Shown: one piece after another, positions 1-64,000 of the stretch
Numbering within the stretch: the first letter of the stretch is position 1
How the letters are laid out: each line of letters opens with the position of its first letter
Source: Pseudoclavibacter sp. RFBB5
GTDB taxonomy: Bacteria > Actinomycetota > Actinomycetes > Actinomycetales > Microbacteriaceae
Direction of reading: 5' to 3'
Length of the DNA: 64,000 nt
NCBI RefSeq assembly: GCF_002931555.1
Contig: NZ_PSTZ01000007.1
Location: forward strand, 186,001 to 250,000
Position numbers and translations under genes: made by a program
The notes under the pieces: generated by a model
Seen by the model: only the letters and a program-made list of their open reading frames with translations
Told to the model about the DNA's origin: nothing
Database searches by the model: none

Positions 1-1
1 C

Positions 2-583
2 GGTCAGCGCCTCTCGGAGAGCGCGATGACGGAGCGGCTCGAGGTCTCGCGCAACACCCTTCGCGAGGCGTTCCGCATGCTCACGGCGGAGCGGCTGCTC
101 ACCCGCCGCCCCAATGCCGGCGTCTTCGTCGCCGTCCCCTCGCTCGCATCCATCCTCGACATCTACCGGGTGCGACGCATGATCGAGGTGCAGGCGTTGC
201 GCGCGGCCCCCGGTCGGCACCCGGCAGGCACGCGGATGCGAGAAGCCGTCGAGCGCGCGCTCCAGGGTCGCGAGGCCGGTGACTGGGCCGCCGTCGGCAC
301 CGCCAACATGGAGTTCCACACGGCGATCGTCGCGCTCGCGGACAGCGAGCGGCTCGACCGCGTGTACGCGAACGTCTCCGCCGAGCTCCGGCTCGCCTTC
401 GGCTTCCTCGAGGACCTCGAGTACCTGCACGCCCCGTACATCGAGCTGAACCAGCGGGTGCTCGCGCTCCACACCGCGGGCGACACCGAGGGTGCTGCGC
501 AGGCGCTCGACGAATACCTCGTGAGGTCGGAGCGCACCGTGCTGGCCGCCTACGCGCGCATCGCGCCTGAGCCGACGATCTGA
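2..583 (+). CDS. GntR/FCD-type transcriptional regulator, 5' end outside the window
   Basis: This is the C-terminal bulk of a GntR-family repressor. The frame is open from base 2, and residues before the first ATG (base 26) already read as the winged-helix element (GQRLSE, then EVSRNTLREAFRML), so the true start lies upstream of the window. The rest is an FCD ligand-binding domain with the usual FH pair (NMEFHTAIV) that helps bind metal or ligand. FCD regulators normally sense a small organic acid or sugar acid. The ligand here cannot be told, because the genes it would control are mostly off the left edge. The amidotransferase gene follows after an 83-base gap. Confidence 0.88.
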   Translation, partial: GQRLSESAMTERLEVSRNTLREAFRMLTAERLLTRRPNAGVFVAVPSLASILDIYRVRRMIEVQALRAAPGRHPAGTRMREAVERALQGREAGDWAAVGTANMEFHTAIVALADSERLDRVYANVSAELRLAFGFLEDLEYLHAPYIELNQRVLALHTAGDTEGAAQALDEYLVRSERTVLAAYARIAPEPTI

Positions 584-666
584 TCCGAGGACCGCGTCCG
601 ACGCTCTGCGCCGATCCAACCGCCACGCATCTGACGTCCCAACCCGCCCCCTTGAAGGAGCCCGCC

Positions 667-1371
667 GTGTCGCTCACCGCCCTCGTCGTCCGCCACGTGG
701 TCTTCGAGGACCTCGGCCTGCTCCGTGAGGTGCTCACCGCGCGCGGGTACGGCATCCGCTACCTGGAAGCCGGGCAGGACGAGATAACCGCGGACGAGCT
801 GCTCGCGGCCGACCTCGTCGTGGTGCTCGGCGGACCGATCGGGGTGGGGGATGCGGAGCGCTACCCGTTCCTCGCGCCCGAGATCGCGGCGATCAGAGCT
901 CGGGTCGAGGCCGACCGCCCGACGCTCGGCGTGTGCCTCGGAGCCCAGCTCATGGCGGCAGCCATGGGCGCAGACGTTGCGCCGACGGGCAGGGTCGAGA
1001 TCGGCTTCTCGCCGCTGACGCTCACGGAAGACGGAGCGGGCTCTGTGCTCGAGGGGCTGCGCGACGTGCCGGTGCTGCACTGGCACGGCGACCAGTTCGA
1101 GATTCCCGCCGGCGTCGCGCGGCTGGCCGAGACCCCGGGCTTCCCGAACCAGGCGTTCGCCGCGGGCCCGAACCTGCTCGGCCTGCAGTTCCACCTCGAG
1201 GTCGACCCGCAGATGGTCGAGACGTGGCTCATCGCGAACGCCTACGAGCTGGCGATGCACGAGCTCGACCCGCGGAAGATCAGGGCGGATGCGCTCGAGC
1301 TCGCGCCGCGCCTCACGGCCGCCGCGCGCGAGGTCGTCGGCGCCTGGCTCGACGGCCTCGCGCGCTCCTAG
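667..1371 (+). CDS. class I glutamine amidotransferase (GMP-synthase-like)
   Basis: The product is a stand-alone class I glutamine amidotransferase of about 234 residues. The nucleophile elbow is GVCLGAQ (Cys) and the His/Glu pair is in QFHLEVD near the C-terminus, so the full triad is present. Such proteins release ammonia from glutamine or hydrolyse gamma-glutamyl bonds; the partner or substrate is unknown. An in-frame TTG lies at 652, but GAAGGAG at 654-660 stands six bases before the GTG at 667, which is therefore taken as the start. The stop codon shares the tetranucleotide CTAG with the stop of the convergent ABC ATPase gene. Confidence 0.88.
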   Translation: MSLTALVVRHVVFEDLGLLREVLTARGYGIRYLEAGQDEITADELLAADLVVVLGGPIGVGDAERYPFLAPEIAAIRARVEADRPTLGVCLGAQLMAAAMGADVAPTGRVEIGFSPLTLTEDGAGSVLEGLRDVPVLHWHGDQFEIPAGVARLAETPGFPNQAFAAGPNLLGLQFHLEVDPQMVETWLIANAYELAMHELDPRKIRADALELAPRLTAAAREVVGAWLDGLARS

Positions 1372-2270
1372 GCTGGCACGCCGGTCGTTTCGGCGTTGCT
1401 CCCTGCTCGGGAGAACGGCACCCCGCGCGGCACCACGAGCGGCCCGCCCGTGATGGGGTCGTCGATGACGACGTTCGGCAGGCCGTAGATATCCTCGACC
1501 CGCTCGCTCGTCACCACCTCGCGTGGCGTTCCCGACGCGAGGATGCGGCCGTCGCGCATCGCGATGATGTGGTCGGCGTAGCGCGCGGCGTGGTTGAGGT
1601 CGTGGAGCACGGCCACGATGGTGCGGCCGCTGCGGTTGAGGTGCGCGAAGAGCTCCATGAGCTCCACCTGGTGGGCGATGTCGAGGAACGTCGTCGGCTC
1701 GTCGAGGAGGAGGAGGTCGGTCTGCTGCGCGAGGACCATGGCAACCCAGACGCGCTGCCGCTGGCCGCCGGAGAGCTCGTCGACGCGTCGCGCCGCGAGC
1801 GGCAGGGTGCCCGTCGCGTCGAGCGCGTCGCGGACGGCACGCTCGTCGGCTGGCGACCATTGGCGGAGGAGGCGCTGGTGGGCGAACCTGCCGCGCCCGA
1901 CGAGGTCGGCGACGGTGATGCCATCCGGGGCGAGCGCCGACTGCGGCAGGAGGCCGAGGCGGCGGGCGACGTCCTTCGCACGCATGCTCGTGATGGCCTT
2001 GCCGTCGAGCACCACCCGGCCGGCTTCAGGGGTGATGAGCCGCGAGAGGCCCCGTAGCAGGGTCGACTTGCCGCACGCGTTCGGGCCGATGATGACGGTG
2101 AAGGATCCGTCGGGGATCTCTGCGCTGAGCCGCTTGATGATGGGCGCGCCGTCGTAGCCCAAGGTGACCTCCACCGCTTCGAGGCGTGGCGCGCCCCGAG
2201 CCGGGATGACGGCGTCGGGCTGTGGACGCTCGTCTCGGCTGCCGGGAGCGGGGGCGGGGTGTCTAAGCAC
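1368..2270 (-). CDS. ferric-siderophore ABC transporter ATPase (FepC/FecE-like)
   Basis: This is the ATPase of the downstream siderophore importer, 300 residues. Visible motifs are Walker A (GPNACGKST, with Cys where Gly is usual), signature LSGGQRQR, Walker B LLLLDEPTTFLD and the switch histidine in LHDLNH. The order and the FecE-like Q-loop region (LGLLPQS) match ATPases serving FecCD permeases. It works on the cytoplasmic face with the two permeases encoded just upstream. Translation starts at a GTG that overlaps the preceding permease gene by eight bases, so the genes are probably translationally coupled. It is the last gene of the eight-gene minus-strand run. Confidence 0.93.
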   Translation of the reverse strand: MLRHPAPAPGSRDERPQPDAVIPARGAPRLEAVEVTLGYDGAPIIKRLSAEIPDGSFTVIIGPNACGKSTLLRGLSRLITPEAGRVVLDGKAITSMRAKDVARRLGLLPQSALAPDGITVADLVGRGRFAHQRLLRQWSPADERAVRDALDATGTLPLAARRVDELSGGQRQRVWVAMVLAQQTDLLLLDEPTTFLDIAHQVELMELFAHLNRSGRTIVAVLHDLNHAARYADHIIAMRDGRILASGTPREVVTSERVEDIYGLPNVVIDDPITGGPLVVPRGVPFSRAGSNAETTGVPA

Positions 2271-3327
2271 GGCGGCGGATCTCCTGAACGATGGTGACGA
2301 TGAGGTAGAGGCCGCCGACGGACACCGTGACGACGCCCACGGGCAGGGTGACGGGAAGCACGTGCTGCGCGACCAGGTCGGAGCCGAGGAGGAGCAGGGC
2401 TCCGACGAGGGCCGAGAGTGGAAGGGAGAGGTACGGTGTCCGCGCGATCCGGCGGGCGATCTGCGGGGCGGCGAGGGCGACGAAGGCGACGGGGCCGATG
2501 ACGGCGGTGGAGATCGACACGAGGCCGACCGCCGCGAGCAGGACGACGGCGCGCACGAGCTGCGGCCGAGTTCCCGTCGCGGCCGCCATGTCGTCGCCGA
2601 GATCGAGCTGGCGCAGCTGGGGAGCCGTCAGCAGGAGGAGCGCGAGGAGCGGGATGCCGCACGCGATCGCGCCGACGAGCGGCGGAGCTGTCACCCCGTT
2701 GAGGGTGCCAGCTCCCCATGCGGAGGCGAACATGGCGGTCTCGAGTTCGACCTCGAGCAGCATCCATGTGTTCAGGGACGCGAGCATGGCAGAGATTCCG
2801 ATGCCGATCACGATGAGGCGGAAGCCCTGCGCGCCGCCCCCGCGCGCGAGCCCCCAGATGAGGAGGGCCGTGACAAGTCCGCCGAGGACGGCGCCCGCGG
2901 TCATGAGCGGCCAGGACGCTGAGAAGGCGACGACGCTCACGAGCATCCCGGTGAAGGCGCCGTTGGAGAGGCCGAGGATGTCGGGGCTCGCGAGTGGGTT
3001 CCTGGTGACGGTCTGGAAGAGGGCTCCGGCGGTCGCGAGGAATCCGCCGAGCACGATGGCCGCCACGACCCTGGCCAGGCGCCATTCGAAGACGACCGTG
3101 CGGTCGAGGGCGTCCCCGCCGCCGAGCAGGGCGCGCACGACGGCGTTCGGGGTCAGCGGGTAGGTGCCGAGGCCGAGGGCGAGGATGCCGAGTATCAGGA
3201 TGGCGGCGGCCGCGATCACGCTGACGATCAGGGTCCGCACGCGGAGGGGCATCGCGAGGGGCCCGGCTGTGAGGAGCACCTGCCGGTAGCCGATGTCGAC
3301 GCGGTCTGGGATGCGGGTGGTGCTCAC
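2263..3327 (-). CDS. siderophore ABC transporter permease (FecCD family, FepG-like)
   Basis: This is a FecCD-type integral membrane permease of about 354 residues with 8 to 10 hydrophobic segments. The family patterns FQTVTRNPLASPDILG and FVALAAPQIARRIAR are present. A long open frame extends upstream, but it is only a shadow of the preceding gene. The GTG at 3327 is chosen because it overlaps the upstream stop as GTGA and gives a normal N-terminus. With the neighbouring permease it should form the heterodimeric channel of the importer. Confidence 0.92.
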   Translation of the reverse strand: MSTTRIPDRVDIGYRQVLLTAGPLAMPLRVRTLIVSVIAAAAILILGILALGLGTYPLTPNAVVRALLGGGDALDRTVVFEWRLARVVAAIVLGGFLATAGALFQTVTRNPLASPDILGLSNGAFTGMLVSVVAFSASWPLMTAGAVLGGLVTALLIWGLARGGGAQGFRLIVIGIGISAMLASLNTWMLLEVELETAMFASAWGAGTLNGVTAPPLVGAIACGIPLLALLLLTAPQLRQLDLGDDMAAATGTRPQLVRAVVLLAAVGLVSISTAVIGPVAFVALAAPQIARRIARTPYLSLPLSALVGALLLLGSDLVAQHVLPVTLPVGVVTVSVGGLYLIVTIVQEIRRRA

Positions 3328-4370
3328 GAGAGGGTGCTCGCCGTGCGCTGGCGTGCGAGGGCGATGAGCAGGGGTGCGCCCACGAACGCGGTGACGATGC
3401 CGACGGGGATCTCGGCGGGCGCGATGAGGACTCGACCCAGCACATCCGACAGGAGCACGATGACCGGGGCGAGCACGATCGAGATCGTGAGGATCACGCG
3501 CTGGTCGACGCCGAACACCCACCTCGCGACGTGCGGCACCATGAGGCCGACGAAGGCGATCGGCCCGGCCAGAGCCGTCGCGGCCCCGGCGAGGACCGTG
3601 ACCGCGATGATCACGCCCACGCGAATGGCGCCGACGTTCGCTCCTTGCGCGCGAGCGACGTCCTCGCCGAGCGCAAGCGCGTTGAGCCCGGGGGCGAGCA
3701 GCAGCGCGCCGATCAGCCCGAGGACGATGAAGGGGAGCACCGGCAGGAGGACGTCGAAGCCCCTGCCGAGGAGCGAGCCAGCGTTCCACGAGCGCATCCG
3801 GTCGAACGCATCCGGGTTGCTCAGGGTCATGCCCGTTGTCATGCCGGAGAAGACGGCGCCGATGGCGACGCCGGCCAGGGTGAGGCGGATGGGGTCGGCG
3901 GGGCCGCGCCCCGCGGAGCCGATGAGGGAGACGGCGAGGGTCACAGCGAGCGCGCCGAGGAACCCGAGCCACACGAACGAGGAGATGTCGCGGAGACCGA
4001 AGAATGCGACGCCGATGGCGATGGCGAACGCGGCTCCGGCGTTGACGCCGAGGATGCCGGGGTCCGCGAGCGGGTTGCGGGTGAACGCCTGGATCAGCGC
4101 GCCGGCGACGCCGAGGGCGACGCCCACGATGATCCCCGTCACGGTGCGGGGCGCACGGATCTCGCCGACGACGTAGCGGGCCTCGGAGGAGCCGCCGCCC
4201 CGCAGCACGTCGAGGACGACGTGCGGCGGGAGCGAGTTCGAGCCGACCATGAGCGAGAGCACGACCGAGATCACGAGCAGCACCGCGAGGGCGGCGAGGC
4301 CGAGGGATGCTCGGCCTCGCCCGTCCACCCGGAGCGGAGTCGGCGCGTGGCCGGCGTGGGCGAGCGTCAC
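3324..4370 (-). CDS. siderophore ABC transporter permease (FecCD family, FepD-like)
   Basis: This is the first permease of the FepDG-like pair, about 348 residues, with multiple membrane spans. FecCD hallmarks include LIQAFTRNPLADPGILG and FVGLMVPHVARW, the cytoplasmic loop that contacts the ATPase. The start is a GTG at 4370 that overlaps the stop of the binding-protein gene by four bases. The order binding protein, permease, permease, ATPase is the standard one for ferric-siderophore uptake. Substrate class cannot be read from the permease. Confidence 0.92.
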   Translation of the reverse strand: MTLAHAGHAPTPLRVDGRGRASLGLAALAVLLVISVVLSLMVGSNSLPPHVVLDVLRGGGSSEARYVVGEIRAPRTVTGIIVGVALGVAGALIQAFTRNPLADPGILGVNAGAAFAIAIGVAFFGLRDISSFVWLGFLGALAVTLAVSLIGSAGRGPADPIRLTLAGVAIGAVFSGMTTGMTLSNPDAFDRMRSWNAGSLLGRGFDVLLPVLPFIVLGLIGALLLAPGLNALALGEDVARAQGANVGAIRVGVIIAVTVLAGAATALAGPIAFVGLMVPHVARWVFGVDQRVILTISIVLAPVIVLLSDVLGRVLIAPAEIPVGIVTAFVGAPLLIALARQRTASTLS

Positions 4371-5311
4371 TGCTGCGCTGCGAGGAAGCGCTCGATGTCG
4401 TCGAGCACCAGGTCGCCGCCCTTGGGGCCGACGCCGGAGACCCAGTAGCTCGTGTCGACGAGGGTGACGGTGGGGAACTCGGCGGCGTTCTGGGTGATCG
4501 CGGTCGGCACGGTCGACGTGTCCTCGACGTCTGCCGTCGTCACGAAGACGTAGTCGGCCTTGGCGTCGAGGATGTTCTCCGGCGAGATGTCGGCCTGCAG
4601 TCCGTCCTCCCACTGCTGCTCGGGAATGGTGAGCCCGGCGCATTCGAGTGCCCCGCCAGCGAATGACGTGGGCCCGTAGAGGCTGAGCGTCGTCTCGTCG
4701 CGCGGCCGGATGAGGTTGGCGGTCTTTCCCGCCGAGCCAGTCTGGCTCTTGATCTCCTCGCAGCGGTCGTTGAAGCCGGTGAGGAGTTCTTCGGCTTTGT
4801 CCTGCTGTCCGAGCGCCTCGCCGATGAGGAGCACGTTCTCCTGCCACGGGTCGGCCTGCGTGGCCATGAACACGGTCGGCGCGATGGCTCCGAGCTGGTC
4901 GTAGAGCTTCGAGTGGCGGGATTCGGTGCCCAGGATGAGGTCGGGCTTCAGCGCCGCGATGGCCTCGAGGTCGGGTTCCGGGACGGTCCCGACGGGCTCT
5001 ATGCCGTCGACGCCGAGGTACTCGGGGATGCCCGCGACGTTGCTGGCGACGGCGGCACCGACCGGGGTCACGCCGAGGGCGACGGCCGTGTCGAGCTCGA
5101 CGGGCTCGAGGACCACGACGCGCTGCGGGTCGGCGGGGACCTCGGCCGTGCCTCTGGCGTGCTCGACGGAGCGGGTGCCGGATGCTCCGCCCTCGTTGTC
5201 CCCGGATGCGGGGGTCTCTGCGGCGCCGGTCGCGCATCCGGCGAGGAGCAGGCCGGTGAGTGCGGCGCAGGCGATGAGGGCCGATGCCCTCCGTGTCGTG
5301 GATGAGTGCAT
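4367..5311 (-). CDS. iron-siderophore substrate-binding lipoprotein (FepB/FecB-like)
   Basis: This secreted solute-binding lipoprotein of 314 residues has a lipoprotein signal peptide ending in the lipobox LLAGC near residue 26. A TroA/FecB-type fold follows, with RVVVLEPVELDTAVALG early and ALKPDLILG in the middle. It captures a ferric siderophore outside the cell and hands it to the FecCD pair encoded next to it. The ATG at 5311 follows a GGAAG element. The gap to the upstream ATPase gene is only 76 bases and no iron box was seen in it, so both transport sets may share one transcript. Confidence 0.92.
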   Translation of the reverse strand: MHSSTTRRASALIACAALTGLLLAGCATGAAETPASGDNEGGASGTRSVEHARGTAEVPADPQRVVVLEPVELDTAVALGVTPVGAAVASNVAGIPEYLGVDGIEPVGTVPEPDLEAIAALKPDLILGTESRHSKLYDQLGAIAPTVFMATQADPWQENVLLIGEALGQQDKAEELLTGFNDRCEEIKSQTGSAGKTANLIRPRDETTLSLYGPTSFAGGALECAGLTIPEQQWEDGLQADISPENILDAKADYVFVTTADVEDTSTVPTAITQNAAEFPTVTLVDTSYWVSGVGPKGGDLVLDDIERFLAAQQ

Positions 5312-5387
5312 GGGAGTGACTTCCGTGGAGGTGGATGGATGGATCGCTGGGTGCTGCGTGTCGAGTGCTGCCTGGGTGGGCCGCGAC

Positions 5388-6146
5388 TCACCGGTAGTAG
5401 ACGGCGAGCGGGTAGTCGCCGTCGTGGCGCACCTCGATCGGGGTGCCGAAGACGTGCTCGAGGGTCTCGGTCGTCATGAGGTCCTTCGGGCTGCCGGAGT
5501 GCGCGAGCTGCCCGTCGGTGAGGGCGATGATGTTGTCGGCGTAGGCGGCGGCGAAGTTGATGTCGTGGATGACGATCACGAACGTCTTGCCGAGTTCGTC
5601 CGCGGCTCGGCGAAGCTGGCCCATCATGGCGACGGCGTGCTTCATGTCGAGGTTGTTGAGGGGCTCGTCGAGGAGGATGTAGTCCGTGTCCTGCGCGAGC
5701 ACCATGGCGACGTAGGCCCGCTGCCGCTGCCCGCCGGAGAGCTGGTCGAGGTAGCGGTGCTCGAGGGTCGTGAGGTCGAGGAACTCGATGGCCCGGTCGA
5801 TGTGCTGCTTGTCGGCTGGCGTGAGCCGCCCCTGCGAGTGGGGGAAGCGGCCGAAGCCGACGAGCTCCCGCACCGTGAGGCGGGTGACGAAGTGGTTCTC
5901 CTGCCGGAGGATGGAGACGACCTTCGCGAGGTCGCGGCTCTTCGCCTTCGTCACATCGTGGCCGCCGACGGTGACCGTGCCGGTGCTCGCATCCGTCAGC
6001 CTGCCGACGATCGTCAGCAGCGTCGATTTGCCGGCGCCGTTCGGGCCGACGAGGGCCGTGATGCCGCCTGCGGGGATGTCGAGGGTCACGGGCCCGAGCA
6101 CGGTCGCCTTGCCGTAGGTCTTGGTGACGTTCGAGAGCGAGATCAC
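5388..6146 (-). CDS. siderophore ABC transporter ATPase (YclP/CeuD-like)
   Basis: This ATPase of the upstream importer has 252 residues. Motifs are Walker A GPNGAGKST, Q-loop ILRQENH, signature LSGGQRQR, Walker B YILLDEPLNNLD and H-loop IVIHDINF. Several stretches (LVGFGRFPHSQGRLT, EPLNNLDMKH) resemble the Bacillus YclP and Campylobacter CeuD type rather than FepC, pointing to catecholate or petrobactin-class siderophores. That substrate class is inference from recalled family sequence. The GTG start at 6146 overlaps the permease stop by four bases; the longer upstream frame is a shadow. Confidence 0.92.
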   Translation of the reverse strand: MISLSNVTKTYGKATVLGPVTLDIPAGGITALVGPNGAGKSTLLTIVGRLTDASTGTVTVGGHDVTKAKSRDLAKVVSILRQENHFVTRLTVRELVGFGRFPHSQGRLTPADKQHIDRAIEFLDLTTLEHRYLDQLSGGQRQRAYVAMVLAQDTDYILLDEPLNNLDMKHAVAMMGQLRRAADELGKTFVIVIHDINFAAAYADNIIALTDGQLAHSGSPKDLMTTETLEHVFGTPIEVRHDGDYPLAVYYR

Positions 6147-7192
6147 AGGGCGCCCTTCCTGAGTAGGTACACGATGAAGAAGAGGCCGCCGACGAACTCG
6201 ATGATGATCGAGAGGGTGCCGGCCGCGTAGAACACGTGGCGGAGCACGAAGTAGCCGCCGAGCAGGGTGAGCATGCCGAGGAGCATCGCGAACGGGATGA
6301 CGTGCTTGTGCTGCGAGGACCCGGTCAGCTGGTAGGCGAGGGTCGCGACGATGAACCCGAAGAACGTCATGGGGCCGACGAGGGTCGTCGAGATGGAGAT
6401 GAGCACGGCCGTCAGGATGAGGAGCACCGTGACCTTGCGCTTGTAGGCGACGCCGAGGTTGACGGCGGTGTCGCGGCCGAGGGCGAGCACGTCGAGGGTG
6501 TTCCTGGTGCGCCAGATGAAGGCGAGCACGACCGCGATGATGAGCGCGGCCCACGGCAGGTACTCGGGGTTCGAGTTGCTGAGGTTGCCGAAGAGCTTCG
6601 CCGAGAGCACGTCGAACTCGCTCGGCGTGAGGAGGCGCTGCATGAAGGTCGAGAGCGAGCCGAAGCCCACGCCGAAGACGACGCCGATGAGCAGCATGAT
6701 GTGCAGGTTGCCGCGCTTGCCGGAGAAGAGCCACGTGTAGAGCACGGTCGCGAAGCCCACCATGAGGAAGCTCTGCAGGAACACCTTGGGGAGGCCGTCG
6801 GTCGAGGCGAGGGCCGCGCCGCCGAGGAAGAACACGAGGGCGGTCTGGAAGACGACGTAGATGGCGTCGAACCCCATGATCGATGGGGTCAGGATGCGGT
6901 TGCCGGTCGCCGTGTGGAAGAGCACCGTGGCGACGGCCTGGCAGGCGGCGACGATGATGACGGTCGCGACCGTGACGACCCGCAGGTTGACGGCGAGCCA
7001 GAAGCCGCGACTGCCGGGCTCCATGGCGATGTCGTAGGTGAGCACGCCGACGGCCGAGAGGACGACGAGGGCGCCGAGGATGCTGAAGCGCAGCCAGAGG
7101 CGGGGCGGCTTGGCGGGCTTGGACGCGTCGCTGACCTTGTCGCCGACGCGGCGGGCCGTGGATCTCGGGAGGCGGGGCACGGTGTCAGCCAT
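6143..7192 (-). CDS. siderophore ABC transporter permease (FecCD family, YclO-like)
   Basis: This is the second permease of the upstream importer, 349 residues. A basic cytoplasmic N-terminus precedes a first membrane span (LRFSILGALVVLSAVGVL). Family features include ATGNRILTPSIMGFD and LVGPMTFFGFIVA. The YclO-like assignment follows its position directly before a YclP-like ATPase gene and its divergence from the FepG-like copy. The ATG at 7192 overlaps the preceding permease gene by eight bases. Confidence 0.91.
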   Translation of the reverse strand: MADTVPRLPRSTARRVGDKVSDASKPAKPPRLWLRFSILGALVVLSAVGVLTYDIAMEPGSRGFWLAVNLRVVTVATVIIVAACQAVATVLFHTATGNRILTPSIMGFDAIYVVFQTALVFFLGGAALASTDGLPKVFLQSFLMVGFATVLYTWLFSGKRGNLHIMLLIGVVFGVGFGSLSTFMQRLLTPSEFDVLSAKLFGNLSNSNPEYLPWAALIIAVVLAFIWRTRNTLDVLALGRDTAVNLGVAYKRKVTVLLILTAVLISISTTLVGPMTFFGFIVATLAYQLTGSSQHKHVIPFAMLLGMLTLLGGYFVLRHVFYAAGTLSIIIEFVGGLFFIVYLLRKGAL

Positions 7193-8198
7193 CGCGCCGC
7201 ATCCGGAGCAGGAGGGTGATGAAGACGGCGGCGCCGACCATGCCGAGGATCATCGAGACGGGCAGCTCGAAGGGCATGCGGATGACGCGGCCGATGATGT
7301 CGCAGACGATGATGATGCCCACGCCGAGCACGCACACCCATGGCAGGTTCGACCTGAGGTTGTCGCCGCGGGCCATGGAGACGAGGTTCGGCACGATGAG
7401 CCCGAGGAACGGCAGGAAGCCGACGACGACGGTCGTGACGCCGGTCGCGATGGCGACGAGCGCGGTGCCGATGAACATCACGAGGTTGTAGTTGACGCCG
7501 AAGTTCGTGGCGATGTCCTTGCCGAGGCCGGCGACGGTGAAGCGGTCGGCGACGAAGTAGGCGATGACGACGATGATGGCGACGATCCACAGCACCTCGT
7601 AGCGGCCGCGCACGACGCTCGTGAAGCTGCCCATGAACCAGGTGCCCAGCATCTGCAGGTAGTTCGTCTCGATCGCGAGCCACGTCGTGAAGGCCGAGAC
7701 GACGGCGCCGAGCATGATGCCGATCAGCGGCACGATGAGGGCCGAGCGCAGCGCGACGCGGCGCAGCACGGCGAGGAAGACCATAGTGCCGATGAAGGCG
7801 GAGGCGCTGGCCATGACCATGCGGGTCGTGAGGCCGGCGGTGGGCACGACGATGTAGCTGACGAGCAGGCCGAGGGCGGACCACTCGGTGGTGCCCGTCG
7901 TCGTGGGCTCGACGAAGCGGTTCTGGGTGAGCAGCTGCAGGATGAGCCCCGAGACGCTCATGGCGCATCCGGCCAGCACGAGGGAGACGGTGCGGGGGAC
8001 GCGGGAGATCCAGATCATCTCGCCGCCGAACTCGTTCCCCGCGATGTCGTAGGCGCCGACGAAGAGGGAGAGGACGGCGAGGCAGAGCACCACGGCGATG
8101 CCCACCGGGAGGGCGCCTCGGCGGTTGAGGAGCGGCACGCGGTGCGCGGGGGTGATCCGCGGCGCCGATGCGGCCGGGGGTGGGGCTGTTGCTGTCAT
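7185..8198 (-). CDS. siderophore ABC transporter permease (FecCD family, YclN-like)
   Basis: This is the first permease of the upstream importer, about 337 residues from the ATG at 8198. FecCD patterns are QLLTQNRFVEPTTTG and FLPFLGLIVPNLV. An in-frame start at 8312 would add a non-hydrophobic Ser/Arg-rich leader and is rejected, since the membrane-protein N-terminus at 8198 looks normal. It pairs with the next permease. A 130-base gap separates it from the binding-protein gene upstream, the largest gap within this transport set. Confidence 0.9.
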   Translation of the reverse strand: MTATAPPPAASAPRITPAHRVPLLNRRGALPVGIAVVLCLAVLSLFVGAYDIAGNEFGGEMIWISRVPRTVSLVLAGCAMSVSGLILQLLTQNRFVEPTTTGTTEWSALGLLVSYIVVPTAGLTTRMVMASASAFIGTMVFLAVLRRVALRSALIVPLIGIMLGAVVSAFTTWLAIETNYLQMLGTWFMGSFTSVVRGRYEVLWIVAIIVVIAYFVADRFTVAGLGKDIATNFGVNYNLVMFIGTALVAIATGVTTVVVGFLPFLGLIVPNLVSMARGDNLRSNLPWVCVLGVGIIIVCDIIGRVIRMPFELPVSMILGMVGAAVFITLLLRMRRDG

Positions 8199-8328
8199 TC
8201 GCTCGCTGTCATGGGCTGGCGGGCTGGGTGCTGTGCTGCGTCTGCTGCGCGTCTGCTGCGCTGTGCCCCGCTGCCCGGACGACGTGGGGGCGCCTTCCGA
8301 GCGGCGGGGCACAGCGCGGGTGCGCTGC

Positions 8329-9345
8329 CTAGCTGTTGGCTCCGGCGAACGCGGCAGCGACGTCGGCGTACAGGCCGGTGTAGGCCTGGATGCCCTCGTC
8401 GAGGTAGAACGTCGGGTCGAGGTAGACGATCTGGTTCTTCTGCACGGCTGGCACGTTCTGGAGTGCCTCGGCGCCCGCGATGAGGTCGGCAGCTGCGGTT
8501 GCGCCCTCTTCGCCGGTGCCGGCGTCGCGGTCGAGCACGATCATCCACTCGGGGTTGGCCTGCGCGATGGCCTCGACGCTGATGTCGTCGCCGTGGGAGG
8601 CGTCTTCAGCGGTCTGGTCGATGGCCGGGGTGAGGCCGATCGTGGGGAAGAGCTGGCCGACGCCGCGGCCCTCACCCGGTGCCGCGTAGGCGATCTCGCC
8701 GCCGGAGGTGATGAGCCCGACAACCGAGTCGGTGCCGTTGTAGGCGCTCTTCGCGTCGGCGATGGCCGTGTCGAAGGCGGCGATCGTCTCTGCGGCCTCT
8801 TCTTCCTTGTCGAAGATCTGGCCGAGGATCTCAACCTGGCGCTTCAGCTCACTCGTCGCCTCTTCGCCGTCGCGGGCGTTGATCTCGATGGTGGTGGGCT
8901 GGATCGCCTTGAGGTCCGCGTAGTAGTCCTGGAAGCGGTAGCCGCCGATGATGAGGTCGGGGTCGGCCTCGATGACGGCCTCGAGGTCGGGCTCGCGGTG
9001 GAGGCCGACGTCGAGCACCTCGTCGCCACCGGCGAGGTCCGGCCAGACGCTCTCCATGAGCGGCTTGGGGGCCGCGACGACGTCGATGCCCCAGTCGCTG
9101 AGGGTCTGGAACGTGGTGTTGTCGAGGGCGACGACGCGCTCCGGGTTCACGGGCACTTCGATCTCGCCGTGGTTGTCGGTGATCGTGACGGTTCCGGACG
9201 CTGCTGCCGCGGCATCCGCATCGGCGGCAGGCGCGGAGTCGGCCGGGGCGCATCCGGCGAGCAGGAGCGCCGAGATGGCGAGGAGGCCGGCTCCCTGGAT
9301 ACGTGCGGCGGTGCGCCGGGTGGGGGCGGTGAGCGTTTTGGGCAT
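8329..9345 (-). CDS. iron-siderophore substrate-binding lipoprotein, first gene of the iron-uptake run
   Basis: This solute-binding lipoprotein of about 338 residues has the lipobox LLLAGC near residue 31. A TroA/FecB-like fold with RVVALDNTTFQTLSDWG and EADPDLIIGG follows. It is the receptor of the upstream (YclNOPQ-like) importer. The ATG at 9345 follows GAGGA; an in-frame start at 9456 would bury the signal peptide. It is the first gene downstream of the iron box at 9500-9518, so it should be the most strongly iron-repressed gene of the run. Confidence 0.91.
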   Translation of the reverse strand: MPKTLTAPTRRTAARIQGAGLLAISALLLAGCAPADSAPAADADAAAAASGTVTITDNHGEIEVPVNPERVVALDNTTFQTLSDWGIDVVAAPKPLMESVWPDLAGGDEVLDVGLHREPDLEAVIEADPDLIIGGYRFQDYYADLKAIQPTTIEINARDGEEATSELKRQVEILGQIFDKEEEAAETIAAFDTAIADAKSAYNGTDSVVGLITSGGEIAYAAPGEGRGVGQLFPTIGLTPAIDQTAEDASHGDDISVEAIAQANPEWMIVLDRDAGTGEEGATAAADLIAGAEALQNVPAVQKNQIVYLDPTFYLDEGIQAYTGLYADVAAAFAGANS

Positions 9346-9499
9346 GGCGGATCCTCGGTTCGGGGATGGGCTGTGTTTCGCGCACAGGTGATGTTTCGGG
9401 CACGGATGTGAAGCCGCTGCAGGGGCCGCACGGGCGCTTCGGAGCGGACGGGCCAAGCCTGCGAATCGTGCTGATCATCCAGCGCGACTCGGCTTCGAG

Positions 9500-9518
9500 T
9501 AAGGCGAGCCTATCTTAA
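9500..9518. promoter_or_regulatory. DtxR/IdeR-like iron box
   Basis: The 19 bases match the DtxR/IdeR consensus TWAGGTWAGSCTWACCTWA at 15 of 19 positions by direct comparison, including both outer arms. The box is about 155 bases before the siderophore binding-protein start (minus) and about 80 bases before the FUSC gene (plus). Fe(II)-loaded DtxR/IdeR would be expected to repress from here. Whether the divergent FUSC gene is also controlled cannot be told from sequence. Confidence 0.75.
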
Positions 9519-9597
9519 GTTCTGGGGCCGGGTTGGGCGATCTTGAGTGGAGCTCCGGGGAGAAGGGCCCGGCGCGTGACAGGCGCGAGACAATGGG

Positions 9598-10800
9598 GTG
9601 ATGCTTTCTCCTCGTCCTTCGATGATCCCCGGTTGGCGTGACCTCACGACGATGGGCCCCTACCGCCGCGATCACTGGGTGGCGCTTCGGGTCGCCTTGG
9701 CGATCGGGGTGCCGCTGGTGCTCCTGTGGGCGACGGGGTCGATGCCGCTCGCGATCTTCGCCGTCTTCGGAGCGTTCACAAGCGTCTACGGTCGTGGGCT
9801 CAGCGTGTTCGGTCGGTTCCGGATGCAGTCGATCGCGGCGGGTTCGCTCCTCGCGTCGGTCGGCGTGGGCGCCGTCATCGCGCTCTCGCCTGGCCGGGCT
9901 CTGCTCGTGCTGCCCGCTGCGGCGATGTGGGCGTTCCTCATGTCGCTCCTCGGCGACCGTGTGCGTTGGGCTCCGCCAGGGCCGATGTTCCAGATCTTCG
10001 CGCTGGCCGGCATCGCGGCGCTCGCGGCGGGTGGTGAGGTGCTGCTGGTCGGCATCGGCGTCGCGGTCGTGACGGCGGCATGGTCGCTGCTGCTCGGGCT
10101 CGCGTTCGGCGCTGTCGGTGCCGTCGTGGATCGGGCGCGTGCGCGCACCGGGGCAGCCGCGACGTCGCAGCCGTCGAGTGCCGCTGCCGCTGGGACCGCC
10201 GCCGCTGCCGCTGGGGCCGATCCGGCACGCGCTGGGGCCGCGGGTGCTGGTGCCGACGAGGCACGTTCGGGTCTGGCGCCGGTGACGGGGTCGATTCGGT
10301 CGGTCCGCCCGGCGCGTTCGTCGGCGATCGGTCGGGCGACGATGTTCGCGGTCGGCACCCTCATCGCCGGTGCCATCCCGTTGCTGATCGGCATCGGGCA
10401 TCCGTACTGGGCGATGGTGTCTGCGATCGCGGGTCTGTCTGCGGCGACGGGGTTCCATCGGGTGCTGCGGGCGACGCATCGACTTGTGGGCACGGTGCTG
10501 GGTCTTGGCGTGGCAGCGGTGCTGTTGGCGTTCGAGCCGAGCGGCTTGGTCGTGGTGCTGCTGGTGATCGCGCTGCAGGGTGGGGTGGAGCTGTTCATCG
10601 TGCGCAACTACACGATCGGGTTGCTGTTCCTGACCCCGCTGGTGCTGGTGATGGGCCGCCTGGCGGGTGACGTCTCTGCGGGCCAGCTGCTGCTGGAGCG
10701 CGGCGTCGAGACGGCCATCGGCGTGGCGGTCGCGATCGGCATCGCGGTGCTGCTCGAGTGGAGGCCCAGATGGCAGTCGCCTGCCTCTTCCAAGGTATAG
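9598..10800 (+). CDS. FUSC-family membrane protein, possible aromatic-compound exporter
   Basis: This is a 400-residue integral membrane protein. Two blocks of hydrophobic helices flank a low-complexity Ala/Gly linker at roughly residues 180-220. The repeated-half architecture (GAFTSVYGRG in the first half, GHPYWAMVSAIAGLSA in the second) is that of FUSC/aromatic acid exporter proteins. Some relatives export aromatic acids or siderophore-like phenolics, but the substrate here is unknown. GTG at 9598 and ATG at 9601 are equally possible starts and no strong ribosome site was seen. It diverges from the siderophore genes across the iron box, which makes a siderophore-export role conceivable. Confidence 0.78.
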   Translation: MMLSPRPSMIPGWRDLTTMGPYRRDHWVALRVALAIGVPLVLLWATGSMPLAIFAVFGAFTSVYGRGLSVFGRFRMQSIAAGSLLASVGVGAVIALSPGRALLVLPAAAMWAFLMSLLGDRVRWAPPGPMFQIFALAGIAALAAGGEVLLVGIGVAVVTAAWSLLLGLAFGAVGAVVDRARARTGAAATSQPSSAAAAGTAAAAAGADPARAGAAGAGADEARSGLAPVTGSIRSVRPARSSAIGRATMFAVGTLIAGAIPLLIGIGHPYWAMVSAIAGLSAATGFHRVLRATHRLVGTVLGLGVAAVLLAFEPSGLVVVLLVIALQGGVELFIVRNYTIGLLFLTPLVLVMGRLAGDVSAGQLLLERGVETAIGVAVAIGIAVLLEWRPRWQSPASSKV

Positions 10801-10807
10801 ATCACCA

Positions 10808-10829
10808 GGGGGCTTGCCGCAAGACCCCG
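10808..10829 (+). promoter_or_regulatory. rifamycin-associated-element-like palindrome before helR
   Basis: A near-perfect inverted repeat, GGGGCTTGC/GCAAG-CCCC in type, lies 24 bases before the GTG of the HelR gene. It matches, as I recall it, the about 19-base rifamycin-associated element that precedes rifamycin-resistance genes in actinobacteria. TTGCCG within it (10814-10819) could serve as a -35 and CAGAAT (10839-10844) as a -10. Transcription would then start at about 10851-10853, giving a leaderless mRNA. Confidence 0.7.
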
Positions 10830-10852
10830 TCGAGGCACCAGAATGAGCGATC

Positions 10853-13018
10853 GTGACATCTCCTGTTGAAGTCTTTGCCCTGCCGCCGCACCTGTCGTTC
10901 AAGTCGGACCCCGAACTCGTCGGCGAGGATGCCAGCCAGTTCGCGGCGATCGCTGGGGCCCTGTCGCGCCAGAAGCGTGAGCTGGCGTCGCGGCTCGACG
11001 AGCTTCGGCTCACCGATGGAGGGGCGGGGCAGCAGGCGCTCGACCGCGATACGGAGATCCACCGCCTGTCGCGGCAGCTTCGCGGGCTCGAGCGGTTCGG
11101 GGTGGACGCGTGCCTTGGGCGTATGACGCCGGCGGACGGGTCTCCGGATGTCTACGTGGGGCGCTTCGGGCTCGCGGATGAGGACGGGCGGCGCCTCCTG
11201 ATCGACTGGCGGGTGCCGGCGGCTGAGCCGTTCTTCGCGGCGACGCACGCGAATCCGCTTGGCCTGGCGAGTCGGCGGCGGTACCGGTGGAACGTGGAGC
11301 GGGTCGTCGACTACTGGGACGAGGTGTTCGTGCCCGAGGAGATGGCGGGGCGGGTGGCGCTCGACGACCAGTCTTCGTTCATCGCGAGCCTCGGCTCCGC
11401 GCGGTCTGGCGAGATGCGGGATGTGCTCGGCACGATCCAGGCCGATCAGGATGCGATCATCCGGGCGGGTTCGCGCGGTGCCCTGGTCGTGGATGGCGGG
11501 CCGGGAACCGGCAAGACGGTGGTCGCCCTGCACCGCACGGCGTTCCTGCTCTACTCCGACCCGCGCTTCAAGCAGGGCCGCGGCGGGGTGCTCTTCGTGG
11601 GGCCGAGCCGCCCCTACCTGAACTACGTGGCGAACGTGCTGCCGAGCCTCGGGGAGGACAGCGTGCAGCTGTGCACGCTGCGCGACCTGCTGCCCGAGGG
11701 GGCGGATGCGCGTGACGAGGCCGACGCATCCGTCGCCCGCCTGAAGTCGTCGCTCGATCTGGTGCGCGCCGTGGGCAAGGCGGTGCGCTACCACCAGCGT
11801 CCGCCACGTGCACCGTTCACGGTGACGACGACGGACTCGCAGGAGCTGACGCTCGACGCGGCCGACTGGGCGGAGGCGTTCGTGGCCTACGAGCCTGGGC
11901 TCACCCACAACGAGGCTCGAGAGCAGGTGTGGGAGGAGGTGCTGCGACTGCTCGTCGACAAGCGCTCGCCGAGCGCGTCGGAGCACTCGGTGCGGGCGAC
12001 GCTCCTGCGCGACGAGCGGCTGCGGGTTGCGTTCGCGAAGGCGTGGCCGCTGCTCGATCCGGCCTCGGTGATCGCCGATCTGTGGTCGGTGCCGGCGTAC
12101 CTGCAGTGGTGCGCTCCCGAGCTGGGTGCCGATGAGGTGCGTCGGCTGCAGCGCCCGGATGCTCGTGCTTGGACTGTCTCGGACCTCCCGCTCATCGACG
12201 TGGCGAGGCGCCTCACGGGCGACCCGAACGAGTTCCGGCAGCGGGCGCGACGGGCTGAGGCGCTGGCGTCGCAGCAGGAGAACATGTCGCACGTTGTCGA
12301 CAACCTCATCGAGGGCGATGACGACGGGGAGGGGCTGGTCACGATGCTGCGGGTCGAGGATGCGCAGCAGTCGCTCATCGACGAGGATTCCCTGCCGCCC
12401 GTCGACTTCGACGAGCTCGCGGGGCCGTTCGCGCACGTGGTGATCGACGAGGCGCAGGAGCTGACGGATGCGGAGTGGGCGATGCTGCTGGCGAGGTGCC
12501 CGTCGAGGAGTTTCACGATCGTCGGCGACCGGGCGCAGGCGCGTCACGGGTTCCGAGAGACCTGGGAGGAGCGTCTGGCGCGCGTCGGTCTGCCGAAGGT
12601 CGAGGTCGCCCAGCTGACGATCAACTACCGCACGCCGGAGGAGGTCATGCTCGAGGCCGCACCCGTCATCCTCGAGGCCCTTCCCGACGCGAACGTGCCG
12701 GTGTCGGTGCGCAGCAGCGGTCTCCCGGTCGTGTACGGCGGTGTCGCTGAGCTGCAGGGCGTGCTGGACGCGTGGCTCGACGAGCACCTCGACGGGATCA
12801 CGTGCGTCATCACCGCGGTGGGCAGCGACCGGTCCCTCGCCTACGACAACCGCGGGCGCGGGCGCTCGCTCACTCCGGAGACCGCGAAGGGTCTCGAGTT
12901 CGATCTCGTGGTGCTCATCGACCCTGACCGCTTCGGAACAGGCATCGAGGGTGCCGTCGACCGCTACGTCGCGATGACGAGGGCGACGCAGCAGCTGGTG
13001 GTGCTGACCACGGAATGA
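10853..13018 (+). CDS. helR: HelR/HelD-type RNA polymerase recycling ATPase
   Basis: This UvrD/Rep-like ATPase of 721 residues belongs to the HelD/HelR class. These proteins insert arms into RNA polymerase, free stalled enzyme and, for HelR, displace rifamycins. Walker A (GGPGTGKT) is at about residues 215-222 and motif II is VVIDEAQELTDAEW. The late helicase motifs TINYRTPEEV, AKGLEFDLVV and VAMTRATQQLVVL are present. An N-terminal coiled-coil-like region (about residues 25-80) fits the secondary-channel arm. Length is normal for HelR. The GTG start is very close to a putative promoter, and the RAE-like palindrome favours HelR over ordinary HelD. Confidence 0.85.
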   Translation: MTSPVEVFALPPHLSFKSDPELVGEDASQFAAIAGALSRQKRELASRLDELRLTDGGAGQQALDRDTEIHRLSRQLRGLERFGVDACLGRMTPADGSPDVYVGRFGLADEDGRRLLIDWRVPAAEPFFAATHANPLGLASRRRYRWNVERVVDYWDEVFVPEEMAGRVALDDQSSFIASLGSARSGEMRDVLGTIQADQDAIIRAGSRGALVVDGGPGTGKTVVALHRTAFLLYSDPRFKQGRGGVLFVGPSRPYLNYVANVLPSLGEDSVQLCTLRDLLPEGADARDEADASVARLKSSLDLVRAVGKAVRYHQRPPRAPFTVTTTDSQELTLDAADWAEAFVAYEPGLTHNEAREQVWEEVLRLLVDKRSPSASEHSVRATLLRDERLRVAFAKAWPLLDPASVIADLWSVPAYLQWCAPELGADEVRRLQRPDARAWTVSDLPLIDVARRLTGDPNEFRQRARRAEALASQQENMSHVVDNLIEGDDDGEGLVTMLRVEDAQQSLIDEDSLPPVDFDELAGPFAHVVIDEAQELTDAEWAMLLARCPSRSFTIVGDRAQARHGFRETWEERLARVGLPKVEVAQLTINYRTPEEVMLEAAPVILEALPDANVPVSVRSSGLPVVYGGVAELQGVLDAWLDEHLDGITCVITAVGSDRSLAYDNRGRGRSLTPETAKGLEFDLVVLIDPDRFGTGIEGAVDRYVAMTRATQQLVVLTTE

Positions 13019-13053
13019 CGGTGCCGCGACGGGTCGTGCTTGCCGGGCGGAGC

Positions 13054-13479
13054 TCACGCGGCGACGGCGAAGTACTCGGCCTTCTCGAACAGGCGCACGC
13101 CCTCCCTGGACGCGAGGAGCTGCGCCCGCACGGACAGTTCTCTCACCTCGCAGACGATGCCGAGCGCGGCAGCCCAGAGACGCTCATCTGAAGTCGAGTC
13201 GCCGGGCCCAGGTCTCTCCCACGTGAGCATGACGCTCGCGGCCTGCAGCTCGTCGATCATGCGGGAGATGACGCTGGCGATCCGCTCGAGCTGCGGGTGG
13301 GTCGGGCGTTGCGGGTAGGCCTCGATCGGCATGAGCACGGGGAGCGCGTGATCGTCGGCGTCGAGGAACATGAGCCAGAGCTGGCGCCGGTAGGCCTGTC
13401 CGACAAGGGCGGTCACATGACGCAGGACGTCCTCGTCGGTGGTGATGGGGTCGGTCATCGGGGCTGGGATCGCTGTCAT
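13054..13479 (-). CDS. hypothetical protein
   Basis: This soluble protein of about 141 residues has no signal peptide, no membrane span and no motif I recognise. It is mostly helical in appearance and rich in Ala, Leu and Glu. The ATG at 13479 is chosen because the frame upstream is Arg/Pro-rich and looks non-coding; a second ATG lies at 13458. It converges on the HelR gene with a 35-base gap. Codon use is like that of its neighbours, so it is probably a real chromosomal gene, but no role can be assigned. Confidence 0.65.
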   Translation of the reverse strand: MTAIPAPMTDPITTDEDVLRHVTALVGQAYRRQLWLMFLDADDHALPVLMPIEAYPQRPTHPQLERIASVISRMIDELQAASVMLTWERPGPGDSTSDERLWAAALGIVCEVRELSVRAQLLASREGVRLFEKAEYFAVAA

Positions 13480-13708
13480 GGCACGAGTCTGCGCTGGCGA
13501 CTCGGGACGCGGCCGCCTTTCTCGCCCGCTGTGCACGGGCCCGCATCCACAGGCCACGCGCCTGCGAAGTCGAGCGGAGCGCCTGCGTGGCGAGCTCGGG
13601 CGGAGGCAGGTGGGGGGCGGGCTCGAGACGGCGGGCGGGCGTCGAGGTCTGTGACGCCGAGCACCCGCGGGCCTTGGCAGGGTGGCCGCGCCGTGTGAAG
13701 CTGACTGG

Positions 13709-14752
13709 GTGACGACTTCCCCCGCCAGCAAACAGGTCTCGCGACGCCTGCACGGCCCACGCGATCCGGGTGACGCGTGGGTGTACTCCGACACCGGTCA
13801 GCGCTACTGGGGCAGGTTCGGCGCGGCAGGTCTGGTAGCCGTGGACCCGCAACGCGGGATCCTCCTCCAGCACCGTGCCGAGTGGAGCCACCACGGCGGC
13901 ACCTGGGGCATTCCGGGCGGCGCCCTCCACGAGGGTGAGCTGCCGAGCGTCGGGGCGCTGCGCGAGGCCGCCGAGGAGGCCGGAGTGCCTGCCGAGGCCA
14001 TGACTCCGCTCTTCACCAGCGTGCTGGAGCTCGGTTTCTGGCGATACACGACGCTCGTCGCCCGCGTCGTCCACCCCTTCGAGCCGGTGATCGCCGACGC
14101 GGAGAGCCTCGAGCTGCGGTGGGTCCCCATCGACGAGGTCGACGACCTGCCCCTCCATCACGGGTTTGCTGCCGCCTGGCCCGAGCTTCGGTCCGCGCTC
14201 GCGGTGCGGCCGGTGGTCATCGTCGATGCGGCGAATGTCGTCGGCTCGGTGCCGGATGGCTGGTGGCGGGACCGCGCCGGCGCTGCCGAGCGTCTGCTCG
14301 CGAAGGTGCACGCTTTCGCGCTCGCCGGAGCGCGAGCCGCAGTATCCAGCGTCCCGACCGCGGCCTCCGGGTCGACCTCGGGCGCTCCCTCGCACGCCTC
14401 CCGAAGTGCCACCAGCGCGGGCGTCCCCGCGGCAGACCTCGGACTGACCGGGGATCGGTGGTTCCCGGAGTTCGCTGTCGTCGTCGAAGGTGCCGCGCGG
14501 GATGCCAGCTGCCCGGCGGCCAGCGAATCTGTGAAGAACGCCGCGGTCAGCGTGGTCCGGGCCACCGCATCCGGAGACGACGCGATCGTCGACGAGGCTC
14601 GTCGTCGCCTGGCGATGGGGGAGTCCGTGACGGTCGCGACGAGCGACCGGGAGCTGGGCGAACGTGCGGTGGCGGTTGGTGCCAGCGTGCGCGGCGTGGG
14701 GTGGCTGCGGGATCTGGTCGGCTACGGGGACCGGCGCTCCCTCGAGCCGTAG
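13709..14752 (+). CDS. Nudix hydrolase fused to a PIN/NYN-like domain
   Basis: The N-terminal half is a Nudix hydrolase with a complete Nudix box at residues 71-93 (G-x5-E-x7-REU-x-EE-x-GU, ending REAAEEAGV). Such domains hydrolyse nucleoside diphosphates linked to another moiety. The C-terminal half, from about residue 167, starts VVIVDAANVVG and later has ATSDRELGERA. This is the acidic-residue pattern of PIN/NYN (YacP-like) nucleases, interrupted by an Ala/Ser-rich insert at about residues 205-245. The second domain is inferred from pattern only. The GTG at 13709 is chosen; an in-frame GTG at 13682 would add nine residues. Confidence 0.82.
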   Translation: MTTSPASKQVSRRLHGPRDPGDAWVYSDTGQRYWGRFGAAGLVAVDPQRGILLQHRAEWSHHGGTWGIPGGALHEGELPSVGALREAAEEAGVPAEAMTPLFTSVLELGFWRYTTLVARVVHPFEPVIADAESLELRWVPIDEVDDLPLHHGFAAAWPELRSALAVRPVVIVDAANVVGSVPDGWWRDRAGAAERLLAKVHAFALAGARAAVSSVPTAASGSTSGAPSHASRSATSAGVPAADLGLTGDRWFPEFAVVVEGAARDASCPAASESVKNAAVSVVRATASGDDAIVDEARRRLAMGESVTVATSDRELGERAVAVGASVRGVGWLRDLVGYGDRRSLEP

Positions 14753-14921
14753 CACTCGCCCTGCGCGGTCCTCCCAGGTGGCACGCCGGGAGTGCACGGC
14801 GGGCGTTCGGGCGACACGAGGGGACTTCGGATGCCGCGTGCGTACGTTCGCGGAGTCCCGGTAACGGGAGCGCCCCGAGCGGGCGCCTCAGCGTGCAGGA
14901 TTCGACCCCGAGGAGCAGTAC

Positions 14922-15446
14922 ATGACTGACCACACCACGCACGACGGCCACGGCGCGCACTCGAACGCGACGCAGTCCGATGAGGTCGCGAAGATCGCGA
15001 AGCTCGTTAAGGACTTCCGCTTCGCCATGCTCACGACGATCGAGGGCTCGGGTTCGCTGGTCGCGCATCCGCTCACGATCCAGGAGGCGGAGTTCGACGG
15101 CGACCTGTGGTTCCTGATTCAGAAGGACTCGACCACGGTGCGGAACCTGGGCGCGGACTCGCGTGCCGGGGTGTCACTGAGCTCGAACGACTCGTGGGTC
15201 TCGCTGTCGGGCACTGCCGGACTCGTGGATGCGCCGGAGAAGGTGCGCGAGCTGTGGAACCCTGCGGCGGAGGCGTGGTTCCCGAACGGACCAGAGGACC
15301 CGAACGTGGGCGTGCTGAAGTTCTCGGCGAGCGGTGCCGAGTACTGGGACAGCCCGGGCGGCCGCATCGCGACTGCCTTCAGCTTCATCAAGTCGAAGGT
15401 GTCCGGCGAGCCGCTCGAGGGTGACAACGCCAAGGTCGAGCTGTAA
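14922..15446 (+). CDS. pyridoxamine 5'-phosphate oxidase-family general stress protein
   Basis: This 174-residue single-domain protein belongs to the FMN-binding split-barrel superfamily, in the branch annotated as general stress protein 26-like. Family features are the early KLVKDFRFAMLTT strand, DGDLWFLIQKDS, and the VSLSSNDSWVSLSGTAGLV stretch that lines the flavin site. A His-rich N-terminal tail (residues 3-12) may be unstructured or bind metal. The redox substrate is unknown. GAGGAG lies just before the ATG. A strong hairpin follows the stop at 15468-15502. Confidence 0.85.
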   Translation: MTDHTTHDGHGAHSNATQSDEVAKIAKLVKDFRFAMLTTIEGSGSLVAHPLTIQEAEFDGDLWFLIQKDSTTVRNLGADSRAGVSLSSNDSWVSLSGTAGLVDAPEKVRELWNPAAEAWFPNGPEDPNVGVLKFSASGAEYWDSPGGRIATAFSFIKSKVSGEPLEGDNAKVEL

Positions 15447-15467
15447 GCAGAACTGCAGCAGGCTTCG

Positions 15468-15502
15468 GTGGTCCGGTCCCGCGCTCAGCGGGGCCGGGCC
15501 AC
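15468..15502 (+). terminator. hairpin downstream of the stress-protein gene
   Basis: Two 15-base arms (15468-15482 and 15488-15502) pair completely if two G-U pairs are allowed, around a five-base loop. There is no U-run after it, which is common for actinobacterial terminators. Confidence 0.6.
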
Positions 15503-15569
15503 TCGTCTCGGCGGGCACGGGCTCGTCAACACCCACGGCCCATTCAGTTAGATCGTTTAGCTTCTTTGC

Positions 15570-16367
15570 ATGTCCTCCGATCTGCTTCGTCGTCTGTTCG
15601 TGACCGTCTCTGGAATCCTCTGCGTCGTCGGGACCCTCTTCGGGGTGGGCCTGTTCGGCGGCACCGAAGTCAACCAGTCGTCGAGCGGCAACCTCTCCGC
15701 CGACGCCACACTCATCGCTCCCGCCGGCACCGCGTTCTCGATCTGGTCGGTCATCTACCTGGGCCTGTTCGCGTACGTCGTCTGGCAGTGGCTGCCGAAG
15801 CAGGCGCACTCCGCCAAGGCGCGGGCCACCGGCTGGTGGGCCGCCCTCTCCATGCTCCTCAACGCGGGGTGGCTGCTGGTCACCCAGTTCGGCCTCATCT
15901 GGGTGAGCGTCGGCGTCATCGTCGCGCTGCTCGCTGTCTGCATCGTGCTCGTGAGCCGTATCGCCGCGCATCCCGCCGAGAACTGGGGTGAGCGCCTCGC
16001 CGTCGACACAACGTTTGGCCTCTACCTGGGCTGGGTGTCGGTCGCCACGCTCGCGAACCTTGGTGCCGCCATCGTCTCGACAGGTGTCGAAGCTGAAAGC
16101 ACGCTCGGCGAGATATCCACGACGGCCGCACTTGTCGCCGTCCTCGGTGTTGCGACGTTCTACATCTGGCGTTGGAAGAACCTCGCCGTCTCTGCCGCCA
16201 TCATCTGGGGTGTCGCCTGGGTCGGCTTCGGGCGGCTCTCGGATGCACCCGAGTCGACGCTCGTCGGCGTCGTCGCCCTCGCGGTTGCGGTGCTCATCGC
16301 CGTCACCGGCCTGCTCGCGAAGTCCATCGACTGGCGCAGCGCCAAGAGCTCAAATGCTCTCGCCTGA
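15570..16367 (+). CDS. TspO/MBR-like (tryptophan-rich sensory) membrane protein
   Basis: This 265-residue polytopic membrane protein has about seven to eight hydrophobic segments. The IAPAGTAFSIWSVIYLGL segment and the later LLNAGWLL resemble TspO/MBR proteins. It is longer than classical TspO (about 160 residues), like the extended actinobacterial members. Classical TspO binds tetrapyrroles and affects their turnover; ligand and role here are not shown by sequence. The ATG at 15570 lacks a visible Shine-Dalgarno, so the mRNA might be leaderless. Confidence 0.72.
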   Translation: MSSDLLRRLFVTVSGILCVVGTLFGVGLFGGTEVNQSSSGNLSADATLIAPAGTAFSIWSVIYLGLFAYVVWQWLPKQAHSAKARATGWWAALSMLLNAGWLLVTQFGLIWVSVGVIVALLAVCIVLVSRIAAHPAENWGERLAVDTTFGLYLGWVSVATLANLGAAIVSTGVEAESTLGEISTTAALVAVLGVATFYIWRWKNLAVSAAIIWGVAWVGFGRLSDAPESTLVGVVALAVAVLIAVTGLLAKSIDWRSAKSSNALA

Positions 16368-16469
16368 ATCGCAACGAGTAGCAGCGTTGTTCAGGTCTGT
16401 GCCCGAAAGCTGCAGAGCTCGAGGGGTTCGTTGAATGAACTCACCTGTTGTTCGTCTCCCTGCGCGTAG

Positions 16470-16483
16470 ACATCGGATGATTG
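16470..16483 (+). promoter_or_regulatory. fucose-cluster operator-like site 1
   Basis: ACATCGGATGATTG, containing the palindromic core CATC-G-GATG, lies 16-29 bases before the regulator start. The same 14-base pattern recurs at 20759, 20819 (reverse) and 22490. This copy would provide autoregulation of the FadR-type gene. Confidence 0.65.
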
Positions 16484-16498
16484 CACTAGCATGTGGCT

Positions 16499-17170
16499 AT
16501 GGCAGTTACCGATGGAGCTATTCTGCGAATCAAGGAGATGATCGTCTCCGGCGATCTTGTGCCTGGCTCGAAACTTCCGCCCGAGAAGGAGCTGAGCGAG
16601 CGCCTCGGTCTCTCGAGGAGCTCGTTGCGCGAGGCGGTGAAGGCGCTGGAGGTCATCCGGGTCCTCGACGTCCGGCGAGGCGACGGAACGTATGTGACGA
16701 GCCTCGAGCCGCGCCTGCTCTTGGAGGCCATGAACTTCGTCGTGGACCTGCATCAGGACGACAGCGTCCTCGAGATCCTGGCGGTCCGACGCATGCTGGA
16801 GCCACAGGCGGCCGCGGTTGCGGCGCGTGAGGCATCTCCCGAGCAGCTAACTCGACTCGAGGAGATCCTGAGCGAGATCGACGACGACACCGAGGTCGAG
16901 GGGCTCATCGAGCACGACCTTAAATTTCACCGGCACATCGTCGAGAGCACGGGCAACAAGTACTTGACGAGCCTCATCGACTCGCTCTCGAGCCGGACCG
17001 TTCGGGCTCGCGTCTGGCGCGGCATCACACAGGCAGGCGCAGTTTCCCGCACGGTCGACGAGCACAGGGCGATTCTGGATGCGCTGCGTTCGGGAGACAC
17101 GGAGCTCACGGCCGCGCTCACCCTCGCGCACGTGTCCGGTGTCGAGCGCTGGCTGCGAGACGCGCGATGA
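16499..17170 (+). CDS. FadR/GntR-family (FCD) regulator of the L-fucose cluster
   Basis: This 223-residue repressor has an N-terminal winged helix (GSKLPPEKELSERLGLSRSSLREA, residues about 20-44) and a C-terminal FCD domain with HDLKFHRHIVES as a metal/ligand-binding helix. It probably senses a fucose-pathway intermediate, since it is the first gene of the cluster and its stop overlaps the mutarotase start by four bases. The ATG at 16499 is preferred to the in-frame GTG at 16493. A motif shared with the cluster's other promoters lies just upstream. Target assignment is inference; the fold is clear. Confidence 0.88.
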   Translation: MAVTDGAILRIKEMIVSGDLVPGSKLPPEKELSERLGLSRSSLREAVKALEVIRVLDVRRGDGTYVTSLEPRLLLEAMNFVVDLHQDDSVLEILAVRRMLEPQAAAVAAREASPEQLTRLEEILSEIDDDTEVEGLIEHDLKFHRHIVESTGNKYLTSLIDSLSSRTVRARVWRGITQAGAVSRTVDEHRAILDALRSGDTELTAALTLAHVSGVERWLRDAR

Positions 17171-17499
17171 GGGTCGCGCTCCACTCGGAGATCAAGCCCG
17201 GTGCTGTCGACCAGTATCGGGAGAGCCACGCCGTCATTCCGGAGGAGCTCGTCGCCACGTTCGATCGTGTCGGCATCAGCAGCTGGACGATCTTCCGGTC
17301 GGGCCTGCGGCTCTTCCACGATGTGATCTGCGACGACTGGGATGCGGCGAACGAGGTGCTCGACGCGGACCCGGCGAATGCCCGTTGGCAGCAAGACATC
17401 GGACGCTTCGTCGAACTCTTCCGAGACTCGGATGGTGGCGAGGGGTATGCTCCACTCGAGCTGATGTGGGATCTCGAGCTACAGAAGCGGCGCAGCTGA
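17167..17499 (+). CDS. L-rhamnose/L-fucose mutarotase (RhaM family)
   Basis: This 110-residue protein belongs to the RhaM/FucU-like (DUF718) mutarotase family. Its N-terminus MRVALHSEIKPGAVDQY and the ESHAVIPEEL helix carrying the conserved His are typical, and the C-terminus ends in MWDLELQ. These dimeric enzymes interconvert the alpha and beta anomers of 6-deoxy sugars. L-fucose is the likely substrate because every neighbour belongs to the fucose oxidation route. The gene overlaps the regulator gene by four bases and is followed after one base by the lactonase gene. Confidence 0.86.
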   Translation: MRVALHSEIKPGAVDQYRESHAVIPEELVATFDRVGISSWTIFRSGLRLFHDVICDDWDAANEVLDADPANARWQQDIGRFVELFRDSDGGEGYAPLELMWDLELQKRRS

Positions 17500-17500
17500 C

Positions 17501-18385
17501 GTGGAGCGCTTCGATACCCCCGAGCCGGTGGACGCCCACGTCCACGTCTGGGATCGATCGCTGCTGCGTCTCGACTGGCTCGACGATCTGCCCGAGCTCG
17601 CGACATCCCGCCTTCCATGGGCCTACGACGCTCAGCGTGGAAAAGTTGGTGCCGCGGTGTTCGTCCAAGCAGGTGCCAGGCCCGCGGACGCGTTGGCGGA
17701 GGCGACGTGGGTTCAGTCTCTGGCCCAGGGATGGCCAGCCCTGGCCGGCATCGTCGCGGACGCCGATCTTCTGAGTCCTCCGGTTGAACTCGGCGCACAC
17801 CTCGATGCGCTCGAGGAGCTGCCGCTGTACCGGGGCGTGCGTCACCTCCTGCAGGACCTCGACGTGCAGGTGCTGCGCTCTGACGCCCTGCTCCTCGGGC
17901 TCGATGCGCTTGCGCGCAGGGACTCGAGTTTCGACGCCTGCGTGCGCTGGTGGCAGCTCGAGGAGCTGGCCGGCCTGCTCGAGCGATCGTCGCCGCTCAC
18001 GGTGGTGCTCGATCACATCGGCAAGCCGCCGCTCGATTCGGACGTGAAGTCGGAGGCCTGGGCGGGGTGGGAGGTCGGACTGCGCAGGATCGGAGCCCTG
18101 CCCGGTGCTCACGTGAAGCTCAGCGGGTTGTCCGCAGAAATGTCCGCGGGTGCGAAGGCGGGACCCACGTTTCGGGCTCGGGCTGCGCACGCCATCGAGA
18201 CGGCGCTTGACGTGTTCGGCGCCGAGCGGGCCATGTTCGGCAGCGATTGGCCGGTCAGCGCGGTCGGCGGCGCGGGTCTTTCGACCGCCGAGTGGTTGGA
18301 CTTCGTCCGAGGGCAGGTCTCCGACGTCGAGTGGTTGGAGATCGGCTCCGGCACGGCAGCGCGCGTCTACCGCCTCGAGCGCTGA
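17501..18385 (+). CDS. L-fuconolactonase (amidohydrolase family)
   Basis: This 294-residue amidohydrolase-2 family lactonase has the N-terminal metal motif VDAHVHVWD and a C-terminal GSDWPVS aspartate. VVLDHIGKP and HVKLSGLS between them are typical of the L-fucono-1,5-lactonase/galactarolactonase group. The expected reaction is hydrolysis of L-fuconolactone to L-fuconate in the cytoplasm. Translation starts at a GTG one base after the mutarotase stop, so coupling is likely. The next gene converges from the minus strand 93 bases away. Confidence 0.87.
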   Translation: MERFDTPEPVDAHVHVWDRSLLRLDWLDDLPELATSRLPWAYDAQRGKVGAAVFVQAGARPADALAEATWVQSLAQGWPALAGIVADADLLSPPVELGAHLDALEELPLYRGVRHLLQDLDVQVLRSDALLLGLDALARRDSSFDACVRWWQLEELAGLLERSSPLTVVLDHIGKPPLDSDVKSEAWAGWEVGLRRIGALPGAHVKLSGLSAEMSAGAKAGPTFRARAAHAIETALDVFGAERAMFGSDWPVSAVGGAGLSTAEWLDFVRGQVSDVEWLEIGSGTAARVYRLER

Positions 18386-18478
18386 CGCTCGGGCGGCGGG
18401 CCCGCACAGCGCCGAGCCGAGCGCGGCGGCGTCGGAGCATGCCGCCACGGCCAAGCCCCACGACGGCCCAGCCGTCTG

Positions 18479-19438
18479 CTACCGGGCTATCACCGGCACA
18501 GGAATCAGCTCGAGCGCTGCAAGCTCCTGCCACAGCTCCTCGGGGATGGGTGCCCGGAGGTGCTCTGCGTTCTCGCGAACGGCAGCGGCGCGCGACGTCC
18601 CGACCACGACCGTTGAGACGGCGGGGTGCCGCAGGGGGAACTGGATGGCGGCCTGTGGGAGCGTCACGTCGTATGCTCCGCAGACCTGCGCGAGGCGGTC
18701 GACCCGCGCGGCGACCGCATCCGGGACTGCGCCGTAGTTGTAGTGCGCGCTGGCCGAACGAGTCGCTGTGGCGAGCAAGCCGGAGTTGAAGACGGCGGCC
18801 GTCACCACTCTGACGCCACGTTCGAGGCAGCGAGGGAGCAACTCCGCCGCCGCCGGCTGCTCGAGGAGGGTGTAGCGTCCGGCGATCATGACGACGTCGA
18901 TGTCGCTCTCGTTCACGGCCCGAAGTGCAGCATCGACGCTGTTGACGCCGATGCCGACTTCGGAGACGACGCCCTGCTCACGCAGCGTTACGAGGGCCGG
19001 CAGCCCCTGCGAGATGCCGGCGTCGAGGTCGTAGACGTCCGGGTCGTGGAGGTACGCGACGTCAACGACGTCGACGCCCATGCGCTCGAGGGATTCGCCG
19101 AGGCTCCGCTCGACTCCGGACTTCGACGGATCGTAGCGGCGGACGAGTTCGTCGGGCACGGCGAAGCCGTTGGCTTCGTCCGTTTTGCCGGTGAAGTCAG
19201 GGTTGGGGACGAGGAGTCGCCCGACCTTCGTCGAGAGCGTGTACTCATCGGCGGGGAGGTTCGTGAGGAAATCGCCGAGGCGACGCTCGGACAGCCCGAG
19301 GCCGTAGTGCGGTGCCGTGTCGTACACGCGGACGCCCTCGTCCCACGCGGCTGCGAGTGCGGCCCGGGCCTGCTCGTCGCTGACTTCACGGTAGAGGTTG
19401 CCGATGGAGGCGGCCCCGAAGCCGAGCCGTTCGATCAT
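18479..19438 (-). CDS. aldo-keto reductase, probable L-fucose 1-dehydrogenase
   Basis: This 319-residue aldo-keto reductase has the catalytic tetrad in order: Asp/Tyr in [10 protein letters not shown], Lys in LSTKVGR and His in AYLHDPDVY. The NAD(P)-binding tail [14 protein letters not shown] is present. It resembles D-threo-aldose 1-dehydrogenase/L-fucose dehydrogenase and pyridoxal 4-dehydrogenase relatives. In this cluster it should oxidise L-fucose to L-fuconolactone, feeding the lactonase. Its ATG overlaps the stop of the L-fuconate dehydratase gene by four bases, so the two are cotranscribed on the minus strand. Confidence 0.87.
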
Positions 19439-20733
19439 GCGACCACGACCGGCTCAGACGAGAAGGCGTAGTCGATGAGGGTCTGCGCGAGCATCTCGGT
19501 CCCGGCTCCTGGGGCGAGGGGTGTCACGTAGTGCCCGCCCGTGAGAACTGTCGGGGTGACGAAGTGCTCGTGCAGGTGGTCGACGAATTCGATCATCCGA
19601 TTCTCCATGGTGCCGCTCACGGCGACGAAGTCGAACATCGAGAGGTGCTGCACCGCCTCGCACAGGCCGACCCCGCCGGCGTGCGGGCAGACGCGCACGC
19701 CGAACTTCGCGGCGAGCAGCAGGTTCGCGATGTTCTCGTTGACGCCGCCGACTCGGCTCGCGTCGATCTGCATGACCTGCATGCCGCCAGATTGCAGGAA
19801 CTGCTTGAACATGACCCGGCTGTGCGCGTGCTCGCCGGTGGCGACCGGAATGGGGGCGATGGCGCGAGCGATGGCGGCGTGGGCGAGCACGTCATCCGGG
19901 CTCGTGGGCTCCTCGACCCAGGCGACGCCGAAGGGGGCGAGCGCGGTGATCCACTCGATCGCATCCTGGGTGTCCCAGCGCTGGTTCGCGTCGATGGCTA
20001 TGGGGAAGTCGGGCCCGCAGATCTCGCGGGCGATGCGCATCCGCCTGATGTCGTCGTCGATGCTGCCGCCGACCTTGAGCTTGATCTGCGGGAAGCCCTC
20101 GGCGCGCGCCTCGCGGCAGAGGCGCGCGAGCTTCTCGTCGGAGTAACCGAGCCAGCCCGGCGTCGTCGTGTAGGCCGGGTAGCCCGTGCGCAGCAGGGAA
20201 GCCTCTCGCGCTTCGCGTCCCGGCACTGCGGCCTCCAGGATCTGCAGCGCATCGTCCCGCGTCAGCGCGTCGGACAGGTAGCGGAAGTCGACCAGGTCGA
20301 CGAGCTCCTCGGGCGACATGGAGGAGAGGAGCCTCCACAGGGGCTGGCCCGCGCGCTTGGCTTTGAGGTCCCAGAGGGCGTTGACCACGGCGCCGATCGC
20401 CATGTGCATGACGCCCTTCTCAGGGCCGAGCCAGCGCAGCTGCGAGTCGTAGACAAAGCCCCGATACGTGGCTCCCATGTCGGCGAGCAGCTCTTCGACG
20501 TCGCGCCCGACGAGGTACTGCTCGAGCGACCGGATGGCGGCGACCTGCACGTCGTTGCCCCGCCCGATCGTGAACGCGAACGCGTGGCCGGAGAGGCCGT
20601 CAGCGGTGTCGGTCTCGATCACCGCATAGGCCGCTGAGTAGTCGGGGTCGAGATTCATCGCGTCGGTGCCATCAGCGGTCAGCGACGTCGGGAACCGTAC
20701 GTCGACAGTCGTCAGTGACTGAACTTTGCTCAT
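19435..20733 (-). CDS. L-fuconate dehydratase (enolase superfamily)
   Basis: This 432-residue member of the mandelate-racemase branch of the enolase superfamily has the KxK base in IKLKVGG. Metal ligands lie in IDANQRW (Asp), [10 protein letters not shown] (Glu) and GEHAHSR (Glu). The general acid/base His is in CPHAGGVGL, and GTMENRM supplies the last Glu. The pattern matches L-fuconate dehydratase, which makes 2-keto-3-deoxy-L-fuconate from L-fuconate. AAGGAGGA five bases before the ATG is the best ribosome site in the region. The promoter is divergent from the hydrolase gene and contains two operator-like sites. Confidence 0.93.
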
Positions 20734-20758
20734 TGTTCCTCCTTGCTGAGAACAGTAA

Positions 20759-20772
20759 ACATCCGATCAATG
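20759..20772 (+). promoter_or_regulatory. fucose-cluster operator-like site 2
   Basis: ACATCCGATCAATG has the CATC-C-GAT core of site 1 and lies 26 bases upstream of the L-fuconate dehydratase start (minus strand) in the divergent promoter region. Confidence 0.62.
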
Positions 20773-20818
20773 CCACGTCAAGTGCTACAGTTGCCGCGTC
20801 CTAGGCCAACAGTGGCCG

Positions 20819-20832
20819 TAATCTTCAGATGT
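20819..20832 (-). promoter_or_regulatory. fucose-cluster operator-like site 4 (degenerate)
   Basis: Read on the minus strand this is ACATCTGAAGATTA, matching site 3 at 11 of 14 positions. It ends two bases before the GGAG ribosome site of the diketo-acid hydrolase gene, so binding would block its transcription. Confidence 0.5.
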
Positions 20833-20846
20833 TTGGAGCGTGGTGC

Positions 20847-21689
20847 ATGCGTTTTCTTCGATTGGGTGACGAGGGGGTCGAGGTTCCCGTGCTGCGAGTG
20901 GATGGCATCGACTTCGACCTGAGCGGGGTCACTGCAGACCTCGACGGCGAGTTCTTCGAGACGGACGGCATCGCGCGCGCCAAGGTGGCTCACGCTGCCG
21001 GCGAGCTTCCGGTGCTCGACGGATCGGCAGGTCTCAGGGTCGGGGCGCCGGTCGCGCGTCCGTCGGCGATCGTCTGCGTCGGCATGAACTACGCGGCACA
21101 CGCCGCCGAGTCAGGGGCGGCGCCGCCCAGCGACGTCATCGTCTTCCTCAAGACGCCCAACACCATCTCTGGGCCGTTCGACAATGTGCCGCTGCCTCGA
21201 GGGTCTGAGAAGTCCGACTGGGAGGTCGAACTCGGTGTCGTGATCTCGAAGCGAGTCAGCTACCTCGAGAGCGCTGACGAGGCGATGGATGCGGTGGCCG
21301 GGTTCGTGGTCGGCAACGACTTGTCCGAGCGTGCCTGGCAGCTCGAAGCCCCTGGCGGACAGTGGAGCAAGGGAAAGTCAGCCCCGCGCTTCTCTCCCCT
21401 TGGGCCGGAGCTCGTGACCCCGGACGAAGTCGATTTCCGGTCGCTGCGCCTGTGGAGCAGGGTGAACGGGGAGCCGAGGCAGGACTCGTCGACGGCCGAC
21501 ATGATCTTCGATGTCCCGCACATCATCTGGACGCTGAGCCAGTACCTGGCCCTCGAGCCTGGCGACGTCGTGCTAACGGGGACACCGGAAGGGGTCGCCC
21601 TCTCCGGTCGGTTCCGGTACCTCAGGGTCGGGGATGTGGTCGAGCTCGGGATCGACGGCCTCGGGTCCCAGTGCCAGGTGATCGTGTGA
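20847..21689 (+). CDS. 2,4-diketo-3-deoxy-L-fuconate hydrolase (FAH family)
   Basis: This fumarylacetoacetate-hydrolase-family enzyme has about 280 residues. Hallmarks are GMNYAAHAAESG, the metal-binding DWEVELGVVI, GNDLSERAWQ and the C-terminal TGTPEGVAL. In the L-fucose route an FAH enzyme cleaves 2,4-diketo-3-deoxy-L-fuconate to pyruvate and L-lactate. The ATG at 20847 follows GGAG by nine bases and gives the family-typical N-terminus MRFLRLG; the in-frame ATG at 20829 sits inside an operator-like site and is not chosen. The SDR gene overlaps or follows at once. Confidence 0.9.
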   Translation: MRFLRLGDEGVEVPVLRVDGIDFDLSGVTADLDGEFFETDGIARAKVAHAAGELPVLDGSAGLRVGAPVARPSAIVCVGMNYAAHAAESGAAPPSDVIVFLKTPNTISGPFDNVPLPRGSEKSDWEVELGVVISKRVSYLESADEAMDAVAGFVVGNDLSERAWQLEAPGGQWSKGKSAPRFSPLGPELVTPDEVDFRSLRLWSRVNGEPRQDSSTADMIFDVPHIIWTLSQYLALEPGDVVLTGTPEGVALSGRFRYLRVGDVVELGIDGLGSQCQVIV

Positions 21690-21697
21690 GGGGCTCG

Positions 21698-22429
21698 ATG
21701 CAGGGGCTGATCGCCGTCGTCACCGGCGGCGCATCTGGGATCGGGGCCGCGATCACCGAGCGCCTTCGTGCGGATGGCGCGTTCGTCGTCCCCTTCGACC
21801 TCGTGTCGAGCGAGCAGGGGCTCGTCGTCGACATCGGGGACGACGCGGCGGTGCGAGCGGCTGTCGACCAGGTGGTCGAGTGCCATGGCCGCCTCGACAT
21901 CGTCGTCAACAATGCCGGGATCAGCTCGGTCGGCTCGATCGAGGACAACCCGGACGAGGAATGGCATCGGGCCTTCGATGTCAATGTCCTCGGGGCGGTG
22001 AGGGTGACGCGAGCCGCGCTGCCGCACCTGCGCCGCTCGCCGTGCGCGTCGGTAGTGAACACATGCTCGATCGCGGCCTCAGTGGGCCTGCCGCAACGTG
22101 CCGTCTACGGCGCGACCAAGGGAGCGCTCTTGGCGTTGACCCTGCAGATGGCCGCCGATCACCTCGCGGACGGGGTACGCGTCAACGCGGTGAACCCTGG
22201 GACGGCAGATACTCCTTGGGTGCAGCGCCTGCTCGCGGCCACCGACGATCCGGTTGCCGCTCGAGAGGCGCTAGAGGCGCGGCAGCCCTCTGGGCGACTA
22301 GTGAGCGCCGGAGAAGTCGCTGAGGCTGTCGCGTACCTGGCAGGCCCCGGTGCGAGGTCGACGACGGGCACGAGCCTCGCAGTGGATGGCGGCATGGCCG
22401 GTCTCCGCCTGCCACCGGCACGCGGTTGA
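21698..22429 (+). CDS. SDR dehydrogenase, probable 2-keto-3-deoxy-L-fuconate dehydrogenase
   Basis: This classical short-chain dehydrogenase of about 243 residues has the cofactor motif TGGASGIG at the N-terminus. NNAG and the Ser...Tyr-x3-Lys catalytic set (NTCSIAASV, then YGATK) follow. Placed between a dehydratase and a diketo-acid hydrolase, it should oxidise 2-keto-3-deoxy-L-fuconate at C4. The ATG at 21698 follows GAGGGG; the GTG at 21686 overlaps the previous stop as GTGA and is an equally possible start four residues longer. Both give an intact fold. Confidence 0.88.
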   Translation: MQGLIAVVTGGASGIGAAITERLRADGAFVVPFDLVSSEQGLVVDIGDDAAVRAAVDQVVECHGRLDIVVNNAGISSVGSIEDNPDEEWHRAFDVNVLGAVRVTRAALPHLRRSPCASVVNTCSIAASVGLPQRAVYGATKGALLALTLQMAADHLADGVRVNAVNPGTADTPWVQRLLAATDDPVAAREALEARQPSGRLVSAGEVAEAVAYLAGPGARSTTGTSLAVDGGMAGLRLPPARG

Positions 22430-22489
22430 ACTGATGTTTACGGCCATTCGACAGTCATTGAACTTCGAAACTCGCTCTTGACCATTCAA

Positions 22490-22503
22490 ACATCGGATGA
22501 TTA
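22490..22503 (+). promoter_or_regulatory. fucose-cluster operator-like site 3
   Basis: ACATCGGATGATTA is identical to site 1 over 13 of 14 bases. It lies 64-77 bases before the sugar-binding lipoprotein gene, where it could control the transporter and fucosidase transcript. Confidence 0.65.
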
Positions 22504-22566
22504 GATCGCTTCTGGCGAAGCATCCGGGGTCTGAGCCCCAACATCGCAACATCAAAGGAGATAACG

Positions 22567-23793
22567 ATGAAGAGACGCACGAAGACCGCCGCTGCCGCCC
22601 TCGCGATCGGGTCGCTGGCCCTCGCCGGCTGCGCGTCCGGGGAATCGGCGGAGTCGGCCGACGGCCTCGTCTGGTCCATGTGGATCGGTTCCACCGAAGA
22701 TCAGACGGCCTGGCAGTCCGTCGGTGAAGCCGGGGCAGCAGCAGCCGGAGTTGGTGTGACCCTGCAGGGAGCGCCCTTCGCCGACTACTGGACGAAGCTG
22801 TCCACGCAGCTCGGCACCTCCGCTGCCCCGTGCATCGTCTCGATGCAGAGCCTCCGCATCAACCAGTTCAACACCGGACTGCTCCCGCTCGACGACCTCA
22901 TCGCAGGGTCGGACATCGACCTCGCCGAGTTCGATGAGGGTGCGCTGGACGCGATGCGGGTCGACGGCCAGCAGTACGCGATTCCCTACGACACCGGCCC
23001 CATGGTGCTCTACTACAACAAGGACGCGTTCGCGGCGGCGGGCGTCGCCGACCCCGAGCCGGGCTGGACGGCCGACGAGTTCGACGCGGCTACTGCGAAG
23101 CTCAAAGACGCTGGCCAGGTGGGTATGGCGACGACGGTCGAGGATCTGTTCCTCGAGAGCAGCGTGCTCGCCTACAACGGGGGACGAGTGCTCGACGAGA
23201 GCGGTGAGTTCACCTTCGACGACCCGGCCTTCGGCCAGGGCGTCGAGTGGATCGCGAGCGCTGTCCAGGATGGCCGCGCGACGGTCGCGAACGGGCCGGA
23301 CAACACGGCCGACGACAACGCATTCATGAACGGCTCGGCCGCATCCGTCGTCGGTGGGCCGTGGCTCCTCCTCGACTTCAACGCGAAGTCAGACTTCGAG
23401 ATCGGCGTCGCCACGCTCCCGGCGGGCCCGAACGGTGGCGGCACCTTCTCGGCGGGCAGCGGCTTCGGCATCTCGTCGGAGTGCTCCGATCCTGAAGCCG
23501 CGCTTGCGGCGATCGCTGGCATGACCTCGGAGGAGACGCTCACGTCGCTCGCCGAGCAGGGCCGCGCGTTCCCGGCTCGGACTGCCTCTCAGCAGGTCTG
23601 GTACGACAACGCGGGCATCGAGGGACTTCAGGAGGCGATGGATGCGGCCCTGGTGACGGCGACCCCGCTTCCAGGCTCCGCGAAGGGCGACCAGTTCAAT
23701 CAGCTGCTCGTTCAGTACGGACCGCAGATGGTGAACGGCGACAAGCCGGCCGACGAGATCCTGCCCGAGATCGCGACGCAGCTCGGATCATGA
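22567..23793 (+). CDS. sugar ABC transporter substrate-binding lipoprotein
   Basis: This 408-residue extracellular binding protein of the family-1 carbohydrate type has a lipoprotein signal ending in ALAGC near residue 19. The body shows the typical YAIPYDTGPMVLYYNKD hinge region and a GGPWLLLDF segment. It should capture a fucosylated oligosaccharide or free L-fucose. The ATG follows AAGGAG by six bases. The next gene overlaps its stop by four bases. Site 3 upstream suggests control by the FadR-type regulator. Confidence 0.92.
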   Translation: MKRRTKTAAAALAIGSLALAGCASGESAESADGLVWSMWIGSTEDQTAWQSVGEAGAAAAGVGVTLQGAPFADYWTKLSTQLGTSAAPCIVSMQSLRINQFNTGLLPLDDLIAGSDIDLAEFDEGALDAMRVDGQQYAIPYDTGPMVLYYNKDAFAAAGVADPEPGWTADEFDAATAKLKDAGQVGMATTVEDLFLESSVLAYNGGRVLDESGEFTFDDPAFGQGVEWIASAVQDGRATVANGPDNTADDNAFMNGSAASVVGGPWLLLDFNAKSDFEIGVATLPAGPNGGGTFSAGSGFGISSECSDPEAALAAIAGMTSEETLTSLAEQGRAFPARTASQQVWYDNAGIEGLQEAMDAALVTATPLPGSAKGDQFNQLLVQYGPQMVNGDKPADEILPEIATQLGS

Positions 23794-24740
23794 CGCTGAC
23801 CTCCGAGCCCACGGCGATCTCGCCTGCGGTTCCGCTCACCACCGAGGCGAGGAAGTCATCGCCGCCGCCGCGTCGGCAGCGTCGCAACCTGTGGGGGCCG
23901 GCCTTCGCCGCCCCCCACGCGATCGGCCTTGGGCTCTTCACTTTGACGCCCATCGTGATCGCCCTCGTCATGAGCTTCCACGACTGGCCGATGATCGGCA
24001 GCCCGACGTTCACGGGCCTCGACAACTTCGAACGGCTGTTCGCCGATGACACGTTCCGGGCGGCGCTCGGCAACACGCTGCTCTTCGTTGTCCTCTACAT
24101 CCCCCTGAACCTCATCGTCTCGATGGGCATGGCGGCGTGGCTGTCGCCGCGAATCAAGGGCAGGCAGTTCTTCAGGGTCCTGTTCTTCCTGCCCACGGTC
24201 ACGCCCATCGTCGCGAACGCGGTCGTATGGCGCCTCATCTACGAGCCGGGTGGCACGCTCGACGCGACCTCGCAGACGCTCTTCGGAATCGAGCTGCCGA
24301 ACTTTCTGGCAGATCCGAACTGGGCGATGGCGGCGATCGTCGTCATGAGCGTCTGGCAGGGCTTCGGCTACAACATGCTCGTGTTCTCGGCGGCGCTCGA
24401 CTCCGTGCCGGAGAACCAGATCGAGGCGGCCCAGCTCGACGGAGCGAACCCGTGGACGATCTTCTGGCGCATCCAGCTGCCGCTCATTTCGCCGTCCCTG
24501 TTCTTCGCCACGATCATGACGCTCATCACGTCGTTCCAGGTGTTCATCCAGCCGTACATCCTTACGAAGGGCGGGCCTGGCACGTCCACGCTGACGCTCG
24601 TGCAGTTCATCTACAACCAGGGCTTCACCTTCCAGCAGCTCGGGCTCGCCGCGGCTGCCGGGTGGGTGCTGTTCGTCATGATCCTCGTCATCACCGCCGT
24701 GCAGTTCATCGGCCAGAAGAAGTGGGTGCACTATGACTAG
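23790..24740 (+). CDS. sugar ABC transporter permease (MalF/UgpA-like)
   Basis: This 316-residue permease has about six membrane spans after a basic cytoplasmic tail containing PPPRRQRRN. The EAA loop is EAAQLDGANPWTIFWRIQLP, the docking site for the ATPase. It forms a heterodimer with the next permease. It overlaps the binding-protein gene by four bases and the next permease gene by eight. No ATPase gene is present in the cluster. Confidence 0.92.
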   Translation: MTLTSEPTAISPAVPLTTEARKSSPPPRRQRRNLWGPAFAAPHAIGLGLFTLTPIVIALVMSFHDWPMIGSPTFTGLDNFERLFADDTFRAALGNTLLFVVLYIPLNLIVSMGMAAWLSPRIKGRQFFRVLFFLPTVTPIVANAVVWRLIYEPGGTLDATSQTLFGIELPNFLADPNWAMAAIVVMSVWQGFGYNMLVFSAALDSVPENQIEAAQLDGANPWTIFWRIQLPLISPSLFFATIMTLITSFQVFIQPYILTKGGPGTSTLTLVQFIYNQGFTFQQLGLAAAAGWVLFVMILVITAVQFIGQKKWVHYD

Positions 24741-25611
24741 CGATACCGCCGTGACGAGGCGCCGGTCCGCACCGCCGAGTCGAACCGGGCAGCGCATCCG
24801 TTCTGCCATCGGGTACGTGCTGCTCGGCATCGTCACACTCATCTTCATCTCGCCGCTGCTCGTGATGATCGGCTCGTCGCTGAAGAAGCCGAACGAGATC
24901 TTCTCGACCCCGCCGAGCCTGTTCGGCTCGACGCTCGAGTGGGGTAACTTCGCCGAGGTCTTCGAGTACGCGCCGTTCGGCCAGTACCTCATGAACGGCA
25001 TGATCGTCGCCGTGCTCGGTACCGCGCTGACCCTCGCGGTCGCGGCGCTCTCGGGCTACGCCTTCTCGCGGCTCAAGTGGAAGGGACGCGGTGCCACGTT
25101 CGCCGTGTTCCTCGCGACGATGATGCTCCCGCAGGAGGTCATCATCGTGCCGGCGTTCGTGCTCATGCGCTCGTTCGGCTGGGTCAACTCGTACGAGGCG
25201 CTCATCATCCCGTGGGCGTTCACGGCGCTCGGGGCGTTCCTGCTGCGCCAGTTCTACATGACGGTGCCGCAGGAGCTCGAGGATGCTGCCAGGCTCGACG
25301 GGGCAGGCACCGTGGCGATCTTCTTCCGGATCATGCTGCCCCTGTCGCGGTCGACGCTGGCCGTGCTCGCGGTCTTCACCTTCATCACCTACTGGAACTC
25401 GTTCCTCTGGCCGCTCATCATCGTGAATGACGTGAGCGCGCTCGGCACGATTCCGCTCGGCCTGCAGCAGTTCTTCGGCCAGCAGGGCACCCAGTGGCAT
25501 CTGCTGATGGCGGCGTCCGTCATCTCCATGCTGCCGACGACCGTGCTGCTCGTGGCTCTGCAGAAGCACCTCGTGCGGGGCGTCGTGACGTCCGGCATGG
25601 GCGGTCGCTGA
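24733..25611 (+). CDS. sugar ABC transporter permease (MalG/UgpE-like)
   Basis: This 292-residue inner-membrane permease has six spans and the EAA loop EDAARLDGAGTVAIFFRIMLP. LGTIPLGLQQFFGQQGTQW near the C-terminus is a pattern common in MalG-type carbohydrate permeases. Its start lies within the end of the previous permease gene. The fucosidase gene follows after 65 bases. Confidence 0.92.
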   Translation: MTSDTAVTRRRSAPPSRTGQRIRSAIGYVLLGIVTLIFISPLLVMIGSSLKKPNEIFSTPPSLFGSTLEWGNFAEVFEYAPFGQYLMNGMIVAVLGTALTLAVAALSGYAFSRLKWKGRGATFAVFLATMMLPQEVIIVPAFVLMRSFGWVNSYEALIIPWAFTALGAFLLRQFYMTVPQELEDAARLDGAGTVAIFFRIMLPLSRSTLAVLAVFTFITYWNSFLWPLIIVNDVSALGTIPLGLQQFFGQQGTQWHLLMAASVISMLPTTVLLVALQKHLVRGVVTSGMGGR

Positions 25612-25676
25612 GCCCCTACCTTTCCGTACATCTCCGCAAGGCAGTCGCGAACGCTTCAGAGAGGAAGCTTCACCCC

Positions 25677-27023
25677 ATGGCAATGTTCAAGTCAGCCCCA
25701 GTCCGCCCAGAGGCCTACCAGAAGTTCGAGCGTGAGACACCGGAGTGGTACCAGGATGCGAAGCTCGGCATCTTCGTGCACTGGGGTGCGTACTCGGTGC
25801 CCGCGTGGGCCGAGCCGATCGGGCCGCTCGGCACCTTCGACGAGGAGTACTGGTTCAGGCACAATCCGTACGCCGAGTGGTACTACAACACGGTGCGCAT
25901 CGAGGGCAGCCCGGCGCATCAGCACCAGCAGGAGGTCTTCGGCGGGGCCCACTACGACGAGTTCATCGACCTGTGGAAGGCGGAGAACTTCGATGCGGGT
26001 GCCGTCATGGATATCGTGAAGTCGACCGGAGCGCGGTACTTCGTGCCGACGACGAAGCACCACGACGGTGTGACCCTGTGGGATGCGCCGGGGACGGGGG
26101 AGCGAAACACGGTCAGCCGTGGTCCGAAGCGCGACCTCGTCGCGGAGTTCAAGGAAGCGGCTGAGGCTCGCGGCGTGAAGTTCGGCGTCTACTACTCGGG
26201 TGGCCTCGACTGGCACTTCACGAATGCGGCCGTCATCGATGGTCCTATCGAGGGGGATCGGCGCCCGGTCGACAAGGAATACGCCGATTACGCCCACGAC
26301 CATGTCGTGGACCTCATCGAGAAGTACGACCCGGAGGTGCTGTGGGGTGATATCGAGTGGCCGGATGCTGGCAAGGCGCCCGGTGAGAAGAGCCTCGTGA
26401 ACATCTTCGAGAAGTTCTACGCGAGCAGGCCGGAGGGTGTCTCCAACGATCGTTGGGGCGAGACGCACTGGGACTTCCGCACGAGCGAGTACGAGCAGGG
26501 GCGTTCCCAGGAGGGCGACGGCGCGTGGGAGAACTGCCGCGGAGTCGGGTTCTCCTTCGGCCACAACACGCTCGAAGACGAGTCGAACTCGCTCGGTGGG
26601 GTCGATGCCATCCGCAACTTCGTGGACATCGTGTCTCGTGGCGGCAACTTCCTGCTCAACATCGGGCTGACCGCGTCGGGGGAGGTGCCCGAGCTGCAGC
26701 GCCGCACGCTCGAGACGCTCGGCGCCTGGAACGCGGTGCACGGGGAGGCGATCTTCGGGTCGCGGCCATTGGACGACTCGTTGGGTGCGGAGGGCGAGGA
26801 CCCGTGGGTGCGCTGGACCCGCACGAGAAACACGGCGCATGCGTTCGTCGATGTGCCGGCCGGAGAGACCGTCGCGCTTGAAAAGTTCGCGAGTGGTCTG
26901 GACCTCGAGGGCGCCACGGCCGTCAGCGCGACGGCTCGAGTCGACGGCGGCACGGTCACGCTGGTGCGCGCTGAGGATGCGGTCGACGGGCCGGTCCGGG
27001 TGTCATTCCCCATCAGCGACTGA
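25677..27023 (+). CDS. alpha-L-fucosidase, GH29, cytoplasmic
   Basis: This 448-residue glycoside hydrolase family 29 enzyme carries the early GIFVHWGAYSVPAW and TTKHHDGVTLWD signatures. LWGDIEWPD contains the likely nucleophile Asp225, and GGNFLLNIG lies in the second half. It cleaves terminal alpha-L-fucose from glycans by a retaining mechanism. There is no signal peptide, so it acts inside the cell on imported fucosides. The ATG at 25677 follows GAGGA by 11 bases; a second ATG at 25683 is possible. Length equals that of single-domain bacterial GH29 enzymes. A strong terminator follows. Confidence 0.93.
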   Translation: MAMFKSAPVRPEAYQKFERETPEWYQDAKLGIFVHWGAYSVPAWAEPIGPLGTFDEEYWFRHNPYAEWYYNTVRIEGSPAHQHQQEVFGGAHYDEFIDLWKAENFDAGAVMDIVKSTGARYFVPTTKHHDGVTLWDAPGTGERNTVSRGPKRDLVAEFKEAAEARGVKFGVYYSGGLDWHFTNAAVIDGPIEGDRRPVDKEYADYAHDHVVDLIEKYDPEVLWGDIEWPDAGKAPGEKSLVNIFEKFYASRPEGVSNDRWGETHWDFRTSEYEQGRSQEGDGAWENCRGVGFSFGHNTLEDESNSLGGVDAIRNFVDIVSRGGNFLLNIGLTASGEVPELQRRTLETLGAWNAVHGEAIFGSRPLDDSLGAEGEDPWVRWTRTRNTAHAFVDVPAGETVALEKFASGLDLEGATAVSATARVDGGTVTLVRAEDAVDGPVRVSFPISD

Positions 27024-27035
27024 GCGGATGCGAGG

Positions 27036-27079
27036 GTCGCCCCGCGCGGAAATCTCTGGTCCGCGCGGGGCGACTTTCT
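27036..27079 (+). terminator. terminator of the fucose transport/fucosidase operon
   Basis: Perfect 15-base arms (27036-27050 and 27060-27074) enclose a nine-base loop and are followed by TTTCT. It lies 13 bases after the fucosidase stop. Confidence 0.88.
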
Positions 27080-27299
27080 GCCTTCATACTCCTCAAGCGC
27101 CCGATCCACGATTGATGCTTGCCACGATGAGTGCTCCGCCCCTACACTCAGAACCCTTGGGGGACGCGTTCTTGAGACGCCTTGTCTGGTGCGATTCCAG
27201 AGTCCTCCACCACTTTTTCGAGCGGGACGCTCGCTCGGAGCCGTCGGCACGCTTTTCGCGCAGCTGCCAATGCCGGTTCGCACCGCAGCGGATGCCTGC

Positions 27300-28625
27300 T
27301 CAGCTCCCCGAGGACAGTCCGAGCACCGGGTAGAGCACGTTGAAGCCTTCGGTGAGGCCGCCGCTGACGGCGTCGCCGCCGTGGTCGGCGCCTTGCACGA
27401 TGAAGAGGGTGGTGTTGATGCCGAGCGCTTGCGTGGCGTTGGAGACGGTGGTGGCCATGGACACGAAGTCGGGGTCTTCGCTGCCGGCCGTGAAGATCGC
27501 GGTCACGCTCGCGTAGGTGCCTGCTGGGGCGGCCTGGAAGATGTTGATGGGCTTCGACGCTTCGAAGGCGGCGGCGTCGCCGCCGTAGATGTCGGCTTGG
27601 ACGGCGTCGGGGGTTTCGGATCCCGGGTACTGTTCGCCGGAGACGCTGATGATGTTCTTGAACGTGCCCGGGTCCTTCGCGCCGTACTTCGCTGCGCATC
27701 CGCCGCCGTTAGAGTAGCCGGCAACGGTCCAGTACTTGGGGTCCTGGATGACGTTGAGGTTCGCGTTGACCCAGTTGACGACGTCTGTCGTGACGTAGGT
27801 TTCGGCGTTGCCGTACTTGGCGGAGTCGGCGCAGGCAGGGTCGACGTCGCCTTGGCCGCCGAGCTGGTCGGCGACGACGACGATGGGTGCGAGGCCGTTG
27901 TGGTCGGCGGCGAACTGGTCGAGGACGTCGCTGATGATCGTGGGGTCGGGGTTGCCGACGTAGCCCATCATCATGATGACGACGGGGAGGGCGGGCGCGT
28001 TCTCGACGAGCGCCGCCGGGGGCAGGTAGATGCCCGCGTCCCGGGCGACGAAGCCCGACGTTGTGCCGGGGATGGGGACGGAGCCGCGTTCACCGGTCGA
28101 GGGCATGTCTGCGGGGGCCTGCCAGGTCGTGGCGATGGGCTGCGTCGGGGCTTGCCGGTTGTCGGCGTTGAACTCGGGGAGGGTGATCTGGTCTTCTTCG
28201 ACGATGCCGAACACGGAGCCGAGGGTGGGATTGAGGCCGTAGAGCGCGTTGATGCCGGTTGCGCCGGCGACGAGGTAGGCGAGGATCGAGATGCTCGCGA
28301 CGATCTTGCGCCAGGGCTTCGAGTGGGGGAAGGACGCGATGGCGAGGCCGATGCCGGCGAAGGTGGCGGCGGCCCACGTGCCGACGGGGCCCGGCAGCTG
28401 GACGCCGAACAGGCCGAGGGCGTTGCCGCCAAGGTAGATGAGGAACCCGACGAGGGCACCGACGACGATGCCAATGAGTGCGCGTGGCGGCCACCGCTTC
28501 GTCTTGCCGTGCTTGGTCTTGCTGTTCCTGCGGACCAGCAGGGTGACCGTGAGGGCGATCGCGACGGCGTAGATGATCCACATCGCCGGCGAGTTAATGA
28601 TGGGCAACTCGAGGATGGCGCTCAT
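27300..28625 (-). CDS. membrane-anchored alpha/beta-hydrolase (esterase-like)
   Basis: This 441-residue protein has about four N-terminal membrane helices (residues about 10-130). An extracytoplasmic esterase-D/antigen-85-like alpha/beta-hydrolase domain follows. The nucleophile elbow is GYSNGG; a later GSEDPDF may supply the Asp and GADHGG the His. This architecture resembles mycolyltransferase-like or MPT51-like proteins of actinobacteria, but the substrate is unknown. It is a single-gene unit on the minus strand. The ATG at 28625 has no clear ribosome site. Confidence 0.82.
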   Translation of the reverse strand: MSAILELPIINSPAMWIIYAVAIALTVTLLVRRNSKTKHGKTKRWPPRALIGIVVGALVGFLIYLGGNALGLFGVQLPGPVGTWAAATFAGIGLAIASFPHSKPWRKIVASISILAYLVAGATGINALYGLNPTLGSVFGIVEEDQITLPEFNADNRQAPTQPIATTWQAPADMPSTGERGSVPIPGTTSGFVARDAGIYLPPAALVENAPALPVVIMMMGYVGNPDPTIISDVLDQFAADHNGLAPIVVVADQLGGQGDVDPACADSAKYGNAETYVTTDVVNWVNANLNVIQDPKYWTVAGYSNGGGCAAKYGAKDPGTFKNIISVSGEQYPGSETPDAVQADIYGGDAAAFEASKPINIFQAAPAGTYASVTAIFTAGSEDPDFVSMATTVSNATQALGINTTLFIVQGADHGGDAVSGGLTEGFNVLYPVLGLSSGS

Positions 28626-28849
28626 GGGCGTGCGTGGAACGACATCGGTGCTCCTTCAGGCGAAGCGTGACGGGGGATTCCGGCGGAGCTGCGGCACTGG
28701 TTGACTCAACTTCTCACACGGGGTGAGAGAAAGCTACACGCGCGAGTGGGGTGCTTGCCTGCGAAGTTTCGGGTGGATGCGGGGCGCTCGTCGTGCGGGC
28801 ATGCAAGTGAGTTGGGCCGCATGTTTCCAAGCCCGGTGGTTGTACGGGC

Positions 28850-28883
28850 AGCGGCCCGCATCCTATCCAGGACGCGGGCCGCT
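28850..28883 (-). terminator. hairpin after the DUF4190-like gene
   Basis: Perfect 10-base arms (28850-28859 and 28874-28883) begin 14 bases beyond the stop of the minus-strand gene. There is no U-run. Confidence 0.6.
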
Positions 28884-28896
28884 TCTCGAGGATCGG

Positions 28897-29727
28897 TTAC
28901 GAAAGCGCGACGAAGACTGGGTCCACGAAATATCCGGCTTCCACGCGAAGAACACCCGTCGCATCGATCGGGATCTGTAGTGCCTCGTTTCCGGTTGTGC
29001 TGGCACCCGCGTAGAGCTCTTCCATCGTCAGAGTCGGCTCCGGCGGGACGATCACTGTGTCGTAGCTGTTGGAGACGTTGCCTCCCGCGTCCACGTAGGA
29101 GAACGAAACTTGATTCGCAAAGGCGGAGTCTGCACCCTTGTAGGTGAGAGTTGCGTTCACGACGATGTACTGGTTGCCCGGCGTCGCAGCCTGGTTGAAG
29201 GTGTTCGCCTGCGCGATCGCGTCATCGGCGCCAAGCTGAACACTGTTGATGACTACATCCCAGTCTGCTGAAGAGATAGTAGTTCCGAGCGGGTAGGGGT
29301 TGTCGCGAGTTCCTTGATCAGCTGCGACTGCATCCTGCTGATCCGTATCGGATCCATTGGTCTCGGGGGCAGGCGCGGCCGTCACGGCTGTTGCCTCTTC
29401 GGCCGTTTCCACAACTGCGGTTGTGAAGACACCAACAACAAGTGCCGCGACGATGGCAGTAACCAGCGCGACGGCACCTAGAGCTAGCCCCGTGACAGCG
29501 AAGCCCTTCGGCTGTCGTCGAATAAGGGCTGTGATCCCGAGCGCAATTGCAGCGAGAGCAACAATGATTCCGAAGATCGGGATCAGACTCGTGAAGAAGG
29601 CAACGATCCCGACAATGAGTGCGGCGATTGCCAGTCCTCGAGCAACGGGTGCTGGGGGCTGGTAGTAGTTCTGCGGTTGCTGCACCTGGTACTGCGGCGG
29701 GCCAGGTGGTGGGGAGTACTGAGTCAT
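28897..29727 (-). CDS. DUF4190-like membrane protein with extracellular Ig-like domain
   Basis: This 276-residue protein has a Pro/Gln/Tyr-rich cytoplasmic tail and two or three hydrophobic segments of the DUF4190 kind (GLAIAALIVGIVAF, GFAVTGLALGAVAL). A Thr/Ala-rich linker leads to a beta-rich domain resembling DUF4352, with QYIVVNATLTYKG. Such proteins are common on actinobacterial surfaces and their function is unknown. Base composition is visibly lower in GC than the fucose cluster, suggesting a different history. A hairpin follows the stop. Confidence 0.72.
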   Translation of the reverse strand: MTQYSPPPGPPQYQVQQPQNYYQPPAPVARGLAIAALIVGIVAFFTSLIPIFGIIVALAAIALGITALIRRQPKGFAVTGLALGAVALVTAIVAALVVGVFTTAVVETAEEATAVTAAPAPETNGSDTDQQDAVAADQGTRDNPYPLGTTISSADWDVVINSVQLGADDAIAQANTFNQAATPGNQYIVVNATLTYKGADSAFANQVSFSYVDAGGNVSNSYDTVIVPPEPTLTMEELYAGASTTGNEALQIPIDATGVLRVEAGYFVDPVFVALS

Positions 29728-30099
29728 GAGTCAATGCTCGGGTCGCAGTGACGGCCCCCCTGCACAGATTTCATAACGACTCGATTTCGAAATGCCCTCT
29801 GGGGTTATTTATCCGGGTGATTTGCCGATAACTGTCGGAGAAATACTTGAGCGCGAGAATAACTCCGATGGCAGATCAAGCTGGTTGGCTCCTTCCGACA
29901 CCGCAGAGCGAAGCTAGAAGTGGCAGGGCGGTGACTGCGGGAGGAAGGGGTGTTTCGCGGTATGAACGCCCCGTGTTTGAGTCTCGGCTTGTTCGACGGG
30001 GCGATACGTTAGCTTCCCGGGACGCTGACCTGAGGTTACCTTTCGAGTTCGAGCAGCCCCGAGAACATCGCAATTCGTCAGGCCGATGGGCAGCGCGAC
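29728..30099. other. intergenic region, no gene supported
   Basis: These 372 bases hold no convincing ORF. The only structure seen is an eight-base inverted repeat (29967-29974 with 29996-30003). The left part is AT-richer and probably contains the promoter of the minus-strand membrane protein gene. Confidence 0.5.
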
Positions 30100-30615
30100 G
30101 TGCCCCTTGGCGTCGTCATGGTGGGTATGGCGGCGGTGGCCTGGTGGCCGGCGTTCACGCTGGGGGCGTGGGGTGAGGTGTTCTTCGATGACATCCTCGG
30201 CTTCTGGGCCGCGTCGACCGCGGCGTTTGTGTTTGTGCTGCTCGAGCGGCGACGCGTCTGGGGTCGGCTCGGTCGTGCGGCGGTGCTGCTGGTGCCGACG
30301 GTGTGGCTGGTCCTGAACTTCCTGGTCGATGACGACTCGGACAACGTCGCGATCGCTCTGGTCGACCTCGCGGCGCTGCTGGTTGTGCTGCTCTGCGTGC
30401 CGTTCACGCTGTGGGTGCTGCTGCGCATCGTCTGGCCGGACTTCATCGACCGCACGCCGAAGCGCCGACGCTGGCTGATCGTCGCCGTGGTCGGAGGAAT
30501 CGTTGTGATCGCCTACGTGCTCGGCCTCAACCAGGCGCACTTCCTCACCTGCGATGACTTCGCGGTCAGCGGGAACTCGCTGCCGCCGGGGTGCGTGCAG
30601 GGGAGCGGCGGCTGA
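30100..30615 (+). CDS. small membrane protein, unknown function
   Basis: This 171-residue protein has four predicted membrane segments and a short C-terminal tail containing two Cys residues. It matches no family I recognise. The GTG at 30100 is used; an ATG at 30118 is a plausible alternative with six fewer residues. No ribosome site is obvious at either. It precedes another hypothetical gene by 47 bases and may be cotranscribed with it. Confidence 0.62.
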   Translation: MPLGVVMVGMAAVAWWPAFTLGAWGEVFFDDILGFWAASTAAFVFVLLERRRVWGRLGRAAVLLVPTVWLVLNFLVDDDSDNVAIALVDLAALLVVLLCVPFTLWVLLRIVWPDFIDRTPKRRRWLIVAVVGGIVVIAYVLGLNQAHFLTCDDFAVSGNSLPPGCVQGSGG

Positions 30616-30662
30616 CTGGGCCCTGGGGCCTAGGCTCTGTCGGGAACAGATCGCGGGGAGCC

Positions 30663-31817
30663 ATGCCATCCATTTATGCAAGCCGTCAGCCGAGTGTTGA
30701 GCACGACGCACAGACTCAGCTGCGACTCAGCGCGATCTTTGCCGGCCTGGCGGCATCTGCGGGCTCGTTGCGCTCGGAGCCGCTCGACGTGCACGACGCT
30801 CCTGACGGACGCGTCCGAGTGTTCGACCTCGGCGGAGGCACTGGGATGCTTGCCTACCTGCTCGAGCCTGAGGCCGGTGACCAGGTCGTCGTTGTGGCTG
30901 GTGCCTGGCCTCTGACTGAGGCCCTAGAGCTGGCTCAGAGTCGAGTTCTTCAGCTCAACCCTGTGAACGGGTTGCCTGAGTTCGTCCCAGCAAGGACCGC
31001 TGAGGAAGCGGCGGAGCGACGGGCGAGTCTGCAGAGCAGCGTTCAAAACGACCAAAGGTTGCGCACGATGTCCTACGAGTCACTCACCGAGGAGGAGTAC
31101 CAAGCTCGGGAATCTGGCGTCTGGAACTCTGCAGGGACCGTGGAACCCGAGGAGCCACAGGCCGACACCGAGACCGACACCGACGTCGAAGCGATGAAGG
31201 AAGCGAAGATTCAAGCGGCGTTTGAGAATGCGAAGGCGGAGGCCGCCGCCGCAGGGACACCCATCGATGAAGAGACGGTTGAGTGGTACGTCTCAATCGT
31301 TGGGGACGGCGAACCGAACGTGACGTTTGTCACCGAGGAGCAGCGGCGCGCCTTCGAGGCCGAGGCCGAGGAGTATTTCGACGGTATCGCTGGCCACTAT
31401 TCGCCGATGGAGGTGACCGGACGGCTGGGGCTCCCGGAGGAGGTTCTCAGCGAGGCCTGGAACGCGCAGTCACAGGACGCGCTGGACGCGGCGATCAACG
31501 CGTGTGAGAACGAGTGGCACCGCCGGATGCTCGTGCGGATGGCCGAGCATGCTGCTCTCGACGAACTCATGCTCGAGTTCGGCATCGAGACGATTGTGTT
31601 CCCCCAGGACCGTGAGCCGACGGAGGAGGAGCAGGAGGTGTGGTCAGTCGCGTACTCCGCGGCCATGGAGCGCTGGGAGCTCGGGGACTTCGTCGACGAG
31701 CCCGCAGCGCCGTGGTTGCTGTCGGGCGTCCAACTTGGCGCTCCCGCCTCCGACGCCGAGATCATCGCCTCGTTTGAGCACCCGACGGCTCGGCTGCAGT
31801 TCGAGCGCGTTCGGTAG
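30663..31817 (+). CDS. acidic hypothetical protein
   Basis: This soluble protein of about 384 residues is very rich in Glu, Ala and Asp. Residues about 160-240 look like a charged, helical, partly disordered linker (DTETDTDVEAMKEAK). There is no signal peptide or membrane span, and I recognise no family. The ATG at 30663 is preferred; a GTG at 30591 lies in the end of the preceding gene. Its 3' end meets the decayed kinase gene tail-to-tail. Confidence 0.6.
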   Translation: MPSIYASRQPSVEHDAQTQLRLSAIFAGLAASAGSLRSEPLDVHDAPDGRVRVFDLGGGTGMLAYLLEPEAGDQVVVVAGAWPLTEALELAQSRVLQLNPVNGLPEFVPARTAEEAAERRASLQSSVQNDQRLRTMSYESLTEEEYQARESGVWNSAGTVEPEEPQADTETDTDVEAMKEAKIQAAFENAKAEAAAAGTPIDEETVEWYVSIVGDGEPNVTFVTEEQRRAFEAEAEEYFDGIAGHYSPMEVTGRLGLPEEVLSEAWNAQSQDALDAAINACENEWHRRMLVRMAEHAALDELMLEFGIETIVFPQDREPTEEEQEVWSVAYSAAMERWELGDFVDEPAAPWLLSGVQLGAPASDAEIIASFEHPTARLQFERVR

Positions 31818-31819
31818 GC

Positions 31820-32914
31820 ACCGATGCGTTCCGTGATCGGCGGGTGGTGCTGTGTTCGTGACCCGCGCGGTGAGGTCGGGGCCGAGGAGTATGACGGGCA
31901 CTTCCGCGTTTGCGCCGCGCGCGTGGCGGGTGACGTTGCTGAGCGCTTCTTGGACGTCGCGGTAGGCCGTGAGCTGGACGGTGCCGGGGAGCGTGCTGGA
32001 GGTGGAGGGCGGCTTCGATGCCGCCGTTTGCGCTGCCGTCGACAAGCGCTTGCAGGTCGCTGAGCTGGGGCTGCCGGGCAAGGGTCGTGTCTTCGTCGAG
32101 GCGCAGGACTCCGCCGAGGTGGGTGCGCATCTCCTCCAGAGCGTCGCGGGCGGATCCGGCGATGGACTCGAATTCGGCTTTGGCCTCTTCGTTGAGGTCC
32201 GCGACGCGGAAGGGGGCGGAGCTGGCCTGCATGTGGACGATGTTCATGCTGTGGGCGACGACGTCGTGCATTTCGCGGGCGATACGGGAGCGTTCTTCGG
32301 CGCCCATGCGGCGTTTTTGTTCGATATCGACAGTGCGCTTCGCATGCATGAGTTCGCGCTTTGACCAGTTGCGGCGGCTGAGGTTGTAGCCGGCGGCGAC
32401 GATGGGCCCCGTGAAGATGGTGATGGCGATGAGGCTCGCGAACTGCGCGTCAACGTCCGCGCCGGCTCGCATGGCGTCGAACCCCATGAACGCGAGGGCG
32501 ACGGCTGCGGGTATGAGGCTGACAATCCAGGTGGCGACCGCGAGCGTCAGGGTCGCGGAGGGTGATGATGCCGACCAAGAGGCTGAGCGAGATGAGCTGC
32601 GGCACTGGCAGGGGCCAGGCCTCGATGTAGATCGCGTAGGGGAACGGGAGGAGCGCGATGCCGGCGAGGTGCAGGAGGATCGCGATGCGAGGGCGGATGG
32701 GCGCGAGCAGCAAGCCGGCTGCCGTCAGCACCGCGAGTCCGAACGCGAGGCCGACACGCACGTTGTAGACGGCTCCGAGGATCGACACGGACACCGCGAA
32801 CAGCGCGGCGGTGGCGACAGAGAGCAGCACCCACTCGAGCCGGGTGAGGGGCCGCGGTGCTGGCTCGCGTGCTTCTCGAAGCTGCCGGAACAGCTGGTCG
32901 ATCGTGATGTTCAC
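31820..32914 (-). pseudogene. decayed sensor histidine kinase (NarL-partner type)
   Basis: Pieces of a HisKA_3-type kinase are spread over different frames. The N-terminal membrane part (from GTG 32914) loses frame near 32540-32570, after LLVGIITLRDP. The next frame carries more membrane sequence and the phosphoacceptor helix with IAREMHDVVAHSMN. It shifts again near 31995-32010 into VQLTAYRDVQEALSNVTRHA, the start of the ATPase domain. The ATP-binding G-boxes and a response-regulator gene are absent. Two frameshifts plus C-terminal loss make it a pseudogene, unless there are sequencing errors. Confidence 0.75.
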
Positions 32915-33118
32915 GAGCGTCACGCCTTTCGTCGAGGACGACGCTAGTAGGCGCGTGGATGCGGGGGCGTCACCTTTGGGGTGCAAGTGACCGACACCCG
33001 AGTATGGGGTGGGATCGTTGTCGCGGTCTCGCGAATAGAGTTAGCCGGGTCGATCGAATGCGCTCGGCCCCCCCCACTGGCTCAGTCTCTACTGTTGCCG
33101 ACGATCTTGGAGTACTCG

Positions 33119-34393
33119 ATGACCGAGCTCGAATCCATTGGTAGCAGCGACGACGCGCAGCAGATTGAGGTGATCAGCGATGGGAATGGGGTCGCGTTTA
33201 TCGGGGACCCGGCCGCTCTCGATCGTCTGCTGTCGGAAGCTGGGTTGCCCGCTCGCGACCTCAAGTTGCCTCGCTTGAGTTCCGCAGGCGGCATCGGAGG
33301 CGCAGTGTTTCAGGCGGCGAGTACGATCGCGGAGTCATCTGGTCGCTGGGTGAAGATCACGGAGGAATCTGCGCGCAAGATGCAGAAAATGAAGCTCATG
33401 AAAGGGTCGGCTCCTGGCCTCAAACGTGCTGTGCTCACAGACAAGGGGAAGGTCACGGGTCTCATCGAGATCGTGAGGACACCCGCATCGTTTCTGACGA
33501 ATCCTGCTGTCCTCACCAGCGCAGGTGCCTTGATGACGCAAATGGCGGTTCAGCAGGCGATGGATGACATCCAGGACTATCTCGCGGAGATCGATCAGAA
33601 GATTGACGACATCATCCGCGCTCAGAAGGACGACGTGTTTGCCGATCTCATCGGCGTGGAGATGGTGATTCGGGAGGCTATGACCGTGCGGGAAACGACC
33701 GGGCGCGTCTCTGAGACGACATGGTCGAAGGTGCAGAACGCCCCCTTCACGGTGGCGCGGACACAGGCCTATGCTCTGCGCCAGTTAGCCGCTCTTGCAG
33801 AGAAGCTTGAGACGCAGGGGGTGAACGACATGGAGAAGACGTTGAAGGGCGTCGAGACTTCCGCGCGGGAGTGGTTGGCTGTTCTCGCTCACAGCGTCCA
33901 GGTCAACGATGCGCTGGCTGTTCTGGAGATCGACCACGCGCTCGAGGGTGTACCTGAGCAGATTGAAAGCCATCGTGTGGGGGTTCTATCTGCTCGTCGT
34001 GACCGACTCATGCATATTTCATTGACGACCACTCGTCTTTTGGAGCGGATGCAGACTGCAGCGGATAAGGCGAACAGCAAAGTGCTCCTCAATCCGTTCG
34101 CTGCGGTGAATGTTGTGAGGCTGAGCAGTGGGGTGGCCAGTGCAATTACAGATTTCCACGACCGGCTTGAGATCGAAGACGATGAGCGGGCGCTCGAAGC
34201 ACGGAGATGGCGCGATGCAGTGGTGGATGTTCGCGATACAGGAATCGAAGTGGCTAACGACCGATTCGATGATGCAAAGCGGATTGGATCAGAAGGTCTA
34301 GACAAAGCCAGAAATGTCGCAGGAACGGCAGCTTTGCGATTCGCGAATTTCGCTCTTCGGAAAAATCCAGAAGATTCCGACACAACACCGTGA
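33119..34393 (+). CDS. large helical protein of unknown function, beside the BREX region
   Basis: This 424-residue protein is almost wholly helical. A hydrophobic segment (TNPAVLTSAGALMTQMAVQQAM, about residues 135-156) runs directly into a coiled-coil-like stretch (DDIQDYLAEIDQKIDDIIRAQ). I recognise no family. The hydrophobic hairpin between amphipathic helices is reminiscent of alpha-helical pore-forming proteins, but that is speculation. GGAG six bases before the ATG fixes the start. GC is lower than in surrounding core genes, consistent with an acquired gene next to the transposase remains. Confidence 0.68.
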   Translation: MTELESIGSSDDAQQIEVISDGNGVAFIGDPAALDRLLSEAGLPARDLKLPRLSSAGGIGGAVFQAASTIAESSGRWVKITEESARKMQKMKLMKGSAPGLKRAVLTDKGKVTGLIEIVRTPASFLTNPAVLTSAGALMTQMAVQQAMDDIQDYLAEIDQKIDDIIRAQKDDVFADLIGVEMVIREAMTVRETTGRVSETTWSKVQNAPFTVARTQAYALRQLAALAEKLETQGVNDMEKTLKGVETSAREWLAVLAHSVQVNDALAVLEIDHALEGVPEQIESHRVGVLSARRDRLMHISLTTTRLLERMQTAADKANSKVLLNPFAAVNVVRLSSGVASAITDFHDRLEIEDDERALEARRWRDAVVDVRDTGIEVANDRFDDAKRIGSEGLDKARNVAGTAALRFANFALRKNPEDSDTTP

Positions 34394-34466
34394 GTCGACC
34401 TGAGGGTTCTAAGTCAGCGAGGGTCTCTCTGGTATCATGCCGGCGTAGCAACAGAGTGGGTACTTG

Positions 34467-34990
34467 ATGGTGCGGAGAGCCTTGAGGTTGCGGGATCGTA
34501 CGCAGATGGCGGTCAGGACCGAGCAGGGACTGTCCGACCGTGAGATCCGTGAGTACCGGGCGGGATAAAACGGTGGTGCGACGCGAGCATTGGGACCGTG
34601 GACCAGTCACCGGACATTGCTGGAAGGGCCGTGTCACACGATTTGTCGGTGGGTCTCCGCCCTCCCGAAGTGGTGAGCTTGAAATACGCGGCATCCCTCT
34701 GCACTCTAAGCCCAACACGCAGAAATGGGGTATCTCGGAGGGGAGAGGTCTGCTCGTTGGCTTGGTCCCCATCGATGACAGGCCAGACGCGGCGTCGGAT
34801 CGCCTGCCGGAGGATTCGGGAGGAAACCCACATCACCGGCGTCCTGGCAGACAGCAGTAGCCGCTCTGGTGGAACGCCACTCCAAGTATTTGGTCTTCCG
34901 AGGCTGGTTGAACGGAAAAGAATCAAGCGCCATCGCAGACGAGCTCAACAATCGTCCACACAAGACCATTATTGGACGTTGGTGTGCGTC
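34467..34990 (+). pseudogene. IS30-family transposase remnant
   Basis: An ATG at 34467 opens an HTH-like start (LSDREIREY) that hits a stop; a shifted frame continues as GRDKTVVRRE, an IS30-type second helix. Further on, ALVERHSKYLVF (IS30 catalytic-core type) joins in one frame to LNNRPHKTI, the usual near-C-terminal motif, with the stretch between them deleted. Several frameshifts and a deletion make it inactive. Exact ends are uncertain and no terminal inverted repeats were found. Confidence 0.55.
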
Positions 34991-35230
34991 TCAATCGCGG
35001 TCGAGCTCACGGCGACCCGGTAGACTTGGCACTCTCGGCGGTCCGAGCTGATCAATGTGGATGCATGACTTCGCGGCGGGCGAATCGTTGCGTAGTGGAC
35101 GAAGCGCTCAGGGGACCGTGGGGAGCTCCTGTCGGAACGAGACCCCGAAGAGGGTCGATCGCGGATCAGAGATCAAGCGGCGTGCAGGGCAAAGGAGACG
35201 AAGTGCGAGTTGAAGAGGGGGTTCTGCAAG

Positions 35231-35986
35231 ATGACCGGATCTGACACTGTTACGAGCCATGTCTATCTCGGCACGTTGCGGACGACCGCCAGCCACACGA
35301 TCAGTATTCCTCACCTGTTGGAACTTCTACGCGCAGTGCCTCATGGCGCGCCCGCCGAGCGGTACCGTCAGGCTGTCGTAGATGACAACGTCCTCGGGCG
35401 ACCGACTCAGGTCGGCAGGCAGCGTTCGTTCCGACACCTGCGAGAGCTGTACTTCCTTGACCCGGGTCATCCGGAGTTCATGGGCCTGCGGCACTTCTGG
35501 GAAATCGATTCCTCGTCACATTCGCTACTCGCGGGGTTGTTGGCATTCACCCGTGACGAAGTGCTCCGCGCTTCTTTCACCGCGATTGCTGACCTACGCG
35601 AGGGCTTGAGCGTGTCATCGGCAGATTTCACTTCAGCTGTCGCCGCACAGTTCGATGGCGAGATGTCCGATTCGACGCTTGGCAAGACGGGCCGCAACAC
35701 GGGCGCCAGCTGGACCCAGACCGGCCATCTGGTTGGTCGTACGAAGAAAGTTCGCACCGACCTGGTGGCACGCCCGGCGGCGGTTGCGTATGCAGCATAT
35801 CTGGGGCACCTTGCTGGAGGGCGAGGCCTCGGCGTCCTTGACAACCCGTGGTCGAAGATACTCGGGGTCTCACCCGGCCGATCCTTAGAGGCACTCCGCG
35901 ATGCCCACACCCAGGGGCTCCTCGATTTGCTCGTGGCCGGCAATGTCGTGGACGTAGCGTTCCCAGCCCTCGGGCGCGATATATGA
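35231..35986 (+). CDS. brxA: BREX protein BrxA (DUF1819-like)
   Basis: This is the first gene of the BREX operon, about 251 residues. In BREX systems BrxA is a small DNA-binding helical protein. FRHLRELYFLDP and the SDSTLGKTGRNTGASW stretch fit the DUF1819 pattern. Sequence likeness alone is modest, and the call leans on its place directly before brxB. The ATG at 35231 follows GAAGAGGGGG; an in-frame TTG at 35210 is possible. Its stop overlaps the brxB start as ATGA. Confidence 0.78.
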   Translation: MTGSDTVTSHVYLGTLRTTASHTISIPHLLELLRAVPHGAPAERYRQAVVDDNVLGRPTQVGRQRSFRHLRELYFLDPGHPEFMGLRHFWEIDSSSHSLLAGLLAFTRDEVLRASFTAIADLREGLSVSSADFTSAVAAQFDGEMSDSTLGKTGRNTGASWTQTGHLVGRTKKVRTDLVARPAAVAYAAYLGHLAGGRGLGVLDNPWSKILGVSPGRSLEALRDAHTQGLLDLLVAGNVVDVAFPALGRDI

Positions 35987-36540
35987 GCCGCGTCTCCGAT
36001 CTCGTCGACGCCTACAGAGCCGAGTTGTCCTTGACATGGAAGGACAACGTTTCGGGCGGTGAGCGCGTCTGGATGCTCGTCTACCCGCCGGACCTGGAGC
36101 GTCAAATGCGGCACTCGCTGCCGAACCTGGGGCTGGCGACAACCCAGGCAGGCCACGATTGGATCGTCCTCGATGTTACGGACGACTTCGGGCACTGGTT
36201 GTCGTCACACCGGCACGCGGAGGCGTTTTACGAGGAGCCGAGCGACCTCACGCAGTCGATCCTCGATCAGTTCGAGACGACATTGGTCGCGCGCATCCGC
36301 CAGACACTTGAAGCGGCTCCCACAGGCGCCGTCGTGTCGCTCGTCGGTATCGGCTCGATCTTCCCGTTCTTGCGTGCGTCGAGCGTGATCAAGTCCGTCG
36401 ATTCTGCTGTCGCCGGCCGCCTCCTCGTACTCTTTCCGGGATTTCACGACCCGGAGACTCACTCATTCCGCTTGCTCGACGCGCGCGACGGGTTCAATTA
36501 CCGCGCCCGCGTCATCGATCCTCAGAAGGACCTCACGTGA
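35983..36540 (+). CDS. brxB: BREX protein BrxB (DUF1788)
   Basis: This 185-residue DUF1788 protein has family signatures in the C-terminal half: VGIGSIFPFLRAS, GRLLVLFPGFHD and FRLLDARDGFNYRAR. BrxB is an essential but biochemically poorly defined BREX component thought to act with the ATPase and PglZ. The ATG overlaps the brxA stop by four bases and its own stop overlaps the brxC GTG by four, so the three are tightly coupled. Confidence 0.9.
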   Translation: MSRVSDLVDAYRAELSLTWKDNVSGGERVWMLVYPPDLERQMRHSLPNLGLATTQAGHDWIVLDVTDDFGHWLSSHRHAEAFYEEPSDLTQSILDQFETTLVARIRQTLEAAPTGAVVSLVGIGSIFPFLRASSVIKSVDSAVAGRLLVLFPGFHDPETHSFRLLDARDGFNYRARVIDPQKDLT

Positions 36541-39500
36541 CGATCAACAATGACCTGTTTATTCGGCACCCGCTGAGCTTCGAGATTCCGAACGACGGTG
36601 TCACCAACGTCGACCGTCCCGAGGACTCCAACCAGTGGGATGTCCTCAAGTACGAGCTCGAGAGCTTCGTCTGCGAGGGCGAGTACGAGCACGGCCTTCA
36701 GCGCATCCTTGACTCGTATGTCGGCCACCGGAACAGGACGACGCAGCCTGCCGTGTGGGTCTCGGGGTTCTACGGCAGCGGCAAGTCCCACCTCGTCCGT
36801 GTGCTTCAGCATCTGTGGGCCGACACGAACTTCCCGAACGGTGCGACCGCGCGGGGCCTGACCAACATCCCGCAAGGCATCCAGGACCAGCTGACGGAGC
36901 TGACCACGCTCGGCCGCCGGGATGGCGCCGCACCGTGGGCAGCCGCAGGTGCGCTCGACCGGAGCGGCGACACCCTCAATTCGGTGTTCCTCTCCATCGT
37001 CCTCGGGGCGGCCGGGCTGCCTGCGCGAGTCGCGCCCGCCCAGGTGGCTCTCTGGCTTGCGGGCAACGGGCACCTCGCCGCCGTCCGCGACCACATCACG
37101 ACCAGCGGTGGGGACTTCATCGAGGAACTTGACGAGTACAACCTCAGCACAAGGCTCGCGAACGCCATCCTCGCCTCTGACGCAGAGTTCGCCGCATCAG
37201 CCAAAGATGTGCGTGCCGCGCTTCGCAGCCAGTTCCCGCCGGACACGCGGTCGTTCTCCACTGACGAGACCGTCGCGCTGTTCAAGAAGATCCTTGAATA
37301 CGTCGGTGGTGGTCAGATCCCGCCGTCTTTGATCGTCCTGGACGAGGTGCAGCAGTACATCAGCGGCGACGGTGGCCGCGCTATGGAGGTGCAGAACCTC
37401 GTCGAGTCGGTGTCCCGCGAACTCGATGGTCGCGTGCTGCTCGTCGCCACAGGGCAGCAGGAGTTGACGGCGGACTCGACACTCCAGAAGATCCAGGACC
37501 GCTTCACCGTCAAGGTCGTGCTCAAAAATCAGGATGTCGATGCCGTCGTCCGTCGTGTGCTGCTGAGCAAGGAGCCCGCGAAGAAGCCGGGTCTCGACAG
37601 CACGCTCGCGTCGGTCGCTGGGCAGATTTCCCGGCAGCTCATCGGAAGCAAGATTCAGCACACCGCGGAGGACGACAAGGACCTCGCCGAGGACTACCCG
37701 CTGCTTCCTGTGCGGCGTCGATTCTGGGAGAGCGTGCTCCGCCAGGCCGACGCCGGCCGCGCCGGACAGCTGCGCTCCCAGCTCCGGATCGTGCACGAGG
37801 CGAACCGTAAGGTTGCGCCCAAGCCACTGGGCACCGTGGTCGGTGCGGACTTCCTTTACTCCCAGAAGAATGAAGACTTGAACGGCGCGGGGCTGCTCCT
37901 CAAGGAGACGCAGACGCTGATCCACGAGCAGTGGCAGAAGAACGCCCTGCGTGGTCGCGTCCTCGGCCTGATCCATCTCATCGGTCTCCTCCCGACCTCG
38001 GGGCATGGGGATATCGGCGTGCGCGCCTCGGCAGACCATCTCGTCGACCTGCTCGTCGAAGACCTCGCCCATGATGGCGACAGGCTTCGGCAAGAAGTGC
38101 CTGCCGTGCTCGAAGCGCTCGCCGCGGAGGGAATTATCCAGCAGGACGGCGAGGAGTTCCGTCTTCAGACGAAGGCGGGCCGCGATTGGGACGAGGCGTT
38201 CCGCAGGCACCACGCCCAGGTCACCGACAGCGAGGTGAGCACCGAGCGTGATTCGCTGTTGCTCTCCGAGGTCGGTCGGTCGCTGCCCGCTTCGATCCAG
38301 CAGGGGCGCGCCAAAGAATCGCGCAAGCTTGCCCTGCACGCCGATGCGTCGCTCCCGCCCGACTCCGAGGCGATCCCGGTGTGGCTCCGCTCAGAGTGGG
38401 ACGAAGGAATCACGGCGAAGCAGTTCGATGAGGCCGCCCGCAGCCTTGGCGTCGACTCGCCGATCATCCTCATCCACGTTCCGCGACTCCAGGCCCCCAC
38501 ATTCGCAGCGGCGGTCCGCAACAAGCTCGCTGCACAGCGAGTGATCGACCAGCAGGGCATTCCTCAGGACGATGAGGGCAAGCAAGCCAGAAGTGCGATG
38601 CAGACCCGCCTCAATCGCGCGACGGACCAGGTGAACGCCCATGTCCGCGACGTCACCTCCAAGGCGAACGTTCTCCTTGGCGGCGGGACGGCACCCAGCG
38701 GAGTCAGCCTGCGCGAACGGATCGAAGCTGGCGCACAGGACGCCGCGACGCGGCTCTTCCCGCGGTTCGCCGAGGCAGACGACAATCGCTGGCCGCAGGT
38801 GATCGCCAGGGTCAAGAGCGGGTCGGCGGCTGATGCCCTCAAGGCCGTCAATCACGACGCCGACCCTGAGCAGCATCGCGTCATCAAAGAGGTACTCAGC
38901 CACATCGGCTCGGCTGGCACCTCCGCGAACGACGTCGAGAAGGCCGTCACCTCGAAACCGCTTGGCTGGCCGAGAGACGCGCTCATGGCTGCCCTCGGTG
39001 TACTCCTCGACACCGGGGTGATTCGAGCGACGCTCAACGGCAGCGAAGCAACGACTACCGACGTACTCAAGCAGACCCGCCTCGGCAATGTGCAGCTCCG
39101 CCGTGAAGTGACAGTTCTCAAGCCTGCCGAGAAGATTCAGGGGCGCCAGGTGCTGAGCACCCTCGGGTTCCCGACCGATAACGATGGACTCGTCTCGGCG
39201 GTCGAGCAAGCCGTAAAGTCGCTCGTTCAACGTGCGAAGGACGTGAGCGGACCGGCGCCGCTCCCGGACATCAGCGTCCCGAGCAACATCCAGATCATCA
39301 TAAGCAGTTCCGGCAACGACCGAGTGCACGCCTTACTACGCGCGAAAGACGAACTCACGAGTTTCAGCGACAGGCTCGGGGAGCTTGAGCGCCGCAGCAA
39401 GAGCCGAGCCACAGCCTTGGCGCTCGCGCGCTCGCTCGCCACCTCCTCTGCCGAATTAGAGACCGCGTCGGCCGTACGCAACCGCCTCGACGCACTGGTC

Positions 39501-39992
39501 GCAAGCCGTGATCTGCTCGCCGACGCCGACCCTGTCGCCCCGATCGTCAAGGACCTGGCCGACGCGCTTCGCGACGCGATCCACTCAGCCGCGGGCGCGT
39601 TGAGAGACGCCCGCAAGCAGGCTGTCGAAAGCCTCGAAGCGCAGTCTGTATGGAAGCCGCTTGAACAGGCGCAACGCGCGTCGCTCCTCGCGGACCACCA
39701 CCTCACTGCAGAGCCGGAGCCCAACCTGGCCGATCCATCGGCTGTACTGGCGGCGGCGCAGGCGCGACCTCTCCAAGGGTGGACCGCCGAACTGGACGCG
39801 ATCCCGCAGCGTGCCTCTCGCGCTCTGGAAGCGGCCCTTCGGCTCACGACCCCTGCGGCGACGACCGCCACGGTCACCGTCTCGACTGCGAGCCTGAGCA
39901 GCTCGGACGAGGTCGAGCGGTACATTGACAAACTTCGATCGCAGCTTCTCGAAGCCCTGAGCAGCAATGACACCGTCGTGGTGAAGGGCTGA
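36537..39992 (+). CDS. brxC: BREX ATPase BrxC
   Basis: This large P-loop protein of 1151 residues is the normal size for BrxC. Walker A is GFYGSGKSH with Lys83 and Walker B is IVLDEVQQ with Asp269. A long C-terminal region contains coiled-coil-like segments (about residues 930-1010). BrxC is an ORC/Cdc6-like AAA ATPase needed for both methylation and restriction. It starts with a GTG overlapping brxB. pglX follows after two bases. High GC and even codon use contrast with the middle of pglX. Confidence 0.93.
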   Translation: MTINNDLFIRHPLSFEIPNDGVTNVDRPEDSNQWDVLKYELESFVCEGEYEHGLQRILDSYVGHRNRTTQPAVWVSGFYGSGKSHLVRVLQHLWADTNFPNGATARGLTNIPQGIQDQLTELTTLGRRDGAAPWAAAGALDRSGDTLNSVFLSIVLGAAGLPARVAPAQVALWLAGNGHLAAVRDHITTSGGDFIEELDEYNLSTRLANAILASDAEFAASAKDVRAALRSQFPPDTRSFSTDETVALFKKILEYVGGGQIPPSLIVLDEVQQYISGDGGRAMEVQNLVESVSRELDGRVLLVATGQQELTADSTLQKIQDRFTVKVVLKNQDVDAVVRRVLLSKEPAKKPGLDSTLASVAGQISRQLIGSKIQHTAEDDKDLAEDYPLLPVRRRFWESVLRQADAGRAGQLRSQLRIVHEANRKVAPKPLGTVVGADFLYSQKNEDLNGAGLLLKETQTLIHEQWQKNALRGRVLGLIHLIGLLPTSGHGDIGVRASADHLVDLLVEDLAHDGDRLRQEVPAVLEALAAEGIIQQDGEEFRLQTKAGRDWDEAFRRHHAQVTDSEVSTERDSLLLSEVGRSLPASIQQGRAKESRKLALHADASLPPDSEAIPVWLRSEWDEGITAKQFDEAARSLGVDSPIILIHVPRLQAPTFAAAVRNKLAAQRVIDQQGIPQDDEGKQARSAMQTRLNRATDQVNAHVRDVTSKANVLLGGGTAPSGVSLRERIEAGAQDAATRLFPRFAEADDNRWPQVIARVKSGSAADALKAVNHDADPEQHRVIKEVLSHIGSAGTSANDVEKAVTSKPLGWPRDALMAALGVLLDTGVIRATLNGSEATTTDVLKQTRLGNVQLRREVTVLKPAEKIQGRQVLSTLGFPTDNDGLVSAVEQAVKSLVQRAKDVSGPAPLPDISVPSNIQIIISSSGNDRVHALLRAKDELTSFSDRLGELERRSKSRATALALARSLATSSAELETASAVRNRLDALVASRDLLADADPVAPIVKDLADALRDAIHSAAGALRDARKQAVESLEAQSVWKPLEQAQRASLLADHHLTAEPEPNLADPSAVLAAAQARPLQGWTAELDAIPQRASRALEAALRLTTPAATTATVTVSTASLSSSDEVERYIDKLRSQLLEALSSNDTVVVKG

Positions 39993-39994
39993 TC

Positions 39995-42900
39995 ATGACC
40001 GAAGACACGATTACCGTCCTGAATTCCGACCAACGGCGCTTCCTCGATGCCCAGACGCAACGCGCCCGCGAGGCGGCACAGCGCGCAGCGGAGGATGCCC
40101 TGCGCGCACTCGCGGTCGGTGAGCCGAGCCGGCCTGCCTTCCTGAGCGAGGAGCAGAACGGGCTTCGTCTGGCGCTTCGAGACAAGGGCCGGCAACTCGG
40201 TGACGACACGTCGCGAGCGGGAGCAACCCTCACAAACCTCGTCCATGACGTCGCCTATGAGCAATGGCACCGCTTGCTGTTTGCTCGCTTCCTGGAGGTC
40301 AACGAGCTCCTGCGGCACCCCGAGTACCGCGACATCCCGTTGTCGTTGGAGGACTGCGGCGATTTTGCGCCCGACCTCGGCGAACCCGACGCGTGGGCCG
40401 TTGCCGCTCGCTTCGCATCGGAGATACTGCCCGGTGTCTTTCGCCTGACCGACCCTGCGGTACAGGTGCGGTTCGCGGCTGAGCATCGTAACGCGCTGGA
40501 GCGTTTGCTGCTGGAGATCCCCGCTGAGGTGTTCACGACCGAAGACGCGCTCGGATGGGTGTATCAGTTCTGGCAGACGGCCGAGAAAAAGCGGGTGAAC
40601 GACTCCGGGGTCAAGATCGGTGGCGCCGAACTATCCCCCGTCACGCAGCTGTTCACCGAGAACTACATGGTCCGCTTCCTGCTGGAGAACTCGCTCGGTG
40701 CATGGTGGGCAGCCCGGCACCCCGAGTCGCCGCTCGTCGATGCGTGGGAGTACCTCCGTCGCAACGAGGATGGCACTCCCGCCGCGGGCTCGTTCAGCGA
40801 GTGGCCCGAGTATGCCGCCGACGTGACCCTGATGGACCCCTGCTGCGGCTCCGGTCACTTCCTCGTCGCTATGTTCGGCATGCTCTGGCGCATGCGCGCC
40901 GAGGAGGAAGGCATCACGCCGGCCGAAGCACAAGACGCCGTACTCCGCGACAACCTCCACGGCCTCGAACTCGACCCACGCTGTACCCAGATCGCGACAT
41001 TCAATGTTGCTCTGGAAGCCTGGAAACAGGGTGGGTTCCGTGAGCTCCCAGCACCGCAGATTTCATGTTCGGGCGTGCCGGTTCGCGCCAAGCGCGCGGA
41101 GTGGCTCGATCAAGCCGGCGAAGACGAGGAGCTCTCAAAGGTTCTTGGACGCCTTCACTCGCTCTTCCGCGGCGCAGATACGCTGGGTTCGCTTATATCG
41201 CCGAGACGCAGTGAGTCGGATAGTGCACTCTTTGGCCCGGACTTGAGTATCGGATCTAACTGGGACCAGGTGCGGGCCGCTCTCGTGGAGACTCTGAAAT
41301 CCGAGCGGCAGGACACGACTGTCCTGGGGCACACAACTGCAGATGTAGTGCATGCGGCTGGTCTACTTGCACGCGAGTACACACTGGTGGCTACCAACCC
41401 ACCTTATCTCCAACGAAACGCGATGGATGCTGCCCTTGCGCGCTACATTGACGAGTCCCACCCGCTCGCGAAGTCCGACATTGCGACCGCGTTCATAGAA
41501 CGTTGTCTGACCTTCGCTGGCGACAGCGGCACGATTGCAGTGGTGTCCCCCCAAAACTGGCTTTTCCTTGGATCCTACGCGAAGTTTCGCCGTGACCTGT
41601 TGAAACGTCGCCGATTCGACTCGGTGGCTCGATTGGGTGCTGGTGCGTTCCGCCAGATAAGTGGTGAGGTCGTTAAGGTCGCACTCAGCATCGTGAGCGC
41701 GGCGTCAGCGGATGCCAGCCATCGTATCGCTGGTGTCCAGGCGCATCGCCTGGCGGGCGCGGATGGCAAGGCAGCCGCTTTGCAGAATGGCGAGATGTTG
41801 TGCCCTTTGCAGGTGGACCAGTCGCGAAATCCGGATTCGCGGATTACCTTGACCCGAATCCTGCCGGAATCACTGCTGGACGTACTTGCCGACGGGATGG
41901 CGGGGATCCAGACCGGGGACTACCCGCGATTCGGCCGAGTGTTTTGGGAACGCCCGCTACCGCACCCGGACTGGGAGTTTCAGCAGAGCACGGTTCGATC
42001 GACGACACCGTATGGGGGCCGCGAGCACATCTTGCGTTGGGAGGGAGGCAAGGGTCACCTCCACGAATTTGTGGCCGAGCGACTCGGGGAATGGGGTGTC
42101 GGTGCTTGGATTCGGGGCGTAGGACTGAGCGGGAAGCGAGGAGTCGCGATCTCGCAGATGGGAAACCTTCCTGCCACCATCTATACCGGTGAGCTGTTCG
42201 ATAACAACACTGCAGTGATCCTGCCGAAAGACCCATCCGATCTTGAAGCGATTTGGGCCTATTGCTCCAGCGAAGACTTTGCCGAGGACGTCCGTGAGAT
42301 TGACGACAAGATGAATGTCACGAATGCAACGCTCGTCAAGGTTGCTTTCAACCGTGAGCATTGGCAGCAGGTAGCTGATGGGATGGGTCCCCTTCCCAGA
42401 CCCAAGTCGGATTACCCGACTCAGTGGCTGTTCAGAGGTGATGTCCGCACTGCATCCCATCCTCTCCAGGTTGGAGTCGCTCGCCTGCTCGGCTATCGCT
42501 GGCCCGAGCAGATATCAGATAATCTGGACCAGTTTGGCGACCAGGATGGCATCGCCGCGCTTGTGTCTTTACCCGGCGAACCGGACCTAGCCTCCAGGCT
42601 TCGCCAACTGCTCACAGCCGCGTACGGTGATGACTGGTCCAGCAATCTCGAACGCCAGCTTGTCACTGAAGCGGGGGGTAAGAACGGCAAACTCGAAGAT
42701 TGGCTTCGCAGCACTTTTTTTGCCCAGCACGTGAAGGTGTTCGACAACCGCCCTTTCCTGTGGCACATCTGGGACGGTCGCAAGGACGGGTTTTCTGCGA
42801 TCGTCAACTACCACGAGCTCGACCGGCCGACGTTGGAGAAGCTAGCCTTCACGTCGCTCGGCGCGTGGATCGACCGACAGAAACATGAGGTTCGTGAAGA

Positions 42901-43228
42901 ACGGGCGGGTGCCGATGTGCGCTTAGCCGCTGCCGAGGAACTCCAGCGCAGGCTCAAGCTCATTCTCGACGGAGCGCCGCCTTGCGACGTGTACGTGCGG
43001 TGGAAGCCCATGGCCGAGCAGCCGATCGGTTGGGAGCCTGACCTTGACGATGGTGTCCGCCTCAACATTCGGCCATTCGTGACCGCCGGCGTGCTTCGGT
43101 CGAAGGTCAACGTGCACTGGAAGAAGGATCGCGGCACGAACACGGATGGATCGGAGCGGCAGAACGACCTGCACCCGACACTGGATGATCGCCGTGCAGC
43201 CCGAAAAGCTGCGGAGGCTGCCGAATGA
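39995..43228 (+). CDS. pglX: BREX-1 adenine-specific DNA methyltransferase PglX
   Basis: This is an N6-adenine methyltransferase of 1077 residues. The SAM site is DPCCGSGHF from Asp281 and the catalytic motif is NPPY at residues 468-471. The C-terminal half carries the target-recognition region. PglX marks host DNA at a non-palindromic site and is also needed for phage exclusion. The segment from about 41150 to 42560 looks poorer in GC than both ends, and it contains runs C6 (41547-41552), G6 (42673-42678) and T7 (42715-42721). The frame is intact throughout. Its stop overlaps the pglZ start. Confidence 0.94.
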   Translation: MTEDTITVLNSDQRRFLDAQTQRAREAAQRAAEDALRALAVGEPSRPAFLSEEQNGLRLALRDKGRQLGDDTSRAGATLTNLVHDVAYEQWHRLLFARFLEVNELLRHPEYRDIPLSLEDCGDFAPDLGEPDAWAVAARFASEILPGVFRLTDPAVQVRFAAEHRNALERLLLEIPAEVFTTEDALGWVYQFWQTAEKKRVNDSGVKIGGAELSPVTQLFTENYMVRFLLENSLGAWWAARHPESPLVDAWEYLRRNEDGTPAAGSFSEWPEYAADVTLMDPCCGSGHFLVAMFGMLWRMRAEEEGITPAEAQDAVLRDNLHGLELDPRCTQIATFNVALEAWKQGGFRELPAPQISCSGVPVRAKRAEWLDQAGEDEELSKVLGRLHSLFRGADTLGSLISPRRSESDSALFGPDLSIGSNWDQVRAALVETLKSERQDTTVLGHTTADVVHAAGLLAREYTLVATNPPYLQRNAMDAALARYIDESHPLAKSDIATAFIERCLTFAGDSGTIAVVSPQNWLFLGSYAKFRRDLLKRRRFDSVARLGAGAFRQISGEVVKVALSIVSAASADASHRIAGVQAHRLAGADGKAAALQNGEMLCPLQVDQSRNPDSRITLTRILPESLLDVLADGMAGIQTGDYPRFGRVFWERPLPHPDWEFQQSTVRSTTPYGGREHILRWEGGKGHLHEFVAERLGEWGVGAWIRGVGLSGKRGVAISQMGNLPATIYTGELFDNNTAVILPKDPSDLEAIWAYCSSEDFAEDVREIDDKMNVTNATLVKVAFNREHWQQVADGMGPLPRPKSDYPTQWLFRGDVRTASHPLQVGVARLLGYRWPEQISDNLDQFGDQDGIAALVSLPGEPDLASRLRQLLTAAYGDDWSSNLERQLVTEAGGKNGKLEDWLRSTFFAQHVKVFDNRPFLWHIWDGRKDGFSAIVNYHELDRPTLEKLAFTSLGAWIDRQKHEVREERAGADVRLAAAEELQRRLKLILDGAPPCDVYVRWKPMAEQPIGWEPDLDDGVRLNIRPFVTAGVLRSKVNVHWKKDRGTNTDGSERQNDLHPTLDDRRAARKAAEAAE

Positions 43229-45561
43229 CGCTCGTCCGTGCCGTTGTCGCCAAGGCCCTTCGTGATGCCGGGGCCTTCAACTCGGGGGCGAACTTTTCCC
43301 CAGCAGCTGTTCTGTGGGCCGACCCCGAGCGCACATGGGTGCCGGTAATCCGCAGCCTTCAGGAGGCGGTGCCCATCCTCGTTCTCGGCGAGTACGACCC
43401 CGCAACTGCGCAGGGCCCGGCGCTCTGGCTTCGAGCCGTTCTTGCCTCGCCCGAGTCAGCGGAACTGCCGTCTCATCTTGCCGGACGCGATGAGCGCAAC
43501 CCGTGGGTGATCTATCTGCCTGGTGTCAGTCGAAGTTCCGTGGCCGAGGCATCGGCTCTCAACGACTCGCTCGCGCCTCTCGCCGAGGTCGCGATCCGCT
43601 CCAATTGGTGGCCCTCCGCTCACGGCCAGACGCCGTGGACGCCGCACTCGTTCCTCTCGTCAAAGCAGGGTGCCGGGCTGGACATTGCTGGCGATGCCGC
43701 TACAAAGGCGGCCCTCACGCAGGTACTGGACAAGTTCTTCTTCGAGGACATTGACGACCTCAAGCGCATGGGCCGACTCGACTCGTCGCGTCTTCACCGC
43801 CTTGTGCTCGAAGACTCGGTGCGCACGCTCCTCGAATGGATGAATGACCCGGACGGCGTGCGCGCCTCGCTCAAAGGTGGTCGGTGGCAGGCGCTCAGAG
43901 CCGCTTGCAAGTCCGCATACGGCTTTGACCCCGAGACGGATGGTGCGCTTACTGCTGCCAGAAAGCTTGGCGGGCGAACGGGGGAGTGGGGAGCTGCTTG
44001 GAGGCGGTTCGTAGAAAACCCGAGCCGGTATCCAAACCTACCTGCGTTGCTTGACCAGGCCCGGCCTTCCGCGGTGGCGCTTTTCGGAGACATGGACCCA
44101 CATATCGACTCCTGGCCCTCGTGGAACCAAGGTCAGGAGGATGCCCTAAGGTCAGCACTGGACGCCTTGGGGGCTTCCTGCGCGGATCCGCACCGTCGCG
44201 TTGCGGAGCTCGCTGACGCGCACACGTTGCGGGAAGACAGCGTGTGGGCTGCACTTGGCCAGGCCCCGCTCGCGCGTGCTGTCGGTCACCTCGCCGAAAT
44301 AGCAGACCGTGTGGTTACCGCCCCGGCAGCCACGGACCTTGAGACACAAGTCGCCTGGTTCGGCAACGAGGGCCACTTGATCGACGACCTTGCTCTTCGG
44401 ACCATCGCGACGGCGAAGACAGCTCGCGACCGGACCGCCGTCGCTCATGCTCTCGGTGTAATTTACGACCCTTGGGTTGATCAGTCGGCGCGAGCGTTCC
44501 AGGAGGCTGCAGTCGGTACCTACCACGGTCAGACTGGCCTCGATGTATCGGCCGGAACATGCGTGGTCTACGTCGATGCCCTGCGCTACGACTTGGCCAC
44601 CCGTCTGGCTCGACGGCTGTCGCCACTCGCCGCCACCGTTGAGCCACGCCTAGCGGCGTTCCCCAGCGTCACGCCAACCGGCCAACCGGCAGTGGCACCA
44701 ATCAAGATCAGTGTGGCTGGCGGCGTTGCTTTCGATGCGGCCGATACTCAGGGGCGATCGGTCAAGGGGCCAATCCTGCGGTTGGCCCTCGCTGGCGCCG
44801 GGGTCCAGGTCCTCGATTGGGACACCGCAGAGGTTGGCGACCCTGCTGGAATAGCGTGGACCCAGACAAACATGATCGACTCATTGGGGCACTCACACGG
44901 GCACCAAATGGCTGACCTTGTTGACCAGCAACTTGACCTCGTTGCCGAGCGTGTTCGTGCTCTGCTGGACACAGGCTGGCGGAAAGTCGTCGTAGTTACC
45001 GATCATGGGTTCCTCCTACCGGCCCAAACAGCAGAGAAGGTCAGCCTCCCGCTACCAGTCACAGAAGGCGACACCGCGCGCAAGCCACGCGTGGCACGGC
45101 TGAAGGCCGCAGCCGCGCGTCCAAACTTCCCGATCCTGCCCTGGACTTGGGACTCTTCCGTTGACATGGTCAGTGCACCGGGGGCTGCGGCGTTCGAGGC
45201 CGGCCGCCTATACGAGCATGGAGGCTTGAGTCCCCAGGAGTGCGTGATCCCCATCGTCACGGTGACCCGTAGCAATACTGCTATTACCCCCGTCAAGGTT
45301 GAAGCTGTCCGGTGGGCCGGACAGCGATGCCGCATCGACTATGGCCCTGCCGAGGCTGATCTCATGGCGGAGATCCGTCTCCGCCCCGCAGACGCTTCGA
45401 GCACGGTTGGCGGTCCGAAAGCCCCCGCAGAACCAGGAGAGGTCAAAGTGCTCGTGGACGAGGAACGGGCCCCGAGCGGGGTGGCCGCCTGGGTCGTCCT
45501 CCTCGATTTGAGCGGTGGGGTTCTAGCCCAAACGCAAACTACGGTGGGAGGAGCCGAATGA
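43225..45561 (+). CDS. pglZ: BREX phosphatase-like protein PglZ
   Basis: This 778-residue protein has an alkaline-phosphatase-superfamily PglZ domain in the C-terminal half. Metal-binding motifs are VVYVDALRYDL (Asp451) and VVVTDHGFLLP (Asp593, His594). The N-terminal half is helical and less conserved. PglZ proteins are metal-dependent nucleases or phosphodiesterases central to BREX complexes. The ATG overlaps pglX by four bases, and brxL overlaps its stop in the same way. Confidence 0.92.
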   Translation: MTLVRAVVAKALRDAGAFNSGANFSPAAVLWADPERTWVPVIRSLQEAVPILVLGEYDPATAQGPALWLRAVLASPESAELPSHLAGRDERNPWVIYLPGVSRSSVAEASALNDSLAPLAEVAIRSNWWPSAHGQTPWTPHSFLSSKQGAGLDIAGDAATKAALTQVLDKFFFEDIDDLKRMGRLDSSRLHRLVLEDSVRTLLEWMNDPDGVRASLKGGRWQALRAACKSAYGFDPETDGALTAARKLGGRTGEWGAAWRRFVENPSRYPNLPALLDQARPSAVALFGDMDPHIDSWPSWNQGQEDALRSALDALGASCADPHRRVAELADAHTLREDSVWAALGQAPLARAVGHLAEIADRVVTAPAATDLETQVAWFGNEGHLIDDLALRTIATAKTARDRTAVAHALGVIYDPWVDQSARAFQEAAVGTYHGQTGLDVSAGTCVVYVDALRYDLATRLARRLSPLAATVEPRLAAFPSVTPTGQPAVAPIKISVAGGVAFDAADTQGRSVKGPILRLALAGAGVQVLDWDTAEVGDPAGIAWTQTNMIDSLGHSHGHQMADLVDQQLDLVAERVRALLDTGWRKVVVVTDHGFLLPAQTAEKVSLPLPVTEGDTARKPRVARLKAAAARPNFPILPWTWDSSVDMVSAPGAAAFEAGRLYEHGGLSPQECVIPIVTVTRSNTAITPVKVEAVRWAGQRCRIDYGPAEADLMAEIRLRPADASSTVGGPKAPAEPGEVKVLVDEERAPSGVAAWVVLLDLSGGVLAQTQTTVGGAE

Positions 45562-47615
45562 CCAACGCAATCACTCTTGACGAGATCGACAAGACCGCAG
45601 CGTCAGCCTTTGAAGGCTACGTCGTCCGTAAGGATCTCGCGCAGCAGTTTAAAGGGGCGTATCCGGTCCCGACATATGTGGGCGAGTTCCTCATTGGACG
45701 CTACTGTGCTACGACCGACCTCGAGGAGATTGAGGAAGGCCTTCACGTCGTGCGACGTCTGCTCGCGGACCGCACTGTTCGGGCAGGTGAGGAGGAACTG
45801 TTCAAGTCGCGAGCTCGCGAGCGCATGACTGTCAAACTGATCGACCTAGTCAAGGCTCGGCTCGATGCTAAGTCGAACTCCTACGTCGCCGAGCTGCCAA
45901 GCCTCGGGCTCCGCGACGTTCGCATTGATGACGCCGTTGTCCGTGACAATGAGCGCATGCTGACCGGGGGCTTCTATGCCGAGGTGGACCTGTTCTACGA
46001 CGCCGCGATCGCTGACGAGAACAACGGCAAGCCCTTCGCTATAGGGTCGCTGCGCCCCATTCAGCTCTCAACCCGCGACTCGCTCTCGCGCCTAGCAGAG
46101 GGACGCTCAAGATTCACTACCGAGCAGTGGAAGCACTTGCTGCTGCGGTCGGTGGGTTTCGAACCCGCACAGCTTACGGAGCGCCAGCAGGATGTCCTGC
46201 TGCTGCGCATGGTCCCATTCGTGCAGCGGAACTTCAATATGGTCGAACTGGGGCCTCGCGGCACTGGCAAGTCCCATCTGTTCCAGCAAGTCTCGCCATA
46301 TGCTCACTTGATTTCAGGTGGCAAGGCCACTGTTGCCCGGATGTTCGTCAACAACGCGACCGGCCAGCGCGGCCTCGTCGCGCAGTATGACGTCGTCTGT
46401 TTTGACGAGGTTTCGGGCGTCTCCTTCGACCAGAAGGACGGCGTCAACATCATGAAGGGCTACATGGAGTCCGGTGAGTTTTCGCGCGGCCGTGAGTCTA
46501 TCCGCGCGGACGGATCCATCGTATTGGTCGGGAATTTCGACGTGGACGTCGCCCATCAGCAACGCATCGGACACCTGCTGTCGCCGTTGCCCCCGGAAAT
46601 GCGCGACGACACGGCTTTCATGGACCGCATCCATGCTTACCTGCCGGGCTGGGACGTCCCTAAACTCAACCCAACGTATTTCACCCATCACTACGGACTT
46701 GTCAGCGACTTTCTCTCTGAGTGTTGGTCCCGTCTGCGAGACCAGTCGCGACTCTCCTCGATCCAAGGCCGCGTGAACTATTCGGACGCGCTGTCTGGCC
46801 GTGACCTTTCTGCAGTCAACAAGACCGTCGACGGCCTGCTCAAGCTGCTTCACCCCAACGCCGAGACGCCGATTCCCGACGACGACCTCGAGTGGGCGGT
46901 TCGCATCGCGCTTGAGTGCCGCCGCCGTGTGAAGGAGCAACAACGTCGCATCGGTGCGGCGGAGTTCCGCAACACGCAATTCGGTTACCGCATTAGCGAG
47001 GGGGTGGAGCAATTCGTCTCGACTCCTGAGCTGGCAAGTCCCGACTCGATTGGCCTCGATCCGCTGCCGCCTGGCCAAGTTTGGGCGATCTCAGAGAGCA
47101 ACGGCGATGTCGGCCCGGGGCTTTACCGGATCGAAGCGGCGGACACACCGGGATCCGGTGCACGCGGACTGCTCAATCAGGCAGCACCCGCAATGCTCCG
47201 CGAGAGCTTCAAGGTGGCCGAGCAGAATCTCATCGCTCAGGCACGCCAGCTCGTAGGCGACCGCGAGCCCCGCGAGCACAACCTGACCGCTCAGGTCCGC
47301 GCACTCGACGCAGCTAAGAACGGCGCTGGCCTCGGACTCCCAATTCTGCTCGCCCTTGCCTCCGCAATGCTTGAGAGGTCGGTACGTGGTGGTCTGATCG
47401 CCGTCGGCAACCTTTCGCTCGGCGGAGGTGTCGAGACAGTATTGAACGCTGCGCAGCTTGCAGAGCACGCGATGGAAAAGGGGGCGACAGCTCTGCTGCT
47501 TCCGGTGTCAGCCCGTCGACAGCTCCTCGACGTTAGCGATGAGGTCGCGACGAAGGTTTCGTTCGTCTTTTACAAAGACGTGCAGGACGCTTTAATGAAG
47601 GCACTTGACGAATAG
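45558..47615 (+). CDS. brxL: BREX Lon-like AAA+ protein BrxL
   Basis: This is a 685-residue AAA+ protein with a C-terminal Lon-like domain, the hallmark last gene of type 1 BREX. Walker A is GPRGTGKSH with Lys238 and Walker B is VVCFDEVSGV. The Lon-like domain begins near residue 560. Where Lon has KDGPSAG, this protein has KNGAGLG, so the catalytic Ser position is Gly; the LKEK lysine is also not conserved. It is therefore probably not a protease. BrxL forms DNA-binding barrels in characterised systems. Its ATG overlaps pglZ by four bases. Confidence 0.92.
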   Translation: MTNAITLDEIDKTAASAFEGYVVRKDLAQQFKGAYPVPTYVGEFLIGRYCATTDLEEIEEGLHVVRRLLADRTVRAGEEELFKSRARERMTVKLIDLVKARLDAKSNSYVAELPSLGLRDVRIDDAVVRDNERMLTGGFYAEVDLFYDAAIADENNGKPFAIGSLRPIQLSTRDSLSRLAEGRSRFTTEQWKHLLLRSVGFEPAQLTERQQDVLLLRMVPFVQRNFNMVELGPRGTGKSHLFQQVSPYAHLISGGKATVARMFVNNATGQRGLVAQYDVVCFDEVSGVSFDQKDGVNIMKGYMESGEFSRGRESIRADGSIVLVGNFDVDVAHQQRIGHLLSPLPPEMRDDTAFMDRIHAYLPGWDVPKLNPTYFTHHYGLVSDFLSECWSRLRDQSRLSSIQGRVNYSDALSGRDLSAVNKTVDGLLKLLHPNAETPIPDDDLEWAVRIALECRRRVKEQQRRIGAAEFRNTQFGYRISEGVEQFVSTPELASPDSIGLDPLPPGQVWAISESNGDVGPGLYRIEAADTPGSGARGLLNQAAPAMLRESFKVAEQNLIAQARQLVGDREPREHNLTAQVRALDAAKNGAGLGLPILLALASAMLERSVRGGLIAVGNLSLGGGVETVLNAAQLAEHAMEKGATALLLPVSARRQLLDVSDEVATKVSFVFYKDVQDALMKALDE

Positions 47616-47948
47616 AGTCGCGGTCAGGATCGCTTTTCTTGGCTTCAAGTGGCGTGACGCGCAGGCGCGTTTTGAGTTCCCAGGTGGGTCAAGAAAAGGT
47701 ATCTGCGGCCGCGATGTCTGGCGGTGCTGAGGTCTGTGATTCCGCGATCTCGGTAGGTTCGGAGAAGATCTCTGCGACGCTCGCTGCACCCTGACTCAAG
47801 ATTTTCCGCGACTTCCATCGCCCTGACATCCAGCGTTCGCGGAGTGTGGTTGCAGTCCTGAGCAGCCTCAGTGTGTTTTTCCAAGCAGGTATGTTCGCGT
47901 GTTCGGCAGTCGCGTCCGTGCGGCAGTGGTGGAAGCGAGTAGTCGCCC
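47616..47948. other. intergenic region after the BREX operon
   Basis: These 333 bases contain a perfect nine-base inverted repeat, CTTTTCTTG/CAAGAAAAG (47633-47641 and 47690-47698), with an inner ACGCG/CGCGT hairpin. This may terminate brxL. A 79-codon minus-strand frame (47645-47884) has no ribosome site or family resemblance and is not called. GC is lower than the genome around it. Confidence 0.5.
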
Positions 47949-48464
47949 CTAAATTCTCGCCAGGAGTTCTGTCTTCTTCGCAGAGAACTCTTCTTCGGTT
48001 AGGACACCAGCATCACGTAGCTGACCCAGCTTCTCGAGTGCGGCGTAGATGTTCTCGGGCAGATGATTGGCGGTTCCTGAAGCGCTAACATTTGCAATAT
48101 CGGCAGCCTTCTGATGCATCTTTGCCTTTACCTCGGCCAGGAAAGGCTCGAAATCCTGGGCAGGTTGCAACCACTTGACAACTACGCGGTTTCCCGACGC
48201 GTACAGGGAAACGTTATGTCCCATGAGGGACTTGCCGTGTTCAAATGACGAGATGTTGCGGTATGGGAAAGACTCGATCTCGAAGCCTCCGAGCTTCTTC
48301 GCATAGAACATGACTCGCAGGTCGGTCGCTAGTAGTAGACCACTCCGCAGCGTGTCCTGACCCGCGATTTTGGAGTCGTAGGTGCCGACTACCGACGCAA
48401 GTATCAGCTCGCTTGCTTCTAGGTGCTGGCTGGCGAGCTCTAGAAGCTTCTGTTTCGTGGCCAT
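47949..48464 (-). CDS. PH-like and SHOCT domain protein
   Basis: This 171-residue protein has a bacterial PH-like domain at about residues 20-110 (LLATDLRVMFYAKK, FPYRNISSFEHG). A C-terminal SHOCT motif (LEKLGQLRDAGVLTEEEFSAKKTELL) follows. Similar YokE/SHOCT proteins are widespread and often lie beside mobile or defence genes; their function is not established. AAGGGA four bases before the ATG at 48464 supports this start; the much longer frame upstream is spurious. Confidence 0.82.
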   Translation of the reverse strand: MATKQKLLELASQHLEASELILASVVGTYDSKIAGQDTLRSGLLLATDLRVMFYAKKLGGFEIESFPYRNISSFEHGKSLMGHNVSLYASGNRVVVKWLQPAQDFEPFLAEVKAKMHQKAADIANVSASGTANHLPENIYAALEKLGQLRDAGVLTEEEFSAKKTELLARI

Positions 48465-48806
48465 AGTTCCCTTTCGCGTCCCACCAAGTATGCGTCCTCC
48501 GCGGCTCTGTGCGTGGACACTTCCAGCCCCTCGGTGAGGGGTGGCTGTGGCGTATGGCACCGTCAGCCGGCGCGGCGTTGCGGTCAAGTAGCGTGCTAAC
48601 CTCCATCCCACGTTCACGAGTTGCAGCGTCAAGTACCTGGCTAGCTGCACGGCAACCCTCCACCTGAGTGGGGTGCCCCAGGGGAAGAACGGGTCGACAC
48701 CGTCCGGTGTGCGACAAGTCAGTTCACGCACCAAGCGGTGCCGAGCGCGGTGAACCCCGCGGCGCGCATCCGCTGGCCGCGCGGCGTACCCGTGAGGAGC
48801 GCACCC
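48465..48806. other. intergenic region, no gene supported
   Basis: These 342 bases hold a short GC-rich hairpin (CCCCTC/GAGGGG near 48523-48538) and the divergent promoters of the PH/SHOCT gene and the next plus-strand gene. No ORF with coding character was seen, apart from an in-frame GTG at 48738 that would lengthen the next gene. Confidence 0.45.
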
Positions 48807-49490
48807 GTGCCCGAAACACCCACCCCGACCGACCAGGCCGCCCGCAACCAGAGCGGCGTCTACCTGATCCAAGCGAAGCGCGACTGGGATGCGGAGCTCG
48901 ACCAGGACGCCCTCGCCGCGTTCCGAGAACTGCCCCACGAACTGCGCCGCGAGTGGCTGCTCGCCGTGCTGCGCTGGCCGCCGCACACGCACGCCACCCC
49001 GACCTTCGCCATGGCGTTCCTGACCGGCATGTTCCGCAAGGGCCAGCTCGACACCAAGCCCGACTGGCAGGAGTACGCAGGGCAATGGCACCAGCTCGGC
49101 TTCTCACCCATGCTTTTCCTGCTGCTCACCGTCACGGCGCAGAACCGGGCGCGGCTCCAACTCGACGCGCACGAGAACAATCCCCACGGCGTCTCCCCGA
49201 AGAAAGCACTCAAGCGGGCCGGCTTCGAGCAGGGCAGGATCGGCTACCGGGCAGGACACCTTCGCCCAAGCGACTGGAAGGCGATCCCCGAGACCTACGA
49301 GAACGGCGACTTCGCCAACGCAGTCGGCCACTTGCTGACGAAAGCGGGGGAGGCCCCAAGCGGATGCGCGACCTGCGTCGCCCGCAAGCTCGCGCGTCGC
49401 GCTTTCCGCGACGAGGGGCCGCGAGGCGACGGCAGGCTGCGCGATAGGAACCTCGAGCATCTCAGTCGGAAGACCAGCACGCGGGGCTGA
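48807..49490 (+). CDS. hypothetical protein
   Basis: This soluble protein of about 227 residues begins MPETPTPTDQ, with a charged helical core (ALAAFRELPHELRREWLLAV). A C-terminal CATC motif is followed by a basic tail. No family is recognised. GAGGAG seven bases before the GTG at 48807 decides the start over the in-frame GTG at 48738. It may belong to the accessory genes behind the BREX operon, but its high GC fits the core genome too. Confidence 0.6.
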   Translation: MPETPTPTDQAARNQSGVYLIQAKRDWDAELDQDALAAFRELPHELRREWLLAVLRWPPHTHATPTFAMAFLTGMFRKGQLDTKPDWQEYAGQWHQLGFSPMLFLLLTVTAQNRARLQLDAHENNPHGVSPKKALKRAGFEQGRIGYRAGHLRPSDWKAIPETYENGDFANAVGHLLTKAGEAPSGCATCVARKLARRAFRDEGPRGDGRLRDRNLEHLSRKTSTRG

Positions 49491-49680
49491 AATGGACGGG
49501 ACCTCTCGAAGCCACTGCACCGTTTGCCGTGAACACCGTGCAGTGGTTTCGAGAGAAGGGTCCCCGTGCCCCCAGCCGTTCTCCGGCGGGTATCGAGACC
49601 ACGGCGCCTGATCTCAAGACCTGCGAAGAACCAGCCGAAACCCCGCTCAGTAGGGTTGTCGCGTGAGCTACGCGATCTCG

Positions 49681-50106
49681 ATGACCATCCAGACCCAACT
49701 CCGTACAGACCGGCCCGCCTGGGTGACCGAGTATCTACAAGCGGTCGTCTCGAAGGACCCGGCTGCAAGCCGTGGCCCCAACCTGGCTGACGGCGCCCCG
49801 CACTACCTGTTGGCCGAGTACCTGCCCGAGCGTGACTGGTTTACCGCGGTGCCCTGCGGCCTGGATGCTGGCCTGATGGCGGACACGGAGCGGTTCTGGC
49901 TCGCCTCCGACTTCCATGACGATTTCATCCAGCACGACCAGTTCTTCATGGAGCTCATCGCCAACTACACCGCAGGAGACCGCATCATCGGGTCCATCTG
50001 GAACGACCTGTCGGCGACCAAGTTCACGCAGTATGCCTCCATCGGCGGAGAGCTGCACCTGCTCTCCGTCGACGGCGGGTGGCGGCCGGCGAACAGCGAG
50101 TCGTAG
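49681..50106 (+). CDS. hypothetical protein
   Basis: This soluble protein of about 141 residues is rich in aromatic and acidic residues, with FHDDFIQHDQFFMELIANY in the middle and ending GGWRPANSES. No family is recognised. An in-frame GTG at 49663 would add six residues. It is likely a single-gene unit and converges on the next minus-strand gene with a 44-base gap. Confidence 0.55.
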   Translation: MTIQTQLRTDRPAWVTEYLQAVVSKDPAASRGPNLADGAPHYLLAEYLPERDWFTAVPCGLDAGLMADTERFWLASDFHDDFIQHDQFFMELIANYTAGDRIIGSIWNDLSATKFTQYASIGGELHLLSVDGGWRPANSES

Positions 50107-50150
50107 CAGCACGCGAACCCCGGGCACCGCAGCAGAGGGCGCAAGAACGC

Positions 50151-50513
50151 CTACGCGTCGACGACCCCCGTGAAGCGAGTACCGATGCCGTACGAGAACT
50201 CGCGCGTCGTTCCGGGGGCAGGGTCCGGCAGCTCGTCGAGATCGTGGTTGTCGCACGACATATACGTGAACTCCGGCCACCACTTCTTTGGCCGCACTTT
50301 CTCGACCGTCCCGCACACCTCGCACGTCAACGTCGCCCACACGGGACGCTTGCCTGTCCGGTTGGCCCGCGACTGAGCGAGCCACGCCGGCGGATTCGCA
50401 TCCAGCTCCGCCAACGCCTCCTCGGCGATATACGGGGGAAGGCCGTTCCGCTTCGCCATCTCGAGCGGAATATCGAGACGGATCGCGGCGTCATGTCGGC
50501 TGAGCTTCATCAC
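50151..50513 (-). CDS. hypothetical protein with a possible zinc-ribbon
   Basis: This protein of about 120 residues contains CEVCG and later SCDNH, spaced so that they could bind one zinc ion. A KVRPKKWWPEF stretch lies between them. The N-terminal 50 residues are helical. No wider family is recognised. GTG 50513 and ATG 50510 are adjacent possible starts. The stop of the FMO gene region follows upstream across only 17 bases. Confidence 0.58.
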   Translation of the reverse strand: MMKLSRHDAAIRLDIPLEMAKRNGLPPYIAEEALAELDANPPAWLAQSRANRTGKRPVWATLTCEVCGTVEKVRPKKWWPEFTYMSCDNHDLDELPDPAPGTTREFSYGIGTRFTGVVDA

Positions 50514-50530
50514 GACAGCCTAAAGCCAGG

Positions 50531-51949
50531 CTAGAGGGCAGGCGCGCCAGCAGCATCCGCCGCCGGATCCGCCGCCGCGCCAGCGGCAGAGCCAGAAGCA
50601 GAACCAGCAGCCGGCAGCGGTGCGAGGTACCGAGCGAGGCTGTCATCGAGCTCATCCACCCACTTCGTGTGGTGCGTGGATGCGATCGTGCCCGTCATCA
50701 CGGACCGGTACGCGCGGTCGCGGTACCCCATGATGTCCTCGGACTTGTCGTGCTTCCACTCGAGGAAGATCTCCACCACCTCGTCCAGATCGAACATCGG
50801 GTAGTCGGTCGCCTCGATCAGATCGCGCACGTAGTCGGCCTGGAAGTGGATCTCATCCGCAGCCCCACCGATCGCGCGGAAACGCTCGAGCCACGCGGCG
50901 ATGTCGGCCTGTCGCGCATCCACCCCGGGCAGCACCACATCGCCCAGGATGACGTCGCGCACGAACCACGCCTGCGCGTCGAACATGTTGAACGTGAACC
51001 ACTGGTCCTGCGCGCCAAGGTAGAACAGGTGCGGGTTCTGCTCCCACACGACCCCCTTGTAGAGGCCCTCCGGATACACGTTGTTGGGGGAGTCGAGCGC
51101 CAGCTCGTTCGGCAGGAACGGGTACTTGTGCAGATACCCCGTGCACAGCACGACCGCGTCGAAGTCCTTCTCCGTGCCATCCGCGAAGTGGGCCGTCGAA
51201 CCGTCGAACTTCGTCACCAGCGGACGCTCCTCGAAGCCGAGCGGCCAGTCGTACCCCATCGGCGCCGTGCGGTAGCTGGCCGTCACCGAGCGCGCACCCA
51301 TCTTGTGCGCCTGGCTGCCGATGTCCTCCGCCGAATAGCTCGACCCGATCACCAGCACATCCTTGCCACGCAGGTTCTCCGCACCACGGAACTCGTGCGC
51401 GTGGCTCACCTGGCCTGGGAACGTCTCGAGGCCCTCGAACGACGGCATCTTCGGGAACGAGAAGTGCCCAGACCCGACGATGACGCGGTCGAACACCTCA
51501 CGGCTCGTCTTCTTCGACTCCAGGTCCTCGCTCACCAACGTGAACTGCTGCGTCGCCTCATCGAAGTCCACCCAGCGCACCACCGTGCTGAAGCGCACAT
51601 GCTTGCGGACGCCCGCCCGCTCCACGCGGCCCGAGATGTAATCCCACAGCGCGGGGCGCGGGGGATACGAGGAGATGGGGCGGCCGAAGTGCTCATCGAA
51701 GCTGTAGTCGGCGAACTCGAGGGCCTCCTTCGGCCCGTTCGACCAGAGATTGCGATACATGCTCGAGTGGACAGGCTCGCCGTGCTCATCGAGGCCCGTC
51801 ATCCACGTGTAGTTCCACTGGCCGCCCCAGTCAGCCTGCTTCTCGAAGCAGACGATCTCAGGGATCTCCCGCCCCTGCTCAGCCGCCGACTCGAACGCCC
51901 GAAGCTGTGCCATGCCGCTCGGGCCCGCACCGATGATCGCAATTCTCAT
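50531..51949 (-). CDS. tmm: flavin monooxygenase, trimethylamine monooxygenase-like
   Basis: This 472-residue class B flavoprotein monooxygenase has the FAD site GAGPSG at residues 7-12 and the NADP site GSSYSAEDIG in the middle. CFEKQADWGGQWNYTW, HSSMYRNLWSNGP and QDQWFTFNMFDAQAW agree closely with bacterial trimethylamine monooxygenase (Tmm), which makes trimethylamine N-oxide. The body is the usual size, but an extra Ala/Gly/Pro-rich tail of about 25 residues is added. No TMAO demethylase gene is nearby, so another amine or sulfide substrate remains possible. Confidence 0.85.
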   Translation of the reverse strand: MRIAIIGAGPSGMAQLRAFESAAEQGREIPEIVCFEKQADWGGQWNYTWMTGLDEHGEPVHSSMYRNLWSNGPKEALEFADYSFDEHFGRPISSYPPRPALWDYISGRVERAGVRKHVRFSTVVRWVDFDEATQQFTLVSEDLESKKTSREVFDRVIVGSGHFSFPKMPSFEGLETFPGQVSHAHEFRGAENLRGKDVLVIGSSYSAEDIGSQAHKMGARSVTASYRTAPMGYDWPLGFEERPLVTKFDGSTAHFADGTEKDFDAVVLCTGYLHKYPFLPNELALDSPNNVYPEGLYKGVVWEQNPHLFYLGAQDQWFTFNMFDAQAWFVRDVILGDVVLPGVDARQADIAAWLERFRAIGGAADEIHFQADYVRDLIEATDYPMFDLDEVVEIFLEWKHDKSEDIMGYRDRAYRSVMTGTIASTHHTKWVDELDDSLARYLAPLPAAGSASGSAAGAAADPAADAAGAPAL

Positions 51950-52093
51950 GTTCTGTTGTTCCCTGGTTCTGTATGTCTGGTCGAGTTACGTATGACGAAG
52001 TACTGACCACCAGGTTAACGAGTCGCTCGATTCGCGCGATAAAGCGGGTCGAACCGGCGCACCTCGCTGAGGGAGGGGCACCGGATGCGCGGC

Positions 52094-52657
52094 TCACGGC
52101 ATGCAGACCGCCGAGTCCGCCTCCAGCTCCGGCAGCGACGACTCGTATCCGCCCGTCTGCACCGACGCCGACACGACCGCCGTCCCCATCGTCGAGAACG
52201 TGTACGTCGTCGTGACCAGCGGCGCCGGCTTCGAAGGCGCCTCCGTGTCCAGCCCGTACACCGCCCCGAAGTCGGGCAGCTCCGGCAGGTCCACCTTCGT
52301 GGTGCCCGTCTGCAGATCCAGCTCGTGCTCGGCCGCGAACGCCTCCATCGACGACGCAGTCCAACCCACGTCGCTGCGCGTCGCATCCAGCGCCGGCTTC
52401 AGCTCCGACTCGCACCGCTCGGCGAGCGTCGCACGGAACGTGAACGTGAACGCCACACCCGTCGCGACGATCGCCAGCACGCACAGCACAACGCCGCCGA
52501 ACCTGACGTAGCCGAGGTACGCGTCGCTCCAGTTCGGCTCGCGGTCGCGGAACATCCACCGTTGCCCCGTCGAAGCGGCGGATGCGGGCCACCCGGCCTG
52601 CCACACACCGGCGGCGGCGAAGAGCGTGGCCAGCGCGAAAAGCGGAAGAAACTCCAT
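52094..52657 (-). CDS. membrane protein, unknown function
   Basis: This protein of about 187 residues has two membrane helices (residues about 1-20 and 50-75). An extracytoplasmic domain ends in Cys and contains an ELPDFGAVYGLD stretch. No family is recognised. The ATG at 52657 is taken as start; an in-frame start at 52699 would add 14 residues. An 88-base gap separates it from the next upstream membrane protein gene. Confidence 0.58.
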   Translation of the reverse strand: MEFLPLFALATLFAAAGVWQAGWPASAASTGQRWMFRDREPNWSDAYLGYVRFGGVVLCVLAIVATGVAFTFTFRATLAERCESELKPALDATRSDVGWTASSMEAFAAEHELDLQTGTTKVDLPELPDFGAVYGLDTEAPSKPAPLVTTTYTFSTMGTAVVSASVQTGGYESSLPELEADSAVCMP

Positions 52658-52745
52658 GACGGCCGATGCTATGCCCAGTCCGCGGGCGGCCATGGGCACC
52701 GTGAACGCGAAATCACGGCCCGCTCAACGTCAGCTCTCCGCGCGG

Positions 52746-53318
52746 TCAGCAGGCGCAGGTCATGCTCGCGAACTCGTTGAGACCCACGATCGCGAAGATG
52801 ATGCCCGTGATCAGGAAGACCGGGGCCGTCAGGATGCCGCACCAGAAGCTCGGCGCCTGCTTCTCGCTCGGCAGGAAGAACGTCGCGATCGCCGCCCCGA
52901 TCGTCCAGACCGAGACGGGTGCGAGGAACGGCTGCTCGAACACCCAGATCATCGGCACCCAGTGCAGTCCGACGATGAGCAGCATGACGGGCGCCATCAG
53001 CTCGCCCTTCTTGCGCCTGAGCAGGATGAACGCCGCGATGAGACCGCCGATCACCTCGAGTGCCACCATGACGATGTAGATCGTGAACGGCACCGAATCC
53101 ACCTGCAACGCCGTCGCACTCGTCCAGTTCCTGATCGCCGTCGGCAAGGTGATGCCGACGAGAGCCACACCAGCGAGGCTCAAGACGCCGAACACGATCC
53201 GCCACGCCCAGTGCCGCGGACGCTCCTGCGCCCACCCGGCCCACACGAACGTCGCGAAACCGAATATGGCCGCAGTGAAGATGACATCTCTCGGGAACTC
53301 GACGGACAGCATGCGCAC
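52746..53318 (-). CDS. six-helix membrane protein, unknown function
   Basis: This protein of about 190 residues has six hydrophobic segments and two Cys in its last four residues (MTCAC). It resembles no family I can name with confidence. GTG at 53318 and ATG at 53312 are both possible starts. Its place after the alpha/beta-hydrolase gene suggests, weakly, a shared transcript. Confidence 0.6.
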   Translation of the reverse strand: MRMLSVEFPRDVIFTAAIFGFATFVWAGWAQERPRHWAWRIVFGVLSLAGVALVGITLPTAIRNWTSATALQVDSVPFTIYIVMVALEVIGGLIAAFILLRRKKGELMAPVMLLIVGLHWVPMIWVFEQPFLAPVSVWTIGAAIATFFLPSEKQAPSFWCGILTAPVFLITGIIFAIVGLNEFASMTCAC

Positions 53319-53434
53319 CCCTTCATCGACGTGCCGCTCAGCCTAGGGGAGCGGCCCGCAGTAACTCCGAGTTCGCGTCGGGGAGAACTGCCCGCGCGCA
53401 TCTGCTCGAGCCGCGCGAGCCGGCCGCTGCCCCG

Positions 53435-54166
53435 TCAGAGCACGTCGAGGATCGCGCCGAACGTCGCGTCGGCGTCGTGCAGCCAGAACGGATGCCCGAC
53501 CTGCGGCAGCTGACGCACATCCCACCCCAGCGCCTCGAGCTCGGCAGGGATCGGCGCAGGGACAACCGTCTTGCCCTCCGCCGAGAGCACCAGCGTCGAC
53601 GGCACAACCGGGGCCGCGGAGGCGGTGGGGGCGTGTGTGATCTGATCGAAGATGCCGACCGTCATCTTCTTGTCGAAGCGCTGCTTCGCGCGCTTGTCCA
53701 GCACACGCGTCGCCTCCGAGTAGCGTTTGCTGTCGCCGGTGCCCGTCGCTGCGCTGGCCAGCATCACAAGCGGCAGCGTCACCCCGGACAGCGCCCAGAA
53801 GACGCGGGCGCCGACGCCCTCGCTCAGCAGTCCGAGCTTGAAGCCGGGGTCGAGGTAGATCGCATGCCTCGGCAGCAGCCGCGGCACGGCGCGCACGAGC
53901 AGGGCACCCCCGAGCGAATGCCCGACCGCGCTGTGCAGGTCGCCAGGCAGGGTCTCGATGAGGTCGTCGACGAACTCGGCGAGACGGTAGCTCTGAGCCC
54001 GAGGACTGTCCCCGTGGCCGCGCAGGTCGACGGCGATCGTCGTGAACTCGCCAGACTCCGCGATGCGCTCGGCGAGCGAGCCCCACAGTTCGGCGCTCGC
54101 ACCGATGCCGTGCACCAACGCGACCTTCTTCGGTCCGTCGCCGGTGGTGATCGTGTGCAGCTTCAT
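53435..54166 (-). CDS. alpha/beta-fold hydrolase
   Basis: This 243-residue hydrolase of the standard alpha/beta type has oxyanion region VHGIGASAELWG and nucleophile elbow GHSLGG. The acid residue is likely in the VPAPIPAE region and the catalytic His is in VGHPFWLHD. It is probably an esterase or lactonase of the cytoplasm, with unknown substrate. The antiporter gene diverges 129 bases upstream. Confidence 0.82.
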   Translation of the reverse strand: MKLHTITTGDGPKKVALVHGIGASAELWGSLAERIAESGEFTTIAVDLRGHGDSPRAQSYRLAEFVDDLIETLPGDLHSAVGHSLGGALLVRAVPRLLPRHAIYLDPGFKLGLLSEGVGARVFWALSGVTLPLVMLASAATGTGDSKRYSEATRVLDKRAKQRFDKKMTVGIFDQITHAPTASAAPVVPSTLVLSAEGKTVVPAPIPAELEALGWDVRQLPQVGHPFWLHDADATFGAILDVL

Positions 54167-54295
54167 GAGAGCCTTCCCAGCGGGTCGTGGTGGTGGATGA
54201 GCGCGCGCCGCCCGGTCTCACGCTACGCGTCCGACGCGCAAAGACGCCTCGTGCGACCCTCCGGTCGCCTCGCACCCCGCTGTTACGCTGAGCGC

Positions 54296-55480
54296 GTGTC
54301 GGAACCCGGGGTCTTCCTCATCCCGGCCCTCGCAGTGCTGGCTCCCCTCTTCGCGCGCAGCATCTCGCCCTGGGTCAAGGTGCCGATCGTCGTGTTCGAA
54401 CTTCTGCTTGGCATCGCCGTCGGGCCGAGCCTCCTCGGCTGGGTCGAGAAATCGGACCTCCTCGACTGGCTCGCCGAGTTCGGCCTCGCGGCGCTCTTCT
54501 TCGTCGCCGGCAACGAGATCCGCTTCCGCAGCCTCGGCGGCGGGCTGCTCGGGAAGGCGTCGCTCGCGTGGGTCGTGAGCCTCGCCCTGGGGGTCGCCGC
54601 CGGCTTTCTCATCGCGCCGGGTGAAGCGGCCGTCATCATCGCGATCGCGCTGAGCTCGACGGCGCTCGGCGCGCTCATCCCCATCCTCCGCGACGCTGGC
54701 GAGCTCGGATCACCGTTCGGCAAGGCGACGACCGCGATGGGCGCCGTCGGCGAGTTCGGACCCCTGGTCGCCATCTCGGTGTTCCTCGGCACCCGCTCAC
54801 CGGGCATCTCAGCGCTGGTGCTCGCGCTGTTCGTGGTCATTACGGGCGTCGCGATCCTCGTAGCCGTGCGCATGCAGCACGGGCACCTGCACCGGCTCGT
54901 CAGCGCGAGCCTCCACACCTCGGGCCAGTTCGCGGTGCGGGTGGTCATCTTCACGCTCGCCTGCCTCGTCGCGCTGAGCGCCATGCTCGACCTCGACATC
55001 CTCCTCGGCGCCTTCGCGGCGGGCGTCATGTGGCAGATCGTCATGCGCAGCGCGCCCGAGGCGGACCGCGAGCAGGTCGAGAGCAAGATCGAGGCGATCG
55101 CGTTCGGCTTCCTCGTGCCGCTCTTCTTCATCTACACGGGCGTCACGTTCAACCTCGACGCGCTGCTCGGCAGCGTGCAGGCGCTCATCCTGCTCCCCGT
55201 GTTCCTCGCGCTGCTGCTTGTCATCAGGGGTATCCCCGCGCAGCTGGTCGCGCCCAAGGGCGCGGCGCCGCGCGAGCGCTCGAGCCTCGGGCTCCTCAGC
55301 GCGACCGCGCTTCCCATCATCGTGGCGGTGACCGCCATCGGCGTCGACGAGAAGGTCCTCGATCCCGCCCTCGCCTCGTCGCTCGTCGGAGCCGGGATGC
55401 TCTCCGTGCTGCTGTTCCCACTCGTCGGCATGGCGCTGCGGCCAGCGGACGCTCGGCGAACGTACCCCGCGTCCACCTGA
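54296..55480 (+). CDS. cation:proton antiporter, CPA2/Kef type
   Basis: This 394-residue membrane transporter has about 12 helices. It shows the Na/H-exchanger pattern FELLLGIAVGPSLLGW, then LAEFGLAALFFVAGNEI, ALSSTALGALIPILRD and GAVGEFGPLVAIS in the core. It lacks the C-terminal TrkA-N/RCK domain of KefB/KefC. It probably exchanges Na+ or K+ for H+. The GTG at 54296 is used, because the frame extends far upstream only as antisense to the hydrolase gene. Confidence 0.86.
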   Translation: MSEPGVFLIPALAVLAPLFARSISPWVKVPIVVFELLLGIAVGPSLLGWVEKSDLLDWLAEFGLAALFFVAGNEIRFRSLGGGLLGKASLAWVVSLALGVAAGFLIAPGEAAVIIAIALSSTALGALIPILRDAGELGSPFGKATTAMGAVGEFGPLVAISVFLGTRSPGISALVLALFVVITGVAILVAVRMQHGHLHRLVSASLHTSGQFAVRVVIFTLACLVALSAMLDLDILLGAFAAGVMWQIVMRSAPEADREQVESKIEAIAFGFLVPLFFIYTGVTFNLDALLGSVQALILLPVFLALLLVIRGIPAQLVAPKGAAPRERSSLGLLSATALPIIVAVTAIGVDEKVLDPALASSLVGAGMLSVLLFPLVGMALRPADARRTYPAST

Positions 55481-55497
55481 TCCAAGACTCAGGTCCG

Positions 55498-55559
55498 CGC
55501 ATCCACCCGGCAGATGACGCTCCGGTGGCGAACGAACCCGCGTTCGTCGTGTGGATGCG
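55498..55559. terminator. possible bidirectional terminator between convergent genes
   Basis: Nine-base arms CGCATCCAC (55498-55506) and GTGGATGCG (55551-55559) enclose a further CGAACG/CGTTCG hairpin. It lies between the stops of the antiporter (55480) and the SixA-like gene (55580). Confidence 0.45.
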
Positions 55560-55579
55560 AGCCCCCGAGCGAGACGGGC

Positions 55580-56071
55580 CTAGTGGGGTGCGTGGAACGC
55601 CGTGATGTTCGCCGAATTCCAGCGCAGCGCATCCCATTCGCCGTGGAACGTCAGCACGGTGATCCCCGACGTCGGGTAGCCGTGGCGGATCTCCCGCGCC
55701 AGGTCCGACTCCTTGTCAGCGGCCAACGCGATCGCCGTGCCCGACACGGTCGGCTCGTGTCCGATGATCAGCAGCGTCTGCACCTCGGCGTCCGTCTCCT
55801 TGACCTGCTCGAGGTAGTCGTCCTCGCCACCCATGTACAGGGTGCTCGGGAACTCGGCCGGTGCCAGGATCTCAGCGGTCTCCAACGTCTGCCGCGTGCG
55901 AGCGGCGGGGGAGCACAGCACCTTGTCGACCTTGGGCGCGTGCTCGCGCAGCCAGTCGCCCGCCTCCGCAGCCTCACGTACGCCACGGTCAGCAAGCGAA
56001 CGCTGGCGGTCGTCGATCGTCATCGGATGCTCGGCTTTGGCATGACGGAGCAGGATCAGAGTGCGGGGCAT
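55580..56071 (-). CDS. SixA-like histidine phosphatase
   Basis: This small 163-residue histidine phosphatase has the RHG-type motif LLRHAKAE at the N-terminus, SPAARTRQT in the middle and IIGHEPTV supplying the second His. It resembles SixA, which dephosphorylates histidine phosphotransfer domains; actinobacterial relatives have untested targets. The start ATG at 56071 has a normal N-terminus. A 152-base gap with nothing recognisable precedes the next gene. Confidence 0.87.
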   Translation of the reverse strand: MPRTLILLRHAKAEHPMTIDDRQRSLADRGVREAAEAGDWLREHAPKVDKVLCSPAARTRQTLETAEILAPAEFPSTLYMGGEDDYLEQVKETDAEVQTLLIIGHEPTVSGTAIALAADKESDLAREIRHGYPTSGITVLTFHGEWDALRWNSANITAFHAPH

Positions 56072-56223
56072 GGAGCCAGCCTAGGGAACTCGACGGCGAA
56101 CGCTGAGCAGGCTGACCGCGCGCGCTCGGAACGTGGCGGTTCCGATCTTGTCTCCAACATGCTGAACGACCAGATCCCTGACGAACGGCGCCTGAGATCG
56201 AACAGCGTTTATATCTTTGAGAT

Positions 56224-56604
56224 CTATGTCGGGTGACCGCGCTGGTCGAGAGTCGCGCGAACCGGGCGGAGCACGTCGTTCGGCGGGAACGACAGCGTGA
56301 ACTCGACGTTGGGCACCGTGATGTCTCCCCAGTCGTCCCGCTTCACGCGGACGCGGACCGTCGACACTTCAGTGATGCGCACGCGCAACCACGCGCCATT
56401 CTCCAAGCGCAGCTCATAGGCGTCGGCGAGATACCCGATTCCCAGATCATCTAGAAGCGTCTCAGCTTCGAACCAGTCGAGTGCCCCGGAGCATTCCCGT
56501 CCGAGCAGATCGATGACCACGAAACCATCGCCGTGCGGGCGCATCCAACCGAGGAGCTCACCGTCTCCACGGCGATGCTCGATCCAATCGCTGGGGCTCG
56601 TCAC
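56224..56604 (-). CDS. hypothetical protein
   Basis: This 126-residue soluble protein has a beta-strand-rich look (LRVRITEVSTVRVRVK). It opens with SDWIEHRRGDGELLGWM, a pattern often seen in small actinobacterial hypotheticals. No function can be assigned. It diverges from the lipoprotein gene across 87 bases. Confidence 0.65.
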   Translation of the reverse strand: MTSPSDWIEHRRGDGELLGWMRPHGDGFVVIDLLGRECSGALDWFEAETLLDDLGIGYLADAYELRLENGAWLRVRITEVSTVRVRVKRDDWGDITVPNVEFTLSFPPNDVLRPVRATLDQRGHPT

Positions 56605-56691
56605 GCCACGATGCTACCCAGCACGCGGCCCGGACCGTCGGTCTGTGGATAACTTCTGCGAGGATTTTCCGGAGCCGCTACCTTGACGGCC

Positions 56692-57270
56692 ATGCAACCA
56701 AGGGGGAAGCGCAGGCGGGCCATCGGCACCGTTCTGCTCGTCATGTTCAGTCTCGGGGCGGCTGTCGGTGTGAGCGGATGCGCGCCCGAGGAAGGCACGA
56801 CATCGAGCCCGCCCCCGACCTCCACCACTGGGACCGGAACTCCGGTCCTTCCCAGTAATGAGGAAGCCCTGGCGATCGTGGAGGAGCTGGTGCCGAAGTT
56901 CCTGGCGGCGGAAGCGGCGAACCTCCAGACGGGCTCATCCGACGCACTCAAGGAATACGCGATTGCGTCTTACGTGGAAAAAGTGCAGCAGGATCTCAGA
57001 GACCTGCAAACGCGCGGACTGACAGTTACGGGGATACCGACCTTAGACCGGCTTGAACTCCAGAAAGTAGAGTTTGCGGACGGCCATATCGAAATTGCTT
57101 CCTACGGCTGTTACGACATCTCAGGCACGCAACTAGTGGATGCAACAGGTGCCGATGCAATAGCGCCATCGACTTCCAGACGCGCGCCGGTTGTCGTGCT
57201 GGCTAGTGACTCCGAGGGTGCGTTCAAGATCAAGGAGACGGAGCCATGGTCTGGCGAGAACTTCTGCTGA
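56692..57270 (+). CDS. secreted lipoprotein, unknown function
   Basis: This lipoprotein of about 192 residues has a basic start, a hydrophobic core and the lipobox GVSGC near residue 24. A Thr/Pro/Ser linker then leads to an alpha+beta domain that may be NTF2-like (EEALAIVEELVPKFLAAEAA, ending EPWSGENFC). ATG 56692 is chosen; a TTG at 56683 is in frame. The next gene starts inside its last 25 bases, so the two are translationally coupled. Confidence 0.75.
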   Translation: MQPRGKRRRAIGTVLLVMFSLGAAVGVSGCAPEEGTTSSPPPTSTTGTGTPVLPSNEEALAIVEELVPKFLAAEAANLQTGSSDALKEYAIASYVEKVQQDLRDLQTRGLTVTGIPTLDRLELQKVEFADGHIEIASYGCYDISGTQLVDATGADAIAPSTSRRAPVVVLASDSEGAFKIKETEPWSGENFC

Positions 57271-58154
57271 TCGGCGCGCTCTTAGTCGGTGGAGGGATGG
57301 CCGAAGCTGCGCCGAATCCCCGCGGGTGCACCTTTCTAGATTTCGCTGATGCTGCCTGCGGCAGCGCGTCCAACGACGGGAACGGCGTGAGCGTCAACGT
57401 CGAGGAGACCTACGTGGGTGACCCGGGTCCCTCTGACTCGTACGACGGCGGGGGCTCCGGGGATGACTACTCGTCCGACGACAGCTGGGTTGACAGCGGA
57501 GGCTCAGGAGACGATACGAGCGGCGGTGGCGGCCCGCCTCCGTTCATACCGAACGCGAGCGCGCTCGCATCCCCCGTGAGCTCCCTCGTCGCGCCGGCGA
57601 CAGTGCAGTGCAGGGAGTGCGGCGGCGGCGGGGGAGGCGGCACCACCACGACCGCGCCGAGGCCACCCACGAGTTTCACGATCAGCGACGTGCTCACCCT
57701 CGCGCCCGCATCCGTGACCCTCACGGCCGAGCCCTCCACGTGGAGCATCGTCGGGACCCACACGAACTTCTACACGGCCGCCGCCCAGCACACCGCGGCC
57801 GGGAGCGTCCTCGGCCACCCGATCACCGTGACCTTCACCCCCACCACATACCGGTGGGACTACGGCGACGGCACCACGCAGGACACGACAACAGCCGGCT
57901 CAACCTGGCAAGCACTCGGGCAGGAAGACTTCACCGTTACTGAGACGAGCCACGTCTACACCGAGAAGACGACGGTGCAGGCATCCGTCACCGTCGTCTA
58001 CACCGCCGTCGTGACCCTCGCCGACGGCACGAACATCCCCGTCACCGGAACGCTCAACCGCGCCTCGACCACCGTCACGCTGGAACTCTTCACCGCCGAC
58101 ACCGTCATCACCGTCGGCGACTGCAACGAGCAACCCCAGCAGCCCCGCTGTTGA
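57246..58154 (+). CDS. secreted PKD-like protein with Gly/Asp/Ser-rich linker
   Basis: This 302-residue secreted protein has a signal peptide (cleavage near AEAA, residue 22). A long low-complexity Gly/Asp/Ser stretch (about residues 57-100), a CRECGGGGGGGTTTT segment and a C-terminal beta domain with WDYGDGTTQDTT follow; the last is the PKD motif. It ends in Cys. It is probably an extracellular or wall-associated partner of the lipoprotein gene it overlaps. The function is unknown. Confidence 0.72.
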   Translation: MVWRELLLIGALLVGGGMAEAAPNPRGCTFLDFADAACGSASNDGNGVSVNVEETYVGDPGPSDSYDGGGSGDDYSSDDSWVDSGGSGDDTSGGGGPPPFIPNASALASPVSSLVAPATVQCRECGGGGGGGTTTTAPRPPTSFTISDVLTLAPASVTLTAEPSTWSIVGTHTNFYTAAAQHTAAGSVLGHPITVTFTPTTYRWDYGDGTTQDTTTAGSTWQALGQEDFTVTETSHVYTEKTTVQASVTVVYTAVVTLADGTNIPVTGTLNRASTTVTLELFTADTVITVGDCNEQPQQPRC

Positions 58155-58249
58155 CCCGCGCAACCAACCCCGTCGTCGCTGACGCCGTCGCCGACGCAGC
58201 GACACTGCTCACGGAGACCGCATCGGCCGCGTACCGGTACCCCGGATCC

Positions 58250-58690
58250 TTACTCGCCCTCCCCGAACACGACCGATCCATCGGGAAGCACACTCCACCC
58301 AGGGTTGTGCGCCACCTCCCAGACGACACCGTTCGGGTCCTCGACCACGCCGTGGAACACACCGCCGAAGTCACCCTCCTGCGGCACCTTCAACATCACC
58401 CCGCCGCCGGCCGCCATCGCCGACACCACCGCGACGACCTCCTCGCGGCTCCCCACGTTGTGCGCCAACGTCACACCGGACACCTGCGAACGATCCTCAC
58501 CGGTCCCCAGATCGCGGTTGAACTTCTCCGCATCGAAGAACCCGAGCACCTGCCCCGCCCCAAGCTGGAAGAACACGATCTCGCCCTCCACATCGAGCAG
58601 CGGTTCCCAACCGAGCGCATCGACGTAGAAGCGCCGCGCATCGTCGAGATCGCGAGTCGCGAACGTCACGAAGTTCACCTGCTGCTTCAC
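58250..58690 (-). CDS. VOC-family (glyoxalase-like) protein
   Basis: This 146-residue vicinal-oxygen-chelate protein has two babb modules, with FVTFATRDLDDARRFYVDALGWEP in the first and VEDPNGVVWEVAHNPGW in the second. Members include glyoxalase I, dioxygenases and resistance proteins; metal ligands are not clear enough to choose. Its ATG overlaps the stop of the SRPBCC gene by four bases. Confidence 0.87.
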   Translation of the reverse strand: MKQQVNFVTFATRDLDDARRFYVDALGWEPLLDVEGEIVFFQLGAGQVLGFFDAEKFNRDLGTGEDRSQVSGVTLAHNVGSREEVVAVVSAMAAGGGVMLKVPQEGDFGGVFHGVVEDPNGVVWEVAHNPGWSVLPDGSVVFGEGE

Positions 58691-59166
58691 GAGCGACCTA
58701 CAAACGCCGAAAGGTTCTCCAACGACGACGAAATGCCCTCCACGTGATCCGCCTGACTGATGCCGCTCGGCACGTCATACGCCGAGACGGTCACGAGCGT
58801 GCCACCCGGGAACTCCGCCAACTCCCACACCATCGTCATGGTGCCCGCAAACCGCGCATCATCCGACTCGAACACGATCTGCTGGGCAACGCGCTCACCC
58901 TCGACCAGCTCCACGAACACCGACTCCGAAACATCCCGCGACTCAGCTGTCTTGCCACCACCGACCGGAACCTCCGAATACGTGAGCTCCAGCACACTGC
59001 GCCCACCCACCCGCGGCTCGAAACGCGTGTACCTGCCCGTCATCCCCGCCGGCGGCAACCAGGTCTCCAACGCCCGCTGATCGAGGAGCGCCCCGTAGAC
59101 CCTGGATGCGCTCGCCGGCAGCACTCGCGAGACTCGGTCGACCCGTGGTTCGAAATCGCTCGTCAT
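58687..59166 (-). CDS. SRPBCC/AHSA1-domain protein
   Basis: This 159-residue START-like ligand-binding protein of the Aha1-C type begins with VDRVSRVLPASASRVYGALLD, followed by LETWLPPAG. Such proteins bind hydrophobic ligands and often accompany VOC, YciI and ECF sigma genes. Here it is cotranscribed with the VOC gene and diverges from the YciI/sigma pair across 174 bases that hold an ECF42-like promoter on the other strand. Confidence 0.86.
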   Translation of the reverse strand: MTSDFEPRVDRVSRVLPASASRVYGALLDQRALETWLPPAGMTGRYTRFEPRVGGRSVLELTYSEVPVGGGKTAESRDVSESVFVELVEGERVAQQIVFESDDARFAGTMTMVWELAEFPGGTLVTVSAYDVPSGISQADHVEGISSSLENLSAFVGRS

Positions 59167-59243
59167 GCCCGGAAGCTAGCAAGCCGACTTGAAGATGCGC
59201 CGACCGGCCCCGAGAAAAGACTCTCAAGAACATTCACGGCACG

Positions 59244-59270
59244 TGTCGATTTCTCCGTCCGCCGTTCGAC
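59244..59270 (+). promoter_or_regulatory. candidate ECF42-type promoter
   Basis: TGTCGA (59244-59249) and CGAC (59267-59270) are separated by 17 bases and lie about 70 bases before the YciI/DGPF gene. They match the -35 TGTCGA and -10 CGA(T)C described for ECF42 sigma factors, as I recall them. The adjacent gene encodes just such a sigma factor. Confidence 0.55.
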
Positions 59271-59340
59271 GCCATAGTAGACGGGTGCAGATCAGCACCC
59301 TGCAACCGGCCCTGCGGGGCTGCAGACAAGGAGAATCATC

Positions 59341-59769
59341 ATGAAGTTCATGCTCATCATGCGTGCCACCGACGAAGCCAAGGACGCCTACGAGAACACC
59401 GACTTCACCGAGATCATCAACGCCATGGGCAAGTACAACGAGTCCATGATGGAAGCGGGCGTCCTCCTCGCAGGCGAGGGCCTCGCCGACGACCTCAGCA
59501 CCGCCTTCGTCGTCGACTTCTCTGGCGAGCAGCCCGTCGTCACCGACGGCCCGTACGGCGAGACCCACGAGCTCTTCAACGGCTTCTGGATCATCGAGAC
59601 CGCCACCCGCGACGAAGCCATCCAATGGGCCTCCCGCGCCCCGCTCCAGGGGCCGGGGTCGAAGCTCGAAGTGCGCCGCGTCACCGACATGAGCGACTTC
59701 GCCGGCCACGAAGACAACGAGTTCATCCAGAAGGAAGAGGGCTGGCGCGAGCAGCAGGCCGGCGCCTGA
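59341..59769 (+). CDS. YciI/DGPF-domain protein
   Basis: This 142-residue YCII-related protein has the DGPF motif as TDGPYGE and the typical start MKFMLIMRA. ATRDEAIQWASRAP lies in the second half. DGPF proteins are the conserved partners of ECF42 sigma factors; their biochemical role is not known. AAGGAG precedes the ATG. The sigma-factor gene follows 37 bases later and is probably cotranscribed. Confidence 0.9.
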   Translation: MKFMLIMRATDEAKDAYENTDFTEIINAMGKYNESMMEAGVLLAGEGLADDLSTAFVVDFSGEQPVVTDGPYGETHELFNGFWIIETATRDEAIQWASRAPLQGPGSKLEVRRVTDMSDFAGHEDNEFIQKEEGWREQQAGA

Positions 59770-59806
59770 GCGCACCCGGACACGGACGCGGGCAGAGGCC
59801 TCGGCG

Positions 59807-61123
59807 ATGATCTCGGCAGGGCAAGGCGAAGGCCACGGAGCGGACAGCGACGACGTCGCCGCTCGCGCGCCGGGCAAGCCCGCGACCGCCGCCGCCATCG
59901 ACGCCGTCTGGCGCATCGAGAGCGCCCGCATCGTCGCGACCCTCACGAGAATGGTCGGCGACGTCGGCCTTGCCGAAGACCTCGCGCAGGAAGCCGTCGC
60001 CGACGCGCTCACCCAGTGGCCACAGTCAGGCGTCCCGGTCAACCCGGGCGCCTGGCTCACCGCCGTCGCCAAACGCAAGGCCATCGACGGGTGGCGACGC
60101 CGCGAGCGACTCGACGACCGCTACAGCGCCATCGCACGCGACCTGCGCGACGCGGATGCGACCGCCAGCGACCCCTGGGTGCCCATCGGCGACGACGTCC
60201 TCCGCCTCATCTTCGTCGCCTGCCACCCCGCGCTCTCCCGAGAGGCGCAGGTCGCACTCACGCTGCGCATCGTGGGCGGACTCACAACCGACGAGATCGC
60301 GCGCCTCTTCCTCATCCCGGTCGCGACCGTGCAGCAGCGCATCGTGCGGGCCAAGAAGAGCCTCGCCGCCGCCAGAGTGCCCTTCGAGACGCCCGACCCG
60401 AGCGAGTGGACGCCGCGCCTCGGCGGCGTCCTCGCCGTCATCTACCTGATCTTCACCGAGGGGTACGCCGCCAGTTCCGGAGACCGCTGGCTGCGATCCG
60501 ACCTCGCTGCGGAAGCCCTCCGCCTCGGCCGAGCGCTCACCAGCATGCTCCCCAGAGAGCCTGAGGTGCTCGGACTCGTCGCACTCATGGAGTTCCAGAG
60601 CTCGCGCTTCGCGGCGCGAGAGTCGGCCGACGGCACCCCCATCCTCCTCGCCGACCAGGACAGGCGACGCTGGGACCGCTCGGCGATCCTCCGCGGTCGC
60701 GCCCTTCTGTCTAGAGCCGACGCCCTCGGCAAGGGGCGCGGCACGTACTGCCTGCAGGCCGCCATCGCCGAGCGGCACGCCGTGGCCCCGTCCGTGCAGC
60801 ACACCGACTGGGCGCAGATCGTCCTGCTCTACGAGGTGCTCGGACGCCTGGCCCCGAGTCCCATCGTCCAACTCAACCGGGCCGTCGCGGTCTCCATGGC
60901 GACCGGACCGGCGACCGCACTCGCCATCGTCGACCGGCTCGGCGCATCCGGTGCCCTGGCCCGTGGCCCCCTGCTCGCGAGCGTGCGCGGGGAGTTGCTC
61001 TCGCAGCTCGGGAGGATCGACGAAGCGAGATCCGAGCTGAGCGTCGCGGTCGAGCTCACCGCAAACGAGCAGCAGCGTCGCGTGCTGCAGGGGAAGCTCG
61101 ACGCCCTCCAAGCAGGCACCTGA
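59807..61123 (+). CDS. ECF42-like RNA polymerase sigma factor with TPR-type C-terminus
   Basis: This 438-residue ECF sigma factor has region 2 at about residues 30-95 (MVGDVGLAEDLAQEAVADAL) and region 4 at about 130-185 (LTTDEIARLFLIPVATVQQRI). A 250-residue C-terminal extension of the DUF6596/TPR type contains IYLIFTEGYAAS and IVQLNRAVAVSM. No anti-sigma gene is nearby; in ECF42 the C-terminal domain is needed for activity. It should drive its own operon from the promoter at 59244-59270. Confidence 0.92.
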   Translation: MISAGQGEGHGADSDDVAARAPGKPATAAAIDAVWRIESARIVATLTRMVGDVGLAEDLAQEAVADALTQWPQSGVPVNPGAWLTAVAKRKAIDGWRRRERLDDRYSAIARDLRDADATASDPWVPIGDDVLRLIFVACHPALSREAQVALTLRIVGGLTTDEIARLFLIPVATVQQRIVRAKKSLAAARVPFETPDPSEWTPRLGGVLAVIYLIFTEGYAASSGDRWLRSDLAAEALRLGRALTSMLPREPEVLGLVALMEFQSSRFAARESADGTPILLADQDRRRWDRSAILRGRALLSRADALGKGRGTYCLQAAIAERHAVAPSVQHTDWAQIVLLYEVLGRLAPSPIVQLNRAVAVSMATGPATALAIVDRLGASGALARGPLLASVRGELLSQLGRIDEARSELSVAVELTANEQQRRVLQGKLDALQAGT

Positions 61124-61225
61124 CGAGCGTCGTCGGCCAAGTCCCGACGCCGTCACCCGGGTCGGCCTGGGAGCCCCACCGGACGGCGCGGCCGGACAAT
61201 CGGACTCCCGGACCGCGCAGCGCGA

Positions 61226-61303
61226 TGACCAACTTGCGTGACGATCTGGGCCTCTGGGCTGGGTCTGGCCCGGAGGAGGCGGTCTCGTCACGCAAGCTGG
61301 TCA
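61226..61303. repeat. 19-base inverted repeat between convergent genes
   Basis: Arms at 61226-61244 and 61285-61303 are complementary at 18 of 19 positions around a 40-base GC-rich loop. The element lies between the stops of the sigma factor gene and the YceI-like gene. A bidirectional terminator is the simplest reading; a degenerate mobile-element end is an alternative. Confidence 0.6.
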
Positions 61304-61362
61304 GCGGAAAGATATGGTGGGGGAGTCGGCCAGCTGGCCGGCGGTTCGGGTTCGTTCAGCGC

Positions 61363-62064
61363 CTACGCGCGCTCGAGGACGAGCAGGAACTCGACCGACC
61401 CGGTGGGCTCGACGGAGACGAAGCCAAGGTTCGGGGCTTCGACCCCGTAGTCGGCGAAAGTCACGGGGATGCTGCCGGCGACCTGCACGTTGTCACCGTC
61501 AAGGCCCGCCGTGAGGTCGATGGTCACCTGCTGGCTGACGCCGTTGAGCGTGAGCGTTCCGGTGGCAGGGATCGTCGCCTGCGTGCCATCCGCGAGTCCG
61601 TCGAGCGCGGCGACTGGCTCATCCAGCGTGAAGGTCGCCTCGGGGTTCGCGGCGGTGTCGAGCGCCTCGCTGCGGAAGTACTCGTCGCGGCGCTGCTCGT
61701 CGGTGGCGATGGATGCGACGTCGACCGTGATGTCGGCGGCCGTGAGCTCAGTCTCGGTGGTCGTGAGCGTGCCGGAGACGGTTTCGGTGCGGCCGGTGAC
61801 GGTCACGTCCGTGCCATTGAGCACCTCATCCACCCGGTAGCCGGCGTAGGAGCCGGAGGCGACGGTCCACGAGCCGGCGAGTGTGCTGGCGTCGGCCGCG
61901 CTCGGGGTCGTCGACTCGATCTCGAGCGCCGGCGCCTCGGCTGCGGGCTCGGCGATCACGTCACGGTAGATCATGGGGCCGAACACTGCGGCGGCGATGC
62001 CGATCACCACGACAACGGCCGCGATGACGATACCGATGGTGGCTTTCTTCGATGGCTTCTTCAT
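61363..62064 (-). CDS. membrane-anchored YceI-family protein
   Basis: This protein of about 233 residues has a basic start, one N-terminal membrane helix and a YceI-like lipocalin domain from about residue 65 (GSWTVASGSYAGYRVDEV, ITVDVASIATDEQRRDEY). YceI barrels bind isoprenoid-type or other amphiphilic molecules in the cell envelope. ATG 62064 is taken as start; the GTG at 62082 would add six residues. It diverges from the acyl-CoA ligase gene. Confidence 0.87.
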   Translation of the reverse strand: MKKPSKKATIGIVIAAVVVVIGIAAAVFGPMIYRDVIAEPAAEAPALEIESTTPSAADASTLAGSWTVASGSYAGYRVDEVLNGTDVTVTGRTETVSGTLTTTETELTAADITVDVASIATDEQRRDEYFRSEALDTAANPEATFTLDEPVAALDGLADGTQATIPATGTLTLNGVSQQVTIDLTAGLDGDNVQVAGSIPVTFADYGVEAPNLGFVSVEPTGSVEFLLVLERA

Positions 62065-62247
62065 AGTTGTAGCTTGAAGCACTTTCCTATGGCTGGACTA
62101 TGAGTTCTTCGTCGATCGCGTGAGGAAGCGGATGCGCGCTGAGGGGAGCCGGAGAGACTCCGGCACACACGGCTTCAGCACAAGCGCGGCGACTTAGGCT
62201 TCGAGCGCACCGCTGTGCGCGCAGCCGTGCTCGTCGAAAGGACCCCG

Positions 62248-63975
62248 GTGAACGACGCCAACGAGACCAGCAGCACGTCCAACCTCGCGTCCAGGCCATG
62301 GCTGGCCGCGTATGCCGATGACGTGCCCCACGACATCGCCGACGTGCGGGAGTCGCTCGTCGACCTCCTCGAGAACTCGGTGAAGCACTTCGGCTCTCGG
62401 CCGGCGCTCGAGTTCTTCGGGGCCGAGACCAGCTACGGCGAGCTCGGGGAGCAGGTGGCTCGTGCGGCCGAGGGCCTCCGCAAGCTCGGGGTCGCAGCGG
62501 GCGACCGCGTCGCGTTGGTGCTCCCCAACTGCCCACAGCACGTCATCGCCTTCTACGCTGCGCTCCGCCTCGGCGCGATCGTCATCGAGCACAACCCGCT
62601 CTACACGGCACGCGAGCTGCGGCATCAGTTCGAGGACCACGGCGCGAAGATCGCGATCGTGTGGGACAAGGTCGCCGATCTCATCTCGGAGCTGCCGAGC
62701 GACGTCGTCCCGGACACGATCGTCGCTGTCGACATGACGAGCGCGCTGCCATTCGGGAAGCGGCTGGCTCTGCACCTCCCCGTCGCGAAGGCCCGCGAAT
62801 CCCGCGAGGCCATGACGGCGACCCCCTCGGATCGCCGCGTGCTCAAGTGGGAGCGCGTCGCGAATGCGAAGCGCATCTCGAAGCGAGTGCCCAAGCCCGC
62901 CCTGGATGACGTCGCCCTGCTGCAGTACACGAGCGGAACCACCGGCAGCCCCAAGGGTGCCATCCTCACCCACCGCAACCTGCGCGCGAACGCCGCGCAG
63001 GGCCGCGCCTGGGTGCCGGGGCTCACCGAGGGGCGAGAAGTCTTCTACGGCGTGCTCCCGCTGTTCCACGCGTATGGGATGACGCTGTGCCTCACCTTCG
63101 CCATGAGCATCGGAGCGCGGCTCGTCCTCTTCCCGAAGTTCGACGTCGACCTCGTTGTCGCGGCGGCCAAGAGCTCCCCGCCGACCTTCCTGCCCGCTGT
63201 CCCTCCTATCTACGACGCCCTGTCGAGGGCAGCCTCGCGCAAGGGGGTCAGCTTCACGGGCATCCGCTTCGCGATCTCCGGAGCCATGAGCCTGCCCGTC
63301 AAGACCGTCGAACGCTGGGAAGATGTCACCGGAGGGCTCCTGGTGGAGGGGTACGGCATGACCGAGACCTCGCCGGTCGCGCTCGGCAACCCGGTCGGCC
63401 CGACCAGGCGCCCCGGAACGGTCGGGGTGCCGTTCCCGAGCACGCACATCCGCGTCGTCGACCCGGACGACCCGAGCATCGACCGCGCCGCGGGCGAATC
63501 GGGCGAGCTCCTCATCCGCGGGCCGCAGGTCTTCCAGGGGTACTGGAAGCGGCCGGATGAGACCCGTGAGGTGCTCCTCGCGGGAGGCTGGCTCCGCACC
63601 GGCGACATCGTCACCGTGTCCGACGACGGCTTCGTGACGGTCGTCGACCGCAAGAAGGAGCTCATCATCACGGGCGGCTTCAACGTGAGCCCCTCCGAGG
63701 TCGAGGAAGCCCTCACGGCGCACCCGGACGTCGAGGGCGCCGCCGTCGTCGGCCTCCCGCGCAGCTCCGGGGGTGAGGACGTGACCGCCGCGGTCGTGCT
63801 CCGCGACGGTGCCACGTTCGACGGCGACGCGCTCCGCGACTTCTGCCGCTCACGACTCGCGTCCTACAAGGTGCCCAAGCGGGTCGTGCAGGTCGAGGAG
63901 CTCCCGAAGTCGCTCATCGGCAAGGTCCTCCGTCGCCAGGTCCGGGACCGACTCGTCGCCAAGCGCAACGAGTAG
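62248..63975 (+). CDS. long-chain fatty acid--CoA ligase (AMP-forming)
   Basis: This ANL-superfamily adenylating enzyme of about 575 residues has the AMP motif YTSGTTGSPKGA near residue 227. VEGYGMTETSP, GWLRTGDIV and the C-terminal catalytic Lys in LIGKVLRRQ are present. It activates a fatty or other carboxylic acid to its CoA thioester. GAAAGGA five bases before the GTG at 62248 decides the start over the in-frame GTG at 62215. The chain-length preference is not visible. Confidence 0.9.
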   Translation: MNDANETSSTSNLASRPWLAAYADDVPHDIADVRESLVDLLENSVKHFGSRPALEFFGAETSYGELGEQVARAAEGLRKLGVAAGDRVALVLPNCPQHVIAFYAALRLGAIVIEHNPLYTARELRHQFEDHGAKIAIVWDKVADLISELPSDVVPDTIVAVDMTSALPFGKRLALHLPVAKARESREAMTATPSDRRVLKWERVANAKRISKRVPKPALDDVALLQYTSGTTGSPKGAILTHRNLRANAAQGRAWVPGLTEGREVFYGVLPLFHAYGMTLCLTFAMSIGARLVLFPKFDVDLVVAAAKSSPPTFLPAVPPIYDALSRAASRKGVSFTGIRFAISGAMSLPVKTVERWEDVTGGLLVEGYGMTETSPVALGNPVGPTRRPGTVGVPFPSTHIRVVDPDDPSIDRAAGESGELLIRGPQVFQGYWKRPDETREVLLAGGWLRTGDIVTVSDDGFVTVVDRKKELIITGGFNVSPSEVEEALTAHPDVEGAAVVGLPRSSGGEDVTAAVVLRDGATFDGDALRDFCRSRLASYKVPKRVVQVEELPKSLIGKVLRRQVRDRLVAKRNE

Positions 63976-64000
63976 CGTCCCGCGGCCTGGATCCCGCACG

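Follow-up and report, generated by a model that had tools for sequence, protein, structure and literature searches.

A predicted mirror-image antisense promoter at the rifamycin-associated element upstream of helR in Pseudoclavibacter sp. RFBB5

In actinobacteria, the rifamycin-associated element (RAE) precedes the genes rox, arr, rgt, rph and helR (Spanogiannopoulos 2014; Surette 2022; Hurst-Hess 2022, as cited in PMC10719064 and PMC8655204). In M. abscessus, the RAE is required for the reported 25 fold induction of helD and overlaps the -35 of promoter 2 (PMC10719064). For the response as a whole, a factor is still assumed, or the mechanism called unsolved, in a 2022 review and in papers from 2026 (PMC10719064, PMC12802891, PMC13001253). 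A different arrangement is found at helD of B. subtilis, where two-promoter rifampicin sensing with the polymerase as the sensor has been proposed and has experimental support (PMC12802891). There, moving the promoters close enough for polymerases to clash abolished induction, and the same work treats the RAE genes as a separate case that is still to be solved (PMC12802891). When one of two divergent promoters fires strongly, the opposite one is repressed (PMC12825309).

The RAE and the predicted helR promoter

The window, by which we mean the whole stretch of 64,000 nucleotides from Pseudoclavibacter sp. RFBB5 that was analysed, carries the following features around its RAE:

9598..10800, plus strand: gene for a FUSC_2 (fusaric-acid-resistance-like) membrane protein, the 3' end of which overlaps the antisense promoter region
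10772..10785, minus strand: GGCAG-GCGA-CTGCC, a weak 5-bp hairpin without a T tract where the antisense RNA is predicted to begin; many relatives have an intrinsic-terminator-like hairpin at this place
10792..10797, minus strand: predicted antisense -10, TACCTT, which lies over the last codons of the upstream gene; spacer of 19 bp
10808..10828, no strand: the RAE, GGGGGCTTGC-C-GCAAGACCCC, a palindrome and the shared -35 region of both predicted promoters
10814..10819, plus strand: sense -35-like hexamer TTGCCG, within the RAE core
10817..10822, minus strand: antisense -35-like hexamer TTGCGG, the mirror of the sense -35
10839..10844, plus strand: predicted sense -10, CAGAAT, with a 19-bp spacer and a conserved NAnnnT offset
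10853..13018, plus strand: helR, GTG start, 721 aa, RNA polymerase recycling/rifamycin-protection ATPase (NF041254)

Against NF041254 the helR product scores 1112 bits (cut-off 750), which makes it a true HelR (class II HelD), and it resembles HelD of M. smegmatis (6yxu; E 5.8e-94). The gene thus encodes the HelR that the initial annotation had named; by family, the protein is rifamycin-protecting and is predicted to free RNA polymerase from rifamycin. The palindrome in front of it, which had been described as RAE-like, is the already known rifamycin-associated element. The sequence at 10808-10828 reads GGGGG-CTTGC-C-GCAAG-A-CCCC, a 21-bp palindrome around C10818 with a single mismatched pair (G10812/A10824), and its 19-bp core GGGnCTTGCnGCAAGnCCC at 10809-10827 is an exact RAE palindrome with no mismatch. 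The match was judged against the described 19-bp palindrome together with identical target gene families.

In the 3.77-Mb genome there is a single exact copy of the 19-bp core and none of its reversed control. No second RAE copy was recognized in the genome, because matches with 2-3 mismatches are about as frequent as those of the reversed control; candidates at that level were rejected. Using position-weight matrices built with the window left out, the window site ranked top of 127,760 positions for the RAE core, for the half upstream of it and for the half downstream of it, each scored separately.

The initial annotation had also placed the palindrome over a potential -35 and a transcription start at or next to the GTG, and both readings hold. 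TTGCCG lies within the RAE core, an arrangement kept across the family, and there are 8 nt between CAGAAT and the GTG. A transcript should begin 7-8 nt past its -10, so that the expected start site falls at ~10851-10853. As this is at or next to the GTG, the helR transcript is probably leaderless. The RAE centre is 35 bp from the GTG at 10853, and an in-frame RTG is found at exactly +35 in 29 of the 82 helR loci compared. A generic sigma-70 scanner called no promoter at the window site, because it is limited to 18-bp spacers.

Induction of this helR by rifamycin is a fair inference from published work. The association of RAE with helR outside Streptomyces, to which the initial annotation drew attention, is ordinary and not new: such actinobacteria, including two Microbacterium strains, have already been listed (PMC8655204). 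What that first reading missed is a predicted mirrored antisense promoter on the upstream side (10792-10822, minus strand); the element was correctly recognized but incompletely described. Elsewhere in the window, positions 6143-9456 of the minus strand encode an iron-siderophore-type ABC transporter with FecCD-like permeases and an SstD/FhuD-like binding lipoprotein.

Conservation of the mirrored antisense promoter

An exact 19-bp scan of a public genome collection yielded at least 119 RAE loci. The exact core was present in 30 of 396 sampled genomes of the phylum, and the control pattern in one. Clustering of the neighbouring genes without recourse to their names gave five families (HelR, rifampin monooxygenase, rifampin ADP-ribosyltransferase, rifamycin glycosyltransferase and rifamycin phosphotransferase), which are the known RAE targets (PMC10719064, PMC10194278). 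Among the best 30 helR orthologues of the order, chosen by protein alone, 27 start shortly after an RAE or near-RAE; about 24 of these elements are exact, and the others match 13-15 of the 16 specified bases. In Actinoplanes aureus, a gene for a DHA2-family MFS efflux pump (L028:121-1797) stands right behind a complete two-promoter RAE, and a related gene lies near the RAE of locus L084. The former may serve rifamycin efflux, which would place it beyond the five target families usually seen.

Once RAE loci are aligned, conservation extends far beyond 19 bp. We assembled a non-redundant set of 182 RAE promoters (82 helR, 60 rox, 14 arr, 14 rgt and 12 rph), aligned on the RAE and oriented by the downstream gene, not by promoter signals. 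A sense NAnnnT lies at +21..+26 from the RAE centre in 178 of the 182, and an antisense TAnnnT lies at exactly -21..-26 in 176, which is also the offset of TACCTT in the window. At neighbouring offsets, TAnnnT appears in a handful of the 182 promoters at most. With TTGCnG taken as the -35, the spacer is 19 bp for both promoters. The sense -10 begins with C in 148 promoters and with T in five, and positions 1, 2 and 6 of the antisense -10 are kept in 177, 179 and 178, respectively. The invariance of these three antisense positions points to a promoter signature and not to a longer operator or general dyad symmetry. Because its -10 starts with C, the sense promoter is predicted to be weak, whereas the antisense promoter is near consensus. 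Loci with the 19-mer were found via the palindrome, so that 100% conservation of the RAE there is by construction; the flanking -10s were unselected. Also, the upstream half is kept across five unrelated gene families with many different upstream neighbours.

A pattern for the two-promoter unit, composed of the 11-bp core CTTGCnGCAAG and five -10 bases only, matches 184 of 394 sampled genomes of the class, and its reversed control matches none. At 90 of 98 pattern sites, the sense -10 begins with C. Ten further RAE sites near the edges of fetched stretches have both -10s. Among RAE-like 19-mers from unrelated genomes without a target gene, six have neither -10 and two have one. On the sense strand, no conserved TAnnnT was found between -75 and -42 of the aligned RAE loci that could correspond to the upstream promoter (P1) of M. 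smegmatis.

At the level of sequence, the RAE is thus the shared centre of two mirror-image promoters of predicted sigma-70 type, and it has the elements of a bidirectional promoter. From its conservation, we consider the mirrored antisense promoter very probably real and under selection. In the window, its transcript is predicted to start at ~10785 on the minus strand. In Pseudonocardia xinjiangensis (L054, RAE at 2661), the element lies between divergent genes, with rgt on the sense side and, on the antisense side, a HelD/HelR-like gene that the antisense promoter may serve.

On the antisense strand, a hairpin with a T tract occurs in 35% of the set, versus 7% for the sense strand and 3% for shuffles, and a looser hairpin test gave 43% versus 11-13% in controls. 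The stem starts 6 nt past the antisense -10 in 40 of 64 cases. An antisense transcript that begins as a hairpin is predicted for about 40% of loci, common but not universal, and the hairpin is often followed by a terminator-like T tract. Chosen examples are GAGAGCACGTGGTGCTCTC-TTTTTT (L164), GGAGGGTGG...CCCTCC-TTTTTT (L046 and L188) and GGGAGGCGCAGCGCGCCTCC-TTTTTT (Stenotrophomonas L077), whose folds lie below those of shuffles by 4.5 to 4.9 standard deviations. In the window, no antisense terminator was called; the hairpin has a z-score of -0.23, and it falls in a region shared with the 3' end of the upstream gene.

An antisense leader peptide was considered and rejected: the AAGGAG-like stretch is the 5' arm of the terminator-like hairpin, and there is no conserved start codon. 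Two further sequences recur near the unit. An inverted repeat, GTCC..CAC(A/T)GCGGAC, is found at ~-85..-70, upstream of the antisense terminator, in Streptomyces and related RAE loci (for example, L040, L149 and L153). GGCCGAAGCC is conserved at +31..+40, where the leadered transcripts of rox, rgt, rph and some helR begin, and it could form a small 5' hairpin there; it was not seen in leaderless helR.

Candidate explanations of the rifamycin response

We propose that the two promoters form a switch, an explanation about which, taken whole, we are evenly divided. The weak sense promoter, with its C-first -10, would drive helR. The antisense promoter, with T, A and T all in place, would fire towards the upstream gene. 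Many relatives have the intrinsic-terminator-like hairpin directly in its path, which would give a dead-end RNA of ~33 nt. The two promoters would be mutually exclusive, because both need the same DNA, with its one -35, and could not be used together. Without drug, polymerase would be found mostly at the antisense promoter and helR would stay low; such a hold of a strong antisense promoter on a weak sense promoter fits the repression described for divergent promoters (PMC12825309). Rifamycin would shift the balance so that the sense promoter fires. The sequences themselves give the geometry of the two promoters, its conservation, the asymmetry of the -10s and the terminator-like hairpins of a large minority of relatives. 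The activity of the antisense promoter, its hold on helR and an effect of rifamycin on the balance are inferred, and for the last of these, rifamycin acting on the competition between the promoters, we see an even chance. Against the switch, a terminator by strict criteria is missing from most loci and from the window.

Pure polymerase competition was rejected as the whole mechanism: in a steady-state kinetic model with mutually exclusive promoters, induction stayed <1.0 fold whatever the lifetime of the arrested complex. When the arrested antisense polymerase was made non-blocking or helping in the same model, induction ranged from several-fold to ~45 fold, with arbitrary parameters. Since mutual exclusion alone cannot induce, an extra ingredient is needed, which could be an arrested polymerase that helps or a factor that binds the RAE. 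We lean towards the former. The rifamycin-arrested polymerase at the antisense promoter would itself be the sensor, with no dedicated rifamycin-binding regulator, and it would have to stop blocking the sense promoter or help it. That polymerase, and not a separate factor, is the sensor we hold tentatively, at a little less than an even chance. Rather unlikely, in our estimate, is the fullest form of sensing free of a sensor protein, in which the antisense RAE promoter would sample polymerases and the trapped, rifamycin-arrested polymerase would itself switch the resistance promoter on.

An unknown dimeric rifamycin-responsive factor could instead bind the RAE and activate or derepress the sense promoter, with the mirrored promoter as an accessory or as a consequence of a symmetric activator. 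We regard this as possible, if on the doubtful side. It is the view taken by reviews (PMC10719064, PMC12802891), a 19-bp palindrome is operator-like, and simple promoter competition is unable to induce. Moreover, the arms of the palindrome, which are not part of the two-promoter pattern, nevertheless read GGG at 91 and CCC at 75 of the 98 pattern sites; their conservation outside the -35 hexamers suggests that something else reads the palindrome. However, among 101 loci there is no regulator gene that is found repeatedly next to the RAE genes, and a symmetric activator does not account for an antisense -10 that is kept as strictly as the sense -10, is better matched and often precedes a terminator-like hairpin.

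The distribution of the unit also bears on this factor. In front of the arr genes of Stenotrophomonas maltophilia (L073 and L077) and of a Xanthomonadaceae MAG (L092), the RAE is accompanied by both -10s and by an intrinsic terminator on the antisense strand. In these Gammaproteobacteria, the surrounding sequence is strongly divergent and the two-promoter unit is kept, and no linked regulator was seen near it. This argues, without proof, that no actinobacterial factor is needed. The RAE is absent from four other proteobacterial arr genes, those of Burkholderia, Variovorax, Azospirillum and Phyllobacterium, and a DNA search with the Stenotrophomonas unit gave no sign of spread by phages or plasmids.

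The polymerases of the RAE genomes offer a further comparison. The RpoB pocket is of the rifamycin-sensitive type in 24 of the 26 RAE genomes in which it was readable, and the remaining two have Asn at the Ser531-equivalent position, a change linked to rifamycin resistance. Both of these genomes (G050, locus L265; G206, locus L286) keep RAE-rox, which may speak against sensing by the polymerase and for a dimeric factor without deciding between the two, and they provide natural material on whether the polymerase is the sensor. Overall, the conserved arms favour a factor, whereas the missing linked regulator, the presence of the unit in Xanthomonadaceae and the precedent in Bacillus favour the polymerase.

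We consider it improbable that helR has, in line with the initial annotation, no more than a single leaderless promoter with the RAE over its -35. What is conserved upstream would then be a remnant of the neighbouring gene or a further binding site. In favour of this reading, the positions of the sense promoter and of the GTG are conserved, and in M. smegmatis the published promoter 2, on the sense strand, overlaps the RAE likewise (PMC10719064), but the upstream half persists across the five families, with three -10 positions invariant and mirror-exact on the opposite strand. Very improbable is action of the antisense unit through a short hairpin RNA, in cis or in trans, that rifamycin depletes: a hairpin lies at the predicted 5' end in many loci, but the stems vary widely (30 different 6-nt arms), most loci, the window included, have no hairpin by strict criteria, and there is no complementarity to the transcript of the sense promoter.

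Comparison with known systems

Returning to the two-promoter switch that we prefer, its value lies in the single-base, testable predictions that a conserved mirror-image promoter makes for the RAE response, an open question since the element was described. Such a promoter bears on the intrinsic resistance of environmental actinobacteria and mycobacteria to rifamycins, and it links the actinobacterial RAE to the dual-promoter alarm of Bacillus.

The published RAE agrees with the present one in its 19-bp palindrome, its five target families and its overlap with a sense -35. It differs in being described as a 5'-region palindrome over one of two sense promoters only. The RAE literature that we compared makes no mention of a mirrored antisense promoter and terminator.

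In the helD/pps rifampicin alarm of B. subtilis, as predicted for the RAE unit, the sense promoter of a gene that protects against rifamycins is weak and the antisense promoter is stronger (PMC12802891). The Bacillus promoters, however, are convergent, 39 bp apart and non-overlapping, whereas the RAE promoters are divergent, built on one -35 palindrome and predicted to be mutually exclusive. The RAE in the window does not have the convergent, non-overlapping dual promoters of the B. subtilis type. As the Bacillus promoters are convergent and steric overlap abolishes their induction, the RAE would be a different device.

The bidirectional promoters of E. coli resemble the RAE in that pseudo-symmetric DNA binds polymerase either way (PMC12825309 and earlier work cited there). 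They share a -10, whereas the RAE promoters share a -35 and have their -10s 21 bp to either side. Promoters of the MerR type are alike in their 19-bp spacers and in having a palindrome near the core promoter. MerR operators are centred in the spacer, unlike the RAE, which is centred on the -35 region.
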